64,000 nt of DNA, taken from positions 2,542,001 to 2,606,000 of the forward strand of contig NZ_CP032100.1 of the NCBI RefSeq assembly GCF_003544815.1. Reading direction: 5' to 3'. Each line of letters begins with the position of its first letter. The first letter of the stretch is position 1. Position numbers and translations under genes: made by a program. A model generated the notes under the pieces. It saw only the letters and a list, made by a program, of their open reading frames with translations. It did not search any database and was not told the DNA's origin. Of the stretch, positions 1 to 64,000 are shown in pieces. The stretch comes from Arcobacter suis CECT 7833. GTDB lineage: Bacteria; Campylobacterota; Campylobacteria; Campylobacterales; Arcobacteraceae.

Positions 1-557
1 TTGTAATTACAGATATGCCTTTTGGAACTTATATTAATAAAGATGAAGCTTTAAAAAATTGCATAGAAGTATATAGACAGACAAAAGCTGCTGCGGTTAA
101 AATTGAAGGTGGAGCTGATAAAGCTGACATTATTAAACATCTAACTACAAATTCAATAGCTGTTATGGGACATATTGGACTAATGCCACAATATGTAAGA
201 AGTGAAGGTGGATATAAAGTTAGAGGAAAAACTCACCAAGACGAAAAACAATTAATTGATGATGCAATTGCCGTTGAAAAAGCTGGAGCTTTTGCTATTG
301 TTGTTGAAGGTGTAATGAGCAATGTTGCAAAAAAAATCACTGAAGCGGTAAATATTCCAATAATTGGAATTGGAGCTGGAAATGTAACTGATGGTCAAGT
401 TTTGGTTTGGTCTGATATGTTAGGATTTTTTGAAGAGTTCAAACCAAAATTTGTAAGACACTATTTAAATGGAGCAGATCTTGTAAAAGAAGCTGTAAAT
501 CAATATAGAAATGATGTTCAAGATAGTTCATTTCCATCAGCAGAAGAAGAGTATTAA
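1..557 (+). CDS. panB: 3-methyl-2-oxobutanoate hydroxymethyltransferase (partial, 5' end outside window)
   Basis: Ketopantoate hydroxymethyltransferase transfers a one-carbon unit from methylene-tetrahydrofolate to 2-oxoisovalerate, the first committed step to pantothenate and CoA, in the cytoplasm. The reading frame is already open at base 3 and begins with VITDMPFGTY, an internal PanB motif, so the N-terminus lies upstream of the window and the ATG at 15 is not the start. Other PanB signatures are VKIEGG, GHIGLMPQ and GIGAG. About 185 codons are seen out of the usual 260-280. The stop is 28 bases before the ruvB start and the genes run the same way, so co-transcription is likely. Confidence 0.95.
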   Translation, partial: VITDMPFGTYINKDEALKNCIEVYRQTKAAAVKIEGGADKADIIKHLTTNSIAVMGHIGLMPQYVRSEGGYKVRGKTHQDEKQLIDDAIAVEKAGAFAIVVEGVMSNVAKKITEAVNIPIIGIGAGNVTDGQVLVWSDMLGFFEEFKPKFVRHYLNGADLVKEAVNQYRNDVQDSSFPSAEEEY

Positions 558-584
558 CATGAAAATTTTAAGCGGAGCTTTAGT

Positions 585-1622
585 GTGGAGAGATTAGTAG
601 AAGTTGAGTCAGTATCTTTTGAAGAAGAAAATAGTGAAGTAAGTCTGCGTCCTTCAAACTGGGATGATTATATAGGTCAAGAAAAAATCAAAAAAAATTT
701 AAAAGTATTTATAGAAGCAAGTAAAAAAAGAAAAGAAGCCTTAGACCACATACTTTTTTATGGACCTCCAGGACTTGGGAAAACTACACTTTCTTATCTT
801 ATTTCAAATGAAATGAACACAAATATCAAAGTAACAGCTGGACCAATGATTGAAAAAAGCGGTGATTTAGCTGCAATTTTAACAAACCTTGAAGAGGGAG
901 ATATTTTATTTATTGATGAAATTCACCGACTTTCACCTACAGTTGAAGAGATTTTATATCCTGCAATGGAAGATTATAGATTAGATATTATAATTGGTTC
1001 AGGGCCTGCTGCTCAAACTGTAAAAATTGATTTACCAAGATTTACATTAATTGGAGCAACAACAAGAGCTGGAATGTTATCAAATCCTTTAAGAGAAAGA
1101 TTTGGAATGCATTTTAGAATGCAATTTTATAATCAAGATGAATTATCAAAAATTATTCAAAAAGCAGCATTTAAATTAACTAAATCTTGTGAAAATGATG
1201 CAGCCTTTGAAATATCAAGAAGAAGTAGAGGAACTCCAAGGGTGGCTTTAAGACTTTTAAAAAGAGTAAGAGATTTTGCAGAAGTTGAAAATGAAAATAC
1301 AATTCATCTTTCAAGATGTAAATATGCTCTAGATGAGTTAGGAGTAAATGAGAGTGGTTTTGATGAAATGGATATAAATCTTCTTGAATTATTAGTTTCA
1401 AATAGAGGAAAACCAATGGGACTTTCTACAATGGCAGCAGCTTTAAGTGAAGATGAGGGAACAATTGAAGATGCAATTGAACCATATTTACTAGCAAACG
1501 GTTATATAGAGAGAACAGCAAGGGGAAGAATAGCATCTTTGAAGACTTATGAAATGTTTAGACTTTCATATCCAGAAAGTCCAAAACTTGATGATGATTT
1601 AAACCAAGGAAAACTATTTTGA
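585..1622 (+). CDS. ruvB: Holliday junction branch migration ATPase RuvB
   Basis: RuvB is the AAA+ hexameric motor that drives branch migration of Holliday junctions with RuvA, in recombination and repair. The 345-residue protein has the family's usual length. Walker A (GPPGLGKT) is at residues 60-67, Walker B with DEIH at about 106-113, the [18 protein letters not shown] sensor/arginine-finger region at mid-length, and a C-terminal winged-helix part (IERTARGR). The start is a GTG at 585 preceded by AGCGGAG; no in-frame ATG lies upstream, and the ATG at 559 is in another frame and closes after 12 codons. The next gene overlaps its stop codon. Confidence 0.96.
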
Positions 1623-2662
1623 AAGCAGCTTATTTTTTAATTGCAATTGCAATTGTTATGATTTTTTTTATGGTAGAACTTTTTAATCCATTTTTAAAAG
1701 CAATTTGTGTATCACTTTTATTAGCTGTTGCAACAAGTTCTTTAACTTTATACTTAGAAAATAGATTGAAAAGCCGTTTTTTTGCTACATCAATTATGAC
1801 AATAGCATTAACATCCCTATTCTTTATACCAATTTTATATTGTATATTCTCTTTTGCTGATTTTTTCAATAAAGTTGACCAAGTTTCTTTAATTAAAAAT
1901 CTGGATGACATGAAAATATTTGTTCAAAAATCATTAGAAGATTTAAGATTTTTGAATGATTTATTAAATCAAATCATATCAAAATTTGATGTTGGTAAAA
2001 CGGTTCAAGATATGCTAACATTTGGTGCTTATTTAGGTAAAAATTCCGCTAAGTTTATGATGGATATGATTATGATTTTAATATTCTTCTTTTTCTTTAC
2101 ACTTTATTCAACATCTATTTCAACTTTTATCAAAGAGTTATTACCAATAAAAAAAGATGATTCTATTATTTTATTTTATGAATCATCAAATGTAATGACT
2201 GTTGTTTTATATTCAATTCTTGTTACAGCAATTTTTGAAGGATTTTTGTTTGGATTTTTTTTAACATTCTTTGGTTATGATGGATTATTGTTTGGAGTTT
2301 TATATGGTTTTGCATCTTTAATTCCAGTAATTGGTGGAATTATAATGTGGCTTCCTATCGTAATATTTGAAGCAACTACAAATTTAACAAATGCTTTAAT
2401 TATTGCAGTTTATTCTATTTTAGTGATTTCTATAATTGCAGATACTTTTGTAAAACCTATGATTATAAAATACATTAATCAAAAAGTAGTAAAAACACCT
2501 ACAAATGTAAATGAACTTTTAATTTTCTTTTCTATTGTTGCTGGTCTTTCAACATTTGGTTTTTGGGGAATGATAATTGGACCTGCAATGGTGACATTTT
2601 TTATATCAATTATGCATTTACTGAAAAAATATTCTGATGATTTTAAAGATAATGTATCCTAA
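1619..2662 (+). CDS. AI-2E/PerM family membrane permease
   Basis: An inner-membrane protein of the AI-2E transporter (PerM/YdiK) family; members export small molecules or drive Na+/H+ exchange, and the substrate here cannot be told. The 347 residues include paired N-terminal hydrophobic helices, a soluble middle segment (about 90-140), and a C-terminal block of helices with the family motif around LIPVIGG and GMIIGPAMV. The start is a TTG that overlaps the ruvB stop (TTTTGA), so translation is probably coupled; this start is inferred because the protein aligns naturally from there with a hydrophobic N-terminus. It is followed at once by a strong hairpin terminator. Confidence 0.85.
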
Positions 2663-2673
2663 AAGGATACATT
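2651..2673. terminator. Bidirectional hairpin terminator
   Basis: A perfect 10-bp stem (AATGTATCCT / AGGATACATT) with a 3-base AAA loop spans the stop codon of the AI-2E permease gene and lies just before the end of the convergent FTR-rhodanese gene. It is placed to end transcription from both sides. Confidence 0.75.
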
Positions 2674-2677
2674 AAAA

Positions 2678-3424
2678 TCAAATATCTCCTCTTTCTTTTT
2701 CACCACTATAAGATGAAATCCCATAATCTAAATTAGCAACTGATTTAAAACCTAAGTCTTTCATTATTCTTTGACAATAAGCACTTCTACTACCACTTAA
2801 ACAATAAACAACTACTGGTGTCTTTCTTTGATTCATTATTCTCTCTAATGCATCATAAAATGATGTTGTAGGGATTAAGTAATCTGTTCCTTTGATTCTG
2901 TTAGAAACCCATTCCATCCATTCTCTTGTATCAACTAAATTAAAATTAATAAAACCTAATTCTCGTGCTTCTAATAAAGATTCTAATTCTATAGAATTTA
3001 TTTCATCTTTTGTCAATATCTTCTCACACTCTTCTTTACTTAAGCCTCTTGAATGAGTTGCAATAGCATCATGTAAATTATTATCTTTTGCAAATTCTAA
3101 AGCTTTTTCATTAGTACAAAAAATTCCACAGTGACATGAACCTTTTGTTGGTATTTCATTAGTTAATGCAGGAGTGCATGGACAAAGTCTATTTTCAGTT
3201 GATTCTTGTTCCTGAGCAGTTTGTCCAACTACCATAAAACATGGACAAAACTTTTTCCCATAAATCATTTGATTTCTAGTAAGTCCCATTTGAATTGATT
3301 GATTTACTTCTGAATCTGGGTTGTAAACTAAATTATGATTAGAAATTACATCATCAGTAAATTTCTTTGTTATTTCTAATTCTTTTAAAAATTCTTCACT
3401 ATTCGTATCTATTTTTCTTATCAT
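2678..3424 (-). CDS. Ferredoxin-thioredoxin reductase catalytic domain fused to a rhodanese domain
   Basis: The 248-residue protein joins two redox/sulfur modules. Residues about 1-115 carry the cysteine pattern of the ferredoxin-thioredoxin reductase catalytic chain: CPC at 60-62, CPC at 81-83, CHC at 97-99 plus Cys103 (HCGIFC). In that family these residues hold a 4Fe-4S cluster next to a redox disulfide. Residues about 150-245 form a rhodanese domain with the active-site loop VVYCLSGSRS (Cys208). Spacing between the second and third cysteine groups is longer than in plant-type FTR. The natural inference is a reductase that works on a persulfide or thioredoxin-like partner with electrons from ferredoxin; the substrate is unknown. 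It is a single gene with an AAAGGA-like binding site and shares a terminator with the permease. Confidence 0.85.
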   Translation of the reverse strand: MIRKIDTNSEEFLKELEITKKFTDDVISNHNLVYNPDSEVNQSIQMGLTRNQMIYGKKFCPCFMVVGQTAQEQESTENRLCPCTPALTNEIPTKGSCHCGIFCTNEKALEFAKDNNLHDAIATHSRGLSKEECEKILTKDEINSIELESLLEARELGFINFNLVDTREWMEWVSNRIKGTDYLIPTTSFYDALERIMNQRKTPVVVYCLSGSRSAYCQRIMKDLGFKSVANLDYGISSYSGEKERGDI

Positions 3425-3492
3425 TTAAAATCCTATATTATTATAAAAAAGAATAATAGTGTAATAATGATTAGATATGTATATAGTGAATT

Positions 3493-3708
3493 TTATTTAA
3501 GTATTGATAAATATAAATTTTCTACTTTTTTCCTAGCCCATGGTGTTTTTCTAAGAAAAGTCAAACTTGATTTTATTGATGGATCACTATAAAAACATCT
3601 TATATTAATACGATTAGATAATTCATCCCATCCAAAATGCTCAACAAGTGAATTTAGTATCATTTCTAATTTAATACCATGTAATGGATTATTTGGCTGT
3701 TCTATCAA
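3493..3708 (-). CDS. VF530-family small DNA-binding protein
   Basis: A 71-residue protein that matches the VF530/DUF2132 family along its length: [21 protein letters not shown], then [27 protein letters not shown]. Family members are small helical proteins described as DNA-binding; the biological role is not established. It is a single gene between the FTR-rhodanese gene and the tRNA-Thr, both on the minus strand, with about 68 bases to the next gene. The start ATG gives the full family N-terminus. Confidence 0.85.
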
Positions 3709-3827
3709 TTTTAATTCCTATAATATTTAGTTAATCTAGGATTATACAGAAAAAGACAAGAAAATACAAAGAAGTAAAAAAGAGATAATCAAAAGAAAAG
3801 GGGATTTAGTTTAAAGAAGTAAAAGGG
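3709..3827. other. Intergenic, no feature recognised
   Basis: AT-rich spacer between the VF530-type gene and tRNA-Thr. No convincing hairpin, promoter or open frame was seen. Confidence 0.4.
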
Positions 3828-3903
3828 TGGTGCTCACAATCGGAATCGAACCGATAACCTCTTCCTTACCATGGAATTGCTCTACCGTTGGAGCTATGCA
3901 AGC
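3828..3903 (-). tRNA. tRNA-Thr (GGT)
   Basis: Read on the minus strand it folds into a 76-nt cloverleaf: acceptor 5' arm GCTTGCA pairing with TGTGAGC, D arm AGCTCCAACGGTAGAGC, anticodon loop ATGGTAA giving anticodon GGT, T arm with GGTTCGATTCC, and an encoded 3' CCA. It lies 186 bases downstream of the 5S gene on the same strand, but beyond the operon's terminator hairpin, so it probably has separate transcription or depends on readthrough. Confidence 0.93.
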
Positions 3904-4016
3904 AGAATAAAAAGAAACATATATAAATAAAAGTATAAAAAACAATAAGATCAATTATAGCAAGATTAATAGGATAAAAAGCAAGCTAAAAACAAGCCCC
4001 AGAAAAAAGCGGAGCT
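3904..4016. other. Spacer between tRNA-Thr and rRNA terminator
   Basis: AT-rich stretch with no open frame of note and no clear promoter for tRNA-Thr, though one must be present or readthrough is used. Confidence 0.35.
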
Positions 4017-4071
4017 AAAAAAAAAGCTTCTTCCTAAAAGAACTTGGAAAGTTCAGATAGGAAAAAGCTTA
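4017..4071 (-). terminator. Rho-independent terminator of the rRNA operon
   Basis: Downstream of 5S on the minus strand. An 11-13 bp stem is formed by 4024-4036 and 4058-4070 (AAGCTT and TTCC elements, one mismatch), with a smaller GAACTT/AAGTTC hairpin in the loop. On the minus strand it is followed by nine T residues (nine A on the plus strand at 4017-4025). Confidence 0.8.
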
Positions 4072-4089
4072 GTGTGTAAAAACTCAAGA

Positions 4090-4204
4090 GCTGGCAGCGG
4101 CCTACGTTTCCACCAGGGGACCCGGCAGTATTATCGGCGATGAAGTGCTTGACTTCCAGGTTCGGAATGGGACTGGGTATTTCCACTTCTCTATAGCCAC
4201 CAGC
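4090..4204 (-). rRNA. rrf: 5S ribosomal RNA
   Basis: On the minus strand the sequence starts GCTGGTGGCTATAG and ends GGCCGCTGCCAGC, the ends pairing as helix I, and holds the conserved CCCATTCCGAACCTGGAAGT loop region. About 115 nt. It is the last gene of the 16S-Ile-Ala-23S-5S operon. Confidence 0.93.
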
Positions 4205-4341
4205 AAAGTTGAGTGTAAAAAGTAAGAATAGGTACTCTTTACACTCAACTCAAACTAGAGTTAAGAAAAAATAATGTTAAAGTCTTTTGTTCTTTCTAAA
4301 AAAAAACACAATGTGTCTTAAAAATATATATAGTATATATT

Positions 4342-4365
4342 TAATAAGATAGTAAACCAAAGAAT
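4342..4365 (-). repeat. 23S processing stem, 3' arm
   Basis: This segment is complementary to 7319-7341 (shared core TAATAAGATAGTA then CCAAAGAAT, one small bulge). The two arms bracket the 23S gene and would pair in the precursor to make the long stem that RNase III usually cleaves. Confidence 0.75.
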
Positions 4366-4374
4366 TGTTTTAAA

Positions 4375-7283
<2,909 letters not shown>

Positions 7284-7318
7284 TAAACAGAATTAAATTC
7301 TGTCGCATTTTTGATAAT

Positions 7319-7341
7319 ATTCTTTGGCTACTATCTTATTA
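7319..7341 (-). repeat. 23S processing stem, 5' arm
   Basis: Partner of the arm at 4342-4365; it lies between tRNA-Ala and the mature 5' end of 23S in the minus-strand transcript. Confidence 0.75.
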
Positions 7342-7610
7342 AACATATTATTTAAAATATATCAATAAAATAAGTTGTGTTCTATCTATTTCTAGATAAT
7401 TAAAATTTTTGTTTTTAATTATTAGTTCTACTTTGAATAAATTCTCATAGTTCTTTTAATTAAACGAAAAAATTAAAGACTTTAACATTATATTTTTAAA
7501 TATCATTTTGATTCGAAAATCAAATATAAATTCAAACTCTATTTGAACTTATATTTAACTTTTTTTCAAGTTTCTTAATTTTAATTATAAACTTCTAAAC
7601 TATTTAAAGG
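7342..7610 (-). other. tRNA-Ala to 23S internal transcribed spacer
   Basis: A very AT-rich transcribed spacer between tRNA-Ala and the 23S processing stem. Apart from short AT inverted repeats nothing specific is seen. Confidence 0.6.
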
Positions 7611-7686
7611 TGGTGGAGAATAGCGGGATCGAACCGCTGACCTCCTGCGTGCAAAGCAGGCGCTCTCCCAGCTGAGCTAATTCCCC
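7611..7686 (-). tRNA. tRNA-Ala (TGC)
   Basis: Minus-strand 76-nt cloverleaf starting GGGGAAT, D arm AGCTCAGCTGGGAGAGC, anticodon loop TTTGCAC (TGC), T arm GGTTCGATCC, acceptor ATTCTCC and encoded CCA. It is the second tRNA of the 16S-23S spacer. Confidence 0.96.
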
Positions 7687-7714
7687 ACACTGATTAATCT
7701 TTAAGATTATTTAA

Positions 7715-7791
7715 TGGTGGGCCTATCAGGACTTGAACCTGAGACCTCACGATTATCAGTCGAGCGCTCTAGCCAGCTGAGCTATAGGCCC
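7715..7791 (-). tRNA. tRNA-Ile (GAT)
   Basis: Minus-strand 77-nt cloverleaf starting GGGCCTA, D arm AGCTCAGCTGGCTAGAGC, anticodon loop CTGATAA (GAT), T arm GGTTCAAGTCC, acceptor TAGGCCC and encoded CCA. First tRNA after 16S in the transcript. Confidence 0.96.
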
Positions 7792-7807
7792 TTAAACCTA
7801 TTTTAAA

Positions 7808-7829
7808 TAATCTTTATAAACCGAATATA
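7808..7829 (-). repeat. 16S processing stem, 3' arm
   Basis: A 22-base segment exactly complementary to 9584-9605 on the far side of the 16S gene; core CTTTATAAACCGAATA. In the precursor RNA the two arms pair to form the 16S processing stalk. Confidence 0.85.
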
Positions 7830-7886
7830 AAATCTCATATATTTTTTAGTTTTAAGTTAAGAAACAAATCTTAACTTAATTCTCTG

Positions 7887-9402
<1,516 letters not shown>

Positions 9403-9583
9403 AATTGAAGTTTTTGAACTTGACTTTTTCTGTATTATTTTACTAACACAAAATTATCACTCATTGTTATAGACAAGATTTCTATGTTTTACCATTTCTC
9501 TCTTGTTATATGTATATATTTTATATTAACATTTATTCTTATTTTACATCTGTAATAAACAACAGATTATATTACAAGAATTC

Positions 9584-9605
9584 TATATTCGGTTTATAAA
9601 GATTA
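9584..9605 (-). repeat. 16S processing stem, 5' arm
   Basis: Exact 22-base complement of 7808-7829, in the rRNA leader between the promoter and mature 16S. Together they form the RNase III-type stalk. Confidence 0.85.
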
Positions 9606-9620
9606 CTTCACAAACGTTTA

Positions 9621-9640
9621 TAATTATTTTTAAAGATCAT
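9621..9640 (-). promoter_or_regulatory. Candidate boxA antitermination element in the rRNA leader
   Basis: On the minus strand the leader reads TGATCTTTAAAAATAAT, close to the bacterial boxA pattern TGCTCTTTAACAAT, and lies just before the 16S processing stem. Nus-factor antitermination is the inferred role. Confidence 0.5.
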
Positions 9641-9707
9641 CCTAGCTTCGATTACAACGTCTCTCATCATTCTCTCGTTTGATGCGTTCCAGTCAAATTG
9701 GACGGGA

Positions 9708-9736
9708 ATTATAATAGATTCTTTTGGCTTTGTCAA
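9708..9736 (-). promoter_or_regulatory. rRNA operon sigma-70 promoter
   Basis: On the minus strand a perfect TTGACA (9731-9736), a 17-base spacer and a perfect TATAAT (9708-9713) precede the leader, followed by a G/C-containing discriminator (TCCCGTCC). The start of transcription is inferred near 9701, about 300 bases before mature 16S. The discriminator is the kind that goes with stringent control. Confidence 0.88.
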
Positions 9737-9894
9737 GAGGTTTTTTCCCAAATTTCTAAATTTGTAAGTTTTTTACTTCTTTTCCTCTATTTAACTATAA
9801 TTTACATGTATTTAGATTAGAAATCTTCATTTTAATTCTTAATTTGATAATTTTTATCCCACATATTAATCTTTTATTTACTTTTTTACTATAT

Positions 9895-9945
9895 TATAAT
9901 GTTTATATCGTCATATATAAGAATACAACTTCTTATATAATGACG
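9895..9945 (+). promoter_or_regulatory. BI-1 gene promoter -10 and 5' leader hairpin
   Basis: TATAAT lies at 9895-9900 with a weak -35 region. Right at the expected transcript start a 15-16 bp hairpin (CGTCATATATAAGAA, loop TACAAC, then its complement to 9945 with one bulged base) begins. The rest of the leader to 9972 ends with the binding site AAAAGGAAAAG. The hairpin could protect the 5' end of the mRNA or act in regulation; it is not followed by T residues, so it is unlikely to be a terminator. Confidence 0.55.
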
Positions 9946-9972
9946 AATTAAAAAATATAAAAGGAAAAGTAT

Positions 9973-10674
9973 ATGTACAATAGAGATTATTTATCAAATC
10001 AATCTTCACAATATACACAAGAATCATCGCAAGTTCAGTTAATGAGCTTTTTAAAAGCTACTTACCAACTATTTGCTGGTTCTTTATTAGCTGCAACTGC
10101 AGGATCATATATTGGATTAGGAATTGTTTCAATATTAATGGGTCCAGTTAAATGGGTTTTATTTGCTGTTGAACTTGCATTAATTTTCTTTGTTATTCCG
10201 AGAGTTAAACACACTCCTGGTGTTAACTTAGCTGTATTATTTGCATTTACATTTATAACAGGGTTAACAATTGCTCCATTATTAACTTCAATTTTTGCAA
10301 TGCCAGGTGGTGCTTCTATTGTTGGTCAAGCATTTTTAATGACTTCAGTTGCATTTGGTGGAATTTCAATGTTTGCAATGACAACTAAAAGAGATTTCTC
10401 TTCTATGGGTAAATTTTTGTTTATTGCTTTAATTATTATGATTGTTGCTGGTATTTCAAATATCTTTATTCAATCTTCAATGATGCAATTAGCAATCGCA
10501 AGTGTTGGTGCTTTATTATTTTCTGCGTTCATTTTATATGACACACAAAATATAATTAAAGGTGCTTATGATTCTCCAATTGAAGCAGCTCTTGCTTTAT
10601 ATTTAGATTTCTTCAATTTGTTTATATCTTTATTACAAATTTTAGGAATTATGAATAGTGGAGATAAAGAATAA
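9973..10674 (+). CDS. Bax inhibitor-1 (BI-1/YccA) family membrane protein
   Basis: A 233-residue inner-membrane protein of the BI-1 family, with about seven hydrophobic helices after a polar N-terminus of some 25 residues. Family signs are FAFTFITGLTIAPLL in the middle and, near the end, FSAFILYDTQNIIKG and ALALYLDFFNLFISLLQILG. Homologues act as pH-sensitive calcium leak channels or modulators of FtsH; the role in this organism is not known. A strong binding site precedes the ATG, and the gene stands alone between its own promoter and a terminator. Confidence 0.9.
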   Translation: MYNRDYLSNQSSQYTQESSQVQLMSFLKATYQLFAGSLLAATAGSYIGLGIVSILMGPVKWVLFAVELALIFFVIPRVKHTPGVNLAVLFAFTFITGLTIAPLLTSIFAMPGGASIVGQAFLMTSVAFGGISMFAMTTKRDFSSMGKFLFIALIIMIVAGISNIFIQSSMMQLAIASVGALLFSAFILYDTQNIIKGAYDSPIEAALALYLDFFNLFISLLQILGIMNSGDKE

Positions 10675-10698
10675 AACTAACTCGAAAGAGTTAGTTTT
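10673..10698 (+). terminator. Rho-independent terminator after the BI-1 gene
   Basis: An 11-bp perfect stem AAAACTAACTC / GAGTTAGTTTT with a GAAA tetraloop, its 3' arm ending in TTTT. It starts in the stop codon of the BI-1 gene and ends 15 bases before the next start. Confidence 0.88.
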
Positions 10699-10713
10699 AA
10701 ACTAGAATATTCT

Positions 10714-11118
10714 ATGAATGAAAACTACTTAAGACTTATTGATGCAAATTTAAATAGACTACGAGAAGGAATTCGAGTTGTTGAAGATATTTTTAGATAT
10801 GTTTATAACGATAAACAAACCGCTACTGCACTAAAAGAACTTAGACATTTATCAAGATTAGAAAACTATATTGAATTGCTTGAAACAAGAGATGTTAAAA
10901 ATGATGTTTTGAGAAGTTCTATAAAAAGTGAACAAAACCGAACTGATTTATACTCAATTTTAATAGCTAATTTTAAAAGAGCCCAAGAAAGTTCAAGAGT
11001 TCTTGAAGAATTTTGTAAACTTATATCTATTAAAGATAGTGAAAACTTCAAATATGTTAGATATGAACTTTATAATTTAGAAATTGTTTTAACAAAAATA
11101 ACTTCAAATTCTAAATAA
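10714..11118 (+). CDS. ThiD2-like protein (HMP-phosphate kinase-type domain)
   Basis: A 134-residue helical protein with the N-terminal motif LIDANLNRLREGIRVVEDIFR and LKELRH, the pattern of the ThiD2 domain that in many bacteria is fused ahead of ThiE. ThiD2 has been described as a monofunctional hydroxymethylpyrimidine phosphate kinase in thiamin synthesis; automatic annotation often calls it thiamine-phosphate pyrophosphorylase. Here the domain stands alone and no ThiE part follows. The binding site before the ATG is weak and the gene sits just behind the BI-1 terminator. Its last 49 bases overlap the convergent methyltransferase gene. The family match is from memory of the motif and is fairly, not fully, certain. 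Confidence 0.7.
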   Translation: MNENYLRLIDANLNRLREGIRVVEDIFRYVYNDKQTATALKELRHLSRLENYIELLETRDVKNDVLRSSIKSEQNRTDLYSILIANFKRAQESSRVLEEFCKLISIKDSENFKYVRYELYNLEIVLTKITSNSK

Positions 11119-11762
11119 TTCAAATTATACTCTTTATATAGTTTTTTAGCATCCTTAAAATCTAAAGAAGATTCTCCACTTACACCTGATTTTTTAATGT
11201 AATCAAATAAATCTTTTTTATTATCAAACTCTAATTTATACATTATTGTTTCAAATTCACAAGTAAAATATTTTGAAAATGCTTCTTTTATAGATAATTC
11301 ATCTAAAATTGGAGATTTTGTATTTGTGATTTTTTGTATTGTTTTAAAAGTATTTGATGTAAATAAAACTGCATTTATTTCATTTGTATTAAATGAAAGA
11401 TGTTCTATTATTTTTGATAAATCCTTTGACCACTGTAAAGCAGAAGATGATAAAACAATATCATAGCTATTATTTTTTATTTCATCTAAAAACTCTTGTG
11501 TATCAAAATCAAAACATTTTACTTCTATATTTTCACCCTTTGGATGCAATTCACACATTGAAGGTGAAAAATCAATTGCTTTATAAAATTCTATTTCCCA
11601 TGGAATATGATTGTAAACTTGTCCTGAACCACAACCTAACTCTAAAATTCTTTTTGGTTGAAATTTCAATTCTCTTACAAGTGATTTTGCAACAATTTGT
11701 TGAATGATATTGTGATTTTTATACTCTTTTGCATATTTCGAAAATTGGTTTTTAACTGACAA
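11070..11762 (-). CDS. bioC: BioC-like SAM-dependent methyltransferase
   Basis: A 230-residue class I methyltransferase. SAM motif I is ILELGCGSGQVY at residues about 39-50, and the acidic residue of motif II is in AIDFSP. The N-terminal FSKYAKEY...Q and the motif LSSSALQWSKDL are typical of BioC, which methylates malonyl-ACP/CoA to begin pimelate synthesis for biotin. No other bio gene is next to it, so the specific role is an inference from these motifs. Its 3' end overlaps the convergent ThiD2-like gene by 49 bases, an unusual antisense overlap in coding sequence. Confidence 0.7.
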   Translation of the reverse strand: MSVKNQFSKYAKEYKNHNIIQQIVAKSLVRELKFQPKRILELGCGSGQVYNHIPWEIEFYKAIDFSPSMCELHPKGENIEVKCFDFDTQEFLDEIKNNSYDIVLSSSALQWSKDLSKIIEHLSFNTNEINAVLFTSNTFKTIQKITNTKSPILDELSIKEAFSKYFTCEFETIMYKLEFDNKKDLFDYIKKSGVSGESSLDFKDAKKLYKEYNLNYLEFEVIFVKTISKL

Positions 11763-11869
11763 ATTTACTCTTTATAAAATTTCTTTGGAAGTGCTTTAAT
11801 ATCCATTTTAACTTATTCTTAATAAGTTTTAGATAAAATAACTACCATTTTTAAAAAAGGAAATAGATA

Positions 11870-12226
11870 ATGACATCTACACTTTTAATCGTTCAGTTTG
11901 TATTAGCAATTTTACTAACAATAATAATCTTACTTCAAAAAAGTTCAAGTATTGGTCTTGGAGCTTATAGTGGAAGTAATGATTCATTATTTGGGGCAAA
12001 AGGTCCTGCAAACTTTTTAACAAAAGCTACAATGGCTTTAGGTTTGATTTTTGTTATAAATACTGTTGTTTTAGGTTATTTATATAATGAACAAAGAAAT
12101 CAAAGTGCTGTTGATTCAGTTAAAACAGACTCTTTAATTCCGGCAAATCCTGTAACGAAAACAGAATCACAAGCGCCAGCTGCTCCTGTAACAGCACCGG
12201 TTCCTACAACACCTGTAAGTAAATAA
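11870..12226 (+). CDS. secG: Preprotein translocase subunit SecG
   Basis: SecG is the small non-essential subunit of the SecYEG protein-conducting channel. The 118-residue protein has two membrane helices (about 4-22 and 52-72) joined by the conserved cytoplasmic loop (QKSSSIGLGAYSGSNDSLFGAKGPANFLTK split across it) and a Pro/Ala/Thr-rich tail longer than in E. coli. A binding site AAAAGGAAATAG precedes the ATG. It has its own terminator. Confidence 0.93.
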   Translation: MTSTLLIVQFVLAILLTIIILLQKSSSIGLGAYSGSNDSLFGAKGPANFLTKATMALGLIFVINTVVLGYLYNEQRNQSAVDSVKTDSLIPANPVTKTESQAPAAPVTAPVPTTPVSK

Positions 12227-12231
12227 AAATC

Positions 12232-12260
12232 AAATAGAAGTAAATTTTTTACTTCTATTT
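12232..12260 (+). terminator. Terminator after secG
   Basis: A 13-bp perfect stem AAATAGAAGTAAA / TTTACTTCTATTT with a TTT loop, followed by ATCTTGTTTT, in the secG-frr gap. Confidence 0.85.
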
Positions 12261-12317
12261 ATCTTGTTTTATTTATCAATTTAAATAAAAATTACTAATC
12301 ACAATAAAGGAGAATAA

Positions 12318-12875
12318 ATGTTAGAAGAAATATATGCTCAAACAAAAGATCATATGGAAAAATCTATTGAAGCATTAAAAAAGGATTATAAATCTTTAAG
12401 AACTGGAAAAGTTAATGTTAATATTTTAGATGGAATTAGAATTGATTATTATGGAACACCAACTGATTTAAGTCAAGTAGGTTCTGTTTTAGCTCCTGAT
12501 GCAACTACAATTGTTATTAATCCTTGGGAAAAGAATCTTTTAGGAGCAATTGATAAAGCTATTCAATCTGCAAATATTGGAGTTAATCCAAATAATGATG
12601 GTGTTGTAATCAAATTATTTTTCCCACCAATGACTGTTGATCAAAGACAAAATACTGCAAAACAAGCAAAAGTTATGACTGATAGTGCAAAAGTTGCAAT
12701 TAGAAATATTAGACAAAATGCTAATACAAAAGCAAAAAATCTTCTAAAAGATAAACTAATCACTGAAGATGAGAATAAAAGAGCTCAAGATGAAATCCAA
12801 AAGATAACTGATTCTTATGTTATTAAAGCTGATGAAACTTTAAAAACAAAAGAAAAAGAAATATTAACGGTTTGA
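12318..12875 (+). CDS. frr: Ribosome recycling factor
   Basis: RRF splits post-termination ribosomes with EF-G. The 185-residue protein is full length and has the family signatures [31 protein letters not shown] in part, INPWEKN and the Q-N rich hinge VRNIRQ-like region ([16 protein letters not shown]). AAGGAGAATAA gives a near-ideal binding site. The stop codon sits 2 bases before the pyrE start, so the two are translationally close, and it begins an operon of five genes frr-pyrE-RDD-MFS-mscS. Confidence 0.96.
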
Positions 12876-12877
12876 TT

Positions 12878-13486
12878 ATGAATGTAGAACAAATATATAA
12901 AGACGCTTCTGCCCTACTAGAAGGTCATTTTAAATTAAGTAGTGGAAATCATTCAAAGTTTTATTTACAATCTGCAAAAGTTTTAGAAGACCCAAAAACT
13001 GCAAAATTATTAGCTGAAGCATTGGCAGAGCAAATTAAAAACTCTGGTATTAAAGTTGATGCTGTTTGTTCACCTGCACTTGGTGGATTAATAGCTGGGT
13101 TTGCCCTTGCAACTGCTTTAGATGTAAGATTTATTTTTGCAGAACGAGCTGAGGGTGAAATGGTTATTAGAAGAGGTTTTGAAGTTAAAGAAGGTGAAAA
13201 CTACATTATTTGTGAAGATATTATCACAACTGGTGGAAGTGCACTTGAAGCTGCAAAGCAAGTTGAAAATGCTGGTGGAAAAATAGTTGCTTATGCAGCA
13301 CTTGCAAATAGAGGATTTTGTTCTAGAGTTGGAAGTACAGTAGAAGCTAAAGACAACTGTAAGTTGCCACTTGATAAACCACTTTTTGCACTTGCAGATT
13401 TTACTTTTGAGATGTATGCACCAGATAATTGTCCTATGTGCAAAGAAGGAAGTGTAGCTTATAAACCAGGAAGCAGAGGAAACTAA
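12878..13486 (+). CDS. pyrE: Orotate phosphoribosyltransferase
   Basis: PyrE attaches phosphoribose from PRPP to orotate, giving OMP in pyrimidine synthesis. The PRPP-binding motif [13 protein letters not shown] is in the middle, with [14 protein letters not shown] near the N-terminus and [14 protein letters not shown] before it. The ATG at 12878 is chosen over a TTG six bases upstream because it removes the overlap with frr. About 202 residues, the length of the short bacterial type. A C-terminal CPMC pair is unusual for the enzyme in general but may be common in relatives. The stop overlaps the next start (TAATG). Confidence 0.95.
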
Positions 13487-13968
13487 TGGCTAAATGGAGA
13501 GATGTTAAACAAAATAGAGTTCAAGAAGAAAAATCTAATAGGCTTAAAAATAAATTCTCAAAAGATAATTTAGCATCTCTTCCATCAAGACTTAAAGCTT
13601 TTTTAACCGATACTTTTTTAATTACTACTCCTATTTTTTATATAGTTATCTATTTAATTATGGGAAGTGGTGAAGAGTTTGCACAAAATAGAATAATGGG
13701 CTGGGGAATAATATTTGGTGTTCATGCAGCAATTATTTTAATCTTTTGGCTAAAAAATGGTCAAACGCCAGGACTTAAAGCCTACGATATAAAACTTGTA
13801 GATAATATGACAAAACAAGGAGTTTCTGTAATACAAGTTATTGTTAGATACTTAACAACTTTGATTGCTGTTGTATCAATTTTTTTACTTTTTATTCCTT
13901 TTTTTAATAAAGATAAAAAGACCTTTCAAGATATTCTTTCAAACACAATTATAATCAACGACAAATAA
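13486..13968 (+). CDS. RDD family membrane protein
   Basis: A 160-residue inner-membrane protein with the RDD pattern: SRLKAFLTDTFLI (first Arg-Asp helix), a second membrane helix IMGWGIIFGVHAAIILIFW, GQTPGLKAYDIKLVD, and a third helix VRYLTTLIAVVSIFLLFIPFF followed by KKTFQDILSNT. The N-terminal 35 residues are polar and basic. The function of RDD proteins is mostly unknown; some act as Na+/H+ antiporters. Both ends overlap or abut neighbours in the frr operon. Confidence 0.85.
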   Translation: MAKWRDVKQNRVQEEKSNRLKNKFSKDNLASLPSRLKAFLTDTFLITTPIFYIVIYLIMGSGEEFAQNRIMGWGIIFGVHAAIILIFWLKNGQTPGLKAYDIKLVDNMTKQGVSVIQVIVRYLTTLIAVVSIFLLFIPFFNKDKKTFQDILSNTIIINDK

Positions 13969-15056
13969 TGCTTTTTTTCAATCTATCTGCATTTTACTTT
14001 TTTTATTTTGCAGCTGTTGGAGTTTATGTAATATTTTTACCAAAGGTACTTCACGATATTGGATATGGTACTTTTGATATAGGTATTATTTTAGCGCTTG
14101 CACCATTAATGAGATTCTTAACTCCTTTTATGTTTTTAAAACATATTAAATTAAATCAAAAAATGTTCAAAACAGCTCTTTATTTATCTATTGTTTCATC
14201 TGCATGTTTTTATTTAACTATTGAGAATTTTTATTTATTTATGATTAATAATACTTTTTTAGGAGTTTGTTTATCTTTGATTTTACCTTATTTGGAAGTT
14301 ACAGCTATTTCAAATCTTGGAAAAGAAAAATATGGAAAGTCAAGACTTTATGGCTCAATTGGTTTTATGATTATCTCTTTAGTTTTAGCGAAGTTTCTAA
14401 CTCAACCTTATGTTGCAATTCATTATTATTTAGTTTTAAATATTTTAACTGTTATTTTTGCTATTTCTTTACTCAAATATGATATTGAACATAAAAATGA
14501 AGAAAATAATGAACCATTTTCTTTTTTAAAATATTGGCCTTTTTGGATGAGTTTATTTTTTATGCAAATAAGTTTTGGAGCATTTTATAATTTTTTTACA
14601 ATATACGAAACTCAACATGGAATGAGTTTAGAAATGACTTCATATCTTTGGTCTTTTGGAGTTATTTGTGAAATCCTGATGTTATATTTTCAAGCTCCAC
14701 TTTTGAAAAACAATCTATTAACAATCATAAAATTCTGTGTTACAATTACAACTTTTAGATGGGTGCTATTATATTTATATCCTGATTCATTGGGTGTTAC
14801 ATTTTTAACTCAGTCAATTCACGCCTTTTCATTTGGACTTTATCATAGTGCTGTAATTATTTATTTATATAGTTTATATGAAAATAAGAAATTAGCTCAA
14901 CAATTTATGTATGGAGTAGCTTACGGTCTTGGTGGATTTGTGGGAGCTGTTGTTGCAGGTGCTGTTTATGGAGAGTTTTTATTTATTTTTAGTGCTTTAT
15001 TTTCACTATTATCTTTAATTGCACTCTATTTTGTAAAAAACAAAAATTTAATTTAA
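13968..15056 (+). CDS. MFS transporter, MFS_1-like (HcaT/PPP-type)
   Basis: A 362-residue membrane protein with about eleven to twelve hydrophobic helices. The N-terminal pattern LSAFYFFYFAAVGVYVIFLPKVLHDIG and LGKEKYGKSRLYGSIGF is typical of the 3-phenylpropionate/nucleoside-type MFS group. The substrate is not known. It starts directly at the end of the RDD gene (TAATG), within the frr operon, 14 bases before the mechanosensitive channel gene. Confidence 0.8.
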   Translation: MLFFNLSAFYFFYFAAVGVYVIFLPKVLHDIGYGTFDIGIILALAPLMRFLTPFMFLKHIKLNQKMFKTALYLSIVSSACFYLTIENFYLFMINNTFLGVCLSLILPYLEVTAISNLGKEKYGKSRLYGSIGFMIISLVLAKFLTQPYVAIHYYLVLNILTVIFAISLLKYDIEHKNEENNEPFSFLKYWPFWMSLFFMQISFGAFYNFFTIYETQHGMSLEMTSYLWSFGVICEILMLYFQAPLLKNNLLTIIKFCVTITTFRWVLLYLYPDSLGVTFLTQSIHAFSFGLYHSAVIIYLYSLYENKKLAQQFMYGVAYGLGGFVGAVVAGAVYGEFLFIFSALFSLLSLIALYFVKNKNLI

Positions 15057-15070
15057 TAAAAAGAGAGAAC

Positions 15071-16879
15071 ATGAGAATTATATTCTTATTTATATTTTTA
15101 ATATCTACATCATTTGCATTAAGCATTGATAAAAGTTGGTATGAAAATGGTACTAAAGAAGGCTTAGAGAAGTTATATCTTGACCAAACAAAAAAAGTTA
15201 CTTCAATCAAAAACGATTTATCTCCTGAAGATAAAGAACAAGTTGAATATCAACTTTTATTACTAAAAAAACTTCAATCAATAATAAAAGAAGAAAATAC
15301 TTTCATTTTCAAAAATATAGAAGAAATAACTTCTATTGATTCATATATTGAACAAGTAAAAGAGTATTTAAAAAGTATTGATAGTTATAATTCAGTAAAA
15401 AATGAATTTAATGATAACAACAATAAAATGAATCTTTTGGAAGAACAAATAGAAAAATTGACCAATAAAGAAGAAATTGTTGCTATTAATTCGCAGTTAT
15501 TATATTCATATTACAAACTTAAAAATATACAAAATAAATCTACTATTGATGAATATGAAAAATATCAAGATAGTTTTAGAAAAATATTATTAAATAGTTT
15601 AGAAAGTGTAAAATTTACTATTAATCCAAATCTTAAAACTAAAATTGAAAAATCTTTTGAAAATTTTAATGAACTTATTAAAGAAGAAAGAAGATTAACT
15701 CTTTCATATGATAAAGCAAAAATTACTGAAAATGAAATAAAAATAAAAGCTCTTGATTTACAAATTGAACAATTAAAACTTGATAAATCAAAATTAATAA
15801 ATCAAATTGTTTATTCAAAAATTGAAGAGTTATTACCATTATTAAAAGAAAAAAAATCTGCATATTTTGATTTGTATAATCAATTACAAATATTTATAGA
15901 AGATAATCAAGCTAATTATGAATCACTAAATGAGCTTTTCAAATATCTATCTAGAGAAAGATTAGGAGTTACAAAAACAACTTTTGCGGATACAAAACAA
16001 AGTTTTATTGATATTATTAAATTTGGTTGGACAGAGATAAATAATCCTATTATCCCAATTGGCGATGGAATATCTATTTTAGCTATTACTAAATTCTTTT
16101 TAATTTTTATTATTGGTTTTTCAATAGCAACATTTTATAAAAAGAAAATTTCAAATGCAACTACTCATTATTTAAGAAATACTTCTATCGCTACAAGAAC
16201 AATGTTGGCAAATCTTGGTTATTACTTTTTGGTTGCTATAACTTTTGTATTTGGCTTAAATTCTGTTGGAATTGATTTATCCTCACTTACAATTCTTGTT
16301 GGGGCATTATCAGTTGGTATTGGGTTTGGTTTACAAAATATTGTTTCAAATTTTATTTCAGGGATTATTTTAATTTTTGAAAAATCTATTCAAGTTGGAA
16401 ATATAATAGAAATTGGAACAGGATTAAGAGGAAAAGTAAATCAAATAAATATGAGAAGTAGTGTTATTACGACTTTTGATAATATTGATATTATTATTCC
16501 AAATGCAACTTTAATTCAAAACAATGTTATAAATCTTACATTTTCTGATGATGTAAGAAGACTTCATGTTCCTTTTGGTATTGCTTATGGTTCTAATATT
16601 GAAGATGTAATTCAAATAATTCTAGATTCTTTAGAAAAAAGTGATTTAATTTATATAAAAACAAATTTAGAAAAATTACCAAAAGTAAGAATGACTTTAA
16701 TGGGTCCTAGTTCAATAGATTTTGAACTTCTTGTTTGGATAAGTGAAAATCCAAATGAAAATGGAATTGGTTCTTCAACAATGTCTGATTTTTTAATTTT
16801 TATTTATAAAACTTTACAAGAAAACAATGTTGAAATGCCTTTCCCTCAAATGGATATACATATAAAACGACCAGTTTAA
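15071..16879 (+). CDS. MscS-family mechanosensitive channel with large coiled-coil N-terminal region
   Basis: The 602-residue protein starts with a signal peptide (MRIIFLFIFLISTSFA), then about 300 residues of Lys/Glu-rich, mainly coiled-coil sequence that should lie in the periplasm, a membrane helix near 333-355, another near 378-400, and the MscS pore helix and beta domain: LTILVGALSVGIGFGLQNIVSNFISGI, split over residues 407-432, followed by VGNIIEIGTGLRGKVNQINMRSS and DIIIPNATLIQNNVIN. It is expected to open on membrane tension under hypo-osmotic shock. The extended periplasmic part resembles MscK/MscM-type channels in layout only. RBS AAAAGAGAG before ATG. Last gene of the frr operon, convergent with zntB. 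Confidence 0.88.
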   Translation: MRIIFLFIFLISTSFALSIDKSWYENGTKEGLEKLYLDQTKKVTSIKNDLSPEDKEQVEYQLLLLKKLQSIIKEENTFIFKNIEEITSIDSYIEQVKEYLKSIDSYNSVKNEFNDNNNKMNLLEEQIEKLTNKEEIVAINSQLLYSYYKLKNIQNKSTIDEYEKYQDSFRKILLNSLESVKFTINPNLKTKIEKSFENFNELIKEERRLTLSYDKAKITENEIKIKALDLQIEQLKLDKSKLINQIVYSKIEELLPLLKEKKSAYFDLYNQLQIFIEDNQANYESLNELFKYLSRERLGVTKTTFADTKQSFIDIIKFGWTEINNPIIPIGDGISILAITKFFLIFIIGFSIATFYKKKISNATTHYLRNTSIATRTMLANLGYYFLVAITFVFGLNSVGIDLSSLTILVGALSVGIGFGLQNIVSNFISGIILIFEKSIQVGNIIEIGTGLRGKVNQINMRSSVITTFDNIDIIIPNATLIQNNVINLTFSDDVRRLHVPFGIAYGSNIEDVIQIILDSLEKSDLIYIKTNLEKLPKVRMTLMGPSSIDFELLVWISENPNENGIGSSTMSDFLIFIYKTLQENNVEMPFPQMDIHIKRPV

Positions 16880-16891
16880 TTTAATATTTTA

Positions 16892-17860
16892 TTAAAGCCA
16901 TTTTTTCTTTTTGAAAATATAAAATTGAGCACTTGTTACCATAACTAAGATTATTGAGAAAATATAAAATGCATTATCATTTTGGGCACCAGGAATTCCA
17001 CCTATATTTATTCCTAAAAGCCCAGTCAAAAAAGTAAGTGGTAAAAATATCGCTGAAATAATAGATAAAATGTACATTTTTTTATTCATTTGATCACTTA
17101 ATGTATTTGATAACTCTTCTTGGATTAAAGAAACTTTATCTCTTATGGTATCAAGTTCCTCAATATGCCTCATAAGTTGGTCATTTGTTTCTCTTAATTC
17201 TATTCTTTCATATTCATTTATCCAAGTGATTTTATCGCTGTACAGCTTGTTTAAAGCCTCTTTTTGTGGAAATAAATATCTTCTTAATATAATAGTTTCT
17301 CTTCTAATAGATAATATTTCATTTCTAAATTTTAAATCCACAGAATCCATTAAATTTTCTTCTAAAGAATCTGTTCTATCTTCTATTTGATTTATAACAT
17401 CTTCCATTCTTGCTGTTATTCTATAAGTTAATTCAGTTAAAAATTCTGAAGAACTTTTTGGTCCAATACCTTTTTTTAAAATATCAACAATTTCTGCAAC
17501 AGATAAAATATCTCTTTTTCTTGTACTAATTATCAAATCTGTAGAAATAAATAACCTAATAGAAACCATATCTTCAGGTTTTGAATTTTTATTTAGATTT
17601 ACACCCCTTAAAGCAATCAATAATGAATCATTTAAAATAGTAGTTCTAGGTCGTGTTTCTTGGGTTAAAAGTGCATCAATAGCAATTGAGTCAATTCCAC
17701 TTTTATTTGTAATCCACTCTATTGCTTCTGGACTTGAATAATCAAAATGAGCCCATAATATTTTCCCATTTGTATTTACATTATTTAGTTCTTCATAACT
17801 TAACTCTACTGCTCCACCTTTTTTATCAAGCAAAAAAGCTATTACTGGTTTTTTTATCAT
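16892..17860 (-). CDS. zntB: CorA-family zinc transporter ZntB
   Basis: A 322-residue CorA-superfamily channel: a soluble alpha/beta N-terminal domain, a long helix, and two C-terminal membrane helices (about 265-285 and 295-315). Between the helices is GINIGGIPG, where Mg-type CorA has GMN; the GIN plus GGIP form is typical of ZntB, which moves Zn2+ with protons. Nine bases separate it from yaaA upstream, so it is in a yaaA-zntB unit. Confidence 0.85.
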   Translation of the reverse strand: MIKKPVIAFLLDKKGGAVELSYEELNNVNTNGKILWAHFDYSSPEAIEWITNKSGIDSIAIDALLTQETRPRTTILNDSLLIALRGVNLNKNSKPEDMVSIRLFISTDLIISTRKRDILSVAEIVDILKKGIGPKSSSEFLTELTYRITARMEDVINQIEDRTDSLEENLMDSVDLKFRNEILSIRRETIILRRYLFPQKEALNKLYSDKITWINEYERIELRETNDQLMRHIEELDTIRDKVSLIQEELSNTLSDQMNKKMYILSIISAIFLPLTFLTGLLGINIGGIPGAQNDNAFYIFSIILVMVTSAQFYIFKKKKWL

Positions 17861-17869
17861 CTTTAACCT

Positions 17870-18610
17870 TTAAATAATTGAATATACAATTTCTGTTTTA
17901 ATTTTTTGTTTTTTTATCTCTTCAATTTTTAGATTTTTAACTTCCATATTCATCAATTCATCAATAGTTTTAATATTATTTTGAGCTAGTAGTTTTAAAA
18001 TAATTCCCCTATAAGCTTTCGCCCAATGACTTACAACTTTTCCATCTTTTATAAATTTCATGGTTGTATATGGTTTTTCTATTTTGTAAAACTTTTCATA
18101 AAATCCAGCTCTTAAATCAATAATATCTTCATCTTTTAAATATTCATCTAAAACTTTTGAGAAATTATCATTGTAAAACTTTTCAATTTTTAAATTAGAA
18201 AAAGTCTCTCCCTGTTTTAATTTATAATCAGGAAGTCCATTATCCCCTGCTTTTAAAACGCCAAAAAGGTTTGAAAAAATCAAAACATTTTCATCAATAT
18301 AAGCTTTTTCATTTGATTTTAATTTTGAATATTCTAAATAATCAAAGGCAACTCCATCATATCTTTGAATTACTTTTGTTGTAGGTGTTTTAAATAAATC
18401 TTTTGAATATTGAGCTAATACATCTTCTTTTTTTGTTCCAAAAAGTTTTATCAACTCTTCTTTTGAAGCATTTGTAATAAAGTCATTATATTGTTTTACA
18501 ATTTCCATTCTTTTCTCAAAAAGTTGCGGAAAAATAAAACTATTTTTATCAAAAGAGATTTCATCTCCACCTGCTATTTTTGTTTCACTTGGAGAAAATA
18601 GTATTTTCAT
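17870..18610 (-). CDS. yaaA: YaaA family peroxide stress protein
   Basis: YaaA (DUF328) lowers free iron and protects from peroxide in E. coli, where OxyR controls it. The 246-residue protein has the family marks KILFSPSETK at the N-terminus, RYDGVAFDYL, LIFSNLFGVLKAGD, DLRAGFYEKFY and SHWAKAYRGIILKLLAQ. The ATGA overlap of 4 bases with the upstream ychJ-like gene shows translational coupling. No regulator box was recognised. Confidence 0.92.
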   Translation of the reverse strand: MKILFSPSETKIAGGDEISFDKNSFIFPQLFEKRMEIVKQYNDFITNASKEELIKLFGTKKEDVLAQYSKDLFKTPTTKVIQRYDGVAFDYLEYSKLKSNEKAYIDENVLIFSNLFGVLKAGDNGLPDYKLKQGETFSNLKIEKFYNDNFSKVLDEYLKDEDIIDLRAGFYEKFYKIEKPYTTMKFIKDGKVVSHWAKAYRGIILKLLAQNNIKTIDELMNMEVKNLKIEEIKKQKIKTEIVYSII

Positions 18611-19035
18611 TTTTGTCCTTCTTCTATAAATTGTCCATCAACATATTTCCAAATTCCCTCTGTTTTTAAAAATCTGCTTTTTTCAATAAACGAAATATCA
18701 GTTTTATCTTGAAATAAAGTAGCTTTAAATGTCACAGAACTTTCAATCTTATCATCTATAAACTCTAAAATCTCCAACTTTTCAAATCTTGTATTTTGTG
18801 AAAAATTCAAAATATCATTATTCCAAGATTTCAAATCTTGTGTAAAATCAGTGTTATTTGGGTGTGTTGTAAAAATTATATATTCACTATTACAAACTGC
18901 AAAGGCACAAAATCTTGATTTCATAAGCTCAAAAGCAGTTTTAGGAAAACTAATTTTATCGTGAAAAGGTTTGCAACATTTTTTATATTTTTTAAAAGAG
19001 CCACAAGGGCAAATATTATTTGGAGAGAACTTCAA
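18607..19035 (-). CDS. YchJ-like SEC-C motif protein
   Basis: A 142-residue protein with an N-terminal SEC-C zinc motif (CPCGSFKKYKKCC, residues 9-21) and then an NTF2-like fold region (AFELMKSRFCAFAV, IEKSRFLKTEGIWKYVDG), the arrangement of the YchJ family. YchJ proteins have no firm function. It overlaps the start of yaaA by 4 bases, so the two form a unit with zntB. The start ATG is 14 bases after an AAGGTTC stretch on the minus strand. Confidence 0.85.
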   Translation of the reverse strand: MKFSPNNICPCGSFKKYKKCCKPFHDKISFPKTAFELMKSRFCAFAVCNSEYIIFTTHPNNTDFTQDLKSWNNDILNFSQNTRFEKLEILEFIDDKIESSVTFKATLFQDKTDISFIEKSRFLKTEGIWKYVDGQFIEEGQK

Positions 19036-19115
19036 AACAGAACCTTATCAAGAATTTTGAAGGATTCTATCATAAATGAAGTAAAAATCTAAAATGGGGA
19101 AATCCCCAAATCAGA

Positions 19116-19466
19116 TTAGAATTTAGGTACGAAACTTGTAGCTTTTTCTATTTTTTTATCAACTGCGTCATTTAACTCTTTTTTCTTCTCTTCTTTTTTT
19201 TCTTCAACTTTTTTGTTTACATTTTCTTTTGAAACTGGATTTGCATCTTTTACATTTCCAACAATACTATCTCCAAAGCCTTTAATGTTTTTTAAATCTT
19301 CAGCAGTATTTATTGTGTTTGTTTTTCTGTATTCAATAATTTGCTCAGCTTTTTTCTCACCAATACCTTTTATACTCATTAATTCTTCTTTTGATGCTGT
19401 TTGTAAATTAATTTCTGCAAACAAAAAAGAACAACATAACATTAATAATGCAACTAATCTTTTCAT
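19116..19466 (-). CDS. ComEA-like secreted helix-hairpin-helix protein
   Basis: A signal peptide (MKRLVALLMLCCSFLFA) is followed at once by a helix-hairpin-helix DNA-binding domain: INLQTASKEELMSIKGIGEKKAEQIIEYRK and NIKGFG (residues 19-75), then a Lys/Glu-rich coiled tail. ComEA binds incoming DNA in the periplasm during natural transformation; this gene is a candidate for that job in the organism. It is monocistronic with AAAAGGAGAAA before the ATG. Confidence 0.85.
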   Translation of the reverse strand: MKRLVALLMLCCSFLFAEINLQTASKEELMSIKGIGEKKAEQIIEYRKTNTINTAEDLKNIKGFGDSIVGNVKDANPVSKENVNKKVEEKKEEKKKELNDAVDKKIEKATSFVPKF

Positions 19467-19622
19467 TTTTTCTCCTTTTAGAATGATTCAGATGATTATA
19501 ACAAAATAATTTTAAAAGATATTTATATAGTAGTAATATTTTCTACTTCTTCATAGTTATTATTTAACTTAGAAGTTTTAAATATCTAAGTATGATTTGA
19601 GTAGACGAATTAGATAATAGTT

Positions 19623-20189
19623 CTATTCTCCAATTTCTGATAATTCTCTTACTATTGTAAAAGCAATCATTTCAATATCAATAGGTTCATCTTCTGCATC
19701 CCAGTTAAATGCTGCAATTTCTAAATTTACTGCAATATCTTTTGCATAACTATATTTTGTTGTTGATATAGGAATACTATAAGATACTAATAATTTCTCA
19801 TTATTATCTAAAATATCAATGTCATAATCAAAATGAGGTTTATTTAAAGCATTTCCGCCATAATTGTATCTTCTTTCATAATTTAATGTTATTCTTACTT
19901 TATATCTATTTTCAGTACTTCCTAACAGATCTTTTTCTTTTAATTTTTGATTAATAAATTGAACAAAAGAATCTTTTAATTCATTTTCATTTTTGAATGT
20001 TTTATTTTCTAGATTTCTTCCATGTCCATGAGATAATGTCAATTTAAAATCTTCTATTACATATTTAGCTTCCCCTTTTTTTATTGGAGTTGGTTCAACT
20101 TTATAGTTATATATAGAGCCACATCCAACAAAAAATGTTACTAATAAAGCAACAACTATATAACTCAAACTTCTTTTTATATTTTTCAT
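19623..20189 (-). CDS. Putative lipoprotein, unknown family
   Basis: About 188 residues starting MKNIKRSLSYIVVALLVTFFVGCGS: a lipoprotein signal with the acylated cysteine in the VGCG box. This start is preferred to a Met 12 codons upstream because AAGGAAAG lies right before it and gives a normal signal peptide. The mature part is mixed alpha/beta with no motif that I recognise (ENRYKVRITLNYERRYNYGG; PHFDYDIDILDNNEKLL). It is one of three lipoprotein genes in a row on this strand, each with its own gap. Confidence 0.75.
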   Translation of the reverse strand: MKNIKRSLSYIVVALLVTFFVGCGSIYNYKVEPTPIKKGEAKYVIEDFKLTLSHGHGRNLENKTFKNENELKDSFVQFINQKLKEKDLLGSTENRYKVRITLNYERRYNYGGNALNKPHFDYDIDILDNNEKLLVSYSIPISTTKYSYAKDIAVNLEIAAFNWDAEDEPIDIEMIAFTIVRELSEIGE

Positions 20190-20305
20190 TTTCTTTCCTT
20201 TTAATTTTATAAAACTATTTTCCAAACATTTCTAATCAACTTACACAACCTTATTAAATTAAAGTATCACAAAACTAACAATTACTATTGTTTGTATTTT
20301 CTTCT

Positions 20306-21091
20306 TTATTTTAGATTTCTTAATTGTTCTGACAATTTATTAACTTCTTTACTATTTCCCTCAGCTTGATATATTTTTATTAATTCTTGAATAGCTAAAG
20401 GATAATTATTATTTGCTGCTTTTATATAAAGTTCTTTTGCTTTATTAATATTTTGAGGGACACCTTCTGCATTTTTATACATTGCTCCTAAATCGTAAAT
20501 TGCTGGTGTGTAGTTTGCATTTGAAGCTAATTCTAATAATCTAAAAGCTTCTTTATAATCAATATTTACACCATCACCTTTTAGATACATTAGTGCTAAA
20601 GTATGTTGTGCAGGAGTAAAGTGTTTTGCAGATAAATTTTTGAATATTTCTGAGGCTTCTTTAAAATTCTTATTTTCTATATAATTAAATGCCTGAACAT
20701 ATTGTTTGATTAGTTCATCATTTTTTACAGATAATCCAATTAAAATTGATTTCTCAGTTAAAAAAGATTCTTTCACAAATGCAGTAATTTCACCACAATT
20801 CTTACAACCATCCACATAGTTACCTTTTATTAAAAGAGTTGTATCAACATTAGCTGTAGGTGTTTTATAATAGTATTTATATATTGAGAAACTATTTGAA
20901 CCATTAAGATTTATCGAATAAATAGCAGGTTCTCCTAATAAATCTATAACATCTTTTTTTGTGCTCTTTTGAACTTCTAATGTTTCAATTTGAGGTTTAG
21001 AGTTTATATATCCTTGTGTTAAAATTGAACAACCACTCATCATTAATAATATAGCTACCATTGCTATATATTTAAAAAGTACTTTACACAT
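20306..21091 (-). CDS. Sel1-repeat lipoprotein with SmpA/OmlA-like N-terminal part
   Basis: A lipoprotein signal (MSGC box at about residue 18-21) is followed by VQKSTKKDVIDLLGEPA, the pattern of small outer-membrane lipoproteins of the SmpA/BamE type, then a pair of cysteines (DGCKNCG) and three Sel1-like repeats (about 150-250: HTLALMYLKGDGVNIDYKEAFRLLELAS; YDLGAMYKNAEGVPQNINKAKELY). Sel1 repeats mediate protein contacts. The function is not known. 261 residues. Confidence 0.75.
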   Translation of the reverse strand: MCKVLFKYIAMVAILLMMSGCSILTQGYINSKPQIETLEVQKSTKKDVIDLLGEPAIYSINLNGSNSFSIYKYYYKTPTANVDTTLLIKGNYVDGCKNCGEITAFVKESFLTEKSILIGLSVKNDELIKQYVQAFNYIENKNFKEASEIFKNLSAKHFTPAQHTLALMYLKGDGVNIDYKEAFRLLELASNANYTPAIYDLGAMYKNAEGVPQNINKAKELYIKAANNNYPLAIQELIKIYQAEGNSKEVNKLSEQLRNLK

Positions 21092-21140
21092 TTTTTTTCC
21101 TTTATATAAGTATTTGGGAATAATAGAGAAAAAGTCTTAA

Positions 21141-21255
21141 TTTTGTTCCCACGCTCTAGCTTGGGAATACATACTTTTAGTAAAACAATATTCCAATTTA
21201 TCTCACCTTTTTTTATCTGTATTCCCACCGAGAATATTGAGAACGAGCTAAAGAG
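21141..21255. repeat. Degenerate repeat with GTTCCCACGC/GGGAATACA motifs
   Basis: In the 261-base gap between two lipoprotein genes, GTTCCCACGCTCTAGCTTGGGAATACA and later TGTATTCCCACCGAG...GAGAACGAG occur; GGGAATACA (21163-21171) and TGTATTCCC (21218-21226) are exact inverses. Related GTTCCCACGC...GTGGGAA sequences are dispersed intergenic repeats in many proteobacteria. Whether it recurs in this genome cannot be seen from one copy. Confidence 0.45.
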
Positions 21256-21352
21256 ACGTTATAAACTTCTCTTTATTCTATTTTTTAAAATATTTTATAT
21301 GTTTTTCTAATAAGAAAACGCTTTAGCTCTTTTGAATTGTACAGTTTATCAA

Positions 21353-22096
21353 CTATTCACATATTGGTATCCAGTTATCTTTTTCTAGTAATTCCAATAT
21401 CCTATTACTTTCATTTTTAATTATATCAATAGAAGTTTCTGAGGCATATTTTTTAGAATATGAATAATTCACTAATCCTTTACATTTAGTATCACTAAAT
21501 ATTTTTTGTATACTTGTTTCAATATATGGGGTTTTCTGAGTTACAGGAAAAATAATTTGTACATAGGCTTGATTATTAACTATTTTTGTAAAATATGGTT
21601 TTGATCTACTGTTGTTGTTTAAAAATTCAATATACTCTTGTAAATTTGATTTACTGACATAATAAATACTTAATAACGTAGTCCAATTATCTATTGGTTC
21701 ATTATTTGTTGTATATTCATGGATAGATTGAATTTTATCTGCACCTTTATACGCAACCATATAATTTAAATTATTAAAATTTATTTCATTCAATGGCATA
21801 AAAGGAGGAATTGTAAAAGGTTCTTTACCTGGACATTTATAAGGACTTTCTGATTTTAACTCTTCACCTGTTTTACTATCTTTTATTATTATGGTAGAAC
21901 CAGGAAATGTTAAACAACTCCCATTTCTAGAGGTATATATTCCTGTTCCTTCTGCAATCATATTATAATTATTCAATTTCATCCCTTTTGAATTATAAGT
22001 ATCAATTGTGTAATAACCTTTCATAGTACAACTTATAAACAACATAGCTAAAATAGCTACAAACAAATAAGTAAAACTTTTTTCTAATTTTTTCAT
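21353..22096 (-). CDS. Putative lipoprotein, unknown family
   Basis: 247 residues with a lipoprotein signal (LFISC box near residue 23). The mature protein has several cysteines (SCLTFPG, KCPGKEP, DTKCKGL, IPICE) that may form disulfides in the periplasm, and a stretch PFTIPPFMPLNEINFNNL. No family recognised. RBS AAGGGAAGAAATG. It shares with the two upstream-coordinate lipoproteins the strand and kind of signal but not evident sequence similarity. Confidence 0.7.
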   Translation of the reverse strand: MKKLEKSFTYLFVAILAMLFISCTMKGYYTIDTYNSKGMKLNNYNMIAEGTGIYTSRNGSCLTFPGSTIIIKDSKTGEELKSESPYKCPGKEPFTIPPFMPLNEINFNNLNYMVAYKGADKIQSIHEYTTNNEPIDNWTTLLSIYYVSKSNLQEYIEFLNNNSRSKPYFTKIVNNQAYVQIIFPVTQKTPYIETSIQKIFSDTKCKGLVNYSYSKKYASETSIDIIKNESNRILELLEKDNWIPICE

Positions 22097-22211
22097 TTCT
22101 TCCCTTTATATAAGTATTATGAATAATACATAAGATTATATAAGGTTTTAATTAATTATTTAATTATTCTAACATAATGAAATAATATTATTAAAGTCTT
22201 TCGAATTTATT

Positions 22212-22859
22212 CTAATTGTTAATTAAACTCTTTAATTTCAAATGATCTAAAATTTTTATATAACCTTTTTCATTTTGTATAATTTTTTCTTTTTTTAGTT
22301 TTGCTAGTTTTCTGGAGAATGTTTCGGGAGTTATATTTAGTATTTGTGCGATTTTTACTTGTTTTAAATTTATTAAGATTGATTCATTATCAAATAAAAA
22401 TTTTGCTATTTTTTCTAAGCTATTTGAGCTTATATTATAATTTATAAAACTTTCTAATGCTTTTATCTTTTTTGTTAATGACTTAATAAAAAACATTGAA
22501 ATTTCTGGTTTTAACAAAAATTCTTTTTTAAACTTTTCATAATCTATAAGTAAAACTTCCGCTCTTGTCTCAAATGAACAATTTGCGGGAAATCTCATCT
22601 CTTCATAATTTACAATTTCTGCGATTAAAGATGGAGCCATTAAGTTATGAATAATTACTTCATTATCTTTATGGTCGTAAGTATAAAGTTTTGCTACACC
22701 TTTTATTAATAAATGTAAATATTTTGGCTCATCGCCTTTATAAAATAAAATTTCATCTTTATTGAAATATTTTTTTACACTTATCTCTTTTAATCGAATA
22801 AGGTCTTCATTTTTTAAGAAACTAAAAAAGTAAAAATCTTCTAATCCTGTTTTTTCCAT
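22212..22859 (-). CDS. Crp/Fnr family transcriptional regulator
   Basis: 215 residues: an N-terminal cyclic-nucleotide-like sensor domain (KYFNKDEILFYKGDEPKYLHLLIKGVAKLY) and a C-terminal winged helix with the recognition helix in ITPETFSRKLAKLKKEKII. It lacks the N-terminal cysteine cluster of FNR, so it does not bind a 4Fe-4S cluster in that way and is more like the DNR/NnrR/NssR-type NO regulators of the superfamily. It is divergent from the YgbA-type gene, and a perfect TTGAT-N4-ATCAA site lies 16 bases before its own start, which points to autoregulation and control of the neighbour. Confidence 0.88.
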   Translation of the reverse strand: MEKTGLEDFYFFSFLKNEDLIRLKEISVKKYFNKDEILFYKGDEPKYLHLLIKGVAKLYTYDHKDNEVIIHNLMAPSLIAEIVNYEEMRFPANCSFETRAEVLLIDYEKFKKEFLLKPEISMFFIKSLTKKIKALESFINYNISSNSLEKIAKFLFDNESILINLKQVKIAQILNITPETFSRKLAKLKKEKIIQNEKGYIKILDHLKLKSLINN

Positions 22860-22874
22860 AATCTTTCCCTTTTA

Positions 22875-22888
22875 TTGATTGTCATCAA
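22875..22888. promoter_or_regulatory. FNR/DNR-type operator
   Basis: TTGATTGTCATCAA, a perfect TTGAT-N4-ATCAA palindrome, between the divergent regulator and the YgbA-type gene. It overlaps the leader just before the regulator's binding site (consistent with repression there) and its centre is about 41 bases before a possible transcript start near 22923 for the plus-strand gene (consistent with class II activation). Confidence 0.8.
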
Positions 22889-22974
22889 GGTCTTATTTTG
22901 TATTTTATGCAAAAATATTAAAAATAAAGTTAAATAGGATATAAATAACCCTAATTTTGAAAAGAAGTGAAATT

Positions 22975-23322
22975 ATGACTACTGAAAAATTTGAAATAGA
23001 AATAAATACTTTAAAAAGCTTTTTTGAAATCTATTGCAAAGATAAACATGAATATCAAGAAAAAAGTGAAATCAACCTTGAATATAAATCAAATCTTTTT
23101 ACTCTTGAATTAAATTTATGTCAAGATTGTCAAAAAGCAATAAATTATTCATTTAATAAACTTCTATTTTGCCCCCATGAAATAAAACCAAGATGCAGAA
23201 AATGTCCAAAGCCATGTTATGAAAAACAAGAGTGGAAAAACATAGCAAAAGTTATGAAATATTCAGCAATAAAACTATCTTTAGGAAAAATCAAATCAAG
23301 TATTTTAAAAATCTTTGAATGA
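22975..23322 (+). CDS. YgbA-type (nitrous oxide-stimulated promoter family) protein
   Basis: A 115-residue cysteine-rich protein. The conserved core is CQDCQKAINYSFNKLLFCPH, KPRCRKCPKPCYEKQEW and KVMKYSA, the pattern of the YgbA_NO family. E. coli YgbA is controlled by the NO sensor NsrR and helps growth after nitrosative stress. The ATG at 22975 follows AAGAAGTG and is preferred to an upstream in-frame TTG. The adjacent Crp/Fnr gene and FNR-like site support NO or oxygen-linked control. Confidence 0.88.
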   Translation: MTTEKFEIEINTLKSFFEIYCKDKHEYQEKSEINLEYKSNLFTLELNLCQDCQKAINYSFNKLLFCPHEIKPRCRKCPKPCYEKQEWKNIAKVMKYSAIKLSLGKIKSSILKIFE

Positions 23323-23333
23323 TTTTTGATTAT

Positions 23334-23981
23334 TTACCAGTTTATCTCTTTTTTTCCTAATTTTTTTAATATCTCATTTGTTTTTGAAAAATGTTTACAA
23401 CCAAAAAAACCACGATAAGATGAAAGTGGACTAGGATGTGGAGCACTTAAAATATGATGTCTATTTTTATCTATTAATTTTGATTTAGAAATAGCTGGAC
23501 TTCCCCAAAGTAGAAATACTACTCCATCACAATTGTCATTTATATATTTGATTATATTATCAGTAAAAATTTCCCAACCAAGATTATGGTGAGATTTTGG
23601 AAGTGATTCTTCAACGGTTAAGATTGTATTTAAAAGTAATACTCCATCTTTTGCCCAAGGAGTTAAATCACCATCTGTACAAACAGAATCTTTTTGTAAA
23701 TCATCTTTTATCTCTTTTAAAATATTCATCATTGAAGGTGGATTTTTTATCTCTTTTGGAGTTGAGAATGATAAACCTTGAGCTTGACCAAAACCATGAT
23801 AAGGGTCTTGTCCTAAAATTACAACTTTTAAATCTTCTATTTTAGATAAAGAAAAAGCTTTAAAAATATTTTTCTTTTCGGGAAAAACTCTACTGTTTTC
23901 ATATCTTTTATCTATCTCTTCTTTTAATTTTTTAAAGTAATCTTTTTGTTTTTCTATCTCTATAATTTTTTCCCAAGCCAT
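23334..23981 (-). CDS. ung: Uracil-DNA glycosylase
   Basis: Family 1 UDG removes uracil from DNA at the start of base-excision repair. The 215-residue protein shows the water-activating loop GQDPYHGFGQAQGLSFS and the Leu-intercalation loop HPSPLSSYRGFFGCKHF, with LLLNTILTVE and VVFLLWG between them. Length fits the family. It stands alone, separated from the upstream gene by a terminator, and is convergent with the YgbA-type gene. Confidence 0.96.
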   Translation of the reverse strand: MAWEKIIEIEKQKDYFKKLKEEIDKRYENSRVFPEKKNIFKAFSLSKIEDLKVVILGQDPYHGFGQAQGLSFSTPKEIKNPPSMMNILKEIKDDLQKDSVCTDGDLTPWAKDGVLLLNTILTVEESLPKSHHNLGWEIFTDNIIKYINDNCDGVVFLLWGSPAISKSKLIDKNRHHILSAPHPSPLSSYRGFFGCKHFSKTNEILKKLGKKEINW

Positions 23982-24003
23982 GATAGTTCCTAATATTTTA
24001 AAT

Positions 24004-24036
24004 AAAAAAAGCTAAGGCTTTTAAACCTTAGCTTTT
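24004..24036 (-). terminator. Terminator after the aldehyde dehydrogenase gene
   Basis: An 11-bp stem AAAAGCTAAGG / CCTTAGCTTTT (24007-24017 with 24026-24036) and 8-base loop, with further A residues on the plus strand that read as T on the minus strand. It is between the end of the aldehyde dehydrogenase gene and the ung start. Confidence 0.85.
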
Positions 24037-24055
24037 AGAGATTTTTTCGTTTAGA

Positions 24056-25447
24056 TTATAAAACTGGTGATTTAATAACCATCATTTTTTCATTTGACAT
24101 TTCTTCCATAGAATGAGGAATTCCACCCATTCCTAGACCAGAAACTCTAGCTCCACCAAATGGCATCCAATCAACTCTAAATGCAGTGTGATCATTTACC
24201 ATAACAGCCGTTGCATTTAATCTTTTTACAGCTTTTAAAGCTGTGTCAAGATTTTTAGTGAAAACTGCAGCTTGGAAAGATACTTCTAAAGAATTTGCTC
24301 GTTCAATTGCTTCATCTAAAGTTTTATATGAGTAAATACAAACAACTGGTCCAAATACTTCTTTGTTTGAAACAATTGCATCGTCACTTGCATTTAAAAT
24401 AACAGTTGGTTCAAAACAAGAAGCACCTATTCTTTTTCCACCAGTTAAAATTTTTGCACCTTTTGCAATTGCATCATTAACCCATTCTTCAACTCTATTT
24501 ACTTCATCGTGATTAATAAGTGGTCCAACCTCAGTTTTTGGGTCTAATTGATCACCAACAACTAATTTTGAAGCAACACTTGCTAATTTATTTGCAACTT
24601 CGTCACAAATTGATTCATGTACATAAATTCTTTGAACAGAAACACAAACTTGTCCAGCATGATAAAAACCACCTTTTGCAAGTGCAGGAATCATATCAAA
24701 TATATCAGCATCTGGCTCAACAATAACAGGTGCAACACCACCATGTTCTAAAGCAACTCTTGTTCCTGGACTTACTTTTGAGTTTAAGTACCAACCAACA
24801 GGACCTGAACCTATAAATGTTAAGAAATTTGTTTTAGGACTAGTCGCAAGTAATTCTCCACCTTTTCTATCACAAACAACAGCTTGTGCCCAACCTTTAG
24901 GAAGTCCAGCTTCTTCAAGAATTTCTACAAGTCTAATTGCACTCATTGGAGTTTGAGTTGCAGGTCTAATTATAACTGGACAACCAACTGCAATTGCAGG
25001 AATTACTTGGTGAACTGCTAAGTTAAATGGGTGATTAAATGCAGAAATTGCAGCAACTACACCAATTGGTTCTTTAAATGTATATGCCATTCTATTTGCA
25101 CTTGAAGCTGTATGACCCATTGCTATTTCTTTTCCCTCATAAACACTTAGGTGTTCAATAGCAATTTTAATACCATTTATAGCTCTTTGAATCTCAACTT
25201 TTGAGTCAATATATGGTTTTCCACCTTCACTTGCACATAAAATAGTAAGCTCTTCAACTTGAGAAGACATGATTTTCATCACGTTTTCTAAAATTTCAAC
25301 TCTTTTATATCTTGGTAACCAATTAGCTGTATCTAAAAAAGTTTTGTGTGCTAAATCAATGGCACCTTCAACTTCTTCAAATGTACTAAATTTTACTGAT
25401 CCAACTACTTTTCCATCAAATGGTGATGTTACTTCTATTGTACTCAT
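24056..25447 (-). CDS. NAD(P)-dependent aldehyde dehydrogenase
   Basis: 463 residues of the ALDH superfamily. The catalytic Cys is in GGFYHAGQVCVSVQR and the general base Glu in TRVALEHGG; the nucleotide loop is FIGSGPVGWYL, and AAISAFNHPFNLAVHQVIPAIAVG, split over the substrate channel, is also present. The substrate cannot be told from sequence. It lies 18 bases behind a ThDP-dependent acetolactate-synthase-type gene, so an aldehyde made by the neighbour (for example by decarboxylating a 2-oxo acid) is a sensible, unproven substrate. Confidence 0.88.
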   Translation of the reverse strand: MSTIEVTSPFDGKVVGSVKFSTFEEVEGAIDLAHKTFLDTANWLPRYKRVEILENVMKIMSSQVEELTILCASEGGKPYIDSKVEIQRAINGIKIAIEHLSVYEGKEIAMGHTASSANRMAYTFKEPIGVVAAISAFNHPFNLAVHQVIPAIAVGCPVIIRPATQTPMSAIRLVEILEEAGLPKGWAQAVVCDRKGGELLATSPKTNFLTFIGSGPVGWYLNSKVSPGTRVALEHGGVAPVIVEPDADIFDMIPALAKGGFYHAGQVCVSVQRIYVHESICDEVANKLASVASKLVVGDQLDPKTEVGPLINHDEVNRVEEWVNDAIAKGAKILTGGKRIGASCFEPTVILNASDDAIVSNKEVFGPVVCIYSYKTLDEAIERANSLEVSFQAAVFTKNLDTALKAVKRLNATAVMVNDHTAFRVDWMPFGGARVSGLGMGGIPHSMEEMSNEKMMVIKSPVL

Positions 25448-25465
25448 ATTTTTCCTTTCAACTTT

Positions 25466-27112
25466 TTATATTAAACATTGTTTATTAGCTAATAAATCAT
25501 TTAAAATTGAATGATTTAAAGAGTAATCAACAGCTAAGTCAATTAAATGAACACCTTTTCCATTTACACATTTTTCTAAAGTTGCTTCAAATTCTTCAAC
25601 TGAAGTTGGTCTATGTCCAGTTGCACCATAAGATTCAGCATATTTAACAAAATCTGGATTTCCTAAATCTAAACCAAATGTTTCAAATCCCATTCCTGTT
25701 TGTTTCCATTTAATCATACCGTATGCGTTATCATTTAAAATAATTACAGTTAAATCAAGTCCTAATCTAACTGCTGTTTCCATCTCTTGAGAGTTCATCA
25801 TAAATCCACCATCACCACAAACAGCAACAACTTTTTTATCAGGATTAATCATTTTTGCAGCCATACCAGATGGAAGTCCAGCACCCATAGTTGCTAATGC
25901 ATTATCAAGTAATAATGTATTTGGTTGTGCACATCTATAATTTCTTGCAAACCAGATTTTATAAACACCATTATCAAGTGTTACAATATCTTCAGCAGCT
26001 AAAGTTTGTCTAATTGCACGTACTGCTCTTTGAGGTAAAATAGGGAATCTATTATCACCAAAATATTTAGATAATCTTGTTCTAACTTCATCAGCAACTC
26101 TTGCATAATATTCAAAATCCCAATGAGCTTGAGTAGTAATTGCTTCTGTTATTTCTCTAATACTTCCAGCAATATCACCAACAACGTCTAATTGAGGGAA
26201 ATAAGTATCATCTACTTCTGATGGGAAAAAGTTAACATGAATAACTTTTGTTGCATCTGGAGTATTTTCCATAAAAAATGGTGGTTTCTCAATTACATCA
26301 TGTCCAACATTGATAATTAAATCTGCTCTTTCAATTGCGCAGTGAATAAAGTCATCTTTTGATAATGCAGCAGTTGATAAACATAATGGATGATTTTCAT
26401 CAATAACACCTTTACCCATTTGAGTAGAGAAAAATGGCATTCCAGTTTTGTTTACAAAATCACTTAAAGCCGTTCCAATTCTTGTTCTATTTGCTCCAGC
26501 ACCAACAAGTAATAATGGTCTTTTTGCATTTTGAATCATTTCGATTGCGTCTGCTACTGCACCTTTACAAGCTGTTGGGTATCTAAATGGTTTTACTGGA
26601 TAAATATTAAATTCAACTTCTTCAGCCGCAATATCTTCAGGTAATTCAATATGAACTGCACCTGGTCTTTCAGTAGTTGCGATTTTAAATGCTTCTCTAA
26701 CCATTGATGGAATATTATTTCCATTAACAACTTGTTTTGCATATTTAGTCATAGGTTTCATCATACCAACGATGTCGATAATTTGAAATCTTCCTTGTTT
26801 AGATTTTTTAATTGGTTTTTGACCTGTGATCATCATCATCGGCATTCCACCAAGTTGTGCATAAGCTGCACTTGTTGCAAAGTTAGTAGCTCCAGGGCCA
26901 AGAGTTGATAAACAAACTCCAACTTTTCCTGTTAATCTTCCATAAGTAGCCGCCATAAATCCAGCACCTTGCTCATGTCTTGTTAATATTAGTTTAATAT
27001 TTGAAGTTCGTAGTGCGTCAAGAAAATCAAGATTTTCTTCACCAGGAATTCCAAAAATATATTCAACACCTTCGTTTTCTAATGCTTTTACAAATAATTC
27101 TGATGCATTCAT
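25466..27112 (-). CDS. ThDP-dependent enzyme, acetolactate synthase large-subunit type
   Basis: 548 residues in the POX/ALS fold: N-terminal PYR domain (EYIFGIPGEENLDFLDAL, catalytic Glu in LTRHEQGAGFMA), a central domain, and a C-terminal PP domain with the ThDP/Mg motif GDGGFMMNSQEMETAVRLGLDLTVIILNDNAYG, given here split as GDGG at its start and NDNAYG at its end. No regulatory small subunit gene follows. The pairing with an aldehyde dehydrogenase suggests a catabolic or detoxifying 2-oxo acid carboxylyase or decarboxylase rather than branched-chain amino acid synthesis, but this is inference. Confidence 0.85.
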   Translation of the reverse strand: MNASELFVKALENEGVEYIFGIPGEENLDFLDALRTSNIKLILTRHEQGAGFMAATYGRLTGKVGVCLSTLGPGATNFATSAAYAQLGGMPMMMITGQKPIKKSKQGRFQIIDIVGMMKPMTKYAKQVVNGNNIPSMVREAFKIATTERPGAVHIELPEDIAAEEVEFNIYPVKPFRYPTACKGAVADAIEMIQNAKRPLLLVGAGANRTRIGTALSDFVNKTGMPFFSTQMGKGVIDENHPLCLSTAALSKDDFIHCAIERADLIINVGHDVIEKPPFFMENTPDATKVIHVNFFPSEVDDTYFPQLDVVGDIAGSIREITEAITTQAHWDFEYYARVADEVRTRLSKYFGDNRFPILPQRAVRAIRQTLAAEDIVTLDNGVYKIWFARNYRCAQPNTLLLDNALATMGAGLPSGMAAKMINPDKKVVAVCGDGGFMMNSQEMETAVRLGLDLTVIILNDNAYGMIKWKQTGMGFETFGLDLGNPDFVKYAESYGATGHRPTSVEEFEATLEKCVNGKGVHLIDLAVDYSLNHSILNDLLANKQCLI

Positions 27113-27147
27113 TTTATATACTCCATTTTGTTTTTTAAGAAAATTTA

Positions 27148-27204
27148 TTGATAATCATATTCAACATCCATTAAAAAATTGTTTATATTTTATCGATTAT
27201 CAAA
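27148..27204. promoter_or_regulatory. Inverted repeat ahead of the ThDP-enzyme gene
   Basis: TTGATAATC (27148-27156) and GATTATCAA (27195-27203) are exact inverses 38 bases apart, about 36 bases and more upstream of the ThDP-enzyme start. TGATAATCATATTCA also matches a Fur-type 7-1-7 pattern in one half. A regulator site is possible; the identity is uncertain. Confidence 0.35.
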
Positions 27205-27345
27205 AAAATAAAATTTTGTGTATGTTTTTACACAAAAGTGATTATAGTTTATTACTCCTTAATATAATAACCTTAAATTTTTAATACTTTATATCAAATT
27301 AATGATATTTTTTATACTATCTATAAATTTCCAAAAAGGTTGAAT

Positions 27346-27939
27346 ATGAAAAAAATTTTTATCTTAATTATTCTTATTATTTTCTCGTCTTTATTCTATT
27401 TAATTATTGCAAACTACAATAATATTCCAAAGCTTGATGAGAATGTAAATGAAAAATGGTCACAAGTACAAAATCAATATAAAAGAAGAGCCGATTTAAT
27501 ACCAAATTTAGTGGAAACTGTAAAAGCTTATGCTAGCCATGAGAAAAGCACTTTTGTTGAAGTTACAGAAGCTAGAAGTAAAGTTTCTGCTATGAATATA
27601 AATGCTGATAGTTTAAATAATCCTGAGCTAATGCAACAATTTTCAAATGCTCAAACAGGGCTTTCAAGCGCTTTATCAAAACTTATGATTGTTGTTGAAA
27701 AGTATCCTGAATTAAAGGCAAATCAAAACTTTATGGCACTTCAATCACAACTTGAAGGAACAGAAAACAGAATCACAGTTGCACGAAAAGATTTTATAGA
27801 AGCCGTAAAACTTTATAATTTAGAACTAAGAACAATGCCTGGAAAATTAATAGCAGCTATTGTTCATCCAGAAGCTAAAATCAAGGAGACTTTTAGTGCA
27901 AGTGTTGAAGAACAAAATGCACCAAAAGTTAAATTCTAA
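27346..27939 (+). CDS. LemA family protein
   Basis: About 197 residues with an N-terminal membrane anchor (KKIFILIILIIFSSLFYLIIA) and the helical LemA domain: WSQVQNQYKRRADLIPNLVETVKAYASHE, LSSALSKLMIVVEKYPELKANQNFMALQSQLEGTENRI and ARKDFIEAVKLYN, quoted here by their conserved parts. The ATG at 27346 is used; a TTG two codons earlier gives no gain. LemA proteins are common next to TPM-domain genes, as here. Role unknown; the cluster probably acts at the cell envelope. The stop overlaps the next start (TAATG). Confidence 0.9.
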   Translation: MKKIFILIILIIFSSLFYLIIANYNNIPKLDENVNEKWSQVQNQYKRRADLIPNLVETVKAYASHEKSTFVEVTEARSKVSAMNINADSLNNPELMQQFSNAQTGLSSALSKLMIVVEKYPELKANQNFMALQSQLEGTENRITVARKDFIEAVKLYNLELRTMPGKLIAAIVHPEAKIKETFSASVEEQNAPKVKF

Positions 27940-28556
27940 TGATTTTAAGTGAAAAAGACAAAGAACTTATTTCAAAAGAGATAGAAAATCTTGAAAAATT
28001 AAGTTCTACAGAACTTGTAGCAGTTGTTACCAAACGAAGCGGAAATTATAAATTAGCTTCTTCTATGTTTGCAGTTTTTAGTTTATTTTTTATTTCATTT
28101 TTATTGTTACTTATTACTTACAAGTCTGCATTTGAATTAATTCAAATACAATTATTGGTATTTATTGGTATTTATATTTTTTCAGAAAGATTTAAAAGCC
28201 TTTTTTTGAAAATTCTTCCTAACGATTATAAATATCAAGTGGCTTCTAGAAATGCGCATAATCAATTTTATAATTTACAACTGCATAAAACAAAAAATAA
28301 ACAAGTAATAATGTTTTTTGTAAGTTTTGATGAAAAATATGTGGAAATTATTGTAGATGATGAAATATCTAAACTTATTCCAAATAGCCATTGGCAAAGT
28401 ATTGTAGATGAATTTATAACTGATATAAAAGAAAATCAACTCTTAAATGGTTATCTAAAAGCAATCGTAGCTTGTAGTTCTATTTTAATTGAGAAATTCC
28501 CAATTAAAGCAGATGATACAAATGAACTTCCAAATAATGTAATCGAGGTAAAATGA
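27939..28556 (+). CDS. TPM domain membrane protein
   Basis: 205 residues: a short N-terminal TPM-like segment (SEKDKELISKEIENLEKLSSTELVAVVTKRSG), two membrane helices (about 42-62 and 70-88), and the remaining TPM domain (SRNAHNQFYNLQLHKTKNKQVIMFFVSFDEKYVEIIVDDEI). TPM domains are named for TLP18.3/Psb32/MOLO-1; some have acid phosphatase activity. Between LemA and a second TPM gene, overlapping both. Confidence 0.8.
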   Translation: MILSEKDKELISKEIENLEKLSSTELVAVVTKRSGNYKLASSMFAVFSLFFISFLLLLITYKSAFELIQIQLLVFIGIYIFSERFKSLFLKILPNDYKYQVASRNAHNQFYNLQLHKTKNKQVIMFFVSFDEKYVEIIVDDEISKLIPNSHWQSIVDEFITDIKENQLLNGYLKAIVACSSILIEKFPIKADDTNELPNNVIEVK

Positions 28557-29482
28557 AAAAGATTCTATTAACTTTACTTTTTATTTTTAGTTTTTTAAAT
28601 GCTGATATAACTCAATATTTTCCAAAACTAGAAGGAAGAATAATTGACCAAGTAAATTTATTATCACCTGCGATAAAAAATGATATAAATTCTATTTTAA
28701 AAGACCATGAAAAAAGAAAAACAAATCAAATCGTAGTTGTTATTTTAGATTCACTTCATGGTTATGAAATAGAAGATTATTCATATCAACTTGGTCGATA
28801 TTGGGGAATTGGAGAAAAAGAAAAAAACAATGGTGTTTTACTTGTAATTTCAATGGCAGAAAAGAAAATTCGTATTGAAGTTGGTTATGGATTAGAAGGC
28901 GCGTTAACAGATAAAATTTCCCATGAAATTATAAATTATACAATAATGCCAAATTTTAAAGCAAAACAGTATGAACTTGGAGTTTTAAAAGCTGTTAATG
29001 AAATTATTTTATCTATTCAAGGTGAATACAGTCCAAAAGTAGATATAGGTGATTTTTCAAATACTAGTAAATTTGCTTTTTTGATTCCATTAATCTTTTT
29101 TGCTTTAATGTTTTTGTCAATGTTTGCAAATTCTATTTCAAAAAAAACAAAAAATCTATTTTTTTATAAAACTTCAAGATCACTAATGAATTCATCTTTT
29201 TTAGGATTTTTGTCTTTTTTAATTTCAAAAGGATTTACTGAATATTATTTAATAGTTTCAGTTGCTATTTTTGTAGTTGTTTTCTTAATTAGTTATATAA
29301 GTATAAAAAGTTTTAACAACCTTTTAATAAATGAATATTCAAATAAGGGTGTAAACTCTAAAAATCTTGAAGAGGTTTTAGATACAGTAGGAGATATTAT
29401 GAAAGGTGTTAATTCAATAAATAAAGGGTTTTCAGGTCGTGGAGGAAATTTTGGAGGAGGAGGCGCAAGTGGTGGCTGGTAA
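28553..29482 (+). CDS. TPM domain protein with Gly-rich C-terminus (YgcG-like)
   Basis: 309 residues: a signal peptide (MKKILLTLLFIFSFLNA), an extracytoplasmic TPM domain (GRIIDQVNLLSPAIKNDI, NQIVVVILDSLHGYEIEDYSYQLGRYWGIGEKEKNNGVLLVIS, IRIEVGYGLEGALTD), two membrane helices (about 180-200 and 222-246), and a tail GRGGNFGGGGASGGW, a typical end of these proteins. It overlaps the previous gene by 4 bases (ATGA) and the next by about 11. Third member of the lemA-TPM-TPM unit. Confidence 0.88.
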   Translation: MKKILLTLLFIFSFLNADITQYFPKLEGRIIDQVNLLSPAIKNDINSILKDHEKRKTNQIVVVILDSLHGYEIEDYSYQLGRYWGIGEKEKNNGVLLVISMAEKKIRIEVGYGLEGALTDKISHEIINYTIMPNFKAKQYELGVLKAVNEIILSIQGEYSPKVDIGDFSNTSKFAFLIPLIFFALMFLSMFANSISKKTKNLFFYKTSRSLMNSSFLGFLSFLISKGFTEYYLIVSVAIFVVVFLISYISIKSFNNLLINEYSNKGVNSKNLEEVLDTVGDIMKGVNSINKGFSGRGGNFGGGGASGGW

Positions 29483-30125
29483 AAAAACAATAATATTTGA
29501 TTTAGATGGTACGCTAATAGATTCTTTAGAAGATATAGCTGTTTGTATGAATAAAGTTTTGGAGGAATTAAATCTTCCTATACACAAAATAGACGATTAT
29601 AAATATTTTGTTGGAAGTGGTGTTAATGTTTTAGTGAATAATGCTTTAAAAGATTCTTCACAAGAGATAAAAAATGAAGTTTTAAAAAGATTTAAAAAAG
29701 AGTATGACCAACAACTTCATGCTAAAACAAAACCCTATGAAGGAATTTATGAATTATTGGATGAACTTAAAAAACTTGATTATAATTTAGCAGTATTATC
29801 AAATAAACCCCATGATTTTACAATTGCTTATGTTGATTATTTATTTAAAGATTATAATTTCAAAGAAGTTCATGGACAAAAACAAGAAGTTCCAAGAAAA
29901 CCTGATCCAATTGGCGCAATAAATATAGCAAAAGCATTAAATATTCCTTGTTCTGAAATATTCTTTGTTGGCGATACAATGGTTGATATGCAAACAGCAA
30001 AAAGTGCAAATATGAAAGCAATTGGTGTTTTATGGGGATTTAGAGATGAAGAAGAACTCTTAACAAATGGAGCTGATTTTATAGTAAAACATCCTTTGGA
30101 TATTTTAGAAATTGTAAATAGGTAA
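29472..30125 (+). CDS. gph: HAD-family phosphoglycolate phosphatase
   Basis: About 217 residues of the HAD superfamily. Motif I is IIFDLDGTLIDS (nucleophile Asp10), motif II in AVLSNKPHD, motif III Lys in RKPDPI and motif IV GDTMVDMQTAKSA. Gph removes 2-phosphoglycolate formed in DNA repair; a related sugar phosphatase is possible. The GTG at 29472 (or the one at 29469) is chosen because the GGAGGAGGAGG run at 29453-29463, which codes for the Gly tail of the preceding gene, makes an ideal binding site; the ATG at 29439 would put a Glu-rich stretch with no family counterpart at the N-terminus. Confidence 0.85.
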   Translation: MAGKKTIIFDLDGTLIDSLEDIAVCMNKVLEELNLPIHKIDDYKYFVGSGVNVLVNNALKDSSQEIKNEVLKRFKKEYDQQLHAKTKPYEGIYELLDELKKLDYNLAVLSNKPHDFTIAYVDYLFKDYNFKEVHGQKQEVPRKPDPIGAINIAKALNIPCSEIFFVGDTMVDMQTAKSANMKAIGVLWGFRDEEELLTNGADFIVKHPLDILEIVNR

Positions 30126-30134
30126 TTGCAATTA

Positions 30135-31766
30135 TTAAAAATTTATTGCAAAACCTATTTCCAAATTCGTTTTATCTTTATTTGAATTATATTTTTCTAT
30201 ATTAAAAAAAAGTTTTTTATTTTTATTAAAAAACAAACCCTGATTAAAAGAATATTTATCATAAATTTTATTTGTTTCCAAATAAAATTTTTCATAATTT
30301 ATTATACTTTTCATATTTAGTATTTCATAAATAATCAAGCCTGTTTTGGGATTAATTATAAGCTTTAAATCATCATCTTTATTATAGTTTATTCCTGAAT
30401 TTAATAAAAAATAGATATCCATATCATAGCTTAGTTTAAAATCGTAACCAATTCCACCATCAATTCTTGTATTATCAACATAGTTCATTTTTGCATCAAA
30501 ATCTTTTTTAAATGCAATTTCAAACTCATAAGATAAATCATCTGCTAATTCAGAATAAGGTAAAAAAGACTTCATTCCATAAAGTGTAAATTCATCAATA
30601 CTAACTTTATCTTCTTTTGCTAAAAGCGATAAATAAGCAATCTTCAATTCGCTCTCTCCAAAATATTCTCTATTATCATCACTTAACAAATGGGAAGCTG
30701 GTAGAAATGAAAATTTCGCGTACTTTTCATCTTCAATTTTTTGGTAAGATAATCTAAATTGTCTTTCATCTGGAATTTTATTTGGTGATTTATAACTTGA
30801 TATATCAAAATATTCATTCTTCAACTCAATATTCTCATCTTTAAAATTTTCTTTTATCATTCTGTTTAGCCAGTTACTACTTGCTATTAATTGGCTTGTT
30901 TTTATTAGTTTATATTTATATAGATATTTTGTAATATCAAGTGGAGTAATCCATAATTTTTCATCATCATAAATTTCTGGTTTTATTAAACTTAGAGTAT
31001 AAAATAAAACTGTTGAACAGTTATATTTTGTAAAATAATATTTCATATCTACATCTTTTAATTCCCAAATATGATAAGAAAGTAATTCTTTTTGATAACT
31101 ACTTATATCTAACTCATATTCCCAAACATTTCTTTTTTCAATCTCAATATATCTATCTAAAGTCTCTTTGTATGGTCGTAAAACAAAAGTTCCTTCCATT
31201 CCTGAAATAAAGTTTTCATAAAATAATTCAATTAAATTAATTGTATTTATTGTTGTATAAAAAGAGATAGAATGAGCTTTTATCTCATTTTGTTTATTTT
31301 TTCCTTCAAACTTTAAAAAAGTATGTCCCATCATACTAGAAGGATTTTTTACATTCTCAGAAGTATAAACCATAAAAATTTTACTTGCTGGTGCTTTTTC
31401 TTTATATTCTTCAAATTTAGGACAATAAATTTGGGGGAATATATCATCTTTTAAATCAAGTTCATTTTTTATAAATAAAAATCTTGCAGGAAATTTACAT
31501 TGATAATGTTCATTTATATTGTTATATTTTATTGCTGGTTCAAAAAAACCTTTAATTGTTTGTTCCATCTCATTTTTTAAAGAAAAATTATTACTACTTA
31601 CTATAAATCTTTCATCTTTTATATTAAGTTCGTCTCTAAAATGAAGCAGAGATTTCCATTCATTTTTTTCGTAAATTTTTAATTTATTGGCAATAGAAAT
31701 AACATTTAAATCAGAAGAGTATAAAAAAGAGGAAATAGCGATTAGAAGAAAAAATCTTCTAATCAT
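30135..31766 (-). CDS. DUF4105 (Lnb N-terminal-like) envelope protein
   Basis: 543 residues with a signal peptide (MIRRFFLLIAISSFLYS). The middle has the DUF4105 signature NPSSMMGHTFLKFEG (a GH-containing motif, near residues 142-156) and later YFTKYNCSTVLFYTL (Cys-containing, near 244-258), which read as the active His and Cys of a papain-like transferase fold. The C-terminal 170 residues alternate Tyr/Phe/Asp-rich beta strands and end in Phe (GFAINF), as in an outer-membrane beta-barrel. The domain has been linked to lipoprotein N-acylation (Lnb); that role here is inference. It follows a lipoprotein gene with adjoining ends (shared base at 31766). Confidence 0.78.
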   Translation of the reverse strand: MIRRFFLLIAISSFLYSSDLNVISIANKLKIYEKNEWKSLLHFRDELNIKDERFIVSSNNFSLKNEMEQTIKGFFEPAIKYNNINEHYQCKFPARFLFIKNELDLKDDIFPQIYCPKFEEYKEKAPASKIFMVYTSENVKNPSSMMGHTFLKFEGKNKQNEIKAHSISFYTTINTINLIELFYENFISGMEGTFVLRPYKETLDRYIEIEKRNVWEYELDISSYQKELLSYHIWELKDVDMKYYFTKYNCSTVLFYTLSLIKPEIYDDEKLWITPLDITKYLYKYKLIKTSQLIASSNWLNRMIKENFKDENIELKNEYFDISSYKSPNKIPDERQFRLSYQKIEDEKYAKFSFLPASHLLSDDNREYFGESELKIAYLSLLAKEDKVSIDEFTLYGMKSFLPYSELADDLSYEFEIAFKKDFDAKMNYVDNTRIDGGIGYDFKLSYDMDIYFLLNSGINYNKDDDLKLIINPKTGLIIYEILNMKSIINYEKFYLETNKIYDKYSFNQGLFFNKNKKLFFNIEKYNSNKDKTNLEIGFAINF

Positions 31767-32143
31767 TATTTACTTGAAAGGTTTACAGTTTCATCATACT
31801 TCCAAGCAGCACCACCTGCCATATCTGTAGTTGAACCCAATAGACCACCAATTAAAATATTACCCCAAAACCAACCATTCATATTTGATTTTTGAGTTTT
31901 TGTAGAAAATTCATCATTTTCACTTGATAAAATGATATCTTGACTTCTTCTATCTACATTTACTGTAGCAGGAGTTGTAAAATATTGTTCAGACTTACCA
32001 TCAGCATAAACTAATTTACCTTTCATTGGTTTATCAGAATTTATACTAATCGTTTGTTGGTTTCCTCCACCTAATATAGTAGCGCACCCACTAAAGATTA
32101 TTGCACTAAGAATAGGTAATGCAAAAACAACTATTTTTTTCAT
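31766..32143 (-). CDS. Small putative lipoprotein
   Basis: 125 residues with a lipoprotein signal (IFSGCAT, Cys20), then a short beta-rich part like PEGA-type lipoproteins (QQTISINSDKPMKGKLVYADGKSEQYFTTPATVNVDRRSQ), and a Gly-rich hydrophobic stretch (WFWGNILIGGLLGSTTDMAGGAAW) that may insert in the membrane. It directly precedes and touches the DUF4105 gene, so they form one unit. Upstream AAGGAGC is a strong binding site. Confidence 0.75.
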   Translation of the reverse strand: MKKIVVFALPILSAIIFSGCATILGGGNQQTISINSDKPMKGKLVYADGKSEQYFTTPATVNVDRRSQDIILSSENDEFSTKTQKSNMNGWFWGNILIGGLLGSTTDMAGGAAWKYDETVNLSSK

Positions 32144-32335
32144 AAGGCTCCTTTATTTTTTGTAATTTTTATTATAATGATAAAGATATTGCTTATCAAA
32201 TATAGACAAATAAAATAACTATTTTCTTATTTAATAGTTACTTTATTACTCAGTTATTATTATATAATTTTCACTGTTGTATTATTTATTGATTTATATA
32301 TTAGAATTGAATCCAATATTAATCTCTTTAAAAGG

Positions 32336-32362
32336 TTGCATATGCAACTATTGCATATACAA
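32336..32362. promoter_or_regulatory. Tandem MarR-type operator
   Basis: TTGCATATGCAA (perfect 12-base palindrome, 32336-32347), spacer CTA, then TTGCATATACAA (one mismatch, 32351-32362), 13 bases before the marR start. Two palindromes at 15-base spacing next to a MarR gene is the usual layout for autorepression of the marR-efflux unit. Confidence 0.75.
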
Positions 32363-32375
32363 TTAAAGGATTATT

Positions 32376-32804
32376 ATGTCTTACGAATTAGAAAGATCAA
32401 TTGGTTTTAAAATCAACCAAACAGCAAATAAAATAAATAACAAATATACTCAAATGCTTCAACCTTTTAATATTGCACCTGAACAAAGGGCTGTTTTAGA
32501 GATTATAAAATATGAATCAGATGTAACTCAAACAAAAATTGCAACCATTTTAGGAAAAGATAAAACTACTATTTGTAGAACTTTAAATGCTTTAGAAATT
32601 AAAGGTTTTATTAAAAAATCGCAAAAAGACAAAAGAACAAATTTGATTGAAATAACACCAGAAGGTGAAAATATTTTGGATAAATGTTCAATTAGTGTAA
32701 AAGATTTTAGAAAAAATTTAAGCTCAAACTTAAAAGATGAAGAGTTAAAAGAACTCATTATTCTTCTTGAAAAAGTAGCTTTAAGCTTAGGAGAAGATTC
32801 ATGA
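32376..32804 (+). CDS. MarR family transcriptional regulator
   Basis: 142 residues with the MarR winged helix: TQTKIATILGKDKTTICRTLNALEIKGFIKKSQ (residues about 50-82) and DKRTNLIEITPEGENIL. It should act as a dimer that represses its own operon until a ligand binds. It overlaps the following drug-type MFS transporter by 4 bases, which suggests that it controls that pump. AAAGGA before the ATG, tandem operator upstream. Confidence 0.9.
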   Translation: MSYELERSIGFKINQTANKINNKYTQMLQPFNIAPEQRAVLEIIKYESDVTQTKIATILGKDKTTICRTLNALEIKGFIKKSQKDKRTNLIEITPEGENILDKCSISVKDFRKNLSSNLKDEELKELIILLEKVALSLGEDS

Positions 32805-33958
32805 AAAAAAGTACTAATCACTTATATCTAATTATTCTTTTATCAGTTTTATCTTCAGTCGCTCCAATGGGAGTTGATACTTATATTCCATCTATTCCTG
32901 ATATTGCAAATGCTTTTAATGTAAGTATTGAAAAAATAGAATTATCTTTATCTATATTTTTAATTGGGTTTTCCGTTGGTCAAATATTTGGTGGACCAAT
33001 TTCTGATAAATATGGAAGAAAAATGAGTTCAGTTTTTGGACTTTTAGGATTTGCATTTTTTAGTTTTGTAATTATTTTTAGTAGTACAATTTATGAATTG
33101 TGGGTTTTTAGGTTTTTTGAAGCCTTTTTTGGAGGAATTGTAGTTGTAAATGCAACTGCTGCAGTTAGAGATAGATTTCATGGAGTTGAAGCAGCAAAAG
33201 TATTTTCACTTATTGGAATGGTAAGAAGTTTTGCTCCTTTGATTGCTCCTGCAATTGGTGCTTTTATAATTCACTTTTATTCATGGAAAGCTGTTTTTAT
33301 ATTTTTAACAATTTACGCTTTGGTTGTTGCATTTTTTATCTATAAAGATTTAGAAGAAAGTTATACATATTCAAAACAAAATGTGATTGAATCTTTTAAA
33401 ACAGTATTAAGTCATAAATCAGCTTTAAAAATGATGCTTGTTTTAGGATTTAGTTTTGGTGGTTTTTTTATAGTTATTGCAAAAACATCATTTATTTATA
33501 TAGAATATTTTAAGATTCCAACTGATTATTTTCCTTTCTTTTTTGGAATTAATTTTATAGTTTTAATGATTATGATTAAAGTAAATATAAATTTATTAAA
33601 AAAATATAATCCTATTGAACTTATAAAAATGGCAATTTTAATACAAATTATTTCAGCTGGATTATTTGCTTTAAGTTACGAAGATATAACACTTGTTTTA
33701 ACTGTAATTTTAATAGCTTGCTACATGAGTATGATGGCGTTTATTTTTGGTAATTGTATGGCTTTAACCCTAGAACACTTTCCAAAAAATGCAGGAGTTG
33801 CTTCTGGTGTAATTGGAGTTTTACAATTTGGATTAGGGGCAATTATCTCTTCAATTGCACTTAGTTTTCATGATGAAACTTTTTTTCCAATTGGAACTGC
33901 TATTTGTTTAATTTCTATTTTGACTTATATTATAATGAGCACTTATAAAAATGTGTAA
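32801..33958 (+). CDS. Bcr/CflA-type drug MFS transporter
   Basis: 385 residues, about twelve membrane helices. Family marks: MGVDTYIPSIPDIANAF at the start, the motif A loop FGGPISDKYGRKMSS, and RFFEAFFGGIVVVNATAAVRDRF in helix 4. Bcr/CflA transporters export drugs such as bicyclomycin and also amino acids such as cysteine; substrate unknown. Translationally coupled to the marR gene (ATGA overlap) and ended by a hairpin. Confidence 0.9.
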   Translation: MKKSTNHLYLIILLSVLSSVAPMGVDTYIPSIPDIANAFNVSIEKIELSLSIFLIGFSVGQIFGGPISDKYGRKMSSVFGLLGFAFFSFVIIFSSTIYELWVFRFFEAFFGGIVVVNATAAVRDRFHGVEAAKVFSLIGMVRSFAPLIAPAIGAFIIHFYSWKAVFIFLTIYALVVAFFIYKDLEESYTYSKQNVIESFKTVLSHKSALKMMLVLGFSFGGFFIVIAKTSFIYIEYFKIPTDYFPFFFGINFIVLMIMIKVNINLLKKYNPIELIKMAILIQIISAGLFALSYEDITLVLTVILIACYMSMMAFIFGNCMALTLEHFPKNAGVASGVIGVLQFGLGAIISSIALSFHDETFFPIGTAICLISILTYIIMSTYKNV

Positions 33959-33975
33959 AAGAGTTAACTCTTTTA
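33956..33975 (+). terminator. Palindromic terminator after the MFS gene
   Basis: A perfect 20-base palindrome TAAAAGAGTTAACTCTTTTA over the stop codon; its 3' arm has a T run. It would fold with a loop of a few central bases. Confidence 0.65.
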
Positions 33976-34148
33976 CATATTTCTATATTTAATTGTTCGA
34001 TTAAAAAATTCTTACTTAATTTTCAGTTACTATTCCTATTTTACTGCGCTAACCCCTATCTTTATTTTTTATGTCATTTTTCACATATTATTCTAAGATA
34101 TAATAATTAGTTCCAATTTTTTTATTAAATGGAAGGATAATCCTTAAA

Positions 34149-36701
34149 TTGTATAGATATTTTCTATTTATAATTTTCCTACCTTTTACCTTATTCTCTC
34201 AGAACACTTTTGGAAAAACGGTTTTACAACTTTCTTGGTTTAACCAATTTCAATTTGCAGGTTACTATATAGCAAAAGAAAAAGAGTTTTATAAAGAATA
34301 TGGATTAAATGTTGAAATAAAAAACTATGATTTTAATATAAATGTCACAAAAGATGTCAGTGAAGGCAAAGTCGATTTTGGCATTGCAAGAGAAACTTTA
34401 ATTTCAGAAAAACTCAATACCTTTCATAATATTGTAGCTCTTTATCCCCTATTTCAAATCTCTCCACTTATTTTAATCACAAAAAAAGATTCAAACATAA
34501 ATTCTATAAAAGACTTTCCAAATAAAAGAATCATGTTAAGTGATAATGACTCTAGTCAAGCTTCGGTAAAAGCAATGCTTACTTCTAATAATGTAAATAT
34601 GGGTTCATTAAGAATATTAAAACATACTCATCATTTAGAAGATTTAATAAATAACCATACTGACATTATGAGTGCATATATTTCAAAGTTTCCCTTTATT
34701 TTGGAACAAAAAAATATTCCTTTTAATACTTTCGCCCCCAAAGATTATGGTTTTGATTTATACAGTGATTTTTTATTTACAAATAGTGAACTTATTAAAA
34801 AAAATATAAACAAGGTAATAGCCTTTAAAAAAGCCTCTTTAAAAGGCTGGGAATATGCATATAACAATATTGATGAAACAATAGAACTTATTCTAAAAAA
34901 ATATAATACTCAAAACCTAACAAAAGAAGAACTACTTTTTGAAGCTAAAGAACTAAAAAAATTATCCTATTATAAAAATAATACTCTTGGAAATATTGAC
35001 AAAAATAAATTAATGAGAATTTACGATATTTATCGTCTTATGGGATATTTTGAAGGAAATGAAAATCCTTTAGACTTTATTTTTGATGAATATATGCCTA
35101 CACTAAATGAAGAAGAAGCAAAATATATAAAAAATAAAGATACTTTAAAAATTTGTGTACAAGATAATTTTCTCCCATATGAAAGTTTTTTAAATAAACA
35201 TCTTGTAGGAATAACTTCTGAATATATAAAAATCATAGAAAAGAAACTTGGAATAAATATAACTTTAGTACCTATAAATAGTTTAGAAGATGGTTTTGCA
35301 AAACTAAAAACATATAATTGTGATTTTATTTCATCTATTCAAAATAGAAATATGAAAAATAGTAATGCTTTATATACAAAATCATATTTAGAACTGCCTT
35401 TTGTTTTTGTTAGTTCCCAAAAGAATTCATTTATTACAAATTTTGAACAACTAAAAAATAAAAAGATATTTATATCAAATGATGAAAAATTAGCTTCAAC
35501 ATTAAAAGCTGATTATCCATATTCAAGAATCCATGAAACGCCAACAACAAGATTTGCTTTTCAACAAATATTGGCAAATAATGCAGATGGATATATTGGA
35601 AATATTGCAGAAGTAATTTACAATTTACAAAAAGATTATAATACAGACCTAAGTATTACAGGAAATTTCGATTATAAAACAGATATATCTTTTGCACTTA
35701 GAAAAGATGATTTTTTATTGGAAAAAATATTAAATAAGGTCATTGAAAATATTTCAAAAGAAGAAAAAGAACTTATACAAAATGATTATAGTACCTTTAA
35801 ATATAAAGAGATTAAAAACCATAAATCTCTTATAATAATCGTTTTAGCTTGCTTTTTTGTTATTAGTTTACTCACCATTATTTATGTAAGAGAAAATATA
35901 TTAAAAAACAAAATACAAAAACTAAATACAAATCTAGAAAAAAGAGTTTTGGAAGAGAGTCAAAAAAATAGAAAAAAAGATGAGATTTTATTTAAACAAG
36001 CAAAATTAGCTTCCATGGGAGAAATGATAAATAATATAGCTCACCAATGGAGGCAACCTTTAAATAGAATCAATTTATCAATTCAAGTAATAGATAATTT
36101 ATTAAAAGAAAACTCTCATATTTTAGAACAAAAAGAATTAATTGATAAAAAAATATTTCATATCAATAAAAATATAAGTTATATGTCAAATACCATAGAA
36201 GATTTTATGCATTTCTTTCATCCAAATAAAGAAAAAAATAGTTTTTGTTTAGATACTTTAATCAAAAGAGCCATATCTTTAATACAAACTAGAGATAATA
36301 ATATACAATTTGATATAGAAATAGATAAACAAATCAATATTTATACCTTTGAAAATGAGTTCTTACAAGTAGTTCTCATTCTATTAGAAAATGCAATTGA
36401 TTGCTTTAAAACAGCAAATATTAACCATAAATACATAGGTATTTTTACTCAAAATCATAAAAATACAATTACTTTAATGATAAGAGACAATGCAGGTGGT
36501 ATTCCACCAACAATTATTGATAAGATTTTTGAGCCATATTTTACAACTAAGTTTAAAGATGAAGGTTCAGGACTAGGATTGTATATGGCAAAAATGCTTA
36601 TTGAAGAGAGTATTGGTGGGAAATTAGATGTTTCTTCAAAGAATATCTATACAAATTTTAAAATAACCCTAAGAAAGGAAAACACAAATGACAAATCTTA
36701 A
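34149..36701 (+). CDS. Sensor histidine kinase with THI5-like and SBP-type periplasmic domains
   Basis: 850 residues. Signal peptide (MYRYFLFIIFLPFTLFS), then a THI5/NMT1-like binding domain (LQLSWFNQFQFAGYYIAKEKEFYKEYGL, about 25-300), a second, SBP_bac_3-like binding domain (about 330-550, LKICVQDNFLPYESF), one membrane helix (about 560-580), a short coil, the H-box GEMINNIAHQWRQPLNRI (His about 632), N-box LLENAIDCF (about 744) and G-boxes DNAGGIP and GSGLGLYMAK. The input should be one or two small periplasmic ligands, identity unknown. The start is a TTG at 34149, which gives the full signal peptide. The response regulator gene overlaps its end by 14 bases. Confidence 0.88.
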   Translation: MYRYFLFIIFLPFTLFSQNTFGKTVLQLSWFNQFQFAGYYIAKEKEFYKEYGLNVEIKNYDFNINVTKDVSEGKVDFGIARETLISEKLNTFHNIVALYPLFQISPLILITKKDSNINSIKDFPNKRIMLSDNDSSQASVKAMLTSNNVNMGSLRILKHTHHLEDLINNHTDIMSAYISKFPFILEQKNIPFNTFAPKDYGFDLYSDFLFTNSELIKKNINKVIAFKKASLKGWEYAYNNIDETIELILKKYNTQNLTKEELLFEAKELKKLSYYKNNTLGNIDKNKLMRIYDIYRLMGYFEGNENPLDFIFDEYMPTLNEEEAKYIKNKDTLKICVQDNFLPYESFLNKHLVGITSEYIKIIEKKLGINITLVPINSLEDGFAKLKTYNCDFISSIQNRNMKNSNALYTKSYLELPFVFVSSQKNSFITNFEQLKNKKIFISNDEKLASTLKADYPYSRIHETPTTRFAFQQILANNADGYIGNIAEVIYNLQKDYNTDLSITGNFDYKTDISFALRKDDFLLEKILNKVIENISKEEKELIQNDYSTFKYKEIKNHKSLIIIVLACFFVISLLTIIYVRENILKNKIQKLNTNLEKRVLEESQKNRKKDEILFKQAKLASMGEMINNIAHQWRQPLNRINLSIQVIDNLLKENSHILEQKELIDKKIFHINKNISYMSNTIEDFMHFFHPNKEKNSFCLDTLIKRAISLIQTRDNNIQFDIEIDKQINIYTFENEFLQVVLILLENAIDCFKTANINHKYIGIFTQNHKNTITLMIRDNAGGIPPTIIDKIFEPYFTTKFKDEGSGLGLYMAKMLIEESIGGKLDVSSKNIYTNFKITLRKENTNDKS

Positions 36702-37374
36702 TTTACTTTACGTTGAAGATGATGAAGAGATTATTGAGGATATTGATTTTTTTTTAAAAAGACATTTTAATGAAATAATCATAGCTCAAGATGGAGAAAA
36801 AGCTTTTAACTATTTTGAAGAAAAAAATCCAGATATGGTTATTTTAGATATTAATATTCCAAAAATGAATGGTTTAAAATTAGCAAGCAAAATACGAGAA
36901 ATAAATAAAAAAATTCCAATCATTTTTTTAACTGCATTTAGTGATAAAGAAAATTTATTACAAGCTATAAATCTTCATGCTTGTTCATATCTTATTAAAC
37001 CTTTTAAAATTGATGAATTAATAAATGCCATCAACAAATGTAAAAGAGATTTTTTCCAAGAAAATCAAAATCCTCATTTAAAAATATTAAATGGAGATTT
37101 TATTTGGAATAAACAAAAAAAAGAACTCTCTTTTAATAATCAAAAAATTTCATTAACTAAAAATGAAATTACACTTATTGATTTATTTGTAGAAAATGAT
37201 TTCAGATTTTTTACTCCTGAAGAGATAAGTGAATTTATATTTTTAAATAATGATATAAAAGATAACTCAATAATTCAACTTATATCAAGGTTAAAAAGAA
37301 AAATAACAAATCTTATTGGAAATAATAATTTCTTTATTGAGAACATTTATAATAAAGGTTATCATCTTAAATAA
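36688..37374 (+). CDS. OmpR-type response regulator
   Basis: 228 residues: a receiver domain with acidic DD at 11-12, phosphoacceptor Asp54 (MVILDINIPKMNG), Thr82 region and Lys104 (YLIKPFK), then a winged-helix DNA-binding domain (SLTKNEITLIDLFVENDFRFFTPEEISEFIF ... ENIYNKGYHLK). It overlaps the histidine kinase by 14 bases and is surely its partner. Targets are not known; the chemoreceptor gene that follows is one candidate. Confidence 0.93.
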   Translation: MTNLNLLYVEDDEEIIEDIDFFLKRHFNEIIIAQDGEKAFNYFEEKNPDMVILDINIPKMNGLKLASKIREINKKIPIIFLTAFSDKENLLQAINLHACSYLIKPFKIDELINAINKCKRDFFQENQNPHLKILNGDFIWNKQKKELSFNNQKISLTKNEITLIDLFVENDFRFFTPEEISEFIFLNNDIKDNSIIQLISRLKRKITNLIGNNNFFIENIYNKGYHLK

Positions 37375-37599
37375 TAAACTTGTATTTTTATGAAAAGTTA
37401 CATTCTTTATATTATTACTTAATAATATGGTAAATATGCGTCAAATGTCATTTTTCATCTATAAAGCTACAATAAAATTCTAGTATTAAATATTTTAGGT
37501 ATTTCCCATATGAAAAATTATTTTCTTTAGGAAATATTTTAAAAATAATTTTTGTGTAATGATAAATATTATTATACAACTTCTTACTAAGGATTATTT
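37375..37599. other. Intergenic, 225 bases, no clear site
   Basis: AT-rich region between the response regulator and the chemoreceptor gene. It must hold the chemoreceptor promoter, but I could not identify a convincing sigma-70, sigma-28 or sigma-54 pattern. AAGGATTATTT is the binding site before 37600. Confidence 0.3.
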
Positions 37600-39558
37600 A
37601 TGTTAAGAAATTTGAGTACAAAAAAGAAACTCTTTTTATTTCCCGTATTGTTTGTATTGATTGTGGTGGTTTCGGCTTTTATATATAAATATTATAGTAA
37701 TTTAGCAAACACGAGAAATCATGTTGCAATTACTACTGATGAATTTATTCAAGATTTATTAAAAGGTAGAATTTCTATTTATCAATTCTTACGAAATCCA
37801 AATGAAGAAAATAAAAAGATTGTTCTTAGTAATTTTGAAGAATTGGACCATAATGTTATGGAACTAAAGAAAAAATTAGTTACAGAAAAAAATAGAAACT
37901 TAAGTGATGAAATTTTATCTTTTTCAAAAGAATATATTAATGATTTCAAAAACCTTTCAGAAAAAAGAATCGCAGATTTTAATGATGGTGTAATACTAGA
38001 ATCAAGTGAAATGAAAAGCAAAATTTCTGAAATGGCTAAAACAGGTCTAAAATTAGAAGATAAAATCATTGAAATAAATAAAAGTGCAGTTGTTTTAAGG
38101 GATGAAGCATTTAGCTTGTTGGACAATACTTTAACAATTCTTGCTTTTATTGCTATTATAATTTTTATATTAATTTCAATATTTATATCAAATATCGTTG
38201 TTAATTCATTAAATTCATTTAAAGATGGTCTTCTTACTTTCTTTGGTTATTTAAACAGAGAAATTAATGATGTTTCTTTACTTGATGATAGTGCAAAAGA
38301 TGAGTTTGGAGAGATGTCAAGAGTTGTAAATGAAAATATCTCTAAAACCAAAAAAGGCGTAGAGGAAGATAGAAGACTAATAGATGAAACAATTAGTGTT
38401 TTAGGAGAATTTGAACAAGGTGATTTATGCCAAAGATTAAACATCAATGTTTCAAATCCATCATTAATGCAACTAAAAGATGTTTTAAATAAAATGGCTG
38501 ATAATCTTGAATCAAATATTGATAATGTTCTTCATGTTTTAGAAGAGTATTCACAATATCAATACTTAAATAAAATTTCAACAAATGATATAAAAGAACA
38601 TCTTTTAAAACTTGCAGGTGGCGTAAATACACTTGGTGATTCTATTACTCAAATGTTGATTGAAAATAAATCAAATGGATTAACTCTAGATGAAAGTTCA
38701 AATATTTTATTAGGAAATGTTGACAAACTAAATATTAGTTCAAATGAAGCAGCTACAAGCCTTGAAGAAACAGCAGCAGCCTTAGAAGAAATCACAAGTA
38801 ATATCAGACACAACACAGAAAGTATTGCGAAAATGGCAAGTTTTTCTAACAATGTTACAGAATCAGCAACACATGGTGAAAAATTAGCAAATCAAACAAA
38901 TGTTTCAATGGATGAAATCAATGCTCAAGTTACAGCTATAAATGAAGCAATTACCGTAATTGACCAAATAGCTTTCCAAACAAATATTCTTTCTTTAAAT
39001 GCAGCCGTAGAAGCAGCAACTGCAGGAGAAGCTGGAAAAGGATTTGCAGTTGTTGCAGCTGAAGTGCGAAACCTTGCATCACGTTCAGCAGAAGCTGCAA
39101 AAGAGATAAAAGATTTAGTTCAAAATGCAACTGTAAAAGCAAACTTAGGTAAAGAAATAGCTGGAAATATGATAAATGGATATAAACAATTAAATGAAAA
39201 TATTTCTCAAACTATAAATCTAATTTCAGATATTCAAAATGCTTCAAAAGAGCAACTTTTAGGAATTGAACAAATTAACGATGCGGTAACTCAATTAGAC
39301 CAACAAACTCAACAAAATGCTATGGTGGCATCACAAACTCATGATGTAGCAGTTTTAACTGATGAAATTGCAAAATTAGTTGTAAGTAGCGCAGATGAAA
39401 AAGAGTTTAAAGGTAAATATGAAGTAAAAGCCAGAAACATAGAAAAAAAATCCACTCATGATTTAACTTCTCAAAAAGACTTCTCAAAAAAACAAGAAAA
39501 AAAAGAAAAAAAAATAACATCTTCAAAACATGAAGATTCAACATGGGAGAGTTTTTAA
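37600..39558 (+). CDS. Methyl-accepting chemotaxis protein
   Basis: 652 residues. Membrane helix at about 12-30, a helical periplasmic domain of about 150 residues, a second helix at about 180-202, a HAMP-like linker and the long cytoplasmic coiled coil with the highly conserved tip IDQIAFQTNILSLNAAVEAATAGEAGKGF, quoted by its ends, and VVAAEVRNLASRSAEAAKEI. After the signalling domain a Lys/Glu-rich flexible tail ends in STWESF, which resembles the C-terminal WxxF pentapeptide that binds CheR/CheB in some receptors. The ligand is unknown. It follows a two-component system. Confidence 0.93.
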   Translation: MLRNLSTKKKLFLFPVLFVLIVVVSAFIYKYYSNLANTRNHVAITTDEFIQDLLKGRISIYQFLRNPNEENKKIVLSNFEELDHNVMELKKKLVTEKNRNLSDEILSFSKEYINDFKNLSEKRIADFNDGVILESSEMKSKISEMAKTGLKLEDKIIEINKSAVVLRDEAFSLLDNTLTILAFIAIIIFILISIFISNIVVNSLNSFKDGLLTFFGYLNREINDVSLLDDSAKDEFGEMSRVVNENISKTKKGVEEDRRLIDETISVLGEFEQGDLCQRLNINVSNPSLMQLKDVLNKMADNLESNIDNVLHVLEEYSQYQYLNKISTNDIKEHLLKLAGGVNTLGDSITQMLIENKSNGLTLDESSNILLGNVDKLNISSNEAATSLEETAAALEEITSNIRHNTESIAKMASFSNNVTESATHGEKLANQTNVSMDEINAQVTAINEAITVIDQIAFQTNILSLNAAVEAATAGEAGKGFAVVAAEVRNLASRSAEAAKEIKDLVQNATVKANLGKEIAGNMINGYKQLNENISQTINLISDIQNASKEQLLGIEQINDAVTQLDQQTQQNAMVASQTHDVAVLTDEIAKLVVSSADEKEFKGKYEVKARNIEKKSTHDLTSQKDFSKKQEKKEKKITSSKHEDSTWESF

Positions 39559-39633
39559 ACTCTTTCCCTGCATCAATAAATTAATTTACAAAGATAACAA
39601 ATCAAATTAGGTTATCAAAAGAGGTAAAATACA

Positions 39634-42240
39634 ATGTTTACAATAAATCATAAATTTGAAAATAAACAAAAATTAGAAAACTTTATCTTTGAAAATAAAA
39701 TCAGAAATTCAAATAATCTTTTAATCCAAATTTTTTATTCAGAAAATGAATTAGAAACTATTAAAGAAATTAAAAATTTATTACAAAAGTCTTTATATAA
39801 CAGCGCTATTATAGGTGCATCAACAGAAGGAGTTATATCAAATGGAGAAACAATTGATAATGAGATTATAATTTCATTTTCAATATTTGAAGCCTCTAAT
39901 ACTATTTCAAAAGGGTATAAAGATTCAAATATAAGTGATATTATAATCGATTTGTCAAAGAATCTAATACAAAACAACACTAAACTATTAATTATAATTA
40001 CAAATCTTTTTACTTTTGACGCTTCAACTCTTCTAAAAGAAATCAATAAAATACATCCAACAATCGTAGTTGTAGGTGGAAATGCAGGAAATTATTATCC
40101 AAATAAACGATGTGATATTTTCTCAAATCAAACAGAAGATTGTGATTTAGTATTCGTAGCTATTAATTCAGATATTTTGGATGTTCAAACAAATTACTTA
40201 TTTAATTGGGAACCAATAGGCAAAGAAATGCTTATTACAAAAGCAATAAATTCCACAGTTTATACAATTGATAATAAAAGAGCGATTGATGTATATAAAG
40301 AATATTTAGGAGACAATATTGCTGATAATTTAATTGAATATGGAGGCGAATTTCCACTTATTTATGAAGAAAATAAAGTACATATTGCAAGGGCATTAAT
40401 AGCTTATGATGAGAAAGAAGGCTCAATTAACTTTGCAGGAGAAATTAAACAAAATGAAAAAGTTAAATTTGGTTTTGCAAATATTGATTCAATAAAAGAA
40501 CAAAATAAACAAGAATTAATATCAAAATACCATAATGTTCAAGAGTCAGTTTTTATATACTCTTGTGCAGCAAGAAGACAAATGACTGGTTCTTTTTTTA
40601 ATAAAGAAATTAAAATGTTAAATAACTTAGGAACTACTTTTGGGTTTATAGCTTATGGAGAATTTTTCCATAACAAAGATGAGTTTTCTAATAACTTATT
40701 AAATATCACTACAACTTTTGTGACTTTAAATGAAAATATTCAAAAAGAAAAACTTAAATTTGAAGATGATGATATTTTAGCTTCAAAAAAAGATATAAAA
40801 CTAAATGCTCTAACAAAACTTATCAAAAAAACAAGTGAAAAACTCGATGAAAACAACTATTATTTAAAACAATTTAAAAATATTGTAAGTGAATCTTCTA
40901 TTTATTCAACAGCCGACGAAACAGGTAAAATAACTTATATTAACAAAAATTTTGAAAAAGTAAGTGGTTATAAACAACAAGAACTAATAGGTAAAAACCA
41001 TAATATTATAAGACATAAAGATAATGATAAAAATAAATATACTGAATTATGGGATACCATTCAATCAGGCAAAATCTGGCATGGTTTAATAAAAAATAGA
41101 AAAAAAGATGGTAGTGCATATCATGTTCTTTCTGATATAGCTCCAATTTATTATAAAAATGGTGAGTTTAGAGAGTTTTTGGGAATACGACATGATGTAA
41201 CAGAACTTGAAGAATATAAAATTCTTTTAAAATATGAACTTGATAATACAAGTAAAACTTTAGATGATAATCTAAACTATACTAAACAATATGAAAATGC
41301 AGTTAATACTTCTGTGGCAATTATAAAAATAGATACAAACAACACCATTACTTATGCAAATAATAAATTTTTAAAACTAAGTGAATATGATAAAGATGAA
41401 ATTATTGGGATGAACTGGGAAAAATTAATTGATCCAAAACATCAACAAAATGGTGATTGTGAAAAGATATCTAAACAATTAAAAGATGGGAAAAATACAA
41501 GTAATATCTTACATAATATAAGTAAAAAAGGAAAAGTATTTATTACAAGAACCAACTTTTATCCAATAATAAGAAAAAACAAAATCATTGAATATATCAA
41601 TGTTTTAAACGACCTCACAGATATTATTAATCTAAATGAAGAGATTATTAATACTCAAAAAGAAGTTGTTTTTACAATGGGTGCAATTGGAGAAACAAGA
41701 TCACAAGAAACAGGACTTCATGTAAAAAGAGTTGCAGAATATTCATATATTCTTGCTATTTTATATGGTTTAGATGAAAAAGAAGCAAATCTATTAAGAC
41801 AAGCAAGCCCAATGCATGACATAGGAAAAGTTGGTATTCCTGATAATATTTTAAATAAACCAGGGAAATTAACTCCTGAAGAATTTGAGATTATGAAATC
41901 CCATGCACAACTTGGTTATGAAATGTTAAAACATTCAAAAAGAGATATTTTAAAAGCTTCAGCAATAGTAGCAAGAGAACATCATGAAAAATGGGATGGA
42001 AGTGGTTATCCAAGAGGTTTAAGTGGTGAAAATATTCATATTTATGGAAGAATTACTGCAATTGCAGATGTTTTTGATGCCCTTGCCCATGATAGAGTAT
42101 ATAAAAAAGCTTGGAATCTGGAAGAGATATATGATTTATTAAAAGAAGAAAAAGGCAAACATTTTGACCCTAAATTAATAGATATTTTCTTTAATAATTT
42201 GGATAAATTCTTAAAGATAAAAGAGCTTTTAAATGATTAA
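39634..42240 (+). CDS. FIST-PAS-PAS-HD-GYP signalling protein (c-di-GMP phosphodiesterase type)
   Basis: 868 residues, cytoplasmic. Order: FIST N and C sensor domains (about 1-370; VVGGNAGNYYPNKRCDIFSNQTEDCDLVFVAIN, SCAARRQMTG), a short coil, PAS 1 (about 415-530, TADETGKITYINKNFEKVSGY), PAS 2 (about 545-660), and a C-terminal HD-GYP domain (about 670-860) with ASPMHDIGKVGIPDNIL and HHEKWDGSGYPRGLSG. The full HD and GYP motifs indicate an active cyclic-di-GMP phosphodiesterase. FIST domains are thought to sense small ligands, PAS 1 could bind haem or flavin. RBS AAAAGAGG. Ends in a bidirectional terminator. Confidence 0.9.
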   Translation: MFTINHKFENKQKLENFIFENKIRNSNNLLIQIFYSENELETIKEIKNLLQKSLYNSAIIGASTEGVISNGETIDNEIIISFSIFEASNTISKGYKDSNISDIIIDLSKNLIQNNTKLLIIITNLFTFDASTLLKEINKIHPTIVVVGGNAGNYYPNKRCDIFSNQTEDCDLVFVAINSDILDVQTNYLFNWEPIGKEMLITKAINSTVYTIDNKRAIDVYKEYLGDNIADNLIEYGGEFPLIYEENKVHIARALIAYDEKEGSINFAGEIKQNEKVKFGFANIDSIKEQNKQELISKYHNVQESVFIYSCAARRQMTGSFFNKEIKMLNNLGTTFGFIAYGEFFHNKDEFSNNLLNITTTFVTLNENIQKEKLKFEDDDILASKKDIKLNALTKLIKKTSEKLDENNYYLKQFKNIVSESSIYSTADETGKITYINKNFEKVSGYKQQELIGKNHNIIRHKDNDKNKYTELWDTIQSGKIWHGLIKNRKKDGSAYHVLSDIAPIYYKNGEFREFLGIRHDVTELEEYKILLKYELDNTSKTLDDNLNYTKQYENAVNTSVAIIKIDTNNTITYANNKFLKLSEYDKDEIIGMNWEKLIDPKHQQNGDCEKISKQLKDGKNTSNILHNISKKGKVFITRTNFYPIIRKNKIIEYINVLNDLTDIINLNEEIINTQKEVVFTMGAIGETRSQETGLHVKRVAEYSYILAILYGLDEKEANLLRQASPMHDIGKVGIPDNILNKPGKLTPEEFEIMKSHAQLGYEMLKHSKRDILKASAIVAREHHEKWDGSGYPRGLSGENIHIYGRITAIADVFDALAHDRVYKKAWNLEEIYDLLKEEKGKHFDPKLIDIFFNNLDKFLKIKELLND

Positions 42241-42246
42241 TAAAAT

Positions 42247-42274
42247 GATATAAAAGAGTCTCCTCTTTTATATC
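42247..42274. terminator. Bidirectional terminator
   Basis: 12-bp perfect stem GATATAAAAGAG / CTCTTTTATATC with a TCTC loop, between the HD-GYP gene and the convergent hypothetical gene whose last codons it overlaps. Confidence 0.8.
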
Positions 42275-42651
42275 TCTAATTCAAAAAAACTCTCTTCAAC
42301 TTTTTCATATTTTGCTACTGAACAAGTGATTTTTATTGCATTATCATAGTTTTTAAACTCTTCAATAAATAATTTTTGTAACTTCTCAACTTCAATAGCT
42401 CTAAAAATAAAATAACCTAAAACATCTGTTCCTCTTGAACCTGTTTTTTCTATTCCAAAACTATCAAATTTCCAGTCAATTCCCCTTGAAAAGAAAAAAA
42501 CTTCTGTTAATCTTTTTTCTAACTCTTCCCTTACACTATTATTGTATGCTTTTAAATGTACGAAAAAAGCAACATTTGTATTAAATTGTGATTGTACTAA
42601 CTTTTCTTGTTCCGGTGTCATTGGTTTTTCTATAATATCAATATTACTCAT
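42268..42651 (-). CDS. Hypothetical protein
   Basis: 127 residues, no signal peptide or membrane helix. I do not recognise the family. Features are an N-terminal MTPEQEKLVQSQFNTNVAFFVHLKAYNNSVREELEKRLTE helical area and a central GIDWKFDSFGIEKTGSRGTDVLGYFIFRAIEV. It is a stand-alone gene between the HD-GYP and hemerythrin genes but on the other strand. Confidence 0.65.
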   Translation of the reverse strand: MSNIDIIEKPMTPEQEKLVQSQFNTNVAFFVHLKAYNNSVREELEKRLTEVFFFSRGIDWKFDSFGIEKTGSRGTDVLGYFIFRAIEVEKLQKLFIEEFKNYDNAIKITCSVAKYEKVEESFFELEI

Positions 42652-42764
42652 CTTAAAATGCTTCCTATTTTTTCATGTATTATAGTAAACTATCTTAAAA
42701 TAAAGCTTGTATTAATAATTTAAATCTATAATAAAAGTAACGAAAAAAAATATTAAAGGCTTTC

Positions 42765-43613
42765 ATGAACAGCAAATTAAATTCCAATTCAATAATTTGG
42801 AAATCGGAATACAATATCAATAATTTCAGAATTGATAAAGAACACCAAAAGCTTTTTACAATAGCAAGAGAAGCCATGAGTATTTCAAGACTAAAAGATG
42901 ATGAAAAAGTTAAAAATAAATTAAAAGACGTTATCACAAAACTTTTTGATTATGTGGGAACTCATTTTTCGAATGAACAAAAATATATGGAAGAACTAGA
43001 TTATCCAGAACTTACCAATCATAAACTTCTTCACAGAAATATGTTAAATATGCTTACAACTTTGATTTCAGAATTAAATAAATTAGAATTGCAAGAAATA
43101 GAAAAATCTCTTTTTACTTTTATTGAAGAATATTTTATAAGACATATTGTTTTAGAAGACAAAAAAATTCAACTTTGGAATACTTCACTTTCTGATTTGA
43201 AAAGAAATTTTGGTTGGAAAGAAATTTATAGTGTTGGAAATCCAAAAATTGATGCTGAACATAAAAAACTTTTTGATATTGCAGAAGAAGCGTTTATAGA
43301 AGTTGATGCAACTCAAAGAAATGTAAAAATAAAAGAAGTTTTAACTGATTTGTATGATTACATGAAAACACATTTTAAACATGAAGAAAAATTTATGCAA
43401 GAAATAGAATATCCTTCATTTGAAGAACATAAATTATTACATCACAATATAATTGAAAAAATAAATACTCTTGTTAAAAAACTTCCAACTATGGATGAAA
43501 ATATTTTTGAAAAAGAGTTAGCAAAAATAATAGATATTGCCCTTGTTCATCATATAATTCAAGAAGATAGAAAAATCATCTCTTGGTCAAGATCAAATCC
43601 TCAAATTCAATAA
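42765..43613 (+). CDS. Tandem bacteriohemerythrin
   Basis: 282 residues made of two hemerythrin domains (about 10-140 and 148-278). Each has the full di-iron ligand set: domain 1 DKEHQKLF, THFSNEQKYM, HKLLHRN, HIVLEDKKI; domain 2 DAEHKKLF, THFKHEEKFM, HKLLHHN, HIIQEDRKI. Both should therefore bind O2 (or NO) at a di-iron centre. Most bacteriohemerythrins are single-domain; a tandem double is less usual. Twelve bases before the ABM-fold gene and downstream of signalling genes, so it may feed O2 to them or serve as a sensor. Confidence 0.92.
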   Translation: MNSKLNSNSIIWKSEYNINNFRIDKEHQKLFTIAREAMSISRLKDDEKVKNKLKDVITKLFDYVGTHFSNEQKYMEELDYPELTNHKLLHRNMLNMLTTLISELNKLELQEIEKSLFTFIEEYFIRHIVLEDKKIQLWNTSLSDLKRNFGWKEIYSVGNPKIDAEHKKLFDIAEEAFIEVDATQRNVKIKEVLTDLYDYMKTHFKHEEKFMQEIEYPSFEEHKLLHHNIIEKINTLVKKLPTMDENIFEKELAKIIDIALVHHIIQEDRKIISWSRSNPQIQ

Positions 43614-43625
43614 AAAAGGAATTTT

Positions 43626-43970
43626 ATGTACGCAGTAATTTTTGAAGTTTATCCAACAAAAGAAGGAAAGGAAGAGTATCTTAAAATTGCCTCAACTTTA
43701 AAAGATTTTTTACAAAATAGAGAAGGTTTTATTTCTATTGAAAGATTCCAAAGTTTAGTAAATGAAAATAAACTTTTAAGTTTATCATTTTGGGAAGATG
43801 AAAAATCAATAGAAATTTGGAGAAATTTATTTGAACATAGAATTGCTCAAGATAAAGGTAATGCTGGAATTTTTGAAGATTATCGAATAAGAGTTGCCAA
43901 AGTACAAAGGGACTACACAAAAACAGATAGAAATGAAGCGCCAAAAGATTCAAATGAATATAGAATTTAA
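43626..43970 (+). CDS. ABM-domain (antibiotic biosynthesis monooxygenase-type) protein
   Basis: 114 residues with the dimeric alpha/beta barrel pattern YAVIFEVYPTKEGKEEYLKIASTLKDFLQNREGFISIERF and LLSLSFWEDEKSIEIWRN, then HRIAQDKGNAGIFEDYRIRVAKV. ABM proteins include quinone and haem-degrading monooxygenases and stress proteins of unknown role. It follows the tandem hemerythrin gene with 12 bases between, RBS AAAAAGGA, so the two are co-transcribed. Confidence 0.83.
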   Translation: MYAVIFEVYPTKEGKEEYLKIASTLKDFLQNREGFISIERFQSLVNENKLLSLSFWEDEKSIEIWRNLFEHRIAQDKGNAGIFEDYRIRVAKVQRDYTKTDRNEAPKDSNEYRI

Positions 43971-43985
43971 AATTCCTAAATTCTA
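43961..43985 (+). terminator. Probable terminator after the ABM gene
   Basis: TAGAATTTA and TAAATTCTA pair around a 7-base loop at the end of the ABM gene. AT-rich and without a strong T tract, so a weak candidate. Confidence 0.45.
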
Positions 43986-43997
43986 CTTCATCTAACT

Positions 43998-44016
43998 TAT
44001 TAATATTTTATTAATA
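43998..44016. promoter_or_regulatory. Candidate operator of the RND operon
   Basis: TATTAATA occurs twice with a TTT spacer, the copies being self-complementary, 40 bases before the RND adaptor start. Such repeats are typical of TetR/MarR-type sites, but no regulator gene of these kinds lies next to it. The function is inference. Confidence 0.35.
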
Positions 44017-44055
44017 TAGATACAATACAATCTCTAAATTTATTATCAAGGTTGC

Positions 44056-45198
44056 ATGGTGCTACAACAATCCAAACTCTTTATTTTCATAACAGCTTCA
44101 TGGATAATTTTAAGTGGTTGTGAAGATAAAATCCCAACTACACAAGCTCCAACTATTGAAGTTGGTGTTATTACAATTCAAGAACAAGCCATTGCTTTAC
44201 AACAAGAATTAACAGGTAGAGTTAAAGCAAAATTAGTTTCTCAAGTAAGACCACAAATTAGTGGGATTATAACCAAACAACTTTTTACAGAAGGAAGCCT
44301 AGTAACCCAAGGTGAAATTTTATATCAAATTGATTCAGCAACATATCAAGCTAGTTATTTTCAAGCGAAAGCTTCACTTGAAAGTGCAAAAGTAGATGCA
44401 AAAAATGCCAAAACAAAAAGTCAAAGATATGAAGAATTATTAAAATTTGATGGTACTTCAAAACAAGAAGCAGAAGATGCAAAAGCTATATATCTTCAAG
44501 CAGAAGCATTGGTTGAAGAAAAAAAAGCAAGTCTTGAAAGTGCTAAAATTGATTTAGAACGAACAAATATTAAAGCTCCTATTTCTGGATACATTAGTAT
44601 TTCAAATGTAACAAAAGGTGCATTAGTATCACAAAATCAAACTGATGCGCTAGCTACTATTAGAGATACAAATAGTGTTTATGTAGATTTAAGTCAATCA
44701 AATACTCAACTTTTAGCTTTACGAAAACTTTTAAGTCAAGAAAATATTCAAAAGGGAAATGCTGAAGTATCTTTAACATTAAGTGATGGAAGTATTTATG
44801 AACATAAAGGTGAATTACAACTTCAAGAAATTGCAGTTGATGAAAGTACAGGTTCTGTAACTCTTCGAGCTTTATTTCCAAATGAAAAAGGTATTTTATT
44901 ACCAGGAATGTTTGTAAAAGCAACAGTTCAAGGAGCAATTGATAATAAAGCATTTTTATTACCTCAACAAGCAGTTTCTAGGGATTCAAAAGCAAATCCT
45001 ATTATTACACTTGTACAAGAAGATAACTCTATTAAAAAGCAAATGATTACTATTGAACGAGCCATTGGAAATAAATGGTTAGTTACAGGTGGAATTAACA
45101 ATAATGATAAAATTGTTATTGAAGGTTTAAATAAAATCAATGAAAAAAGTAAAGTTAATCCTGTTGATGTAAGTAGTAAATATGTTCAAACTAAATAA
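44056..45198 (+). CDS. RND efflux periplasmic adaptor (AcrA/MexA type)
   Basis: 380 residues, lipoprotein signal with the box LSGCED (Cys about 22), then barrel-sandwich/lipoyl half motifs (LVSQVRPQISGIITKQLFTEGSLVTQGEILYQID and IKAPISGYI), an alpha hairpin and the beta barrel/MP domain (LLPGMFVKATV). It links the inner-membrane pump to the outer-membrane channel. ATG at 44056 or the next GTG. First gene of an adaptor-pump-channel operon. Confidence 0.93.
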   Translation: MVLQQSKLFIFITASWIILSGCEDKIPTTQAPTIEVGVITIQEQAIALQQELTGRVKAKLVSQVRPQISGIITKQLFTEGSLVTQGEILYQIDSATYQASYFQAKASLESAKVDAKNAKTKSQRYEELLKFDGTSKQEAEDAKAIYLQAEALVEEKKASLESAKIDLERTNIKAPISGYISISNVTKGALVSQNQTDALATIRDTNSVYVDLSQSNTQLLALRKLLSQENIQKGNAEVSLTLSDGSIYEHKGELQLQEIAVDESTGSVTLRALFPNEKGILLPGMFVKATVQGAIDNKAFLLPQQAVSRDSKANPIITLVQEDNSIKKQMITIERAIGNKWLVTGGINNNDKIVIEGLNKINEKSKVNPVDVSSKYVQTK

Positions 45199-45222
45199 TA
45201 AAAATAGTTCTAAAGGCTTAAA

Positions 45223-48200
45223 ATGTTAGCACAATTTTTTGTTCATAGACCTATTTTTGCTTGGGTTATTTCTTTAGTAATTATGATTGCAGGAACAGTT
45301 TCTCTTTATATACTTCCAATGGAACAATATCCAGATATTGCACCACCTCAAATTAATATTTCTGCAACTTATACAGGAGCATCTGCACAAACTGTTGAAA
45401 ATAGTGTTACCCAAATTATTGAACAACAACTAACAGGTCTTGATGGAATGATTTATTTTTCATCAAGCAGTAGTTCTTCTGGAAATTCAAGGGTAAAAGT
45501 AACATTCCAACAAGGAACAGATCCAGATATTGCTCAAGTACAAGTGCAAAATAAAGTTGAACAAATTCTTTCTCGTTTACCTGATGATGTACAAAGACAA
45601 GGAGTTAGAGTCGTTAAATCACAAACTGACTTTTTATTACTAGCTTCATTGTATGACTCAACAGGAAAAGCAGATAAAACGGATATTGCTGATTATTTAA
45701 TCAGTAATCTTCAAGATAGTATTGCAAGACTTGATGGGGTAGGAGAAGTTCAAGTTTTTGGGGGACAATATGCAATGCGTATTTGGTTAGATCCTACAAA
45801 ACTTGAAGCATATAACCTAATGCCCTCAGATATAGAATCTGCAATTAGCGATCAAAATTCTCAAGCATCAGCTGGAAAACTTGGAGCTTTACCTGTTGTA
45901 AATAATCAACAATTAGCAGTAACTGTAACAGCAAGATCAAAATTTAAAACTGTAAATGAATTTGAAAATATTCTTGTAAAGAACAATACAAATGGTTCTT
46001 TTGTTAAATTAAAAGATGTAGCACGAGTTGAAATAGGTGCTCAATCGTATAGTAATGTTACAGGTCTTAATGGTATGCCTTCTTCTGGTATTGCTATTCA
46101 ATTAGCTTCTGGGGCAAATGCTATAAAAACAGCTAATAGTATAAAAGAATTTTTAAATAAATATGAATCAAGTTTACCACAAAGATACAAAATAGAGTAT
46201 CCAAGAGATACAACACTTTTTATTCAAGCTTCTATTAGTGAAGTAGTTAAAACCCTTCTTGAAGCAATTTTTTTAGTTGTTGTTGTAATGTATGTTTTTC
46301 TTAAAAGCTGGAGAGCAACACTAATTCCTGCTATTGCAGTTCCAGTTGTTTTACTTGGAACTTTTGGTATTTTAAATATTCTAGGATATTCAATCAATAC
46401 TCTAACAATGTTTGGAATGGTTTTATCCATTGGACTTTTAGTTGATGATGCGATTGTTGTAGTTGAAAATGTTGAACGAAATATGAGAGAAAAACTACTT
46501 AGTGCAAAAGAAGCAACTATTGTTTCAATGAAAGAAATCACTAGCGCTTTAGTTGGTGTGGCAACTGTTTTATCAGTAGTTTTTTTACCAATGGCATTTT
46601 TTAGTGGTTCAACGGGAGTTATTTATAGACAATTTTCTGTAACTATCATTTCTTCTATGGTACTTTCAGTTATTGTTGCTTTGACTTTAACTCCTGCTTT
46701 ATGTGCAACCATATTAAAACCTCATAATGAAAATGAAAAACAAAAAGGATTTACACATTGGTTTGGGCAAAAATTTGATGCTCTTACTCTTAGATATAAA
46801 AATAGAGTTAATAAAGTATTACAAATGCCTATTCGTTGGATGGTTACCTATCTTATTATTATTGGTTTATTAATTTTTGTTTTTATAAAACTTCCTACAA
46901 GTTTTTTACCAAAAGAAGATCAAGGTAGTTTAATGGTGCAATACACTCTACCAGTTGGAGCAATTACATCAAGAACTGTTGAAGTTGCAGAAAAAATAAA
47001 AGAGTATTTTTTAACCCAAGAAGCAAATAATATAAATAGTATTTTTACAATCTCTGGATATAGTAGTAATAGTAGTGGACAAAATGTAGGAACAGCGTAT
47101 GTCTCTTTAAAAAGTTGGGATTTAAGACCTGATACAAATAATAACGCTGATGCTATTGGACAAAGGGCAGCTAAAACTTTTGCTGATCCAAAATCACCTT
47201 ATTTTATTCGTGATGCAAGAGTTATTTCTATGAATCCTCCTGTTGTTCAAGGTTTAGGTTCAACGGATGGATTTGAATTTCAACTTCAAGCTGATGCTGG
47301 AACATCAAGAACAACATTAGCAGAAGTTAAAGAAAAAATATTGTTAGATGCAGCTCAAAATAATAAAATCAATTCTATTCGAGCAGATGGAACAGAAGAC
47401 ACTCCTCAATTAAAAATAGAATATGACACCGAGAAAGCACTCTCGTTAGGACTTTCTATGAATAATATTGATTATACACTTAGTGCTGCGTGGGCTGGTA
47501 TTTATGTAAATGATTTTATTGATAGATCAAGAGTAAAAAGAGTTTATATTCAAGGTGATTCTCAATTTAGATCAAAACCTGAAGATTTATATACATGGAA
47601 AATCCGTAATGCAAGTGGAACAATGACTTCTTTTTCAGAATTTGCAACTACAAAATGGGAATATGGTCCAGAAGAATTGACTCGTTACAATGGATTTGCT
47701 TCATACCAAATTCAAGGTTCAGCAGCAAGTGGAATAAGTTCTGGAGTTGCGATGGACGAGATGGATAAAATAGCAGATAAACTCTCAAATGGAACTATGC
47801 ATTCATGGAGTGGACTATCTTATCAAGAAAGATTATCAACTGGACAATCAGGGCTTCTTTATACGGTTTCTATTTTAATTATCTTTTTATGTTTAGCAGC
47901 TTTATATGAAAGTTGGTCTGTACCATTTTCAATATTATTGGTTGTTCCATTAGGTGTAATTGGAGCCGTTCTAGCTGTTTATTTTAGAGGTTTAGACAAT
48001 GATGTTTATTTCCAGGTTGCCCTTTTAACTACTATTGGACTTGCTGCTAAAAATGCTATTTTAATTGTCGAGTTTGTGGATACCGCATATAAAAATGGAA
48101 AACCTTTATTAGAAGCTGCTATTGAGGGAGCAACACTTAGATTGAGACCTATTATTATGACTTCTTTAGCATTTATTGCAGGAATCATGCCACTAGCATT

Positions 48201-48357
48201 ATCAACGGGAGCTGGAGCAAATAGTAGAATTTCTATTGGAACAGGAATTGTGGGTGGAACTTTAACCGCAACTATCTTTGCAATATTTTTTGTTCCTTTA
48301 TTTTTTGTTTTAATTAAAAAAGTTTTTTCATCAAAAAAGGCAGGACAAAATGTTTAA
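45223..48357 (+). CDS. RND multidrug efflux pump inner-membrane subunit (AcrB type)
   Basis: 1,044 residues, twelve membrane helices and two large periplasmic loops. HAE1-family features: FFVHRPIFAWVISLVIM at the start, the proton relay Asp pair in GLLVDDAIVVVENVER (helix 4), Lys in GLAAKNAILIVEF (helix 10), and GGTLTATIFAIFFVPLFF in helix 12. Works by proton-driven rotation of a trimer that expels hydrophobic drugs, bile salts and similar agents. Starts 24 bases after the adaptor and overlaps the channel gene by 8. Confidence 0.95.
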   Translation: MLAQFFVHRPIFAWVISLVIMIAGTVSLYILPMEQYPDIAPPQINISATYTGASAQTVENSVTQIIEQQLTGLDGMIYFSSSSSSSGNSRVKVTFQQGTDPDIAQVQVQNKVEQILSRLPDDVQRQGVRVVKSQTDFLLLASLYDSTGKADKTDIADYLISNLQDSIARLDGVGEVQVFGGQYAMRIWLDPTKLEAYNLMPSDIESAISDQNSQASAGKLGALPVVNNQQLAVTVTARSKFKTVNEFENILVKNNTNGSFVKLKDVARVEIGAQSYSNVTGLNGMPSSGIAIQLASGANAIKTANSIKEFLNKYESSLPQRYKIEYPRDTTLFIQASISEVVKTLLEAIFLVVVVMYVFLKSWRATLIPAIAVPVVLLGTFGILNILGYSINTLTMFGMVLSIGLLVDDAIVVVENVERNMREKLLSAKEATIVSMKEITSALVGVATVLSVVFLPMAFFSGSTGVIYRQFSVTIISSMVLSVIVALTLTPALCATILKPHNENEKQKGFTHWFGQKFDALTLRYKNRVNKVLQMPIRWMVTYLIIIGLLIFVFIKLPTSFLPKEDQGSLMVQYTLPVGAITSRTVEVAEKIKEYFLTQEANNINSIFTISGYSSNSSGQNVGTAYVSLKSWDLRPDTNNNADAIGQRAAKTFADPKSPYFIRDARVISMNPPVVQGLGSTDGFEFQLQADAGTSRTTLAEVKEKILLDAAQNNKINSIRADGTEDTPQLKIEYDTEKALSLGLSMNNIDYTLSAAWAGIYVNDFIDRSRVKRVYIQGDSQFRSKPEDLYTWKIRNASGTMTSFSEFATTKWEYGPEELTRYNGFASYQIQGSAASGISSGVAMDEMDKIADKLSNGTMHSWSGLSYQERLSTGQSGLLYTVSILIIFLCLAALYESWSVPFSILLVVPLGVIGAVLAVYFRGLDNDVYFQVALLTTIGLAAKNAILIVEFVDTAYKNGKPLLEAAIEGATLRLRPIIMTSLAFIAGIMPLALSTGAGANSRISIGTGIVGGTLTATIFAIFFVPLFFVLIKKVFSSKKAGQNV

Positions 48358-49774
48358 AAGAACCATTTCAATAGCCCTTGCTTCAACTCTTTTTACTGGA
48401 TGTATTTCCCTAGAGCCAAAACTAGAACCAAAAGATTCCAAAGTTATTCCCCTTGAATGGAATAATCCAGTTGAGGCAAAAACTCAAGAAGATTTAACTC
48501 AAATAAAACCTTCATGGGAAGATTTTGTTCAAAATGATACTTTAAAAAAAGTTGTTGACCTAGCCATAAAAAACAATAAAGACTTAAAAATAGCCCTTCT
48601 AAATATTCAATCAGCAAGGGCAACATATCGTATAACAAAAGCAGATAGTTTTCCAAATGTTAATGCAAATGGTGATGTAAGTCATGCAAGAAATATAAAC
48701 TCTTCAAATGGAACTACAACTTCACATAATTATTCTGCAAATATATCAGCTTCTTACGAAATAGATTTATTTGGAAAAGTAGAGAGTTTAAATGAAAGTG
48801 CATTACAAAGCTATCTTTCAACACAATTTGCAGCAAATACAGTAAAAGTTAGTCTAATCTCTGAAACAATTAATGCGTGGCTTACATTAGCCACCCATAA
48901 TGAACAATTAAAACTATCAAATCAAACAGTTGAAAATCTACAAAAGGCACATGAACTAACACAAAAAAAGTTTAATGCAGGTGTGATTTCAAAAGCTGAT
49001 GTATTAGATGCAAGTGCCGCATTAAAAGAAGCACAAATAAATGTTATTTCATATAACACAATGATAAAACAAGATAAAAATGCTTTAGAACTACTAATTG
49101 CTCAACCTTTAAATGATGAGCTTTTACCAAAAGAGTTTATAAAGTATGAAAATTGGTTGATGATTGTAAAAGCTGGAATTTCATCAAAAGTTTTATTAAC
49201 ACGACCAGATATTATGGAAGCAGAACATAACCTAAAAGCAAAAAATGCAAATATAGGTGCGGCAAGAGCTGCATTTTTCCCATCTATTTCACTAACTGCA
49301 AATACGGGAATTGCTAGTAAATCACTCTCATCACTTTTTGATGGAGGAGCTCAAAGCGTATGGTCTTTTTCACCAAATATAACTCTTCCAATATTTAACG
49401 GTGGACAAAATAGTGCAAACTTGGATTATACTTATGCTCAAAGAGATATAGCCCTAAATCAATATGAAAAAACTATCCAAACAGCTTTTAAAGAAGTAAA
49501 TGATTCACTGGCAACTAGAGCCACAATTAATGAGCAAATAAACAAACAAAAAGAACTTGTAGACGCTGTATCAAAAAGTTATGACCTCGCACTTGGAGCT
49601 TATAAAATAGGAACTGGTTCATATTTAAATGTTCTAATTTCGCAAAGAACTTTATATTCAGCCCAACAAAATTTGATTAGTAAATACCAAGAAGATTTAA
49701 CAAATCGAGTAAGTTTGTATAGCACTCTTGGGGGAAATGAAGAAGTTGAAGAGATAAATAAAGAGAATCAATGA
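48350..49774 (+). CDS. Outer-membrane efflux channel lipoprotein (NodT/OprM family)
   Basis: 474 residues. Lipoprotein signal with FTGCIS, then WNNPV...PSWEDFVQNDTLKKVVDLAIKNNKDLKIALLNIQSARA, quoted in part, and the typical LLTRPDIMEAEHNLKAKNANIGAARAAFFPSISLTA central motif of OprM-like channels, with ALGAYKIGTGSYLNVLISQRTL near the end. Forms the trimeric tunnel of the RND pump. It overlaps the pump gene by 8 bases and the next small gene by 4. Confidence 0.94.
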   Translation: MFKRTISIALASTLFTGCISLEPKLEPKDSKVIPLEWNNPVEAKTQEDLTQIKPSWEDFVQNDTLKKVVDLAIKNNKDLKIALLNIQSARATYRITKADSFPNVNANGDVSHARNINSSNGTTTSHNYSANISASYEIDLFGKVESLNESALQSYLSTQFAANTVKVSLISETINAWLTLATHNEQLKLSNQTVENLQKAHELTQKKFNAGVISKADVLDASAALKEAQINVISYNTMIKQDKNALELLIAQPLNDELLPKEFIKYENWLMIVKAGISSKVLLTRPDIMEAEHNLKAKNANIGAARAAFFPSISLTANTGIASKSLSSLFDGGAQSVWSFSPNITLPIFNGGQNSANLDYTYAQRDIALNQYEKTIQTAFKEVNDSLATRATINEQINKQKELVDAVSKSYDLALGAYKIGTGSYLNVLISQRTLYSAQQNLISKYQEDLTNRVSLYSTLGGNEEVEEINKENQ

Positions 49775-49962
49775 ATATAGAGTTTAGATTTTTGCAAAAA
49801 GCGATTCTTGATAAAAACTATATTTGTTTTACTTACGAAAATCAAAGTTTTAAAAATGTTAAACCTTTAAAACTTGATTTTGAAAATAGACTTTTTTGTG
49901 ATAAAGGTGTTTTTGAGTTTGGAAAAATTTCAAAACTCAAAATTTTAAAAGATAGATTTTAA
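49771..49962 (+). CDS. Small protein resembling a single WYL domain
   Basis: 63 residues: LQKAILDKNYICFTYENQSFKNVKPLKLDFENRLF... and FGKISKLKIL. The order of short AI segment, aromatic YxN strand, VxPLxL, and a final FxxxxISxLKIL matches a minimal WYL-type ligand domain, but lacks a DNA-binding part. It overlaps the channel gene stop (ATGA), so it belongs to the efflux operon. Function unknown. Confidence 0.6.
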   Translation: MNIEFRFLQKAILDKNYICFTYENQSFKNVKPLKLDFENRLFCDKGVFEFGKISKLKILKDRF

Positions 49963-49969
49963 AATCTAT
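49952..49969. terminator. Bidirectional palindromic terminator
   Basis: ATAGATTTTAAAATCTAT, an 18-base perfect palindrome over the stop of the small WYL-like gene and just before the end of the convergent lysR gene; followed by CTTTTA on the plus strand. Confidence 0.6.
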
Positions 49970-49973
49970 GCTT

Positions 49974-50807
49974 TTATAATAACTTTATCTTTTTTAAATA
50001 ATCCCCAATCATTGGTATAAAATCTTTTCTACATATTAGATGAGTTAGTGGTTCATTTGGTATTTTAGTGAGTTTCAACTCATTTGTATAATTATACTTA
50101 TCGATAATATTTCTAGAAACATAAGCGATTCCCATTCCCGCTTTTACACATCCAAGCATAACTTCATAGTTTTCAATAAATATGGTTTTAAAATCTGCAT
50201 TATTATTTTGAATGAAATACTCTACTAAAAACTTATAGTGTGAACTATCTTTTTTATAGCCTATTAAACAATTTGCACTTTTTTTATTATTTGATTCCAC
50301 TAAATACAAATCATCATCAAACTTATTTAAAATCATCAAATCTTTATGGTTTGGCTCTCCTGTTATAAAAGCAATATCAAGTTTATAATCCAACAACTTC
50401 TCTAAAATTTGAGGATTTGCATTGGCATATAGTTCTAATTCCATATTTGGGTATTTTTTATTAAGTTTTTCAATAAAAGGCAATAATCTCAAAGCTACAT
50501 TTGCTTGTCCTGAACCAATTCGAAGAATCTCTTGATGGGTGATATTTTTCATTTTAAGTTCAGCTTCTTCGACTTTTTTTACTATTTCAACAGCCAAAGG
50601 ATATAATTTTTCACCCTCTTTTGTAAGAATCACACCTGATGGAACTCTATGAAATAGTAAATATCCAAGATTTTTTTCTAATTGTTTAATTCGAAGTGTT
50701 ACATTTGATTGGGTGAAGTTTAAAATTGAAGCACCCAAAGAGATGCTTTTTTTATTTGCAACTGCTACAAAAACTTTTAAAAGCGCTGATTCCATATTGT
50801 TATCCAT
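49974..50807 (-). CDS. LysR family transcriptional regulator
   Basis: 277 residues: N-terminal winged helix (LLKVFVAVANKKSISLGASILNFTQSNVTLRIKQLEKNLGYLLFHR, residues about 8-53) and the periplasmic-binding-like effector domain. Start at Met1 or Met5: Met5 has GGATAACA in front of it and would free the palindrome that overlaps the first Met. Divergent from an AEC transporter, which it most likely controls. Confidence 0.88.
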   Translation of the reverse strand: MDNNMESALLKVFVAVANKKSISLGASILNFTQSNVTLRIKQLEKNLGYLLFHRVPSGVILTKEGEKLYPLAVEIVKKVEEAELKMKNITHQEILRIGSGQANVALRLLPFIEKLNKKYPNMELELYANANPQILEKLLDYKLDIAFITGEPNHKDLMILNKFDDDLYLVESNNKKSANCLIGYKKDSSHYKFLVEYFIQNNNADFKTIFIENYEVMLGCVKAGMGIAYVSRNIIDKYNYTNELKLTKIPNEPLTHLICRKDFIPMIGDYLKKIKLL

Positions 50808-50821
50808 TATATAGTATATAA
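50807..50821. promoter_or_regulatory. Palindrome in the lysR/AEC divergent region
   Basis: TTATATAGTATATAA, perfect 7-1-7 palindrome with LysR-like T-N11-A ends, overlapping the first possible start codon of lysR and about 66 bases upstream of the AEC gene start. Confidence 0.5.
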
Positions 50822-50886
50822 TTTTGTATTATTTGACATTATATATTAAATTGATTATAGTTGCAAAAATACATAAAGAAGTTACC

Positions 50887-51762
50887 ATGATAGAACTATT
50901 ATTTAATAAACTTATGCCAATTGTAATACTTATAATTATCGGTTATTATTGGAAGAAAAAAGAGTTACCTTTTGATAAAGATATGATTAGCTCTTTGATA
51001 ATGAACCTTGGAACTCCTGCTTTATTGATTGCTTCTATAAACAATAAAGATTTAACTGCTGATAATATGATAACTATTTTGATCTATGGAACATCTATTA
51101 TTTTTATTTATACAATATTTACAATGCTTTATTTAAAACTTGAAAAAAAGCCAATAAGACCATTTCTTCAAAGTTTTATTTTCCCAAATACAGGTGGACT
51201 TGGATTGCCAATTGTTTATGTATTGTTAGGAGAAACGGCATTTGTTTATGCTATTACTTTTTCTACTTTGATTAATATTTATCATTTTACTATTGGATTG
51301 TGGCTTGCAAATAACTCACTAAATCTGAAAAAAGCCTTACAAACACCTATTTTATATGCTTTAATCATAGCATTAGTTTTAAAAGGAACTCAAACACCTG
51401 TTCCAAATATCGTAGAAGATGTTTGTCATATGTTAGGTGGAATCGTAATACCTTTATTACTTTTAGCTTTTGGTTCTTCATTGGTTGGTATAAAAATCAT
51501 GCAAAATTTGAAAGCTGTAAGAATGGGTGTTGCAAGAGTTATTATTGGTTTTATAGTAGTTTATGTAACTTTTTCTTTTGGAAATTTTGAAAAAATATTA
51601 ATAGATACTTTAATCATTCAATACTCAATGCCAATAGCCTCAGCTAGTTATCTTTTTGCTCTAAGATTTAATGGACCAGCAGATGAAATAGCAGTAATGA
51701 CAGCATCAAGTACTATTGCTGTGTTGTTTTTACTTCCGGTTATTATTTATGTGGTGAATTGA
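50887..51762 (+). CDS. AEC family transporter
   Basis: About 291 residues, ten hydrophobic helices in two halves, with LGTPALLIASI in the first half and VYVTFSFGNFEKILIDTLIIQYSMPIASASYLFALRF in the second, as in auxin-efflux-carrier/malate-type transporters. The ATG at 50887 has AAAGAAG in front; an upstream in-frame Met at 50824 would add a stretch with no family match. Substrate unknown. Divergent from lysR. Confidence 0.87.
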   Translation: MIELLFNKLMPIVILIIIGYYWKKKELPFDKDMISSLIMNLGTPALLIASINNKDLTADNMITILIYGTSIIFIYTIFTMLYLKLEKKPIRPFLQSFIFPNTGGLGLPIVYVLLGETAFVYAITFSTLINIYHFTIGLWLANNSLNLKKALQTPILYALIIALVLKGTQTPVPNIVEDVCHMLGGIVIPLLLLAFGSSLVGIKIMQNLKAVRMGVARVIIGFIVVYVTFSFGNFEKILIDTLIIQYSMPIASASYLFALRFNGPADEIAVMTASSTIAVLFLLPVIIYVVN

Positions 51763-51782
51763 AAATAAGGGTGATGCTTCTC

Positions 51783-51807
51783 ACTTTTCTTTTTAGTAAA
51801 GAAAAGT
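51783..51807 (+). terminator. Terminator after the AEC gene
   Basis: 10-bp perfect stem ACTTTTCTTT / AAAGAAAAGT with loop TTAGT, 20 bases after the AEC stop. It is A/T-rich; the sequence after it is a repeat-like element. Confidence 0.6.
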
Positions 51808-51827
51808 AAGCAAAAGAAAAGCGTTCG

Positions 51828-51953
51828 CGAAGTTCCAAAATAGCTAAAAAATCAAATGAAATCTTAAAATTTGAAAACTCGCTCAGTCGCTCAAACAGTT
51901 CAAATTTCTTAACAGATTTAATTTGATTTTTCTTTACGCTATTTTGAAAATGC
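51828..51953. repeat. Long imperfect inverted repeat (about 126 bases)
   Basis: The left arm (CCAAAATAGC, AAATCAAAT, AAATC, TTAA, AATTTGAA, in that order) is matched by the complementary series in the right arm (TTCAAATTT, TTAA, GATTT, ATTTGATTT, GCTATTTTG) around a central CTCGCTCAGTCGCTC. The whole can fold to one long interrupted hairpin. The shape is that of a REP/MITE-like intergenic element. The end reaches close to the end of the HEPN-like gene. Confidence 0.55.
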
Positions 51954-51957
51954 TCAC

Positions 51958-52710
51958 TTATTCATATTCAGAATCTATTTCTTTTGCCATATCTACAAAG
52001 TGTTTACAATTATCTTTTAAATAATATAAATATATATTAGCCTCAAACTCTTCCATATTATTAGTAAGAAAATATTCTTTTAGTTTTTTAATTGCAAAAA
52101 AATATTCTTCTAAATCATACTGAATATATTCATTCATTTCATTTCGCTCTTCTATTAGATTTTTAAAATCTATAAATGTTTTCTCTAATGAAAGTAACAT
52201 ATTATTACCAAATAATCTATAAGTATCTGAATTGTGTAATCCTTGTGCAATCTTTTCAAATTGATAACTCATTCCTGAATGAAATAAATCTGAAATTAAT
52301 TTATTTTTATATTTTTCTTTATGCATTAAATCCACCTCGTCTAACTTATTTGATATATATTTATATTTAGTTTTAACTTCTTTTAATTGTTCATATAACA
52401 TTTCTATCAGATTTATATCAATGTATTCCATTCTATTATTTTCTGAACTTCTATGTAAGGAGAATCCTTCTTTGGACAATGTCATTCTTGAAATATAATT
52501 AAAGTATTTTACTTTTTTTTCATTATTATTTGTAGGATGTCCTATTGAAGCATTTCTTAATTTTCTTATGTTTAATAATACTTCACCAATTTCATAATCC
52601 AATTCAAAGACTAATGATAGTTGGCTTATTGCATCTTGTTGAATAAAAAGTGCTTGTAATATTCCATAGGTACAAATATATTGTAAACCTACTCTTTCAG
52701 GATAATCCAT
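51958..52710 (-). CDS. Uncharacterised helical protein with HEPN-like RN(x)4H motif
   Basis: 250 residues from the first in-frame ATG. Residues about 45-60 are LLNIRKLRNASIGHPTNN, in which RNASIGH fits the RX4-6H motif of HEPN RNase-type proteins with Asn after Arg. The rest is Lys/Glu/Tyr-rich helices; a coiled coil is likely at about 100-150. The same frame is open without a Met for 22 codons further upstream to an amber stop, then again to base 52890, so the product seen here may be an N-terminally truncated remnant. I do not recognise the family. Confidence 0.5.
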   Translation of the reverse strand: MDYPERVGLQYICTYGILQALFIQQDAISQLSLVFELDYEIGEVLLNIRKLRNASIGHPTNNNEKKVKYFNYISRMTLSKEGFSLHRSSENNRMEYIDINLIEMLYEQLKEVKTKYKYISNKLDEVDLMHKEKYKNKLISDLFHSGMSYQFEKIAQGLHNSDTYRLFGNNMLLSLEKTFIDFKNLIEERNEMNEYIQYDLEEYFFAIKKLKEYFLTNNMEEFEANIYLYYLKDNCKHFVDMAKEIDSEYE

Positions 52711-52890
52711 ATTAATATAATCTTTTATAGATAATATAGTATCTCCTATAACATCTAATGAACTACAAATCTGATTCTAATCATCTAAATTTAATATTAA
52801 ATCCTTTTGGTATCTATTTGTATTAATATGATTTCTTACATTACTTTCAATATCAATTATTTCTTTAATTAGTACATTTATATTTTCCAG
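52711..52890 (-). pseudogene. Interrupted 5' part of the HEPN-like gene
   Basis: In frame with the gene at 51958-52710, codons from a CTG at 52888-52890 read LENINVLIKEIIDIES...LILNLDD, a TAG at 52777-52779, then NQICSSLDVIGDTILSIKDYIN and the Met. AAAGGA stands 6 bases before the CTG, in the place of a binding site. A simple reading is that an ATG start and one sense codon were each changed, giving a full ancestral protein of about 310 residues. A sequencing error at the TAG is another possibility. Confidence 0.5.
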
Positions 52891-52932
52891 AAGATATCCT
52901 TTGAAATCGCAAATTTAGTAAAAGTTACTATT

Positions 52933-54159
52933 TTATTTCCCGAAGTATTTTCCAACCAAATACCCACTAGCCCACGCAAATTGAAGATTAAAACCTCCCC
53001 TATTTCCTACTATATCTAGAACTTCACCAGCAAAAAATAGACCTTTACATAACTTACTTTCATAAGTTTTATTATCTACCTCAGCAGTTCTTACTCCTCC
53101 GCCACTTGCTTCTGCGTGACCGAAACCTTGGGTGTCTATTATTTTTAGTTTCCATTGATTTAATTGAAATGCTATTGCTTTTATCTGTTTTGCATTTATA
53201 TCAGAGGCTTTTGTATTTATATCAATTTTACAAATATCTAATAAAACTGGTGCTATTTTATTTGACACCATTCCCGTTAGAATATCTACTGCTTTTTGAG
53301 TTGGTAGGTTTTTAAATAGGCTTTGTATTTGGTCGGCTAAGTCATTTCTATTTATTTTGGGAAAGAAATTTATAGCAATTTTTACATCTTGGTATTGGCT
53401 CAAGTTTAAAGCTGCTAATTGTGAAATATCAAGTATTGCAAAACCTGAAACTCCATAACTTGTGAATAATACATCTCCAAAAATCTCTTGTTCCAAATTT
53501 CCATTTATAAACAGACTTACATTACACTCTTTTTTTACACCTTGAAGTTTTCCATTATAAGTATTTTCAGTTTGAAGTCCTACAAGTGAAGGATAAGTTG
53601 GGTTGAAACTATGTCCAAATTTTGAAGCAAAGGCTAAACCAGTCTCATTTGCATTTAGTTGTGGAGCTGCTCCTAAACCATTTGAGATTAGAACTTTGTC
53701 ATAGTTTTTGTATTCTAATTCTTGTGTTTTTATCACAAATTTATCTTCTATTTTTTCTATATCTTTTATAAAAGTTTCCAAATATAGATTTATATTCAAC
53801 TCTTTTAGGGCTAGTTCCAAAAGATTTACTACTGATTTTGCTTCATTTGACAAAGGATATACTTTTCCACTTGGTTTTATATCAAGTAAAAGTCCAATAC
53901 TTTTGCAAAACTTCTCAAAGGCTTTAAAATCAAACTCTTTTAATGCAAAATTTACAAAATCAGGATTTTCACCTAAATAGTTTTTTGAAGTGATTGTTGT
54001 ATTTGAGATATTACATCTTCCATTTCCCGAAGCCAATATCTTTTTACCTATACTTTTATTTGCATCAAATAAATCTATTTGTAAATTTTTGTTTAATCTT
54101 TTGGCAGTAATGGCGGCAATTATTCCCGCTGCTCCTGCTCCTATTATTGCTATTTTCAA
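52933..54159 (-). CDS. BaiN/HI0933-type NAD(P)/FAD-dependent oxidoreductase
   Basis: 408 residues of the HI0933/BaiN flavoprotein family: N-terminal GxGxxG (IIGAGAAGIIAA), the LASGNGRCNISN motif, LLDIKPSGKVYPLSNEAKSV, VLISNGLGAAPQL, and C-terminal GGGVRTAEVDNKTYESKLCKGLFFAGEVLDIVGNRGGFNLQFAWASG (by its parts). The specific substrate in this organism is not known; BaiN reduces bile-acid enone intermediates in gut bacteria. Monocistronic. Confidence 0.88.
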   Translation of the reverse strand: MKIAIIGAGAAGIIAAITAKRLNKNLQIDLFDANKSIGKKILASGNGRCNISNTTITSKNYLGENPDFVNFALKEFDFKAFEKFCKSIGLLLDIKPSGKVYPLSNEAKSVVNLLELALKELNINLYLETFIKDIEKIEDKFVIKTQELEYKNYDKVLISNGLGAAPQLNANETGLAFASKFGHSFNPTYPSLVGLQTENTYNGKLQGVKKECNVSLFINGNLEQEIFGDVLFTSYGVSGFAILDISQLAALNLSQYQDVKIAINFFPKINRNDLADQIQSLFKNLPTQKAVDILTGMVSNKIAPVLLDICKIDINTKASDINAKQIKAIAFQLNQWKLKIIDTQGFGHAEASGGGVRTAEVDNKTYESKLCKGLFFAGEVLDIVGNRGGFNLQFAWASGYLVGKYFGK

Positions 54160-54267
54160 ATCTATCCCTAAAATATTTTTTTTGATTATAGCTAATAGAC
54201 TCTTTCAGACTCTTTCAAATATGAGGAACGTTTATTGCAATAGAGTTCCCATAAATAAAGGATATTC

Positions 54268-55269
54268 ATGAATCCACAGAAAATTAAACGATCAATTGAA
54301 CACTTATGTGAGCGAAAAGTACCTATATTCTTATGGGGACCTCCTGGTATTGGAAAATCTTCAATCATTGCACAAATTGCAAAGGAAAAAGGAATTGCTT
54401 GTATAGATTTACGACTATCTTTACTTGACCCAACGGACTTAAGGGGGATTCCATTTTTTGATGCTGTTAATCAAACAGCTATTTGGGCACCAGCATCTTT
54501 TTTACCAGATGGAAGCATCAAAGAAGGAATTTTGTTTTTAGATGAGTTAAACACAGCAGCTCCAATGGTTCAAGCTTCTGCTTATCAGTTAATCTTAGAT
54601 AGAAAAATCGGTGAATACACACTTCCTGATGGTTGGTCAATAGTTGCCGCTGGAAATAGAGAAAGTGATAGAGGTGTAGTTTTTAGAATGGCTGCACCAC
54701 TTGCAAATAGATTTATTCACCTTGATATGGAAGTAAGTGTTGATGACTGGAGAGCATGGGCGATAAACAATAATATTGATTTATCTATTATCTCATTTAT
54801 CTCATATAGACCCGATGCACTTTTTACTTTTAATACTCAAAGTGATACAAAAGCCTTTGCAACGCCCCGAACTTGGCACTATGTAAATGAAGTATTACTT
54901 TCAACTCCTGAAGATGATTTGATAATGGCACTGATTAGTGGAGCAATTGGTGAAGAGTTAGCCGCTTCATTTTTAGGTTTTAAAGCCGTTATAAAAGAAC
55001 TTCCAAATATGGATGGAATTTTAGATGGAACTGAAAAAGAGTTTCCAACAGACACATCAGCTTTACATATACTTTGTACTGCACTTGCCATTAGAGTAAA
55101 CGAAGATACAAGAACAAAAGAGTTAGACAATCTTCTGAACTACTCTTTAAATCTTCCAGGGGAATTTGCAGTTATGATTATCCAAGATTTAAGACAAAGA
55201 AGAATTGAACTTGACCATCTAAAATCTTGGCCGTTGTGGATGAAAAAATTCAACACATTGCTTCGTTGA
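54268..55269 (+). CDS. MoxR-type AAA+ ATPase
   Basis: 333 residues, Walker A GPPGIGKSS (about 24-32), Walker B ILFLDELNTA (about 89-98), an RFIHLDMEV segment and helical lid, as in MoxR/APE2220-type ATPases. MoxR proteins act with von Willebrand factor A proteins to assemble or activate metal enzymes or complexes; target unknown. RBS AAAGGATATTC. The VWA partner starts 2 bases after its stop. Confidence 0.88.
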   Translation: MNPQKIKRSIEHLCERKVPIFLWGPPGIGKSSIIAQIAKEKGIACIDLRLSLLDPTDLRGIPFFDAVNQTAIWAPASFLPDGSIKEGILFLDELNTAAPMVQASAYQLILDRKIGEYTLPDGWSIVAAGNRESDRGVVFRMAAPLANRFIHLDMEVSVDDWRAWAINNNIDLSIISFISYRPDALFTFNTQSDTKAFATPRTWHYVNEVLLSTPEDDLIMALISGAIGEELAASFLGFKAVIKELPNMDGILDGTEKEFPTDTSALHILCTALAIRVNEDTRTKELDNLLNYSLNLPGEFAVMIIQDLRQRRIELDHLKSWPLWMKKFNTLLR

Positions 55270-55271
55270 TT

Positions 55272-56414
55272 ATGAACTCTGACTTACTTCTTACAAAAGC
55301 CAAAAGCCAACTAACAACAAAATACCCATATTTTGGAATGTTGGCATCAAGACTAAAACATGAATCAAATGAAAATATAAAATCTTATGCAAGTAATGGA
55401 GTGAGATTTTTATACAATCCTGAATTTATAGAGAGTTGCTCTATTGAAGAACTCTCATTTATTTTGACAAATTGTGTTATGCATCATATTTTATCTCACC
55501 AACAAAGAAAACTAAAAAGAAAAGGTTATCTTTGGCAATTAGCAACTGATTATGCGATTAATAATCTTCTTGCTAAAAATGGTATGAAAATACCTGAAGG
55601 TGTAAATTATGATAAAAAATTCAAAAATATGTACGCTGAAGAGATTTATGATTATCTAAAAAAAGAGCTAATAGAAAGTGGAATTGATGCCTTTGATGAT
55701 GAAAAAACTCAACAACACGATGAGCAAAAAAACAATAGAGATAATACTGCTAAATTCAGACAAGTAAAAAATATAAAAGAAGAGCTAGACGAAAAAGATG
55801 AAGAACAATGGGAATATGCAGCCGCTCTAGCAAAGGAAGTATCAACTAGAAAATCACTTATGCCTTTGGGTTTTGAAAGACTTGCAAAAAAAGTAGAAGC
55901 AAAAGATATTGATTGGAAGTTTGAATTATACAATGCCATAAATCGTCACATGAGAAACAACTATGCTTTTATGCCACCAAATAAAAAACATCTTTACAGA
56001 GGTTTTGCCCTACCCTCACTTACAAGTGATACTTTGAGTTTAATAGTTGCCATTGATACCTCAGGTTCTATTCAAGAGGAGATTTTAGGAGCATTTATAG
56101 AAGAGTTTAAAGCCATCATGCAAAACTTTCCAGCAGTAAATATTGAACTACTAATAGCTGATGCAAAAGTCCATGCCCATTATAGTTTTAGAGGTGCTGA
56201 AGATATGGATTTTGTATTAAAAGGTGGAGGAGGAACAGACTATCGACCAGTTTTTGAATACATCGATGCAAACTTTCCAATGTCAAGTATGCTTTTATAT
56301 TTCACAGATGGTGAGGGAATTTTCCCAAGAATTCCACCAGCTTACGAAGTTCTTTGGGCATTATCAAATAAAAAAGATAGGATTCCATTTGGTAGGGCTT
56401 TGGTGATTTTTTAG
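55272..56414 (+). CDS. DUF2201/VWA-like protein, MoxR partner
   Basis: About 380 residues. The N-terminal part carries CVMHHILSHQQRKLKRKGYLWQLATDYAINNLL, related to metallopeptidase-like DUF2201_N (the HExxH Glu is replaced by His). The C-terminal third is VWA-like with MIDAS motif IVAIDTSGSI, a Gly-rich GGGGTDYRPVFEYI and LLYFTDGEGIFP. An acidic low-complexity linker (about 150-190) separates them. ATG at 55272 is chosen because an earlier frame would overlap the ATPase gene. Encoded with the AAA+ ATPase as one unit. Confidence 0.85.
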   Translation: MNSDLLLTKAKSQLTTKYPYFGMLASRLKHESNENIKSYASNGVRFLYNPEFIESCSIEELSFILTNCVMHHILSHQQRKLKRKGYLWQLATDYAINNLLAKNGMKIPEGVNYDKKFKNMYAEEIYDYLKKELIESGIDAFDDEKTQQHDEQKNNRDNTAKFRQVKNIKEELDEKDEEQWEYAAALAKEVSTRKSLMPLGFERLAKKVEAKDIDWKFELYNAINRHMRNNYAFMPPNKKHLYRGFALPSLTSDTLSLIVAIDTSGSIQEEILGAFIEEFKAIMQNFPAVNIELLIADAKVHAHYSFRGAEDMDFVLKGGGGTDYRPVFEYIDANFPMSSMLLYFTDGEGIFPRIPPAYEVLWALSNKKDRIPFGRALVIF

Positions 56415-56415
56415 T

Positions 56416-56730
56416 TTAATAAAAAACAGCAAACCAAATTGTAGGTTCATCTAAACTCGTATACTTAACTCTATGTTTTTCCATAACCCCAATATTCAAA
56501 CAATCACCTTTTTTCAACTCTACAACTCTATCCTCAAACTCAAGTATTGCAAAACCCTCTAAAAGTAAAACAAATTCACTTTTTTCTTGTTCATACCAAA
56601 ACTTTTCTGGTGAAATTTGTCCATTTGAAACTATTTTTTCTATTTTTATTGTCTCATTTTTGAAAATTTCAAAAAACTTTTCTTCATTTCTATCTACTAT
56701 TATTTGCTCAAAAATGTTGTATTTTTCCAT
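56416..56730 (-). CDS. Small cupin-domain protein
   Basis: 104 residues with a single-domain cupin: FVLLLEGFAILEFEDRVVELKKGDCLNIGVMEKHRV. A His near the end of motif 2 is present, motif 1 lacks most metal ligands (WYEQEKSEFVLL), so metal binding may be weak. Role unknown. AGGAGGT gives a very strong binding site. Convergent with the VWA gene with one base between. Confidence 0.82.
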   Translation of the reverse strand: MEKYNIFEQIIVDRNEEKFFEIFKNETIKIEKIVSNGQISPEKFWYEQEKSEFVLLLEGFAILEFEDRVVELKKGDCLNIGVMEKHRVKYTSLDEPTIWFAVFY

Positions 56731-56798
56731 ATTAGGAACCTCCTAGAATGATGATTTATTGGTATTTTACTCAAAATTACTTAATCATTTGATATAAT

Positions 56799-56817
56799 CT
56801 TGATAGATTTAATCAAG
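56799..56817. promoter_or_regulatory. Inverted repeat upstream of metY promoter
   Basis: CTTGAT-N7-ATCAAG, 54 bases before the -35 box of metY. Candidate site for the Rrf2-type regulator encoded in the same operon; not proven. Confidence 0.4.
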
Positions 56818-56870
56818 TTAGTTAATCACCCCTCATTTAAAGGGTATTATATTAATTGTGATTAAACTAC

Positions 56871-56899
56871 TTGACATTGATTTAAAAATGTTCTATAAT
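56871..56899 (+). promoter_or_regulatory. metY/cys operon sigma-70 promoter
   Basis: Perfect TTGACA (56871-56876), 17-base spacer, perfect TATAAT (56894-56899). The inferred transcript start is near 56906, with a leader of about 37 bases and binding site AAGAAAGGGAAAAA before the metY ATG. Confidence 0.87.
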
Positions 56900-56942
56900 T
56901 TCAACATATAAAGAAAATGAACAAAAATAAGAAAGGGAAAAA

Positions 56943-58211
56943 ATGCAAAAAGAGACAATCGCAATTCACGCAGGTTATAACAAAAAAGAAGGTTATGGCA
57001 CAATGAGCGTTCCAATAGCTCAAACAACAGCTTATGCCTTTAGAGATTCTGAACATGCTGCAAATTTATTTGCACTTAAAGAACTTGGACCTATTTATAC
57101 AAGATTAACAAACCCTACAACAGATGTTTTAGAACAAAGATTTGCTGCACTTGAGGGTGGAGCTGCTGCTATTTGTACATCTTCAGGACAAGCTGCATCA
57201 TTTTTTGCAATTGCAAACGTAGCTGAAGCTGGTGATAATGTAATTATTTCTGATAAATTATACGGTGGAAGTGTTACATTATTAACTTACACTATGAAAA
57301 GATTTGGAATTAACGCTAAAGTATTTAAAAGTGATGATGCTTCTGATTTAGAAAGTTTAATTGATGATAAAACAAAAGCTATCTATTTTGAATCATTATC
57401 AAATCCTCAAATTGCTATTCCTGATGTGGAAAGAGTTGTTGAGATTGGAAAAAAACATGGTGTTTTAACTATTTGTGATAATACAGTTGCAAGTGCTGCT
57501 TTATTTAATCCAATTAAATGGGGAGTTGATGTTGTTGTTCACTCAACTTCAAAATATACAAATGGTCAAGGAACTGCACTTGGTGGAATTATTGTAGAAA
57601 GAGCTGGTTTAGCTGAATTTTTCAAAGCAAATGAAAATAGATATTCACACTTTACAACTCCTGATCCATCTTATCATGGATTAGTTTATACGGATGTTCC
57701 TCTTCCAAACTTTTGTTTAAGAGTAAGATTATCACTTTTAAGAGATATTGGAGCAACTCAATCTCCACATAACTCTTGGTTATTAATTCAAACTTTAGAA
57801 ACATTAAGTTTAAGAGTTGACAAACATTCAGATAATGCTTTAGAGGTTGCTAAATTCTTAGAATCTCATCCAAAAGTAAAATCTGTAAATTATCCAGGAT
57901 TACCATCAAATAAATATTATGCAAAAGCGCAAAAATATTTCAAAGATGGAAAATCATCTGGACTTATCTCTTTTGATGTTGAATCTTTTGAAGAAGCAAG
58001 AAGAATCATTGATAGTGCAAAACTATTCAGCGTAGTTGTAAATATTGGAGATAGTAAATCACTTATTGTTCATCCAGCATCTACAACTCACTCTCAAATG
58101 AGTCCTGAAGAGTTAGCAAAAGCTGGTGTAAATCCTGTTACTGTTAGACTTTCAATTGGTTTAGAAAATACTGTTGATCTTATTGAAGATTTAAACCAAG
58201 CGTTGAATTAA
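56943..58211 (+). CDS. metY: O-acetylhomoserine sulfhydrylase
   Basis: 422 residues of the Cys/Met metabolism PLP family. It joins sulfide to O-acetylhomoserine to make homocysteine. Motifs: IYTRLTNPTTDVLEQRFAALEGG at the N-terminus, the PLP Lys in HSTSKYTNGQGTALGG, and a C-terminal DSKSLIVHPASTTHSQM. Located first in an operon of sulfur assimilation. An O-succinyl-using relative cannot be excluded from sequence alone. Confidence 0.93.
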   Translation: MQKETIAIHAGYNKKEGYGTMSVPIAQTTAYAFRDSEHAANLFALKELGPIYTRLTNPTTDVLEQRFAALEGGAAAICTSSGQAASFFAIANVAEAGDNVIISDKLYGGSVTLLTYTMKRFGINAKVFKSDDASDLESLIDDKTKAIYFESLSNPQIAIPDVERVVEIGKKHGVLTICDNTVASAALFNPIKWGVDVVVHSTSKYTNGQGTALGGIIVERAGLAEFFKANENRYSHFTTPDPSYHGLVYTDVPLPNFCLRVRLSLLRDIGATQSPHNSWLLIQTLETLSLRVDKHSDNALEVAKFLESHPKVKSVNYPGLPSNKYYAKAQKYFKDGKSSGLISFDVESFEEARRIIDSAKLFSVVVNIGDSKSLIVHPASTTHSQMSPEELAKAGVNPVTVRLSIGLENTVDLIEDLNQALN

Positions 58212-58223
58212 GAAATTAAGAAA

Positions 58224-58637
58224 ATGCCATTAATATCAACAAAAGGTGTATACGGCTTAACAGCCATGTATGAGTTAAGCAAGCATCAAGAAGATACTCC
58301 TATGCAAATCAAGGAAATATCTGCAAATGCAAATATTCCTCAAAATTACTTAGAACAACTTTTAAGTAAATTAAGACGAGCGGAACTTGTAAAAAGTATA
58401 CGAGGTGCAAGGGGTGGATATATCCTTGCTAAAAGTGCTAAAGAGATTAAAATAGTTGATATTTTAATTGCTTTAGAAGATGATATTAAGATAATTGATG
58501 CAAAAGCTGAAAATCCAATCTTAAATATCTTTTTTGATGAATCAAAAAATAGTATGAAAAAGATTTTTGATATTTCACTAGATAAACTAGATGAATATCA
58601 AGAAAAATATAACGAATTTTTACATTACAGTATATAA
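58224..58637 (+). CDS. Rrf2-family transcriptional regulator (CymR-like, no cysteines)
   Basis: 137 residues, N-terminal winged helix: KGVYGLTAMYELSKH, ISANANIPQNYLEQLLSKLRRAELVKSIRGARGGYILA. It contains no cysteine, so it cannot bind an Fe-S cluster like IscR or NsrR; it resembles CymR-type regulators, which act with CysK as cysteine-metabolism repressors. The neighbouring cysK gene is 20 bases downstream. It presumably represses this operon. Confidence 0.85.
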   Translation: MPLISTKGVYGLTAMYELSKHQEDTPMQIKEISANANIPQNYLEQLLSKLRRAELVKSIRGARGGYILAKSAKEIKIVDILIALEDDIKIIDAKAENPILNIFFDESKNSMKKIFDISLDKLDEYQEKYNEFLHYSI

Positions 58638-58657
58638 CTTAAATAAAGGAAAACAAA

Positions 58658-59590
58658 ATGAAATATGCAAATAACATAACAGAATTAATCGGTAACACAC
58701 CTTTAGTAAAATTACAAGGTGCAAGTAACACAACTGGAGCAACAGTTTTAGGTAAATGTGAATTTATGAATCCTTCACATTCAGTAAAAGATAGAATTGG
58801 TACAAACATGATAAATGCAGCTATTAAAGCTGGATTAATTAAAGAAGGTACAACTGTAATTGAACCAACAAGTGGAAATACAGGTATTGCATTAGCTTCT
58901 GTTTGTGCAGCTTTAGGAATTAAATTAATTCTTACAATGCCTTCATCAATGAGTATTGAAAGAAGAAGATTATTAAAAGCTTTAGGTGCTGATTTAGTAT
59001 TAACTGCTCCTGAAAAAGGAATGAAAGGTGCTATTGAAAAAGCTGTTGAATTACAAGAGGCAACTCCAAACTCTTTTATTCCTCAACAATTTGCAAATGC
59101 AGCAAACCCTGAAATTCACAGACTTACAACTGCAAAAGAGATTTTAGCAGACACAGATGGGAAAATTGATATTTTCGTAGCTGCTATTGGAACAGGTGGA
59201 ACAATAACTGGAACTGGTGAAGTTTTAAAAGCTCACAATCCAAATATCCAAATTATTGCAGTTGAGCCAGAAGCGTCACCTGTATTAAGTGGTGGAAAAC
59301 CAGGACCTCATAAAATCCAAGGAATTGGAGCTGGGTTTGTACCAGATGTTTTAAATACAAAAATTTATGATGAAGTATTACAAGTATCAAATGATGATGC
59401 AATTGCAACTTCAAGAAAAATTGCTCAAACAGAAGGATTATTAGTTGGTATTTCTGCAGGTGCAAATATTTACGCAGCACAATTAGTGGCAGCAAGACCA
59501 GAAAACAAAGGTAAAACTATTGTTACAATTTTATGTGACACAGGTGAGAGATACTTAAGTTCTGGTTTATATGATTATGATGAAGAGTAA
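58658..59590 (+). CDS. cysK: Cysteine synthase A
   Basis: 310 residues. CysK makes cysteine from O-acetylserine and sulfide with PLP. PLP Lys44 in [71 protein letters not shown], quoted by its parts. Begins after AAATAAAGGAAAACAA. Followed by a hairpin at its stop codon. In CymR-type systems CysK is also the co-repressor, which may hold here. Confidence 0.95.
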
Positions 59591-59602
59591 GACTCTTTAT
59601 CA
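59579..59602 (+). terminator. Hairpin after cysK, possible partial terminator
   Basis: 10-bp stem GATGAAGAGT / ACTCTTTATC (one G-T pair) with an AAG loop around the cysK stop codon, followed by CTTTTTATTT. It lies inside the operon, so it may cut expression of the distal cys genes. Confidence 0.6.
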
Positions 59603-59632
59603 TAAGCTTTTTATTTAAATATAGGAAAACAG

Positions 59633-59863
59633 ATGCACGAAAAACCATATAGGTCAGTTGTAAAAGCCATTTCATGGAGAACTGTTGGTACGATTGATAC
59701 AATTATTGTTTCATATTTTATCACGGGAAATCTAGTGATGGCAGCTTCAATTGGTTCAATTGAAGTTATTACAAAAATGGCTTTATACTATTTCCATGAA
59801 AGAGCATGGAATAAATTATCTTTTGGAAAAGTGAAAACTCCAGCAGTTGATTATCAAATTTAG
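59633..59863 (+). CDS. DUF2061 small membrane protein
   Basis: 76 residues of the DUF2061 family: MHEKPYRSVVKAISWRTVGTIDTIIVSYFITGNLVMAASIG and EVITKMALYYFHERAWNKL (by parts), with two membrane helices. The function is unknown. It lies between cysK and cysH with 42 and 8 bases on its sides, and so is a candidate accessory component of sulfate assimilation. Confidence 0.85.
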   Translation: MHEKPYRSVVKAISWRTVGTIDTIIVSYFITGNLVMAASIGSIEVITKMALYYFHERAWNKLSFGKVKTPAVDYQI

Positions 59864-59871
59864 GTTATAAA

Positions 59872-60576
59872 ATGAGTAACAAAGAATTAATACAAAATAT
59901 AAATAAAGATTTAGAAAATAAAACTACACCAGAAGTAATTGAATATTTTTTAACAAAATTTAAAAATGTAGCACTAAGCTCAAGCTTAGCAGCTGAAGAC
60001 CAAGTTTTAACAGATATTATTTTAAAACAAGACAAAAATGCAACAATATTTACATTAGACACAGGAAGATTACACCCTGAAACTTACGATGTTATGGATG
60101 CGACAAATTTAAAATATGGTGTAAAAATTGATGTATTTTTCCCACAAAATGAAAAAGTACAAGAGTTATATCAAACTCAAGGGGTAAATGGACAATATGA
60201 AAGTATTGATAATAGAAAAGCCTGTTGTAATATTAGAAAAATTGAGCCTTTAAAAAGAGCATTAAAAGATGTTGAAGTTTGGGTTACAGGACTTCGAGCT
60301 GCTCAAAGTGTTACAAGGGTTGATATGCCTTTAGTTGAATGGGATGAAAACTTCAAAGTAATTAAAGTAAATCCTTTGATTAATTGGACAGAAGAAAATG
60401 TGTGGGATTATATAAAAACAAATAGAGTTCCATACAATAAACTTCACGACAAAGGATTTCCAAGTATTGGATGCGCTCCTTGTACACGAGCTATCAAAGA
60501 TGGTGAAGATATAAGAGCAGGAAGATGGTGGTGGGAAAACCCAGAACACAAAGAATGTGGTTTACACAAAAAATAA
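59872..60576 (+). CDS. cysH: Adenylylsulfate (APS) reductase, CysH family
   Basis: 234 residues. N-terminal PAPS-reductase fold, SLAAEDQVLTDIILKQ, FTLDTGRLHPETYDVMDAT, then the CC pair in DNRKACCNIRK, and GCAPCTRAIKDGEDIRAGRWWWE with CxxC; the active Cys is in ECGLHKK at the C-terminus. The CC...CxxC set shows a 4Fe-4S cluster, so the substrate is APS rather than PAPS. No cysC (APS kinase) is seen, in agreement. Followed by cysD. Confidence 0.94.
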   Translation: MSNKELIQNINKDLENKTTPEVIEYFLTKFKNVALSSSLAAEDQVLTDIILKQDKNATIFTLDTGRLHPETYDVMDATNLKYGVKIDVFFPQNEKVQELYQTQGVNGQYESIDNRKACCNIRKIEPLKRALKDVEVWVTGLRAAQSVTRVDMPLVEWDENFKVIKVNPLINWTEENVWDYIKTNRVPYNKLHDKGFPSIGCAPCTRAIKDGEDIRAGRWWWENPEHKECGLHKK

Positions 60577-60588
60577 GAAAGGAAAAAA

Positions 60589-61503
60589 ATGCAAATAAGT
60601 CAAAATAGATTAACACATCTAAAACAACTAGAAGCAGAATCAATGCATATTATGAGAGAAGTTGTAGCAGAATTCTCAAATCCAGCAATGTTATATAGTG
60701 TTGGAAAAGACTCTTCTGTAATGTTACATCTTTTACAAAAAGCATTTTATCCTGCACCTCCTCCACTTCCTTTAGTTCATGTTGATACAACATGGAAGTT
60801 TAAAGAGATGATTGAGTTTAGAGATAAAAGAGCAAAAGAAGTTGGTATGGAACTTATAGTTTATACTAATCCAAAAGGGGAAGAGATGAATATCTCTCCT
60901 TTTACTCACGGTTCAGCATTACATACAGATGTTATGAAAACTGAAGGATTAAAACAAATGTTAAATATCCAAAAGTTTGATGCAGTATTTGGTGGAGCAA
61001 GACGTGATGAAGAAAAATCAAGAGCAAAAGAGAGAATCTACTCTTTTAGAGATAAAAACCATAGATGGGATCCAAAATCTCAAAGACCAGAATTATGGAA
61101 TGTCTATAATGGAAGACACACAAAAGGTGAGTCTATTAGAGTATTCCCATTATCAAACTGGACAGAATTAGATATTTGGCAATATATTTATCTTGAAGGT
61201 ATTCCTATTCCTGATTTATATTTCTCAAAAGAGAGAGAAGTAGTTGAATATATGGGTACAAAAATCATGGTAGATGATGACAGAATGCCTGAAGAGTTAA
61301 GAAAAACAGCTAAAAAAGAGATGGTAAGATTTAGAACTTTAGGTTGTTATCCATTAACTGGTGCAGTTAATAGTGAAGCTACAACTTTACCTGAAATTAT
61401 TCAAGAGATGTTAATTTGTACTACAAGTGAAAGACAAGGTAGATTAATAGATAGTGATGGTGACGCATCAATGGAGAAAAAGAAACAAGAAGGATATTTT
61501 TAG
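60589..61503 (+). CDS. cysD: Sulfate adenylyltransferase subunit 2
   Basis: 304 residues. Makes APS from sulfate and ATP with CysN. The PP-loop [17 protein letters not shown] is near residues 42-58 and [66 protein letters not shown]-like region ([15 protein letters not shown]) follow, as in CysD. Begins with AAGAAAGGAAAAAA. It ends 1 base before the cysN start. Confidence 0.95.
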
Positions 61504-61504
61504 A

Positions 61505-62962
61505 ATGGCACATCAATCAGACTTAATTGCAGAAAATATAGAACAATATTTAAAAGAACACGAAAATAAAGAAATATGTAGATTTATCACTTGTGGAAGT
61601 GTTGATGATGGTAAAAGTACTCTAATTGGAAGACTTTTATATGATTCAAAAATGATTTTTGAAGATCAATTAGCAGCTATTGAAAAAGATAGTAAAAAAT
61701 CAGGAACTACTGGTGATAAAATCGATTTAGCACTTTTAGTTGATGGATTAGCTAGTGAGAGAGAACAAGGTATTACTATTGATGTTGCTTATAGATTTTT
61801 CTCAACTGATAAAAGAAAATTTATTATTGCAGATACTCCAGGTCATGAGCAATATACAAGAAATATGGCAACGGGTGCTAGTACTGCTGATATTGCTATT
61901 ATTTTAATAGATGCAAGACAAGGAATTTTAACTCAAACTAAAAGACACTCTTATATTGCAAGTTTATTAGGTATTAAAAACCTAATCGTTGCTATTAACA
62001 AGATGGATTTAGTTGATTTTAGTGAAGAAGTGTTTGAAAAAATCAAAAGAGATTATAATGATATTATTTCATTCTTACCTCATCATAATGATTTAAATAT
62101 TCAGTTTATCCCTATTTCGGCACTTGATGGAGATAATATCTTAACTATTTCACCAAAATGTTCTTGGTATAAAGGTCTTCCTTTAATGCCATTATTAGAC
62201 AATACGTCTATACATAAACAAGAATCTTCATCATTTAGACTTCCTGTTCAATATGTATTACGTCCTCACTTAAATTTTAGAGGATTCTCTGGAACAATAT
62301 CAAGTGGTGAGATAAAAGTTGGTGATGAAATTACCGTTTTACCTTCAAGAAAAACAAGTAGAGTTAAATCAATAGTATCAAATGATGTTAAAGATTTAAG
62401 ACCAATTGGAAAAGATGAAACTGTTGAAACTATTGAAAAAGCATTTGCTCCAATGGCTACAACTATTACGCTTGAAGATGAGATTGATATTTCAAGAGGT
62501 GATATGATAGTAAAAACTGGAGATATTCCAAAAGTATCAAATCACCTTTCTTGTATGGTAGTTTGGATGGATGAAACTCCAATGAAACTAAACCAAAATT
62601 ATGTGATTAAAAGAGCAACTTCAGTAATTAATGGTGCATTTAATTCAATTGAGTTTAAAAAGAACATCAATACTTTTGACGAAGTTGATGCAACTGAATT
62701 AGCATTAAATGATATTGCAAAATGTACAATATCACTTGATAGAGAAATTGCAGTTGATTCATACTATGAAAATAGATACACAGGAAGTTTTATTATCATT
62801 GATAAATATACAAACTCAACAGTAGGAGCTGGTATGATTTTATCTTCTGTTGAAGGTTTTGCAAAACTTGAAGATGAGAAAAAAGTTTATTCAAAAGCTG
62901 AAATTGAATTAAATGAATTCATTAGAAGAAATTATCCTGAATGGGATTGTAAGGCAATATAA
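61505..62962 (+). CDS. cysN: Sulfate adenylyltransferase subunit 1 (GTPase)
   Basis: 485 residues. The translation-factor-like GTPase that drives ATP sulfurylase. G1 GSVDDGKST (31-39), G2 region REQGITIDVAYRFF, G3 DTPGHEQYTRNM, G4 NKMDLV, and two EF-Tu-like beta-barrel domains (FRLPVQYVLRPHLNFRGFSGTISSG by its parts). ATG at 61505 is chosen as it restores the normal N-terminus and avoids a long overlap with cysD. No APS-kinase domain is fused at the C-terminus. Confidence 0.95.
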   Translation: MAHQSDLIAENIEQYLKEHENKEICRFITCGSVDDGKSTLIGRLLYDSKMIFEDQLAAIEKDSKKSGTTGDKIDLALLVDGLASEREQGITIDVAYRFFSTDKRKFIIADTPGHEQYTRNMATGASTADIAIILIDARQGILTQTKRHSYIASLLGIKNLIVAINKMDLVDFSEEVFEKIKRDYNDIISFLPHHNDLNIQFIPISALDGDNILTISPKCSWYKGLPLMPLLDNTSIHKQESSSFRLPVQYVLRPHLNFRGFSGTISSGEIKVGDEITVLPSRKTSRVKSIVSNDVKDLRPIGKDETVETIEKAFAPMATTITLEDEIDISRGDMIVKTGDIPKVSNHLSCMVVWMDETPMKLNQNYVIKRATSVINGAFNSIEFKKNINTFDEVDATELALNDIAKCTISLDREIAVDSYYENRYTGSFIIIDKYTNSTVGAGMILSSVEGFAKLEDEKKVYSKAEIELNEFIRRNYPEWDCKAI

Positions 62963-64000
62963 TGTCTAATAATTTAACATTAAATATTGAAAACATAAAA
63001 AAAGAAAAAGATGGAATGGATGTCTTAGCAGACATCTTTTTCTATGCTGTTTTTGGAGAATTTGTCAGTCCAGAAGATTTGGAAAGATTCAAATGGTATG
63101 GCATTTATGCCCAAGATGAAAAACAAAAACACTTTATATTAAGAGTTCCCCTATCAATGGGCGAATTAAATCTAAATCAAATAAAAATACTTAGTTTTAT
63201 CTCAAAAGAATTTAGCGATAATAGTTTACTTTTTTTAGATGAACAAAAAGTAGAATTTAGAAATCTAAAAATTTATGATTTACCAAATATCTTTAATCTT
63301 CTTCAAGAAGCAAAATTAAATACATATTTTGAAGCAGGACATACAGTAAGAAGAATTCTTACTTGCCCAGTAAATGGTATAGATGATACTCAATTACTTG
63401 ATGTTGAACCATTAGCAAACAAATTAAATGGAACTTTTATTGGAAATAAAAACTTCTCAAACTTACCAAATAAACTTCAAATTGCAATAAGTGGTTATGA
63501 AGAGGGATGTAATGTTCAGTTTACTCCTGATGTTAGTTTTAATGCAACAAAAGATACAAAAGATAAAATTATTTTTGCTATAAAAGTCTTGGATAAAATT
63601 ATAGGTTATATTACTCCTGCCCAAGTTGTAAAAACTGCAATTGCCATTGCAAATATCTATAAAGATTTTGGAGATAGAACAAATCTACAAAATAGCTCTT
63701 TTGAATCTTTAGTAAATAATTGGGGAATAAATAAATTCTTTGATATTTTAAATTCAACAGTAAATTATAAAATAGAAAAAAATAAAACTATCCAAGAACA
63801 AACAACTCCAAGAAAACCAAGAATGGGAATAAACAAAAGTAAAATTGAAGAACAAAGTTATATAGGTTGTAAAATTACTTCTTCAATAATTCAAAGTTCA
63901 AATTTAGATAATTTATCATCTTTACTTGAAAAATATAGTGCTTCAAAAATTAAAATTACCCATAAAGGGAATATAATAATTTTAGATGCTTTATCAGCTA
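62962..64000 (+). CDS. Sulfite (or nitrite) reductase, ferredoxin-type hemoprotein (partial, 3' end outside window)
   Basis: Starts at ATG overlapping the cysN stop (TAATG) and stays open to the last base, about 346 codons. It begins MSNNLTLNIENIKKEKDGMDVLADIFFYAVFGEF and has the siroheme reductase repeats: FKWYGIYAQDEKQKHFILRVPLSMGELN, RRILTCPVNGIDDTQLLDVEPLANKLN, LPNKLQIAISGYEEGCN and IIFAIKVLDKIIGYITPAQVVKTAIAIAN (all by parts). The 4Fe-4S/siroheme cysteines fall beyond the window. Position in a sulfate operon favours assimilatory sulfite reductase over nitrite reductase. Confidence 0.85.
   Translation, partial: MSNNLTLNIENIKKEKDGMDVLADIFFYAVFGEFVSPEDLERFKWYGIYAQDEKQKHFILRVPLSMGELNLNQIKILSFISKEFSDNSLLFLDEQKVEFRNLKIYDLPNIFNLLQEAKLNTYFEAGHTVRRILTCPVNGIDDTQLLDVEPLANKLNGTFIGNKNFSNLPNKLQIAISGYEEGCNVQFTPDVSFNATKDTKDKIIFAIKVLDKIIGYITPAQVVKTAIAIANIYKDFGDRTNLQNSSFESLVNNWGINKFFDILNSTVNYKIEKNKTIQEQTTPRKPRMGINKSKIEEQSYIGCKITSSIIQSSNLDNLSSLLEKYSASKIKITHKGNIIILDALSA

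Follow-up and report, generated by a model that had tools for sequence, protein, structure and literature searches.

In Arcobacter suis CECT 7833, the catalytic chain of ferredoxin-thioredoxin reductase (FTR) is fused to a rhodanese in one protein, which we tentatively interpret, by analogy with rhodanese-fused enzymes, as a single-chain ferredoxin- (or flavodoxin-) dependent persulfide or sulfane-sulfur reductase; we put this reading slightly below an even chance. The fusion is a clade-wide protein of free-living Campylobacterota, not a one-off. It is real, conserved and apparently uncharacterized, its domains being ordinary and their arrangement apparently without a known characterization; no paper on an FTR-rhodanese fusion or on a test of its function was found in the open literature searched. 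The preliminary description gave no strand; the gene lies on the minus strand of the window, the analyzed stretch of 64,000 nucleotides, where it runs exactly from 3424 to 2678, and the plus-strand translation of the same segment is riddled with stops. The features, in window positions, are as follows.

2678..3424, minus strand: whole fused gene, 248 aa, ATG start at 3424, TGA stop.
3080..3382, minus strand: FTR catalytic (FeThRed_B) domain, residues 15-115, from Pfam (3e-32), the phmmer alignment and conservation in 68 sequences.
3011..3079, minus strand: linker, residues 116-138, with His124 in an H-S-[RK]-G-L segment, from conservation and predicted structure.
2681..3010, minus strand: rhodanese domain, residues 139-248, with the loop C208-L-S-G-S-R-S, from Pfam (4.2e-13), fold match and conservation.
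3493..3708, minus strand: small gene, 71 aa, just upstream of the fusion and on the same strand.

Both domains that the preliminary description placed in this chain were recovered, with all their motifs. FeThRed_B (PF02943) covers residues 15-115 (E-value 3e-32, 111 bits, cut-off 22), and Rhodanese (PF00581) matches residues 160-240 as a single intact domain (E-value 4.2e-13, 50 bits, cut-off 22.2). The 248-residue chain contains C60-P-C62, C81-P-C83, C97-H-C99, C103 and the loop C208-LSGSRS, and it aligns in phmmer, over the cysteine motifs, with structurally characterized FTR chains from plants and cyanobacteria. By homology to known FTR structures, we take C60, C81, C83 and C97 to be the [4Fe-4S] ligands and C62 and C99 to form the redox disulfide; Cys103 is an extra cysteine, without a counterpart in the cyanobacterial chain in the phmmer alignment. 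The N-terminal half is thus an FTR catalytic chain by its Pfam score and its six cysteines arranged as CPC/CPC/CHC, and the C-terminal half is a catalytic-type rhodanese by its fold, catalytic cysteine and C-x-x-G-x-R loop. The same six-cysteine pattern and fold characterize the plant and cyanobacterial FTR catalytic chain (1dj7, 7bzk, 7c3f), whereas the fusion adds Cys103 and the C-terminal rhodanese and has no variable subunit in its genome or in the class sample. Against the model of the FtrB double selenoprotein (NF041072), the fusion scores 51 bits, the cut-off being 160, and both redox positions are cysteines. The protein is small and apparently soluble.

The homologue scan covered the 80 best named genome loci, and the survey of FTR chains covered 298 genomes of the class. 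The co-occurrence of the two domains, which the preliminary description had proposed to look for, was found throughout, both halves being matched in 80 of the 80 closest named relatives. These loci belong to Arcobacteraceae, Sulfurospirillum, Sulfurovum, Sulfurimonas/Sulfuricurvum, Hydrogenimonas and unclassified Campylobacterales, the nearest named locus among them (90% identity) coming from an Aliarcobacter bin. A few metagenome bins with other names, such as Desulfosporosinus or Helicobacter pylori, look mislabelled, their sequences being placed among Arcobacteraceae-type rows of the tree. By a scripted check, 77 of the 80 loci have one ORF of more than 200 aa with the FTR motif; all seven FTR-domain cysteines are present in 76 of these 77, and C-x-[STV]-GSRS in every one. 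At the other three loci (L064, L096, L106), tblastn matched both halves in the same frame.

Among 68 aligned fused homologues, the invariant positions include the six FTR cysteines, Cys208, Gly211-Ser214, Asp165, Arg167, Glu168 and His124, while Cys103 and the linker residues S125 and G127 are each conserved in at least 90%. The fusion is retained across the sampled divergence, from 50 to 90% identity to the window protein. The two active sites are under selection together, which suggests that both work. In the class survey, an FTR chain was found in 101 of the 298 genomes and a fused-size ORF, as judged by ORF length, in about 87; among the genomes listed, the fusion is almost wholly missing from families f2 and f3, taken to be Campylobacteraceae and Helicobacteraceae.

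Other origins of the arrangement were considered and rejected: (i) fusion by chance, frameshift or assembly, given the same architecture at the 80 best loci, (ii) carriage by phages, since no phage record matched the fusion and one viral contig has an FTR chain alone, and (iii) carriage by plasmids, for which there were two records only, one of them a rhodanese alone. On the viral contig (IMG/VR, L113 3989-4312), the stand-alone FTR catalytic chain adjoins an ATP-dependent DNA ligase gene, and no PHROGs family matches this chain.

The rhodanese half fits 3tp9 with a Z of 16.6 (1.1 A over 98 residues), and its closest folds include Npsr, CoADR-RHD, CoA-persulfide reductase and persulfide dioxygenase-rhodanese fusions. 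Npsr, CoADR-RHD and CoA-persulfide reductase (3nta, 3ict, 6pfz, 8a56) have in common with our protein a disulfide-reductase module followed by a C-terminal rhodanese of about 100 aa; their electron module works with FAD, NADH and CoA, whereas that of the fusion is of the iron-sulfur/ferredoxin type and has an unrelated fold. Pfam found no pyridine-nucleotide FAD reductase domain in the fusion, which may work like these enzymes though it is no member of their group. In the known rhodanese-fused persulfide reductases, electrons come from NADH through flavin. In Npsr and CoAPR, the rhodanese cysteine is described as the first sulfur acceptor, from which the sulfur passes to the reductase module, and the rhodanese cysteine of CoAPR is persulfidated in cells (PMC7969121, PMC9405070). 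With an FTR module in place of the FAD/NADH module, a ferredoxin-dependent persulfide reductase would be predicted, and this precedent makes the previously suggested transfer of electrons from ferredoxin to a persulfide plausible.

Two further systems are comparable in part. Unlike the FTR fusion, persulfide dioxygenase-rhodanese proteins have a metallo-beta-lactamase fold and oxidize persulfide with O2. What they share with it (5ve3-5ve5) is a redox sulfur module joined to a C-terminal rhodanese, the rhodaneses being 28-32% identical. The ferredoxin:disulfide reductase (FDR) of Methanosarcina acetivorans carries a rubredoxin domain. The fusion, in contrast, has a rhodanese and no rubredoxin match in Pfam, and is not an FDR of this type; the M. 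acetivorans control genome resembles the fusion's class in having no FeThRed_A match. The two proteins are taken to share FTR-type active-site [4Fe-4S] chemistry; FDR is mentioned in PMC7278568.

The variable subunit, earlier described as absent from the neighborhood, is also absent from the genome and from the class sample: FeThRed_A (PF02941) matched 0 of the 298 genomes, that of A. suis included, and the Synechococcus control was positive. The fusion is thus not a classical heterodimeric FTR. Likewise, no thioredoxin gene was found next to it, as had been stated; the genome has thioredoxin genes at other sites, and one of these adjoins the gene of a 312-aa pyridine-nucleotide reductase fitting TrxB, in a trxA-trxB-like pair. 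The proposed link between ferredoxin and sulfur chemistry need therefore not be thioredoxin-independent, since these thioredoxins may still be substrates of an FTR catalytic chain. The main alternative is a ferredoxin:disulfide reductase acting on thioredoxin or another protein disulfide, in which the rhodanese would serve as a regulator, sensor or dock, for example with activity switched upon persulfidation of Cys208. It agrees with the retention of every catalytic cysteine in the FTR half, with the match of this half to FTR catalytic chains, including the thioredoxin-bound structures 7c3f, 7bzk and 2pu9, with the thioredoxins of the genome, and with the rhodanese-free paralogue described below. 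However, a TrxB-like reductase for thioredoxin is apparently present already, the variable subunit is missing, and an invariant catalytic loop in the rhodanese goes beyond the needs of a mere dock; we consider this alternative rather doubtful.

For a ferredoxin-dependent persulfide reductase, the genome offers two gamma-type subunits of 2-oxoacid:ferredoxin oxidoreductase (POR) and many 4Fe-4S ferredoxin-type matches. Besides the fusion, it has nine rhodanese-domain matches, and soxB is present. No Npsr-type fusion was seen, as the listed rhodanese and pyridine-nucleotide-reductase matches fall at different places. Outside the window, a 401-aa frame of the same genome (G000:C1:197070-198044) carries three tandem rhodanese matches.

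Many relatives keep a stand-alone FTR paralogue that lacks the rhodanese and lies apart from most fused chains in the tree. The 11 sampled stand-alone chains of Campylobacterota form one group, in a tree that is based on few columns and weakly supported at its deep nodes, and such a chain may sit directly upstream of the fused gene in tandem. On a plasmid of Sulfurovum mangrovi (L032 8001-8755), the FTR chain and the rhodanese are separate adjacent genes: a single-domain rhodanese gene, whose product is 42-50% identical to the rhodanese of the fusions, follows the stand-alone FTR chain gene by 65 bases. This indicates that the two activities associate with or without fusion. A thioredoxin-family gene lies about 1.7 kb downstream of this pair. 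Some relatives have a third FTR-type architecture, in which a diverged chain is followed by a tail of about 100 residues without a Pfam match (L146 978-1598, also L147 and L148). In another relative, the second FTR chain (G039:C1:187723-188008) is interrupted by in-frame stops, which may reflect either gene decay or an error of sequencing. Because the stand-alone chain in L025 has a pckA-type gene as its neighbor, an initially suspected link to ribonucleotide reductase was abandoned.

The AlphaFold2 model, built from 68 sequences, has a pLDDT of 92.6 and a pTM of 0.64, which we read as well-built domains whose mutual placement the prediction does not fix; the linker is predicted as a helix-loop-helix. 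The uncertain placement of two confident domains, together with their separation in Sulfurovum mangrovi, would fit a historical fusion of independently acting domains, such as two thiol functions in the cytoplasm whose co-expression is convenient. Retention of the fusion over the 50-90% identity range and the invariant His124 of the linker argue against this explanation, and we hold it to be improbable. A long distance between the rhodanese active site and the cluster would refute a persulfide reductase only weakly, because in the crystal structure of CoAPR from E. faecalis the two catalytic cysteines come no closer to each other than 26.6 A (PMC9405070).

Clustering of the ORFs around 77 loci revealed no conserved sulfur-metabolism neighbor. 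The neighbor clusters consist of clade-specific genes of housekeeping type (ruvB, AI-2E transporter, panB-type, rplI and hslUV, as named from sequence) and of the tandem stand-alone FTR chain. In A. suis, the downstream flank is a convergent AI-2E-type transporter gene. The product of the upstream 71-aa gene resembles VF530-type small proteins; a homologous gene precedes the fusion, at a distance of 17-78 bases, in no more than 11 loci, all of them close, and it is therefore probably outside the function of the fusion. No promoter or terminator signal above chance was found at the fusion gene.

Housekeeping-type neighbors in many relatives, as well as MoeZ/MoeB-type C-terminal rhodaneses as the best NCBIfam matches on the rhodanese side, could point to a biosynthetic sulfurtransferase for Fe-S assembly, tRNA thiolation or cofactor sulfur, without net H2S, whose FTR domain would regenerate the Cys208 thiol or reset an over-oxidized rhodanese. 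Yet neither an activating (ThiF/MoeB-like) gene nor an acceptor gene, whether fused or adjacent, recurs in the neighborhood clusters, and in two families of the class that are expected to need the same cofactors most of the sampled genomes lack the fusion, so that we judge such a role unlikely. An FTR chain is present in each of the 55 class genomes in which SoxB is matched over its full length or a long part of it, and 48 of them have a fused-size ORF. Of the 101 FTR-positive genomes, 46 lack such a match; these include 11 of the 14 in family f10, a family with FTR chains that group with Sulfurospirillum. This overlap is weak support, because it is confounded by phylogeny and could be explained by shared ancestry.

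For the persulfide reductase, the following sequence of steps may be envisaged. The Cys208 of the rhodanese would take up sulfane sulfur, with polysulfide, thiosulfate or a persulfide of low molecular weight as the donor, giving Cys208-S-SH. The mobile rhodanese would then dock onto the FTR domain, where the interchange cysteine of the C62/C99 pair would attack the persulfide, possibly helped by Cys103 or His124. Finally, the C60/C81/C83/C97 [4Fe-4S] cluster would pass two ferredoxin electrons, one at a time, so that H2S is released and the thiols are restored; this last step is known chemistry for FTR.

We favor a persulfide reductase as the best single account of a catalytic rhodanese fused to an FTR chain without a variable subunit, because (i) both active sites are invariant in the fused homologues, (ii) the C-x-x-G-x-R loop is typical of sulfurtransferases and the fold is near those of Npsr and CoADR-RHD, (iii) Sulfurovum mangrovi pairs both parts unfused, (iv) FeThRed_A is absent while POR gamma-type and ferredoxin-type proteins are present, and (v) no Npsr-type fusion is among the listed matches of the genome. 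This reading is weakened by the unfixed domain interface, by the lack of a conserved sulfur-metabolism neighbor and by the TrxB-like route already present. A new activity across the lineage, in which the FTR module would use ferredoxin electrons to reduce the persulfide on the rhodanese directly to H2S, we regard as possible, though with the chances leaning against it.

The fusion protein is common in the class. If the proposed activity is true, it would provide anaerobic and sulfur-cycling Campylobacterota with a way to process sulfane sulfur at low potential, extend the chemistry of FTR beyond thioredoxin, and tie the ferredoxin of central metabolism to sulfane-sulfur handling in the free-living members of the group.
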